In this document: piece after piece, positions 1-20,591 of the stretch
Position numbering within the stretch: position 1 is the stretch's first letter
How the letters are laid out: the number at the start of each line of letters is the position of its first letter
DNA from: a virus
Direction: 5' to 3' (one strand)
IMG/VR virus record: IMGVR_UViG_3300043395_002975
Location: 1-20,591 of that record
Length of the DNA: 20,591 bases
Notes under the pieces: generated by a model
Told to the model about the DNA's origin: nothing
Seen by the model: only the letters and a program-made list of their open reading frames with translations
Databases searched by the model: none
Program-made: the position numbers and the translations under genes

Positions 1-1
1 T

Positions 2-1870
2 GACCCGCACGCGTCGACAGATCCGTCCAGCATCGAGGCCGACGATCAGGACGTCTACGAAGAAAGCTTCGGGTCTCCTGTCACCCGGTTCAAGCGTCTT
101 CGCTTGCGACCTGGTGAGGTTGGTGGCATGTCCGCCGCTGGCGCCGAGTTTACGCTCACCAAAGATGTCCGTATCGCGAACCGGGCGGGAGACCTCCTTG
201 AGCTACGCGATTCAGATCGGACCCTCGTCGCTCAGACCGTTCACCGTGTAGAGGCCGAGGCGGGGGTCTCTCGTCTATCTGGTCCAGTGCGCCGTAGCGC
301 AGCCTGGTTGCCCTTGGACATCTTCGGATCCGACGGACGTACTCTCCTCGGTGAAGATGACCGCTATTTCGGTAGGGATGAGCTACAAGCGGCTGGTCCC
401 GGTCTGACGGGCGGAAGCAGTAAGTTCTCAAATGCGAACGGTCGTATTCTCGACCTCTTTAACAATTCGGTACATTCCCCTCCGGTAACGTTCTCTAACG
501 GACGCAAGGCGTTTTACGCGGCAACTAACCCAGGAGTGAATTTCGAGGACGCTCAGAAAGGTGGCGGAGCAGAAGCGTTCACCGAACACCGCATGGAGAT
601 GGCACATACGACCGATGCGTCGATGGACGTGCTCGAAGAGATCGACGGCTTCTCTCCGCAGAACGGGCGTCGCATCAAGTACATCGAGCAGGTCTTCGGC
701 ACTCTAGTTGGAAACGACCTCTACTCGGGGATGGGCCAGCGTCAATATGGACGCGTACTCCGTCCCAAGCTGTTCGATTCGTTCGGGCAGGTTTCGGGGG
801 GTAAATTCTCTCTCGAAGAAGTAGAGCGTGGACCGTTGGCCCCGGATACGGAGGTTAACACCATGGCCGGAGCCTACCTGTTTAGGGTGCAACCGCCTAT
901 CGGAGGTGATGGTGACCAACCCTTCGCCATCGCAGTGTCAAAACAGGGGAAGTTTTTCGCAAACATCCCTGGATCCAAAGTCGAAAAGTATACCACGGGT
1001 GATGCCCGCAACATCTCTGCTGAGATCAATTGTGACGGGGCCGTCAAGGCTCGAATCGGAGCATCCAAACCAGACAACGTCTCGTTGCATCTGACGCTGG
1101 AAGGCGGCGTCGTCGCCGATTTCGGATCCAGCGTGTCGGGGCAAGCAATCAAGATCCGCTATCACTCATCGTATGCAGCCGAGTACACAGGCGTGCCCGA
1201 TTCCAATGACGTTGCTTACAGCGCTTCATATGGGGGAACGAAGGAAGAGTACTGTGCATCCAACACCGTAGAGAATGTTGCAGGCGCGAAGGCTACAACA
1301 GTCAATGGTGGGTATGGGATCTTCACGGACGCCCTCGCCATCAACGCGCATAGCGGGTTCTCAGGCAATTACGGTAGCCTAAATATGCTCATCTCGGGCA
1401 AGAGCCAGTACCAGTACGCAATGGCCGTACTGGAAACGATCGTCTCCGGAGGCAGAGCCTCGACGGTCCTCGCTGGTGCGGTCGTTCAGAATGTTCTGGC
1501 AGGCGCCGTGACATACAACACTCTCGCGGGTGCCACGCTATTCAACAACCCGGCCGGTGCGTACACGGTCAACGTTGGGGCAGGTGGTATCGTCCTGAAC
1601 GCTGCCGCCGGTGCCATCGGCATTACTGCGGGCGCTGGCGCTGTCTCGATTACTGCGGGCGCTGGCGCTGTCTCGATTACCGCCGGACTTGCCGTGACCA
1701 TCACCTCGCCGGTCATGGTCTCGCTCCTCTCCACTCAAGTGCTGCTCGGTGGGCCTCCCGCCGTGTTAGGCGTGGCTCGTGGCATACCAATGATGCCACC
1801 GGGTGCCCCAAGTTTAGATTGGGTCACAGGCCGGCCCCTGATGGGTTCAGCCCTTGTACGAAGTATTTGA
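2..1870 (+). CDS. Baseplate central spike / gp5-VgrG-like protein, 5' truncated
   Basis: The frame is open to the left edge, so the true start is outside the window. An internal TTG at 104 gives 588 residues, but codons from position 2 also read through in frame (DPHASTDPSS...). The segment around 110-230 (GGMSAAGAEF, then DVRIANRAGDLLELRDSDRT) resembles the OB-fold/linker part of phage spike and VgrG-like proteins. At 1466-1708 nine consecutive 9-residue repeats of the form xLAGAxxxN decay into AGAGAVSIT. They resemble, with a different period, the octapeptide triple-stranded beta-helix of T4 gp5. The C-terminus (LLGGPPAVLGVARG to ALVRSI) is Gly/Pro-rich. The family role is a trimeric needle that punctures the host envelope at the tip of a contractile tail. 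No lysozyme motif is visible in the part present. The position upstream of gp25-, J- and I-like genes fits P2 gpV or T4 gp5. The structural role is fairly secure; the exact family is an inference. Confidence 0.7.
   Translation, partial: DPHASTDPSSIEADDQDVYEESFGSPVTRFKRLRLRPGEVGGMSAAGAEFTLTKDVRIANRAGDLLELRDSDRTLVAQTVHRVEAEAGVSRLSGPVRRSAAWLPLDIFGSDGRTLLGEDDRYFGRDELQAAGPGLTGGSSKFSNANGRILDLFNNSVHSPPVTFSNGRKAFYAATNPGVNFEDAQKGGGAEAFTEHRMEMAHTTDASMDVLEEIDGFSPQNGRRIKYIEQVFGTLVGNDLYSGMGQRQYGRVLRPKLFDSFGQVSGGKFSLEEVERGPLAPDTEVNTMAGAYLFRVQPPIGGDGDQPFAIAVSKQGKFFANIPGSKVEKYTTGDARNISAEINCDGAVKARIGASKPDNVSLHLTLEGGVVADFGSSVSGQAIKIRYHSSYAAEYTGVPDSNDVAYSASYGGTKEEYCASNTVENVAGAKATTVNGGYGIFTDALAINAHSGFSGNYGSLNMLISGKSQYQYAMAVLETIVSGGRASTVLAGAVVQNVLAGAVTYNTLAGATLFNNPAGAYTVNVGAGGIVLNAAAGAIGITAGAGAVSITAGAGAVSITAGLAVTITSPVMVSLLSTQVLLGGPPAVLGVARGIPMMPPGAPSLDWVTGRPLMGSALVRSI
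1466..1708 (+). repeat. Nine 27-bp in-frame repeats coding a 9-residue spike repeat
   Basis: Nine 27-base units lie head to tail in the spike reading frame: VLAGAVVQN, VLAGAVTYN, TLAGATLFN, NPAGAYTVN, VGAGGIVLN, AAAGAIGIT, AGAGAVSIT, AGAGAVSIT, AGLAVTITS. Units 7 and 8 give identical protein. At DNA level a 27-base unit is perfectly duplicated at 1622-1648 and 1649-1675, pointing to a recent tandem duplication. The small-residue turn followed by alternating hydrophobic and polar residues fits one beta-strand per repeat in an intertwined trimeric needle. Confidence 0.8.
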
Positions 1871-1901
1871 CAGCGTTTAGTGCAGGTGTTTCAGGTAGCA
1901 C

Positions 1902-1933
1902 CATACCTCCGTCAAGGCTCAGGCCGGGGTATG
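1902..1933 (+). other. Bulged hairpin in the spike-downstream gap
   Basis: CATACC (1902-1907) and CCG (1909-1911) pair with CGG (1925-1927) and GGTATG (1928-1933). This gives a 9-bp stem with one bulged T and a 13-base loop. It lies in the 112-base gap 1871-1982. No T-run follows, so it is not a standard intrinsic terminator. It could be an RNA-processing or stability element between the spike gene and the next gene. I see no convincing promoter or other feature in this gap. Confidence 0.45.
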
Positions 1934-1982
1934 TACGTGGGAACGTTGCCGTGATCTCACCCCTCATAGAAAAACGGCCCTT

Positions 1983-2555
1983 GTGATGCCCCTGACATCT
2001 CCTGGACTCATCGGTCCTATCACCGCGAGTCTCGTGTCGACCGAACATCTTGGCACCGCCGTTCCCCAACTGGCGGCCGGGATTGCGGCCGGTATTATGA
2101 TGTGGTCACCACTGGTGAGAGTACTCACAGTAGATGCGGGTACGTTGGGGGTTGGGGCTGGTGTAATACCTCTCGTGGTGCCACCTCCTCTTCTAATCGC
2201 GGGTCTCTCGACTGGATTCGCCTCGTTCGAGGTAGCTGGCCCGATCGCGCCGTTAACGGTCATTGGGCTTGCGAACGGCATCAGTCTTGGGATGATTCAG
2301 GGCCAGGTCATCACCGTACATCCCGGCGTAGGTTTGGGGGCGGGTGTCTGTAAGTTCATCGCTCCGCCGGCCGGCCCGCTCATGATCGCAGGCTTCGCGA
2401 GTGTCGGCATGGTCGGCCTCGGTGCGATTCAGAAGGCCAACGCCATTGGAATGGGGCTCGACATCGCCTTTCTTTCTCTTGTACTACCAACTCCTGTAGC
2501 TGGACCTCCTAGCATCGTTGGTGGTGCAGGTGTGGGTACCGGCCAAATTGTATAA
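1983..2555 (+). CDS. Gly/Ala/Val-rich triple-repeat protein next to the spike
   Basis: This 190-residue protein is made almost entirely of G, A, V, I, L, P and S, with few charged residues. It falls into about three degenerate repeats of roughly 60 residues. Compare residues 28-38, 88-100 and 148-159 (VPQLAAGIAAGI, APLTVIGLANGI, IQKANAIGMGL), and 53-75 with 115-138 (GTLGVGAGVIP... against GVGLGAGVCKF..., each ending PL-x-IAG). The frame opens at GTG 1983 with ATG at 1986. Neither has a clear Shine-Dalgarno, and the ATG is the more natural start. It is neither a normal membrane protein (hydrophobicity is broken by G and P every few residues) nor a recognisable PAAR protein. Its position straight after the spike suggests a structural partner of the spike or hub, by inference only. 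Function is not recognised. Confidence 0.65.
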   Translation: MMPLTSPGLIGPITASLVSTEHLGTAVPQLAAGIAAGIMMWSPLVRVLTVDAGTLGVGAGVIPLVVPPPLLIAGLSTGFASFEVAGPIAPLTVIGLANGISLGMIQGQVITVHPGVGLGAGVCKFIAPPAGPLMIAGFASVGMVGLGAIQKANAIGMGLDIAFLSLVLPTPVAGPPSIVGGAGVGTGQIV

Positions 2556-2568
2556 GATCGGAGACACA

Positions 2569-2730
2569 ATGGATGGAAATGCAGCGCCCACCCTCAACGA
2601 CTTGATTGCCCAACTTGCGGTGACCCCGACGTGGCAGTCCCGCAAGATTCGTTTGGAGTCGAGTGACGTACTCCTCGTTTTCTATTGCGAGGGTGTATTT
2701 TACGATTGGGCTCCGATCTCGGTTTCCTGA
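2569..2730 (+). CDS. Small hypothetical protein, 53 aa
   Basis: The start chosen is ATG 2569, with GGAG at 2560-2563 five bases upstream; the frame is also open further upstream. The product begins MDGNAAPTLN and ends FYDWAPISVS. It has a helical-looking first half (LNDLIAQLAVTP) and an alternating beta-like second half (SSDVLLVFYCEGVFYDW). It sits 13 bases after the preceding gene, in the same direction. I do not recognise a family. The strong ribosome site and tight spacing argue for a real gene, perhaps a small structural or assembly accessory. It could also be a chance ORF. Confidence 0.55.
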   Translation: MDGNAAPTLNDLIAQLAVTPTWQSRKIRLESSDVLLVFYCEGVFYDWAPISVS

Positions 2731-2746
2731 GGTCCCGCACACATGA

Positions 2747-2824
2747 GTGCCACGGCCACCTCAAAGGGGTGTCTCGTCTGTAGTTGCTGCCATGGACTAC
2801 GGACGCGCATGCGCCGTGGGGCAC
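2747..2824 (+). other. Long-range stem before the giant gene's ribosome site
   Basis: GTGCC and ACGGC (2747-2756) are complementary to GCCGT (2813-2817) and GGCAC (2820-2824), with a two-base GG bulge. This makes a 10-bp stem that closes a 56-base loop containing the perfect palindrome GCGCATGCGC (2805-2814), part of which competes for the same bases. The stem ends one base before the GGAAGG ribosome site of the 2840 gene. The gap 2731-2839 shows nothing else: the ATG at 2743 gives only 13 codons. Confidence 0.35.
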
Positions 2825-2839
2825 GGAAGGTGACTTGAT

Positions 2840-5800
2840 ATGGCCTTCAGTCTAAAGGGGTACGTGCTCGAAAAGCCCCGTTTGGGCACGTCCAACTCGG
2901 CATTCACAGCGTCTCCGGACAACACCATTGTCAATGGCGCTGCTTTCGGAACCGCATACCCGTGGGGTTCAGAGCCAAACCCGCGGACCGAGTATCTAGT
3001 GTACGTCGAGACGGACGGAAATCTACCGGACGCGCGCTTTGCGTGGACGAAGAACGAGGGTAAAGAGAAGCTCGCCTTCCAACGGTTCGACTACGAGGGG
3101 ATGGAGCAGCGCTTCAAGTTCCTCCCTGGCGGGCCTCTAGATCAACTCCCAACCCCGCTCAATGCGAATGCCAATACAACAAGGTTGAAGGCGCCCAAGC
3201 CGTCGATCGACGATCTGTCTCTCTTCCCGATGCGAGTCTCTGTCGGCTCTAGTGGAAGCGGGACGACGATGACGATCCAGCTCGTGGATCTCGACACGTC
3301 ATTCGGGTCGCCGCCGCCTGGTACGGTTGAACTATCGCTCGAAACAGGCAATCTGAACTGGAACACGGCGGATCTCTCTACGTACGCGGGTCAGATCGTT
3401 CGAGTACAACGGCAATCGTTCTTCACGTTCAAAGATTCCAAGGGGCGCATTGGCGTTGTCGGCTCGACTCTGATACTCAACCCGCTACCCGCGACAGGGC
3501 AGTTCCCGCTCATTCGCTTCGGATACGGGCGTGACCTGACATCGATCGAGCGGCCGAACGAAGGCGCTTTATCTGCTAATCCTGCCGCGGGCACTGTCGA
3601 GTGGGCCCTTGACACGGGCCTCCTCAAGTTCAATTCCTCAGATGCGGCTACCAACGCCGGAAAAAGCGTCTATTACGGAGGCGTCGCGTTTGCGCGTGAT
3701 GTCGGGTTGACGACGCAAACCCTCGGCACGATGCCCGGTGGGTACACTGGACTGAACATGTCCAATATGCCCTCGGTAGGGGGCGATCTCATCATCAGGG
3801 CCGGCGCGTATCAATTCTCTGGCTACGTGTACGTCGACGCGTTCTCAGACCCAATCGGCAAACGTGGGATCGTGCAGATCAAGCAAACCGGCAGCAATGC
3901 CGAGTTCCGCTTCTCTCTCGCCGACGTCCTTCTTCTCACAGGACAAACAGTCACGGTTACGGTTGCGGATCTTGTCGTCGAGCGGGGTGTCGCGCTTCGT
4001 CTCTTTCGTAATCCGGTAAATCTCGACGCGGCCAACTCTGAACTGAAGGATGTATCCGCTGTTTACACGGTTACGAACGCACTTCTGGCGTCTCCGATCA
4101 TAGGCGCGCCTCAGGTTTTTCTCCCCTCCGTACCAATCGACGATGGTGTTGCTCCTCTCTCGGTGAGGGTAGAGCAAGGCTCGGGTAGTTTCGTAGGTCA
4201 ACTTGCGCGCCTTGACGTTGGATCACCCTCGCCAGGATTCGGTTACGTTCTCGATCTTGACCAACGCATCCTGAGTTACGCTCAGCGGCGACAGAATCAG
4301 ATCATCCCGATTGTGCAGCCGTCTGGGGCTCTGTATCTCGGGAACCCCCTCGTTCAGCCTTCCGCGTACACATTTGAGCTGGAGACGGGCGTGGGGACCG
4401 GCGTCTTCACGACTCTAGTCCCCGATCAACAAGTTCTTCTCGACGCCACTGGCGGCGTCATCAACTTCGTTGAGACCGACGGAGAGCTGATCTTGAGTGG
4501 TGTGGGGGCCTCGATCTCAGGGACTACGCTGACAGATGCGGCGGCCAACTTCACCGGAGTTCAGTCTGGCGACATTCTAATTGTTCCTGGGGGGTCGGCC
4601 AAGGGCGTTTACGTTATCACGAACGTTCCCAACACCACGTCTCTCACACTCGATGCAAGTGGGGGCACTGGCACACCTGTTTCGTATACGATCCACCACG
4701 GGCGTGAGATTCTCCTAGATCGCTTCTTCGAGGAAGTTATCCTTGCAGACCCCAAAACAGAGGTTGAGCGCGTTCGGAAGCTCGGGGCGATCACGAACTC
4801 TCCAAGGCACACTATCCCACCAGATCAAGTAGACCGCTCTCGGTTCCGTTTCGGCCTCAGTACATTCTCGGGGTCGGTCACGGTTGTTCCGAACGACGGA
4901 GCGTTCACGGCACCGGCTTCGCTATCAAGCCTCGCTGTCGAGATCAGCGCGGACACGGGGAACGTCAATTTCAGCCAGGATGATGTGAACGCTGGCGAGG
5001 ATGTCTTCCACGCCTACAAGCTGAAGCAACAGATCGACTACCAGATTAGTGCCCCTCTCGGCTTTATTGACTTCAACCAAAGGTCGTTGGAATTCGATGA
5101 AGCGTACGTAACGTACAAACCCGAAGCTACCGGGGTGCTCGTCACGGAACAGGTGACGTGGCAGGTTCGCAAAGAGGTCACGGCGAGTCACCCAAGCCCA
5201 ACCAACATCCTGAGCTTCAACCCGACGAATCGAAGAGTGGCGTCTCTCCCACCCGCCGCAGTCTTCCGTGGGGGGCGACCGCAAGTCACCGGCGAGCAAT
5301 GCCTGGTTAATCCGGGACCCCCTAGCACGATTCAGTTCCTCCCAGACGACATCCTGACGGATGCACTTCCTCACGGAGCCGTCATTGGGCCTGATGAGCG
5401 CGTCTACGTCGACTACTTCGTCTACGAAGCCATGCCAGGAGACAAGACCACGACGGTCCTCTCTCCTCCAATGGTCATGGTTCAACTCGTCATCTCAGCG
5501 GCGGATGAGAATGGACAACCCAACTCTCAGTTTACGCTCAACGGCGACTGGACTAACGTCTTTAAGCCCAATCACCTCTTCCGAATCGAGCAGGAAGAAG
5601 TTTACATCGTAGGGGCCGTCGTTTACGACACACCATCGCAAGCGACAACGGTCACGTTGGCCACCCCTCAAGCGTTCGCGAACGACTTTCAAGCCCCGAA
5701 GGTATATCAGTCGTCAGGCCCCACGCCTTTCGTGTCCTCTCCGGGGCAGCCGAGCTACTTCGCACCCGAGCCTGCGGCCTACGATCCGGTTCCTAAGGGC

Positions 5801-8800
5801 AGCAACAGGTTTACCGTCGAAGGGGACCGAACCAACACCTACAAATCCGGAACGGTTGCGGCCTTCACCGATGGTACAACGTCCTTCTTGGAGTTGTACC
5901 TGGTAACGGGTGCGGCTTACAAAGCCGATACGAATCGTACTGAGGTCACGCTCGCAACGAACTCCCTTCGCCAGTACGTGTCGGCCAACGGACATCTCCT
6001 GCGGCACTCTGTTCGTCCTATCGTTGAGTCGGCCTCAGCCTCGGTGCGTACGCAACGACCTCCCGTTACAACTCGCCCGTCCACTTCACCGATCACCGTT
6101 TACCGAAAGGTCGCCGGCCAGAAGGGCACTGTACTTACAGCGCCGACAGATTACACGATCGATGACAGCGGTGAGGTGAAGTTCAAGACATCGCTCCTTC
6201 GTGATGAGGAGTTCGGCATCCTCTACACGGGCAACATCATCGTCAACTCGGGGCGAAACGTCCGCGCCACGTACAGCCATTTGATCGTACCCACGGCAGA
6301 GAATGGCATCCTCAACCAAGTGTTGAAGATGGACTACCAGCTCTATTCTCCGGACACGTGGTTCTACCGTGTCGAGACGTTCACGAACTACCGGGCGGAG
6401 CTTTCACAGCAGTACGAGCAGGCAGCGAAATCGGGTACACCTTCGGGTGGCCCCAACACATCGAATATGCCTCAACCCAAGCTCTACGAGCAGGGGCGGC
6501 CGTCCGCCTTCTTCGATGAAGGCCGGTACGCAAATGAGGACGTGGTCGCGAGAGCTTCGCTCAAATGGTACAACGACACCATCAACTACTTAGAGGATGT
6601 CCTCCAGAATGTTGACGGGCGAGTTGTCGGCCACCGCAGTGGTCGATTTAAGTTCGACGGGAATCTCAACCCCGGCAACGTCAACCCCGGCAGTGCAACG
6701 AATCAGATCGACGACATCGTCAAAATCTCGGATGCCCCGTTCTCGATCTCGTTCTCGTTCCCCAACTTCTCCGTGGGGGCGCTTGGGACATACCAGAAGT
6801 TCTACCTGCCATCGTCGTTCAGCCGCTTCTACCCAACGCAAAAGTTCATCTACGGGGTGTCCGCGAACGCAACCGAGACAGGTCAAACCGTTCTCGATCT
6901 GAAGGCTAAGAACGTCACGGCGGTTGTGGACCTCTCAACCCGGCCGGCTTTCGCCATCGTCACGAGAGACGCACCCGCCGGCGCGACCACGGTGACGGTC
7001 GATAATGCGCAGGGGAACGCAGGTCAGGTGCGCCCCCCATTCCTAAACGGGATGAAGTGCCTCATTCAGAAGAGAGACGGAACGTTTGTCGCGAACGTCC
7101 TAGCTCCGGTGACTGTTTCGAGCGTGGTGTCGGCGACAACCCTTGCGGTGAGCCCCCTACCAGCCGCCGTGCCAGCGGGTTCAACCATCTACCGTTCTCC
7201 GATCGATGACTCGAATGCGAGCGGTGGGGCGCAGCCTATCGTGAGTCAGATGGTTCACTACAACCCACCGAGCTATAGTATCGACCCCGAGAAGGGTTTG
7301 CTTCTGTACACGAAGGCGACACCGCCTCTGGACGGAAGCTCCTCCCCTACCCCCGTACCTAACGAGTTGGTTATCAAGCAGATCCCGGCAGGACAGCCGT
7401 TGCAGTGCTTCGCTCAGTTCTCGAATTCGCTGACTGAGCCACTTCGCATTCCTGCCTTGGATGGCCTCGCTGTGGACGATGCAGGGTCATTGACCTTCCC
7501 GATCCTCACCCCCTCTTTTGAGGCAGAGGTCATCCCCTCAACGGTCCTGCCACCATCCGGTGGTGGGTACGCTTACAACGAGTACGAAATCGTCAAAACG
7601 GGCGGTTCGCTTCGCGCCGCCACCCAAGCCCCGTTCGTCGGGACGGGGACAATGAACGTTGGTGGTACAATCGTCACGTCGTCCACGGCGTTTGGTTCGC
7701 CGGTACCGAAGCAATATGACCTTTTACGGATCACTTCGGGCGTGAACGCAGCCTCCGCGTATAGACGCATCGTCTCAGTTGTCGGGACCGCGATCACAGT
7801 CGACACCCCATTCACGTTCGATGGGGGCGGCTTCCAGTTCACCGTCACCGTGTCTACCAGCCTGGTTACTGGCACTGCGTTCACCACTACGGTGAACGGC
7901 GCGTTGCTGACGGACACCTCGGCGAATTTCATCACCGCTGGCGTTCAAGCAGGACACACCGTCGTGTTCACCTCTGGTTCGATCGTAGGCGATCGCTATC
8001 AAGTCCTAGCGGTGACGAGCGCGACCACGCTCCTCTTGCATACGTCCACAGGACTACCGTCGACGTCGATCGGGTACCACATCGACAACCCGCTCAACAC
8101 GTATGGCGGCCCTGGGTCCCTTTTCGACATCCTCACGACATCGGTTCAAGGGCAAATCGATGTGCTGAGCACGAACGTCCCACCCAAACCACTCAACGAG
8201 GCGGCCGCGCTGGAGGCCTCACTAGAACAGGCTTTCGAGAACGTCGTGTCTCCCTCAACGGGTAGCGCCTCGGGAACAACGTTTACAGATCCAGGGGCCA
8301 CGTTTCAATCCTCCGACGTTCTCAACTCACACTTCTTGTATATCAGGAACGGAGTGGCAGCGGGCGTCTACAAGGTCATGAGTGTTAACTCGGAGACACA
8401 ACTCACGGTCAGCCCCTCTTTTCCGAGTGCTGACCCCTCCGCAGGGTACCGCGTCGTGTCTTCGTTCGAGGTCACGTACAACTCTCTGTCTGATCTCTTC
8501 GTGCAACTCACGGCCATTGAGAGCTACGTCGCTGGGATCCCACCGTTCCTTGCAAAGCTGTCTCAGGCTCAGGTCATCAAACCAGGCCCCGTAACCGACA
8601 CGGTTGCGCTCGCCAACACTCTGACGACCGCTGATCTCGATACGCGCGAGCCGGTCGTCCAGAGCCGCGTTAATACTGTTTCGGATCCCAATGGCATCGT
8701 AACCAAGGTCTCAAACGTTCTTTCGGGGGCCGACAAGCTCTATGACAAGAGGTACGTTTGGATCGACGCTCGAATCAACTTCGAGAAGGGCATCCTTACC

Positions 8801-8884
8801 CGGTTGAGTCAAGCAGTCGATCAGCGAAAGAAGACTCAAGCCGACGTAGTCAAGAACCTTACGAAGCTGTTGGCCGTCTCATGA
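2840..8884 (+). CDS. Giant beta-rich mosaic virion protein, 2014 aa
   Basis: ATG 2840 follows GGAAGG (2825-2830) at a usual spacing. The protein has no signal peptide or clear membrane segment and is built of repeated beta modules. Module 1 has the pattern GTVE-x-x-LxTGxLxF...AGxxV and occurs near residues 157-190, 247-281 and 694-729. Module 2 has the pattern GTTLTDxxAxF, then a buried strand, GVYxIxxV and TxLTL. It occurs near 554-618, 1677-1748 and 1804-1873, and more weakly near 1378-1452 and 1601-1670. Residues 1155-1260 are more helical and aromatic, and the last ~100 residues are helical and charged (RLSQAVDQRKKTQADVVKNL). Size, composition and place in the baseplate cluster indicate a large structural component. 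A peripheral baseplate or adhesin role is possible, but no named family is recognised. It overlaps the next gene by four bases (ATGA), suggesting coupled translation. Confidence 0.85.
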   Translation: MAFSLKGYVLEKPRLGTSNSAFTASPDNTIVNGAAFGTAYPWGSEPNPRTEYLVYVETDGNLPDARFAWTKNEGKEKLAFQRFDYEGMEQRFKFLPGGPLDQLPTPLNANANTTRLKAPKPSIDDLSLFPMRVSVGSSGSGTTMTIQLVDLDTSFGSPPPGTVELSLETGNLNWNTADLSTYAGQIVRVQRQSFFTFKDSKGRIGVVGSTLILNPLPATGQFPLIRFGYGRDLTSIERPNEGALSANPAAGTVEWALDTGLLKFNSSDAATNAGKSVYYGGVAFARDVGLTTQTLGTMPGGYTGLNMSNMPSVGGDLIIRAGAYQFSGYVYVDAFSDPIGKRGIVQIKQTGSNAEFRFSLADVLLLTGQTVTVTVADLVVERGVALRLFRNPVNLDAANSELKDVSAVYTVTNALLASPIIGAPQVFLPSVPIDDGVAPLSVRVEQGSGSFVGQLARLDVGSPSPGFGYVLDLDQRILSYAQRRQNQIIPIVQPSGALYLGNPLVQPSAYTFELETGVGTGVFTTLVPDQQVLLDATGGVINFVETDGELILSGVGASISGTTLTDAAANFTGVQSGDILIVPGGSAKGVYVITNVPNTTSLTLDASGGTGTPVSYTIHHGREILLDRFFEEVILADPKTEVERVRKLGAITNSPRHTIPPDQVDRSRFRFGLSTFSGSVTVVPNDGAFTAPASLSSLAVEISADTGNVNFSQDDVNAGEDVFHAYKLKQQIDYQISAPLGFIDFNQRSLEFDEAYVTYKPEATGVLVTEQVTWQVRKEVTASHPSPTNILSFNPTNRRVASLPPAAVFRGGRPQVTGEQCLVNPGPPSTIQFLPDDILTDALPHGAVIGPDERVYVDYFVYEAMPGDKTTTVLSPPMVMVQLVISAADENGQPNSQFTLNGDWTNVFKPNHLFRIEQEEVYIVGAVVYDTPSQATTVTLATPQAFANDFQAPKVYQSSGPTPFVSSPGQPSYFAPEPAAYDPVPKGSNRFTVEGDRTNTYKSGTVAAFTDGTTSFLELYLVTGAAYKADTNRTEVTLATNSLRQYVSANGHLLRHSVRPIVESASASVRTQRPPVTTRPSTSPITVYRKVAGQKGTVLTAPTDYTIDDSGEVKFKTSLLRDEEFGILYTGNIIVNSGRNVRATYSHLIVPTAENGILNQVLKMDYQLYSPDTWFYRVETFTNYRAELSQQYEQAAKSGTPSGGPNTSNMPQPKLYEQGRPSAFFDEGRYANEDVVARASLKWYNDTINYLEDVLQNVDGRVVGHRSGRFKFDGNLNPGNVNPGSATNQIDDIVKISDAPFSISFSFPNFSVGALGTYQKFYLPSSFSRFYPTQKFIYGVSANATETGQTVLDLKAKNVTAVVDLSTRPAFAIVTRDAPAGATTVTVDNAQGNAGQVRPPFLNGMKCLIQKRDGTFVANVLAPVTVSSVVSATTLAVSPLPAAVPAGSTIYRSPIDDSNASGGAQPIVSQMVHYNPPSYSIDPEKGLLLYTKATPPLDGSSSPTPVPNELVIKQIPAGQPLQCFAQFSNSLTEPLRIPALDGLAVDDAGSLTFPILTPSFEAEVIPSTVLPPSGGGYAYNEYEIVKTGGSLRAATQAPFVGTGTMNVGGTIVTSSTAFGSPVPKQYDLLRITSGVNAASAYRRIVSVVGTAITVDTPFTFDGGGFQFTVTVSTSLVTGTAFTTTVNGALLTDTSANFITAGVQAGHTVVFTSGSIVGDRYQVLAVTSATTLLLHTSTGLPSTSIGYHIDNPLNTYGGPGSLFDILTTSVQGQIDVLSTNVPPKPLNEAAALEASLEQAFENVVSPSTGSASGTTFTDPGATFQSSDVLNSHFLYIRNGVAAGVYKVMSVNSETQLTVSPSFPSADPSAGYRVVSSFEVTYNSLSDLFVQLTAIESYVAGIPPFLAKLSQAQVIKPGPVTDTVALANTLTTADLDTREPVVQSRVNTVSDPNGIVTKVSNVLSGADKLYDKRYVWIDARINFEKGILTRLSQAVDQRKKTQADVVKNLTKLLAVS

Positions 8885-9111
8885 ACGCTGAAGACCCGAA
8901 GTCCGAAAACGTTGGGCCGGAGCCCGAAACGAGCGTGTTGGAGGGGGAGGCTCCGCCGCCTCCCCCCGAACCTGAACTCAAGTGGGAGTACAAGGAGACC
9001 CTACCGATCAACGACCGGATGAAGGACGTGATCAAAGCAACGATCAAAGCCAGCGAGTGTCAGCTTGAAATCATGCGTAGAAAGCTGAAGAAGCTCCAAT
9101 ACGGGAGCTAG
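8881..9111 (+). CDS. Small Pro/Glu-rich protein, 76 aa
   Basis: I place the start at ATG 8881, which overlaps the stop of the giant gene as ATGA. The same frame is open upstream to 8758, but that stretch is inside the giant gene's coding region. The N-terminal half is acidic and Pro-rich (GEAPPPPPEPELKW) and probably disordered. The C-terminal ~35 residues look like one amphipathic basic helix (NDRMKDVIKATIKASECQLE, then IMRRKLKKLQYGS). There is no strong Shine-Dalgarno, so expression probably depends on translational coupling. No family is recognised. A linker, clamp or assembly helper for its two large neighbours is a reasonable guess from size and place only. Confidence 0.65.
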   Translation: MNAEDPKSENVGPEPETSVLEGEAPPPPPEPELKWEYKETLPINDRMKDVIKATIKASECQLEIMRRKLKKLQYGS

Positions 9112-9116
9112 GGTAG

Positions 9117-11318
9117 ATGGCATCGAATCTCACGTGGCGGTCCTTTAGCTTCCAGATCCCGGCGCAAGACCTGCTGGAGAGCGTCCGAGGTGTCCTCGAA
9201 ACTCTCCTGATCTTCCTGGAGATCCTAAAAACGATCCTGGAGACCGTCAAAATCTTCCTGATCGACTTCGGCAACCCGATCAGGGCCCTCGTCGAGATTC
9301 TCATCAAGCAGATCCTCGACCTCTTTGAGAGCTTGAAGAAGACAGGTTTTTATGGCTACTACGACATCCCTGATCCTGTAAAGGACCCGAATCTCCTCCG
9401 CCAAACGGGCGGCTACTCTGCATTCATCCAGCGCTTCAAGGGCTCCTTAGTTGACGGCAAGGATTCGAATCGTCCGCAGCCGGTCTCCGGGCTCACGAAG
9501 AGCGGGTTCATTCTCTTCGCCGTCGATGCCGACAACGCTTTCACCGTGCTCCGGCTGATCCGCACGCTCCTTCGATTTTTTGGAAAGGAGTTGTTGTCCC
9601 CCCGATACGGACCACCAGCGAACGTGAAGGCACTGCCAATTGGGTCCAAGGGAGATCCGATCTTGGCCCTTGCCGATGTCTTCTCGGACCAACCTAAGGC
9701 AATCGCGATCGAATGGTCCCTACCGACGAATCAACAGCCGCCGGACTCTGGATTCAGTGACGTAGTTGCGTCCGTTGGAATGGAACTCATCCCCCCAAAG
9801 TTTTTGATCGAAAGGGCGGAAATTCCGGTTACAAATGAGATTGATGTCGATCAGCTTCTCGTTGCGGATGCTGCTGGCATCGTGACGATAAACTATACAA
9901 CGGATTTCGAGGCCAACGGGAAGCCGGGTAAGAAACTAAAGCGGACCGTGCGAGTCACTGATGATTACGAAGACCCCTTCATCAAGTTCCAGAAGTACAC
10001 GGTAGTCTCGACCACTTCGAGCACGGCAACGTTCATTCTTGGGCAACTCGGGACGTTTAGATACATCGACAATGATGTCGAATTCGACAAGGTGTACCGT
10101 TACCGAGTCCGGGCCTTTAGTGGTGACCTCAAAATAGACGGGACCACTGTCGAGTTCGACACTCCTAAAAGGAAGGATCCTAACTCAGACACCTGGATCA
10201 TTAAGTGGCCGGGAACGGATGCTGCACACCCCCCGACCATGGGTCGAGGATCAGGAATTGTCACGACTCGTCTCGCGAAGATCCCCGCGAATTTTGATGT
10301 GATCAGTGCTCTCACGAATCTCTTCCAAACCGCGTTCTCCCTGAATTTCCACCTGCCATTGAGCCCTGATGAGAAATTCGACGGCAACGGCGATCCGGTC
10401 GCACCGACCACAGCAGTAGCGATTGGTAAGGGCTCACTTCAGAGGCAGGCTTCTGGTGTTAGTGGTCTGACAAACCTCCCGTTCTTCGGGAAGTCTGCTG
10501 CCAAGGCCCTCTCTCCGGCAGAAGCCGACCCATCACGGTTTGGGCGAAACTCCATCAATCAGAAGCCCCTGGAACACCCGTGGCAGGTGGGGTTCGTGTG
10601 GCGGCAAGCAGCGCGTTTGACGAACACCGTCGCGTCTGCGTTGCTAGAGAACGGGACCGGGACGATCGAGTCGTTCCGCACGATGATGCAAGGGCCGCTT
10701 CCTGCGGGAAGCGTCTCAATCAAGGGCTTCGAGAACTCCCAAACGATCGAGAAGCTCTGCAAGACGCTCGTCGAGGTTCAGCCGGACGGGACAGTCTCCT
10801 ATGCAGGCTCCGTGAGGTACGGCGAGGCGTATGGGGACGCCATTTTCCGTAAGAACGTCCTCTTCGCCGTGAACTTTGTCACGAGTTTCACCCTCGGGGG
10901 TGTTCCGCCGGATTGGGTCCGGATCAGTCTGCTCCGCGATGTCATCCCGTGGTCGGCCAAGATTCTCTACGACCTGATCGCCAAGATCCAAGCCCTTGTG
11001 GACGCGTTCAAGGGGGTCATGAATGAGATCCTTGCGTTCATCGACCTGCTAATCCGGAAGATCGACATCCTGGAGAGATTCATTCAATACCTAATCTCTC
11101 TCTTGGATTTCGTTCTCAGCCTTCAGATTGGGGCGTACATCCTCTTTCTACCCGAAACGAGCGGGGACGTGAACCAGTGGTTCCAGCTCATTGACTCGGC
11201 AGGGGGGACCAAGCCCCCGTCGGGTCCAGGCGGCTTCACGTGCGGCACGGCCATCGCGTACGTAGGAGCAGACGTCGAATCGCTTGTTACCCCACTGAAG
11301 CTCATCTTCGGCGGATAA
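9117..11318 (+). CDS. Tail structural protein with helical ends and FN3-like middle, 733 aa
   Basis: ATG 9117 lies five bases after the preceding stop, with GGGAG at about 9103-9107 upstream. Residues 17-75 form a long, strongly amphipathic helix rich in L and I with regular charges (LLIFLEILKTILETVKIFL). Residues 255-345 resemble a fibronectin-III or Ig-like sandwich, including YRYRVRAFSGD near 327. About residues 605-695 are again long amphipathic helices (AKIQALVDAFKGVMNEILAF). The tail after that is Gly/Pro-rich (GGTKPPSGPGGFTCG). The hydrophobic helices could pack in a coiled-coil bundle or meet a membrane; charges interrupt them too often for ordinary transmembrane segments. It lies among baseplate genes, so a virion role is likely. 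The family is not recognised. Confidence 0.75.
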   Translation: MASNLTWRSFSFQIPAQDLLESVRGVLETLLIFLEILKTILETVKIFLIDFGNPIRALVEILIKQILDLFESLKKTGFYGYYDIPDPVKDPNLLRQTGGYSAFIQRFKGSLVDGKDSNRPQPVSGLTKSGFILFAVDADNAFTVLRLIRTLLRFFGKELLSPRYGPPANVKALPIGSKGDPILALADVFSDQPKAIAIEWSLPTNQQPPDSGFSDVVASVGMELIPPKFLIERAEIPVTNEIDVDQLLVADAAGIVTINYTTDFEANGKPGKKLKRTVRVTDDYEDPFIKFQKYTVVSTTSSTATFILGQLGTFRYIDNDVEFDKVYRYRVRAFSGDLKIDGTTVEFDTPKRKDPNSDTWIIKWPGTDAAHPPTMGRGSGIVTTRLAKIPANFDVISALTNLFQTAFSLNFHLPLSPDEKFDGNGDPVAPTTAVAIGKGSLQRQASGVSGLTNLPFFGKSAAKALSPAEADPSRFGRNSINQKPLEHPWQVGFVWRQAARLTNTVASALLENGTGTIESFRTMMQGPLPAGSVSIKGFENSQTIEKLCKTLVEVQPDGTVSYAGSVRYGEAYGDAIFRKNVLFAVNFVTSFTLGGVPPDWVRISLLRDVIPWSAKILYDLIAKIQALVDAFKGVMNEILAFIDLLIRKIDILERFIQYLISLLDFVLSLQIGAYILFLPETSGDVNQWFQLIDSAGGTKPPSGPGGFTCGTAIAYVGADVESLVTPLKLIFGG

Positions 11319-11345
11319 GCATCTTGTTACCCCCGGTATAAAGAC

Positions 11346-12086
11346 ATGGCCTTCGATTGGTTAGGCACGTTCAATCAAGCGCAGTTTGACCGGCTGGCAA
11401 AGTTCGCCACCGATCAGCGTAAGGACATCCAGGCTCGGATCCAGCACTTGGAGGCCGAAGTCAATCGCGTCGGAGTGCTCTCGTTTTCCTACAACACTGG
11501 TGGTATCCCACAAGGGTACACCGTCTCACCTACCACCTCGTATGTAGCTCGTCTTCTTGCGGCGTACGAGGTTTTGGGGGGCGACGCGTTTTTCGACCTC
11601 AACGTTCGTAGTGCCAATCAGCCTGTTTTCTTGCTTCGCACGGACGAAACAGTGCCGGCGCAGATGCTTTCGAACGGTGAAGTTCTGGGGGCCCCCGGAA
11701 AGGCGGATGCCCCGTCCGCTGTCTATGTGCAGCAAGCGAAGGCCTGGATGCAGGACGCGCTCGATTACCGTCGTGAGTATTTAGAGCGGAAGATCCGGCG
11801 AATGCTGGACTACGTTGACCAGCTTCAAAGCGAGATAGCTCTGCTCAAGAAGATCGACCTCGGTGAAGAGATTCGGGGATCGCTTGATTCGATTATCAAG
11901 GGCGTTCAGCAGCTCATCGATGATCCCAACTACCGCGCCACACCCAAGGAGGGCGACGCGTTCAACAAGAAAGGGCATGCACCTTTCGCTTCATACGAAC
12001 CGGGTCCGAAAGGGAGCGAAGCACAGACCTTCCAACGCGGGTACAGCGGCGTGCAGGAGCCGGGATCCAGGGGAGGCACGACGTGA
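11346..12086 (+). CDS. Coiled-coil structural protein, 246 aa
   Basis: The gene starts at ATG 11346, 27 bases after the preceding stop, with no clear Shine-Dalgarno. Residues 8-45 are helical (FDRLAKFATDQRKDIQARIQ). Residues ~125-195 form a long charged helix or coiled coil (YRREYLERKIRRMLDYVDQL). A mixed beta region lies between them. The last ~50 residues are Gly/Pro/charge-rich and probably disordered (EPGPKGSEAQTFQRGYSG). Its stop overlaps the next start as GTGA, next to the gp25-like gene. No family is recognised. Helical ends flanking a small domain, and the position, suggest a baseplate connector or wedge partner. Confidence 0.7.
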   Translation: MAFDWLGTFNQAQFDRLAKFATDQRKDIQARIQHLEAEVNRVGVLSFSYNTGGIPQGYTVSPTTSYVARLLAAYEVLGGDAFFDLNVRSANQPVFLLRTDETVPAQMLSNGEVLGAPGKADAPSAVYVQQAKAWMQDALDYRREYLERKIRRMLDYVDQLQSEIALLKKIDLGEEIRGSLDSIIKGVQQLIDDPNYRATPKEGDAFNKKGHAPFASYEPGPKGSEAQTFQRGYSGVQEPGSRGGTT

Positions 12087-13222
12087 GCTACGATCGTCAA
12101 ATCGACCAGATGTGCCCACACGTTATTCTTCAGGAAGCGCTTTTCCTGGACGATGACAGCATGACCGTGCGCCCGATACGGCCGATTGCAACGGCGTCTT
12201 CGGTGGCCGTGCGACTCAACGGCGCCGTCGATATTCCTTCGCCGGGTGTCAAAGTACCTGCACAAGTTACGGGTAGCCGTTCTGGTCCGTACACCATTCA
12301 AGTAGGGGTCAACGACAAGGTTGTGCTCAGGGTAGGGGTGGGAAACGATCAGGTCGTGACGCTTCCAGCGGCGAAAGACATCACGGCGGCGCAGATCATC
12401 GACACCTTAAACAAGTCCGTTCAAGGCATGTTCTTCGCGGCATCTGGCCAACGCTTGCACATGAGGACGATGGCGTCCGGTCTCGCGGCGTGTGTGTTTG
12501 TCTCATCCGCCAGCACGTTCCTATCGACGGCTGGAATCGCGATCAACAAGGAGTACCGGGGCCGAGATGTCTTTCCGGGATGGACACTCGTCAACGACCC
12601 TACTATCCTTTCTGATCGGCCCCACAGGTCTATCCTCTTTGACCAGCCTCTCAAGGGCTACCAGGACTTTGTAGAGATCAATTACAACACCGTCAGGGAA
12701 GAGTGTCGTCGGTGCGGGGGCGTCGGAGTCGAGCACGACTGGCGGTACGGGGGTAACGGCGAGGTTGTCCGGGTCCGTGACGAGGCTCTGCTCGTTCAAG
12801 AAGTGCAGAAGATGATCTACACGCGCCGGGCATCGAATCCCTTCCATAACTGGATCGGGGCCGATTTACTCGACGTGGTAGGGCAGAAGCTCACGACGTC
12901 CGGATTCATCCAGAACTTCATCGTAAGCGACATTCAACAGGCGTTTCGTCGCTGGCAGGCGGTAAAGCGGAAGCAAGAAGACGAGGTCAACCAACAGGTC
13001 TCTGATAGAGAGTTCCCTTTTGCTCTTCAAGAGGTGGCTCTTTTGCCCCACAACCAGGATCCAACTATCCTTTTCGTTCGTGTCACGATTCAGAACAGGT
13101 CGACGGAGCCCGTGGTTCTTGAACGTGGTGTCCGGTTTCCTGTGCCGATTGATCTTGTTGAACCGAAAGCAGCCCAGGGTACCTTCCGCAACTCCCTGAC
13201 CGATTATGTCCTCGTCCAGTAA
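12083..13222 (+). CDS. Baseplate wedge protein with gp25/gpW-like C-terminus
   Basis: GTG 12083 is preceded by a strong AGGGGAGG site ending at 12076 and overlaps the upstream stop. Residues ~232-350 fit the gp25/P2-W pattern. There is a leading helix (ALLVQEVQKMIYTRRASNPF), WIGADLLDVVGQK, a second helix (IVSDIQQAFRRWQAVKRKQ), and two closing strands (ALQEVALLP, TILFVRVTIQNRS). The family is normally little over 100 residues; here ~230 extra residues precede it. In these, residues ~95-152 (DITAAQIIDTLN ... LSTAGI) resemble the small embedded domain seen in tail sheath and flagellar hook-associated proteins. Residues 208-211 form a lone CxxC in EECRRCGGVG. The family is a wedge subunit at the inner baseplate ring. 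Placement just before the J-like gene supports the call, which rests on pattern and gene order. Confidence 0.6.
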   Translation: MSYDRQIDQMCPHVILQEALFLDDDSMTVRPIRPIATASSVAVRLNGAVDIPSPGVKVPAQVTGSRSGPYTIQVGVNDKVVLRVGVGNDQVVTLPAAKDITAAQIIDTLNKSVQGMFFAASGQRLHMRTMASGLAACVFVSSASTFLSTAGIAINKEYRGRDVFPGWTLVNDPTILSDRPHRSILFDQPLKGYQDFVEINYNTVREECRRCGGVGVEHDWRYGGNGEVVRVRDEALLVQEVQKMIYTRRASNPFHNWIGADLLDVVGQKLTTSGFIQNFIVSDIQQAFRRWQAVKRKQEDEVNQQVSDREFPFALQEVALLPHNQDPTILFVRVTIQNRSTEPVVLERGVRFPVPIDLVEPKAAQGTFRNSLTDYVLVQ

Positions 13223-13234
13223 GAGGCTCATGAG

Positions 13235-16200
13235 ATGGCGACGGCACCCCAAATCAAACTTCGAGACGGTAGCGGCTTCACGCAAAGCCTGGTTTTCACG
13301 ACGAACCAGGACTTCGTAGTCCTTGAGGGTACAATCTCTGTCGACACGGCGGATGTCCAAGTCTCGATCAACGGTGGTCCGTTTGTCTCCGATGCCAATC
13401 TCGTCCGTCTAGACCTTCAAACGTTCACGCTACCAAATCCTTCGACGTACCCTTCAGGATTGCCTCTGGACATTGGTCTCAACACGATTGCCATCCGTAC
13501 CGTTGATATCGTTGGTAGCGTAAGCGCGCCCTCAACGGCAACGGTCACACGCGTTCAGAGCCTTCGGGATGTTGTCGCGGAGATCCCCTCGGGGGTTCAT
13601 GTTCGGCGACGTCGAGATGCCGTCGATCTCTTGGCGGCAAAACCGGCGCCTTTCGTGACCACGTCAAGCGGTGTGGCCATCACTCAACCTTCAATAACGA
13701 CGCTCATCGGGTTCAACTTCTATGCCTCGGATTCTCCGTCTGGGGGCACTACTGGCTATATTAAGATCAACGAAAAACCCGTCATCGCCTCGTCCGTGTA
13801 TGAGGAGTCCATTTTCACGGTCTTCGAAGACACGACCACGTGGTCGCAACTCACAGGGACAGGTGTCCGCATCGAAGTCGTCGAAGACGATAACTTCGAT
13901 GTTGTAACGGCCACTCGTTTGAACCAACGCTATAGCACCGTGTTGCTCACGGGGTCGTTGCGGTTCAAGAGCACGATCGAGAGCTTTCGGTTGACGGAGT
14001 TCGTCTCGTTCAGGCATTTCCGTAGTGGTGGACCCAACACGATCAACGCGGACCAGTTTGCCTCCGTCGCCGACACGAGTCCTCTCTACTACGTGGTCAC
14101 AGGTGTCTATTACGATCCGGTGACGAATGAAGAGGTCGAGACAAGCTATTCCCAAGAGGTCGTCGGCCTGCCCTTGATCATCGACACTGCCGTACGTGAC
14201 TTACCCACACGGACGAGTTTAGACGTAACCAGGGAATATATCCGGCAAGTCCTCATCGTCAACCGGGAGATCAGCCTGATCCCTGGGTCGACTACACGCG
14301 ATGTCAGCGTAGACCCGTTCGCGAGCGAGGCGGAACGACTTTGGTTCATCGTCGACTTCGTCCACCGAAGCGGCAGTTTCCTCACGCTCCTTCAGATCGA
14401 CGACGCGGATGGGAACGGTATTTCGGATCCGGTCGCCGGAAGTGCCTACAAGCAGGCGCTCAAAGCGGCTCTTGGTTTCTCGAACGACGATGCGGTTCAA
14501 ACCCTTATCGATCAGCAGTTCGGGAAGCTCGCAGCGAATGTCAACAAGACTAGGCTGCCGGGTAGGGCTGCCGTTGGGCAGGCGATCATCTACACGTCTA
14601 CTCGCCCAACCACAGACATCACCATTCCGGCGGGCACTTTCGTATCCACGGATGCAGATACGTCAAACAACCTTCCTTCGGTGCGGTTTCGTATCGGCGG
14701 ATCGTATATTCTCCCGGCAGCTAGTGCTGACGCGTTCTTCAACTTCGACACGAAGCGGTACGAAATCACCGTCGATATCGTCGCGGAGTCCATCGGAGAG
14801 ACGGGTAACCGTCCCGCTGGTACCATCAAGAACATTTCTGGCATCGCCGGTGTGTTCGTGACGAACACTTCCGCCACTGTTTTTGGTGCGGATCGAGAGT
14901 CCAATGCGGATCTCGCCGCGAGGGCGATGCTAGCGTTCGCCTCGGTAGATACCGGCACTGAGGGCGGGTATGCCTCGACTGCTGCCGAGCAAGTCGGAGT
15001 TATCAAGGCGAAGATCGTCAAGAGCGGCGACCCGCTCATGATGCGCGACTATGACGATGTTCGTCACAAGCATATCGGAGGGAAGGTTGACATTTGGGTC
15101 CAAGGTCTGCGAGAGCGCCAAGTCTCTGAGAGGTTTGCGTTTACTTTCGACATCGCCAAGGACATTATTTGCCAGATCGTCGACATCCCGACGCTAACGT
15201 TCAGGGTGCTGGACTCCCGTGTCACCCCCGATACCCCCATCGTTGAGATTCTCAACAACTTGAGCCAAGGCCTAGGTGTCCGAAACACGACGATCGGCCA
15301 AGATTATGACCTCACGGGCGTGTCGATCATCGATTACCGCACCTTCCAGCTCAACACAGCTATTTCTCAACCGACAACATCAACCGATGATGTGATCGTT
15401 GCAGACTATCGCTTCCGCGCAGTGAATCAGTTCCGATTTACGTTGCAGCCGGTTAGAAGGGTTGTTTCGGTCGTGGGTGAGGTCTCAGGCGCGTTGGACC
15501 CCACTCTAGGGTACAACCTCTACAAGACTGACGACCCTCTTCTCACGGGAGAGAGCACGATCGCGAAGGACTACCTTGCGATCAACCAGATCGATAACAT
15601 CCCGAGCGGTGATAGCATCTCCGTCAGTGCAGAGTCTCACGTGCTCATCGGGTTCGTGCAAGAGCCGCTCAACTCGATTGGAATTAACACGAAGACCATT
15701 CGTGTGTTCTCCGCGGATCGAACCATCGAATACGACGGTCCGACCGCGGCTGTTCCTGACTTTGAAATCATCGACGGAACCGCCACAACCCCTGTAAAGA
15801 TTGTGCGGACAGCTTCCTCCGAGATTCGGAACGGGGAGGCGGTCTCCGTTGACTATGCACATGACGAGAACTTCACTGTCGTCTATGTGATCAACGATGT
15901 GTTGCAGGAGCTTCAGCAGACTGTCGATGCCCGAAGGCACACGACAGCGGATGTGTTGGTCAAGCAGTCCGTAGATAACAAGATCGACATTGAAAACACC
16001 GTGCAGCTCACCAAGGGTGCGTCCAAGGATCGTGTCGACCCGGCGATTCGGTCCAACGTGAGCACTGAACTGGATAGGAAGACGATTGGACAGGGCCTTT
16101 CTCAATCGGACGTAATCCGCACCGTCGACAGCACGGATGGTGTTAACTTCTCTCCGGTACCCTATGCACGGTTGGCGTACGCGGACGGGTCCAGGAAGCT

Positions 16201-16696
16201 CAGAGAAACCGTGCTCTCGACGTTCACGCGGGTGGGATCCCTCGACCTTGGGGCGAACCGCGCATACCTGCTATCCAACCCGTTACAGTACCCGACAACA
16301 GACGGGGGCGGTCAAGCGACAGAGCACAGGGGTGTCTTCCAGGATGACGAGGCTATGAATCTCTCATCTGCCCTTGCGTCCGTGTGTTCTCTTGCCAACC
16401 AAGCCTTCATCATTGGCTCTGGGGGTGCCCTCATCCAAGGGTACTCAGACGACACAACGCTGACCAACGCGGGCTTTACCACGTCGGAGGATCGAGCGGA
16501 AGAGAGGCTTCGTCGAACGGCGAATCACATCGTTGTGTCGCTCTCGGGTGCGGGTACCCCGCCTGATGAACCAACGAATCACAAGTATGCCGTGAGTTAT
16601 ATCATTCGTGGAGACAGTGGTGCCCACGACATCACGGCTTCCGACGTTGAGACCATTGCGCTTGGCGGCCTCACTATCACGTTCAGGACGGCGTAA
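13235..16696 (+). CDS. Baseplate J-like (gp6-type) wedge protein, 1153 aa
   Basis: ATG 13235 has GAGG at 13223-13226. Residues 1-105 look like an Ig/FN3-type sandwich (VQVSINGGPFVSD, GLNTIAIRTVDIVG). Residues ~320-625 carry the baseplate J signature: helix, PGSTTRDVSVDPFASEAERL, a long helical stretch, TIPAGTFVSTDAD, GNRPAGTIKNISGI, ESNADLAARAMLAF, and TGTEGGYASTAAEQVGVIKA. Further beta-rich domains follow to the end, about 500 residues. P2 gpJ is near 300 residues and T4 gp6 near 660, so this is an enlarged version with extra N- and C-terminal domains. The known role is to form the ring joining wedges around the tail tube and drive the baseplate conformational change. Its stop overlaps the next start as TAATG. 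Confidence 0.85.
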   Translation: MATAPQIKLRDGSGFTQSLVFTTNQDFVVLEGTISVDTADVQVSINGGPFVSDANLVRLDLQTFTLPNPSTYPSGLPLDIGLNTIAIRTVDIVGSVSAPSTATVTRVQSLRDVVAEIPSGVHVRRRRDAVDLLAAKPAPFVTTSSGVAITQPSITTLIGFNFYASDSPSGGTTGYIKINEKPVIASSVYEESIFTVFEDTTTWSQLTGTGVRIEVVEDDNFDVVTATRLNQRYSTVLLTGSLRFKSTIESFRLTEFVSFRHFRSGGPNTINADQFASVADTSPLYYVVTGVYYDPVTNEEVETSYSQEVVGLPLIIDTAVRDLPTRTSLDVTREYIRQVLIVNREISLIPGSTTRDVSVDPFASEAERLWFIVDFVHRSGSFLTLLQIDDADGNGISDPVAGSAYKQALKAALGFSNDDAVQTLIDQQFGKLAANVNKTRLPGRAAVGQAIIYTSTRPTTDITIPAGTFVSTDADTSNNLPSVRFRIGGSYILPAASADAFFNFDTKRYEITVDIVAESIGETGNRPAGTIKNISGIAGVFVTNTSATVFGADRESNADLAARAMLAFASVDTGTEGGYASTAAEQVGVIKAKIVKSGDPLMMRDYDDVRHKHIGGKVDIWVQGLRERQVSERFAFTFDIAKDIICQIVDIPTLTFRVLDSRVTPDTPIVEILNNLSQGLGVRNTTIGQDYDLTGVSIIDYRTFQLNTAISQPTTSTDDVIVADYRFRAVNQFRFTLQPVRRVVSVVGEVSGALDPTLGYNLYKTDDPLLTGESTIAKDYLAINQIDNIPSGDSISVSAESHVLIGFVQEPLNSIGINTKTIRVFSADRTIEYDGPTAAVPDFEIIDGTATTPVKIVRTASSEIRNGEAVSVDYAHDENFTVVYVINDVLQELQQTVDARRHTTADVLVKQSVDNKIDIENTVQLTKGASKDRVDPAIRSNVSTELDRKTIGQGLSQSDVIRTVDSTDGVNFSPVPYARLAYADGSRKLRETVLSTFTRVGSLDLGANRAYLLSNPLQYPTTDGGGQATEHRGVFQDDEAMNLSSALASVCSLANQAFIIGSGGALIQGYSDDTTLTNAGFTTSEDRAEERLRRTANHIVVSLSGAGTPPDEPTNHKYAVSYIIRGDSGAHDITASDVETIALGGLTITFRTA

Positions 16697-16941
16697 TGGC
16701 TCGCTTCACCAAGGACCCCACGCCTTCCCTTGCCGCAGTGATAAGCACCTCCTTACGAGGGAAGCTCGGGGAACAGAGTCATCCCTTCCGACGTGACCTA
16801 TCAACGACCGCCATCCTCCAACTAATCTCGGAAAGGGTCACCAGGAAACAGATTACTCTGGAGTTAAACACGGCCGTTGGGACAATCTCAAAGCGACTGC
16901 ATGCGAGAGTTCTCGAAGCGAAAAAAATGGGGGCGTTGTAA
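16696..16941 (+). CDS. Small helix-turn-helix-like protein in the baseplate operon
   Basis: ATG 16696 shares one base with the stop of the J-like gene (TAATG); AGGA at 16685-16688 is a fitting ribosome site. The 81-residue product has a basic N-terminus (SLRGKLGEQSHPFRRDL). A typical HTH pattern follows over residues ~37-72: TAILQLISERVTRKQITLEL, then NTAVGTISKRLHARVLEAKK. This matches the ilxLixxxxTxxqIAxeLxxsxxTVxxRL pattern of LuxR/sigma-region-4-type HTHs, and resembles the HTH segments of the endonuclease at 18759-19733. The gene stop TAA is immediately followed, in the same frame, by the ATG of the next gene. A DNA-binding regulator is unusual here; a degenerate endonuclease remnant or a small structural helix bundle are alternatives. 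Confidence 0.65.
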   Translation: MARFTKDPTPSLAAVISTSLRGKLGEQSHPFRRDLSTTAILQLISERVTRKQITLELNTAVGTISKRLHARVLEAKKMGAL

Positions 16942-18012
16942 ATGCCCAGGTTCGTTCTAGATCCCAACCGGGTCAATTTCACGGTCACCCAAACCGGCAA
17001 AGAGTACAATCTCCGGCTCGTTGGGCGGGCGCAGTCCATTTTCAACACGCTGTTAGGGCTCCTTCCTTCTAACTACATCTCGCTCGTCCAAGGTCCGAAT
17101 TACACGAACGAGATGAAGGCGGTGGCGATAGAGCTGGCTCGTATCGAGCTGGCCTTGGAAGACGTGGACACGGATCGCTCTTTCCCAACGACGCGGCCCG
17201 ACTTCCTCTACTCGATGGTAGGCTATCTTCTTCTTCTGAATGGCCGCCTGCCCCCTTTGGCCTTCGATGACTTCGAGTTTCGGAAGTTTTTGCTCGATCT
17301 CGTCCGCATCTACTTTCAAGGAGCTGTTCCGAAATCGATGCGAGATGCCGTCCAGCTTTTCTACTCAGGGACGGTCAAGATCACGGAGAACTTCATCCGA
17401 ATCCGAGAGGGGGCTTCTGGATACGACGTCTCAGACCAGTTCGGGTTTCAGATCGATGTGACGATCGGCGGCGGAACGATCCAGGTAGGGTCTAGTGCTA
17501 GTTTGACGGTGACGGATGGCGACCTCATCACCGTCACCGGCTTGGCGAACATGAGCATCGACTCGGTGGGCCGTCGCCTCGTGGTCAGCAATGCTGCGTC
17601 GTCGGCAAACAACGGAACGTTCGAAGTCGCGGTGTTTATGACACCATCTTCGGTGAAGATCCGGAATGCGAGCGCGGTCGCAAATGACGCAAATAACGGC
17701 TCCATTGGCTGGAAAGAGGAGGCTCCTGTGGCCTCGTTTCCAGCGGATGTGTTCTCACTCGATTCTGCCACGCGCATCCTTCTGGATATCATTCGACCGG
17801 CCCACACTCTTTTCAGGATCCGGTACGTCTTCACCGATCGCTACCTGCCTAACGACACCATCGGTCGTGTCCTAGACACGATGAAGTGGGCGCTAAGTAC
17901 TTACTACTATGACGATTTCCGCTCCTACTGGGGCGGTCTCAGAGATATCGATCGCCTGGGCAACAAGGAGGCTCAGGTCGTTGAAGACGAAGATCACAGC
18001 AGCGATTTTTGA
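16942..18012 (+). CDS. gpI-like tail protein with an inserted beta domain
   Basis: The ATG follows the upstream TAA with no gap; a G-run at 16929-16933 is the only ribosome-site candidate. Residues 25-150 are mainly helical (SIFNTLLGLLPSNYISL, NEMKAVAIELARIELALEDV, FEFRKFLLDLVRIYFQGAVP). This recalls tail protein I, which attaches fibres to the wedge, and the gene lies straight after the J-like gene as in P2. Residues 188-263 form a separate beta module (LITVTGLANM ... ANNGSIGW) that interrupts the flow between FQIDVTIGGG and LDIIRPAHTLFRIRYVFTDR. The same module occurs in the gene starting at 19810. The C-terminal ~30 residues are acidic. The family assignment leans on position and helical pattern. 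A large fibre-connecting subunit of another family is the main alternative. Confidence 0.6.
   Translation: MPRFVLDPNRVNFTVTQTGKEYNLRLVGRAQSIFNTLLGLLPSNYISLVQGPNYTNEMKAVAIELARIELALEDVDTDRSFPTTRPDFLYSMVGYLLLLNGRLPPLAFDDFEFRKFLLDLVRIYFQGAVPKSMRDAVQLFYSGTVKITENFIRIREGASGYDVSDQFGFQIDVTIGGGTIQVGSSASLTVTDGDLITVTGLANMSIDSVGRRLVVSNAASSANNGTFEVAVFMTPSSVKIRNASAVANDANNGSIGWKEEAPVASFPADVFSLDSATRILLDIIRPAHTLFRIRYVFTDRYLPNDTIGRVLDTMKWALSTYYYDDFRSYWGGLRDIDRLGNKEAQVVEDEDHSSDF
17503..17730 (+). repeat. Shared beta-domain, copy 1 (in gpI-like protein)
   Basis: Codes residues 188-263 of the gpI-like protein. Aligned by hand to the region 20020-20247 without gaps, about 45 of 76 residues are identical. These include ITVTGL, SVGR, ANNGT, the SAVAxDANNG block and the closing W. 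The DNA has diverged more than the protein, so this is not a fresh duplication. Confidence 0.85.
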
Positions 18013-18013
18013 C

Positions 18014-18037
18014 CCACGTAAGAGCTTTTACGCGTGG
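18014..18037 (+). other. Hairpin after the gpI-like gene
   Basis: CCACG (18014-18018) pairs with CGTGG (18033-18037). TAA (18019-18021) can extend the stem with TTA (18028-18030), leaving CG bulged. It starts two bases after the stop codon. No T-run follows, so termination is uncertain; it may stabilise the upstream mRNA 3' end. The rest of the gap to 18094 shows only the AGGAG ribosome site of the next gene. Confidence 0.35.
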
Positions 18038-18094
18038 AAGAACAGGTCTTCCTAGCTAACGCTTTTATCAGGGTCGTTGAACGAGGAGACGCTC

Positions 18095-18640
18095 ATGCTC
18101 GGAGAAATGTACCCCGCCCGTGCCCGACTCGCGATCAGCCACCAGAGGGCCTACGACTATGACGAGAAGCGCGGCATCTATGTCTTTCGTCCCGTCGACG
18201 CGCAGCTCGACGCCGAGGAATACTGGAACGTTATCACGAACGCTGGCCGTGTTGGTCTCCACACGTACGTGTACGGCACGTCTTCGCAGCGCTCGGCGGC
18301 CTCCCCTGTCGTGTCGAACGTAGGGCTGAACTACATCGCCCTCACGAACGACGCAACCGCAGCCTCGAACAGTGACACGACCCTGACGAACGAATTGACG
18401 AACGGCGGTGCGCCGGGCCTCGGCCGGGCGCAGGGCACCGTGACCCTCCCCACGGGTTCCGGCAACCAGACCACGATCGCCCGCACGTTCACGTTCACCG
18501 GATCATCGCAGGCTGTTCAGAAGACGGCTCTCTTCGATGATCCCTCTTCGGGTAGGATGATCCACGAGATCAACTTCACGCAGCGTACATTGTTGACCAA
18601 CGACACACTTACGGTCACCTTCACAATTACAGCGGGCTAA
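18095..18640 (+). CDS. Small virion structural protein, 181 aa
   Basis: The start chosen is ATG 18095 because AGGAG (18084-18088) lies six bases before it. A TTG at 18077 would extend the frame by six residues and would put the ribosome site inside the coding region. Residues ~1-55 are mixed (MYPARARLAISHQRAYDYDE). From residue ~80 the pattern is NYIALTND, dTTLTNEL, GRAQGTV, ARTFTFTGSSQAVQKTALF, then a beta C-terminus NDTLTVTFTITAG. I recall this arrangement as common in tail-associated proteins of unknown function in many phages, from memory only. It occupies the place of the fibre genes in P2-type clusters but is far too short for a fibre by itself. It may be a baseplate- or fibre-attached cap. 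Confidence 0.7.
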   Translation: MLGEMYPARARLAISHQRAYDYDEKRGIYVFRPVDAQLDAEEYWNVITNAGRVGLHTYVYGTSSQRSAASPVVSNVGLNYIALTNDATAASNSDTTLTNELTNGGAPGLGRAQGTVTLPTGSGNQTTIARTFTFTGSSQAVQKTALFDDPSSGRMIHEINFTQRTLLTNDTLTVTFTITAG

Positions 18641-18742
18641 ACGGCACACACCCCACGCGAACGACGAGGTCACCCCTGCGTGAGAGGTCTGACGGAGATG
18701 CTGTGAATGTGTTGTCTATTGGTGATCCCTCCCCCCATATTG

Positions 18743-18752
18743 TGGTATAGAT
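18743..18752 (+). promoter_or_regulatory. Possible extended -10 promoter for the endonuclease gene
   Basis: TG-G-TATAGA at 18743-18751 resembles an extended -10 element (TGnTATAAT), with a mismatch at the important last position. Initiation would fall about 18757-18759, on the GTG start codon, giving a nearly leaderless mRNA without the left arm of the adjacent inverted repeat. No -35 at the usual distance is convincing; TTGTCT at 18712 is 28 bases away. The rest of the gap 18641-18758 holds nothing I can support. Confidence 0.3.
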
Positions 18753-18782
18753 AACGCCGTGGGTATTCATGGCGTTATCTAT
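18747..18782 (+). promoter_or_regulatory. Perfect 12-bp inverted repeat enclosing the GTG start
   Basis: ATAGATAACGCC (18747-18758) is exactly complementary to GGCGTTATCTAT (18771-18782), with a 12-base spacer that begins with the GTG start codon (18759-18761). In RNA this is a long hairpin with the start codon in the loop. As DNA it is a palindromic operator-like site. No T-run follows, so it is not an intrinsic terminator. T4 homing endonuclease genes are known to hide their ribosome sites in hairpins of read-through transcripts, and I-TevI can repress its own promoter. Which use applies here is an inference. Confidence 0.75.
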
Positions 18783-19733
18783 GCGTTAATCGACCCCCGT
18801 TCAGATACGGTTCGGTATATCGGGCAGACCACTTACGATGAGCCAACACAAAGGTTGGCTGCTCACCTTTGTCCATCCGCGGTGAAGAAACACTCCTACC
18901 TTGCGCGATGGTTAAAGGGGATCGTGGATCAGGGTCTAAAGCCCGAGATGGTCTTGCTCGATGTTGCCTATACTCAGGCGGAGCTGGACCAACTTGAGAT
19001 GGGGCACATTGCGAGATACCGACAGGAGAGTTTTCGCCTCGTCAATCTCTCCGATGGTGGTGGCGGTCGTCATGGTTCAAGAAACTCCCCAGAGGCGTAC
19101 GAAAGGACTCGTCAGGCTCATTTAGGGAAGCCCAAACCGAAGAGCCCCGAATGGTGCGAACACATGGCTAAGGTCATGGCTAGGCGCCGGACCAACACGC
19201 AGGAGCACATGGACATGCTCCACACGCTTCGTCTGAGGACCACTCATTCCTACGAGACGAAGGCCCGCATCTCTGCGGCGAAGAAGGGCGTACCCTCCGC
19301 CTTCAAGGGTCGCGAGCACACACCCGAAGCCAAAGCGGCCAATGCTGCGGCCCACGTCGGAAAGATGACGGGCGCGAAGCATGCACAGTGGGACGACAGT
19401 ATCGATACTGAGAGGGACATCCTCGCGCGCCTGAGGACGGGCATGACGGCGACGGACGTGGCGAAGGCGATCGGGAAGACTCGAACGTTTGTGCAACGGC
19501 GGCTCGCCGGAATCGACCTCGCGAGTCACGGGATCGTGCTCAAGCGGGGCGCCCGTAAGGGAGCCGATCAGAGCCACGTCAAGCGCCGCAAGGGCGCCGA
19601 GCATCACGCATACCGGGCAGATATCGACGACGAGGTCATCAAGGTTCTTCACGCGGAGGGTCTTTCTCCGCAAGCGATCGCGAATAGGTTGGGCTGCTCC
19701 GAGACGATGGTTCGTGGGCGTTTAGGGCTCTGA
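18759..19733 (+). CDS. GIY-YIG homing endonuclease, free-standing
   Basis: This 324-residue protein has a GIY-YIG nuclease domain in residues ~5-103: VIY at 6-8, YIG at 20-22, catalytic-type Arg 32 (QRLAAHL), Glu 80 (LEMGHIARY) and Asn 96 before a Gly run (LVNLSDGGGG). Two NUMOD3-like basic DNA-binding motifs follow at ~107-147 (SPEAYERTRQAHLGKPKPKS) and ~185-225 (THSYETKARISAAKKG; FKGREHTPEAKAANAAAH). Two HTH-like segments lie at ~220-260 (ILARLRTGMTATDVAKAIGK) and the C-terminus (HAEGLSPQAIANRLGCSETM). The family cuts a target in endonuclease-free relatives and spreads by repair copying. GTG 18759 is the only start that keeps the first nuclease strand: an in-frame stop lies at 18723-18725 and no Shine-Dalgarno is visible. 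By hand count, lines in the nuclease part are ~52-53% GC and in the HTH part 63-70%, hinting at a composite gene. Confidence 0.9.
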   Translation: MGIHGVIYALIDPRSDTVRYIGQTTYDEPTQRLAAHLCPSAVKKHSYLARWLKGIVDQGLKPEMVLLDVAYTQAELDQLEMGHIARYRQESFRLVNLSDGGGGRHGSRNSPEAYERTRQAHLGKPKPKSPEWCEHMAKVMARRRTNTQEHMDMLHTLRLRTTHSYETKARISAAKKGVPSAFKGREHTPEAKAANAAAHVGKMTGAKHAQWDDSIDTERDILARLRTGMTATDVAKAIGKTRTFVQRRLAGIDLASHGIVLKRGARKGADQSHVKRRKGAEHHAYRADIDDEVIKVLHAEGLSPQAIANRLGCSETMVRGRLGL

Positions 19734-19741
19734 GTTTACGG

Positions 19742-19767
19742 ACTGCCCCCAATCAAGGCAGTTTTCT
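19742..19767 (+). terminator. Probable intrinsic terminator after the endonuclease gene
   Basis: ACTGCC (19742-19747) pairs perfectly with GGCAGT (19757-19762) around a 9-base loop. The stem runs straight into a short T-rich tail (TTTTCT). It lies eight bases after the endonuclease stop. The stem is short, so efficiency may be modest. Together with the regulatory repeat in front, it gives the endonuclease gene its own transcription boundaries. Confidence 0.55.
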
Positions 19768-19809
19768 AATAGAGCTTTCATGGGCAGCCTCTCGTGAGGA
19801 AGAGGGGCT

Positions 19810-20591
19810 ATGCCTGACGTCGTCATTGCGAACACACAGGTGCAAGCCACGAACAACACGTGGAGTGGTGTTTGGAAGCTTACTCGTGCCATGAAGAAGG
19901 CGGGGTGGCGATACATTGGGTCATCCAATGGTACATCGAAGGACACTACTGGGAACCCGTCGAACGACTACTGGGGCGCTCAGAACACGGTAGCCGGACA
20001 AACAGGGTCCGCGGCGGCGTTGACGACGATCTCAGGGCCAGATATTACGGTTACGGGGCTCACGGGTATGTCGACTTCTTCAGTGGGCCGCTTCCTTCGA
20101 GTCACTGGGGCTGCATCTGCTGCGAACAACGGGACGTGGCAGATCGTCGCCTTCATCTCTGCGACATCGGTGAGGATCCGCAACACCTCGGCGGTCGCGA
20201 GCGATGCAAACAACGGGGCCATCACGTGGTTCGAGGACGATCCCGTCCTCGACGCCTACCCGTCGCTCGACAGCGTCGCTGCCTGGTGGGCCGCCCGTGG
20301 CCCTGATGTCCTCAAGATCCCCATTGGGTCTGCTTCCACGGGAACGTTTCTTCGAGGTGAGGGGGTGACGCAGACGTCTACGTCCGCGACGGGCGAGATT
20401 CTAGGTTACGTCTACAACACACCTTCGGATAGCTATATCGTAGTGATGCCTCGTTTTGGCACGTTTAACGGATCGAACGTGATTACGGGTTCAACTTCTG
20501 GTGCAACAGTTACGCCGAACGCGAGCGTGATCACGTTCGCCAATGAGGTGGTCTTCTGGAAAGCGAATGACCTCGTAAACGGTACCATCTA
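19810..20591 (+). CDS. Beta-rich virion protein, 3' truncated by the window
   Basis: The frame from ATG 19810 has no stop through the right edge: 260 full codons, then TA, which could still be the start of a stop codon. AGGA (19797-19800) and GAGG (19802-19805) lie upstream. Residues 1-60 (NTWSGVWKLTRAMKKAGWRY, then GSSNGTSKDTTGNP and DYWGAQ) form one unit that looks familiar from phage structural proteins, from memory only. Residues 71-146 are the beta module shared with the gpI-like protein. Residues ~150-260 are another Gly/Ser/Thr-rich beta unit (AWWAARGPDVLKIP, GTFLRGEGVTQT, GSTSGATVTPNAS). Position after the baseplate genes and the repeated module suggest a baseplate-attached or fibre-like protein. 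Its true length is unknown. Confidence 0.75.
   Translation, partial: MPDVVIANTQVQATNNTWSGVWKLTRAMKKAGWRYIGSSNGTSKDTTGNPSNDYWGAQNTVAGQTGSAAALTTISGPDITVTGLTGMSTSSVGRFLRVTGAASAANNGTWQIVAFISATSVRIRNTSAVASDANNGAITWFEDDPVLDAYPSLDSVAAWWAARGPDVLKIPIGSASTGTFLRGEGVTQTSTSATGEILGYVYNTPSDSYIVVMPRFGTFNGSNVITGSTSGATVTPNASVITFANEVVFWKANDLVNGTI
20020..20247 (+). repeat. Shared beta-domain, copy 2 (in the right-edge gene)
   Basis: Codes residues 71-146 of the right-edge protein (ITVTGLTGMSTSSVGR ... SAVASDANNGAITW). It is the partner of 17503-17730, about 59% identical by hand count over 76 residues with no gaps. Here it joins two other beta modules, rather than interrupting a helical/beta protein as copy 1 does. 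Confidence 0.85.

Follow-up and report, generated by a model that had tools for sequence, protein, structure and literature searches.

In the window analysed here (the whole stretch of viral DNA, 20,591 nucleotides in length), the start codon of a predicted homing endonuclease gene lies in a perfect inverted repeat, no Shine-Dalgarno (SD) sequence precedes it, and the computed RNA structure is stable, with an opening cost beyond that of nearly all neighbouring starts (Table 1). Judging from these folding predictions, the hairpin most likely lowers translation of the gene on the tail-operon message. Our preferred reading, which we hold tentatively and at somewhat short of an even chance, is that a start-sequestering hairpin silences translation on read-through mRNA, as described for the phages T4 and Aeh1, and is possibly relieved by an internal transcription start. 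The repeat would work at the RNA level: in the long tail-operon transcript, positions 18745-18784 would fold into an 18-bp hairpin that holds both the GUG and the place of an SD sequence, so that read-through transcripts would yield little or no endonuclease. We infer that this hairpin forms in vivo, that it is under selection, and that relief comes from a transcript with its 5′ end at about 18754-18759 (possibly leaderless), or else that leaky initiation is the only outlet. The hairpin may be a selected switch or a mutational accident.

Table 1. Features of the endonuclease locus and its surroundings, in window coordinates
Feature	Position	Strand	Remarks
Relic of a second homing endonuclease	16696-16941	+	81 aa; precedes 16942
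Upstream tail-region gene	18095-18640	+	SD GAGGAG; conserved in relatives whether or not they have the endonuclease
Extended -10 look-alike TGTGGTATAGA	18741-18751	+	Hexamer 18746-18751; would put a 5′ end near 18758
Predicted 18-bp RNA hairpin	18745-18784	+	Loop 18763-18766
Left arm of inverted repeat	18747-18758	+	Non-coding; sits where an SD sequence belongs
GTG start codon	18759-18761	+	Paired with CAT 18768-18770
Free-standing GIY-YIG/NUMOD3 homing endonuclease gene (predicted)	18759-19733	+	324 aa
Right arm of inverted repeat	18771-18782	+	Encodes G-V-I-Y in the conserved GIY motif
GIY-YIG catalytic domain	18771-19022	+	aa 5-88
NUMOD3 DNA-binding motif	19242-19337	+	aa 162-193; 27.8 bits (cut-off 20.4)
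Two helix-turn-helix-like segments	19407-19724	+	aa 217-256 and 292-322
Downstream tail-region gene	19810-20591	+	Extends past the window end

The gene at 18759-19733 is predicted to encode a free-standing GIY-YIG/NUMOD3 homing endonuclease. Its product matches a PHROG of homing endonucleases and carries the conserved Y, Y, R, H/Y, E, and N of a GIY-YIG catalytic domain (Y8, Y20, G22, R32, H36, E80, and N96 are invariant across the endonuclease alignment), behind which lie the NUMOD and helix-turn-helix (HTH) modules expected of homing endonucleases, including an HTH_23 match of 27.6 bits (cut-off 24.6). The Pfam GIY-YIG model matched the window protein with an E-value of 8e-4 and 20.0 bits, slightly below the cut-off of 22.6, which is passed by the homologue L008. 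In L032, a relative with an empty allele and a downstream homologue 64% identical to that of the window, the homologues of the two flanking genes are 65 bp apart, and the endonuclease gene is therefore an insertion in the tail operon, between genes that are adjacent where it is lacking. All plausible genes of the window read in the + direction, and among the neighbours is the gene of a baseplate J protein. Related contigs reach up to 529 kb, so that the window is probably a fragment of an uncultured giant phage; no relatives were found among contigs of prokaryote genomes, and a search of solved structures gave no sequence match.

The perfect 12-bp arms originally predicted at 18747-18758 and 18771-18782 were confirmed. 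Positions 18747-18782 read ATAGATAACGCC-GTGGGTATTCAT-GGCGTTATCTAT, or ATAGATAACGCC GTG GGTATT CAT GGCGTTATCTAT when laid out as an inverted repeat, with perfectly complementary arms that reach 15 bp and run through the start codon if one G-T pair is allowed. The start codon had also been placed free at the 5′ edge of a 12-nt loop, which does not hold in the RNA fold: an 18-bp stem (18745-18762/18767-18784) is closed by a 4-nt loop (18763-18766), and the GUG (18759-18761) is paired within the stem with CAU (18768-18770), one of the pairs being G-U. The minimum free energy of the hairpin at 18745-18784 is -27.9 kcal/mol (z = -5.8), and equal stability was reached in none of 200 shuffles. This is the sole perfect inverted repeat of the window with arms of at least 10 bp and a loop of 3-20 nt, and perfect repeats with arms of at least 12 bp occurred in 9 of 600 dinucleotide-shuffled windows. 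Because the right arm is conserved coding sequence (G-V-I-Y, aligned with the homologues), it is the left arm that is the unconstrained partner; the H codon preceding G-V-I-Y pairs with the start codon.

That GTG 18759 is the only usable start is supported by the ORF scan, in which it is the sole ATG, GTG, or TTG from the stop at 18723 to the GIY motif, and by its alignment with the ATG of the homologues L008 and L022 (N-termini M-G-I-H-G-V-I-Y in the window, M-K-I-H-G-V-I-Y in L008, and M-G-I-Y-G-S-I-Y in L022). The claimed lack of an SD sequence holds as well; the anti-SD duplex at this codon is just -2.8 kcal/mol, compared with -5.8 to -11.2 kcal/mol at 8 of the 11 other window starts scored at their correct coordinates (those at 1983, 2518, and 11346 are weak too; 19810, scored one base off, is not counted). 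Opening the region from -15 to +6 of the endonuclease start is predicted to cost 22.3 kcal/mol, while the starts of homologous tail genes average 9.8 kcal/mol (sd 3.4, n = 156), which gives the window gene a rank of 0.006. Clearing the region from -15 to +15 is predicted to take 20-29 kcal/mol for transcripts with 5′ ends up to about 18748, which supports the earlier proposal that read-through mRNA would be shut off; the range for nine neighbouring genes is 9.9-19.2 kcal/mol. The cost falls to 14.4 kcal/mol for a 5′ end at 18752, 11.9 at 18754, and 5.7 at 18759, so that with 5′ ends at or beyond 18754 (5.7-11.9 kcal/mol) it does not exceed that of most neighbouring genes. Because loss of the left arm lowers the clearing cost, a transcription start inside this arm would release the gene, as in T4. 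The GUG is nearly fully paired for earlier 5′ ends and still about 80% paired with the 5′ end at 18759. Release in the model is thus graded and a 5′ end near 18758, as first proposed, is borderline: the low clearing cost speaks for it, but the GUG would remain mostly paired even with the 5′ end at 18758-18759.

Sequestered endonuclease starts have been published for T4 and Aeh1 (PMC2988022, PMC3014915). Hairpins hide the ribosome binding sites (RBS) of I-TevI, I-TevII, I-TevIII, segB, and Aeh1 mobE on read-through mRNA, and late promoters open them (PMC2988022). As with the four T4 genes, the window has an endonuclease gene within a longer operon and a stable hairpin predicted at its initiation region on read-through mRNA (PMC2988022), and a transcription start inside the left arm would likewise remove the hairpin. 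In the T4 hairpins, however, a consensus SD sequence about 8 nt before the AUG is sequestered and then opened by the late promoter (PMC2988022), whereas the window has no SD sequence to be freed, its start codon and GIY codons form the stem, and its promoter is only putative. The mobE gene of Aeromonas phage Aeh1 is also a free-standing endonuclease gene that is flanked by phage genes and has a sequestering hairpin (via PMC2988022), but it belongs to the HNH family and sequestration of its RBS was demonstrated experimentally, while the window gene is of the GIY-YIG family and its hairpin a prediction. Another very stable hairpin is found by the endonuclease start of seg43(25) in Aeromonas phage 25 (PMC2988022); it lies upstream of a free RBS, unlike that of the window, and is nearer to the structure of L098 described below. 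The window therefore resembles T4/Aeh1 control by prediction, in that a stable structure would sequester the initiation region on read-through RNA, and departs from it in two features of the group, namely a consensus SD sequence inside the structure (anti-SD duplex -2.8 kcal/mol) and conservation of the structure in related phages. The original interpretation thus survives as to the sequestered start, but not as to conservation.

An endonuclease gene occupies the same site in six distinct relatives: L004, L008 (with its near-duplicate contig L009), L022, L081, L098, and L142. The original prediction had staked itself on the repeat being kept in relatives that carry the gene, and there the comparison went against it, as the repeat is absent from all six, although the nearest of them is only about 47% identical. 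Apart from 14 nt shared with L089, the window leader has no significant similarity to that of L008 or the others, and searching for it in phage records returned nothing meaningful. Three of the six have other, unrelated structures at initiation, which favours silencing: in L081 the SD sequence lies within an imperfect hairpin some 20 bp long (z = -2.5), in L022, which starts 4 nt past the upstream stop, the AUG is paired to upstream RNA (z = -2.8), and in L098 an 11-bp hairpin stands between the upstream stop and the ATG (z = -4.4). Against silencing stand the lack of conservation of the repeat, the frequency of palindromes in the coding sequence of this lineage, and the open initiation regions of the other three relatives, L142 (which starts directly after the upstream stop), L004 (with a TTG start 4 nt past the stop and an SD-like stretch), and L008 (unstructured at its start). 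The start-codon opening ranks of the six relatives, window excluded, combine to P = 0.03, and those of the wider region from -15 to +6 to P = 0.14, which is not significant; a general tendency to structured starts among same-site endonucleases thus has weak support. Among about 18 endonucleases checked for start hairpins, perfect repeats above background were found only in the window, which had been selected for possessing one, and in L098. L081 has a good SD sequence (AAAAGGAG) inside its hairpin (1270-1330) and is a cleaner T4-like candidate than the window. In L027 the same site holds a truncated endonuclease. In L005 it has a remnant of about 31 codons (14857-15010), which joins in frame the endonuclease start (MSKVKYGIVYGLYDPITGELR) to a C-terminal-like end, RRLRKAA, and is the result of decay by internal deletion.

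A serious rival, which we find possible but doubtful, is that a template switch in replication placed a copy of the right arm (CATGGCGTTATCTAT), which codes for the GIY motif, in the leader, so that a quasi-palindrome became perfect and the SD sequence was lost. The hairpin would then be without a regulatory role and may even mark the onset of decay in the endonuclease. Template switching has been described as a source of perfect hairpins (PMC8794818), and endonuclease decay is common here, as seen in the L005 remnant, the L027 truncation, and the window relic at 16696-16941. Moreover, this phage group is rich in perfect palindromes of such a size, which outnumber those in shuffles about 20-fold: 900 kb of relatives contain 12 distinct perfect repeats of at least 12 bp compared with 0.6 in shuffles, and 57 compared with 16 when arms of at least 10 bp are counted. 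Of 58 repeats with arms of at least 10 bp, window included, 53 fall in predicted coding sequence, a count obtained with crude gene prediction that labels almost everything coding. When a perfect 14-bp palindrome within coding sequence of L040 (13461-13492) is compared with its counterpart in L044, each change in one arm is matched in the other (GAGTCGGG/CCCGACTC vs. GAGACGGG/CCCGTCTC), which, together with the excess of palindromes, suggests that such palindromes commonly arise by template switching. An accident is harder to reconcile with the intact 324-aa frame and catalytic residues, with the three same-site relatives that are likewise structured at the start, and with the position of the repeat exactly on the start codon; the background of the relatives predicts about 0.27 such repeats per 20.6 kb, and this position brings the estimate to about 1%, a figure that is not a clean test, as the window was chosen for its repeat. 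L003, the closest relative, has a perfect 12-bp repeat of its own (8023-8062) just before the homologue of 11346, in DNA that is unalignable to the window; its protein from the gene upstream of the endonuclease site is 98% identical to that of the window, but its sequence stops shortly before the site.

If the hairpin is selected, silencing of this kind would extend from T4-like to uncultured giant phages, with the start and catalytic codons serving as the lock; if it is accidental, it would illustrate how a single template switch can silence a selfish gene. In both cases, the related phages present a natural series at this site, i.e., empty, openly translated, structured, and decayed.

A special case of the preferred reading, which we consider unlikely, is that a promoter at TGTGGTATAGA starts an mRNA on or beside GTG 18759 and that loss of the left arm both opens the hairpin and leaves the message leaderless. 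We would give no better prospects to a one-piece on/off switch, in which the GIY-motif codons, as one half of the hairpin, would lock their own start on the long mRNA, and a promoter in the other half would provide a leaderless escape. The possible extended -10 over the left arm is present as a string, in that TGTGNTATA occurs only once in the window, counting both strands, inside TGTGGTATAGA and at leaderless spacing; but TGTGGTATAGA is without the conserved final T and without a -35 match, and the ATAGATAAC part of the look-alike has to be as it is in order to pair with the right arm. A promoter scan of the region found no convincing promoter, and the leaderless idea of the original prediction is built on a half-consensus -10. 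With 5′ ends at 18757-18759 opening would cost little, but the residual pairing of the GUG and the SD-like sequences of the nearer relatives L008 and L081 argue against such an escape. In L089, a distant endonuclease, TGGTATGATAAC-AGC-ATG stands at an identical offset (P = 0.02 without regard to position, suggestive only). In mycobacteriophages, hidden HNH homing endonucleases have been proposed to initiate from leaderless messages (PMC11855218), and those of ShiLan share with the window gene a GTG start and the lack of an SD sequence; they are, however, nested out of frame in a methylase gene, and no start-codon hairpin is described for them in the available part of that source (PMC11855218).

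The suggestion that the palindrome is a DNA operator overlapping a promoter, bound by the HTH segments of the endonuclease or by another dimeric repressor, gained no positive evidence, and we regard it as quite unlikely. I-TevI is established to repress its own promoter (PMC2988022), and the window protein is comparable in bearing two HTH-like segments, with a possible operator at the -10 look-alike. I-TevI is monomeric, though, and its operator mimics its homing site, whereas the repeat shows no significant local similarity to the flanking genes or the empty allele, the candidates for the homing site. In addition, conserved codons fix the sequence of the right arm, and no second copy was found in seven related records or beside other endonucleases in the viral collection. 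When a repeated operator of the form GATAACGCC-N4-30-GGCGTTATC was sought in viral contigs, 27 stretches matched, none of them beside an endonuclease. Although a stable stem just past the tail genes might suggest their transcription terminator, this we reject as highly improbable, since no U-run follows the stem on either strand, the terminator scan missed it, and the right arm is inside a conserved coding motif.

A second insertion site lies before the homologue of the gene at 16942, where most endonucleases begin with an SD-like stretch and, by their sequence, look openly translated. These endonucleases (L003 13462-14304; L094, L128, and L152; the 13451 region of L008) open with MPRFTPDPNR or MARFTKDPT, and the gene at that site itself begins with MPRFVLDPNR, which resembles the endonuclease starts, as if they had captured the translation start of the 16942 homologue. 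The relic at 16696-16941 has lost its catalytic domain; it still begins with MARFTKDPT and retains 53 aa that share 70% identity with the C-terminal region of the full-length endonuclease found at this spot in L003. The protein encoded by 16942-18012 has an extra domain of about 85 aa (aa 179-263), missing from most relatives, which recurs in the downstream gene at 19810-20591 and in other tail genes (L004, L025, and L032) and, judging from this distribution, is a shuffled tail domain.
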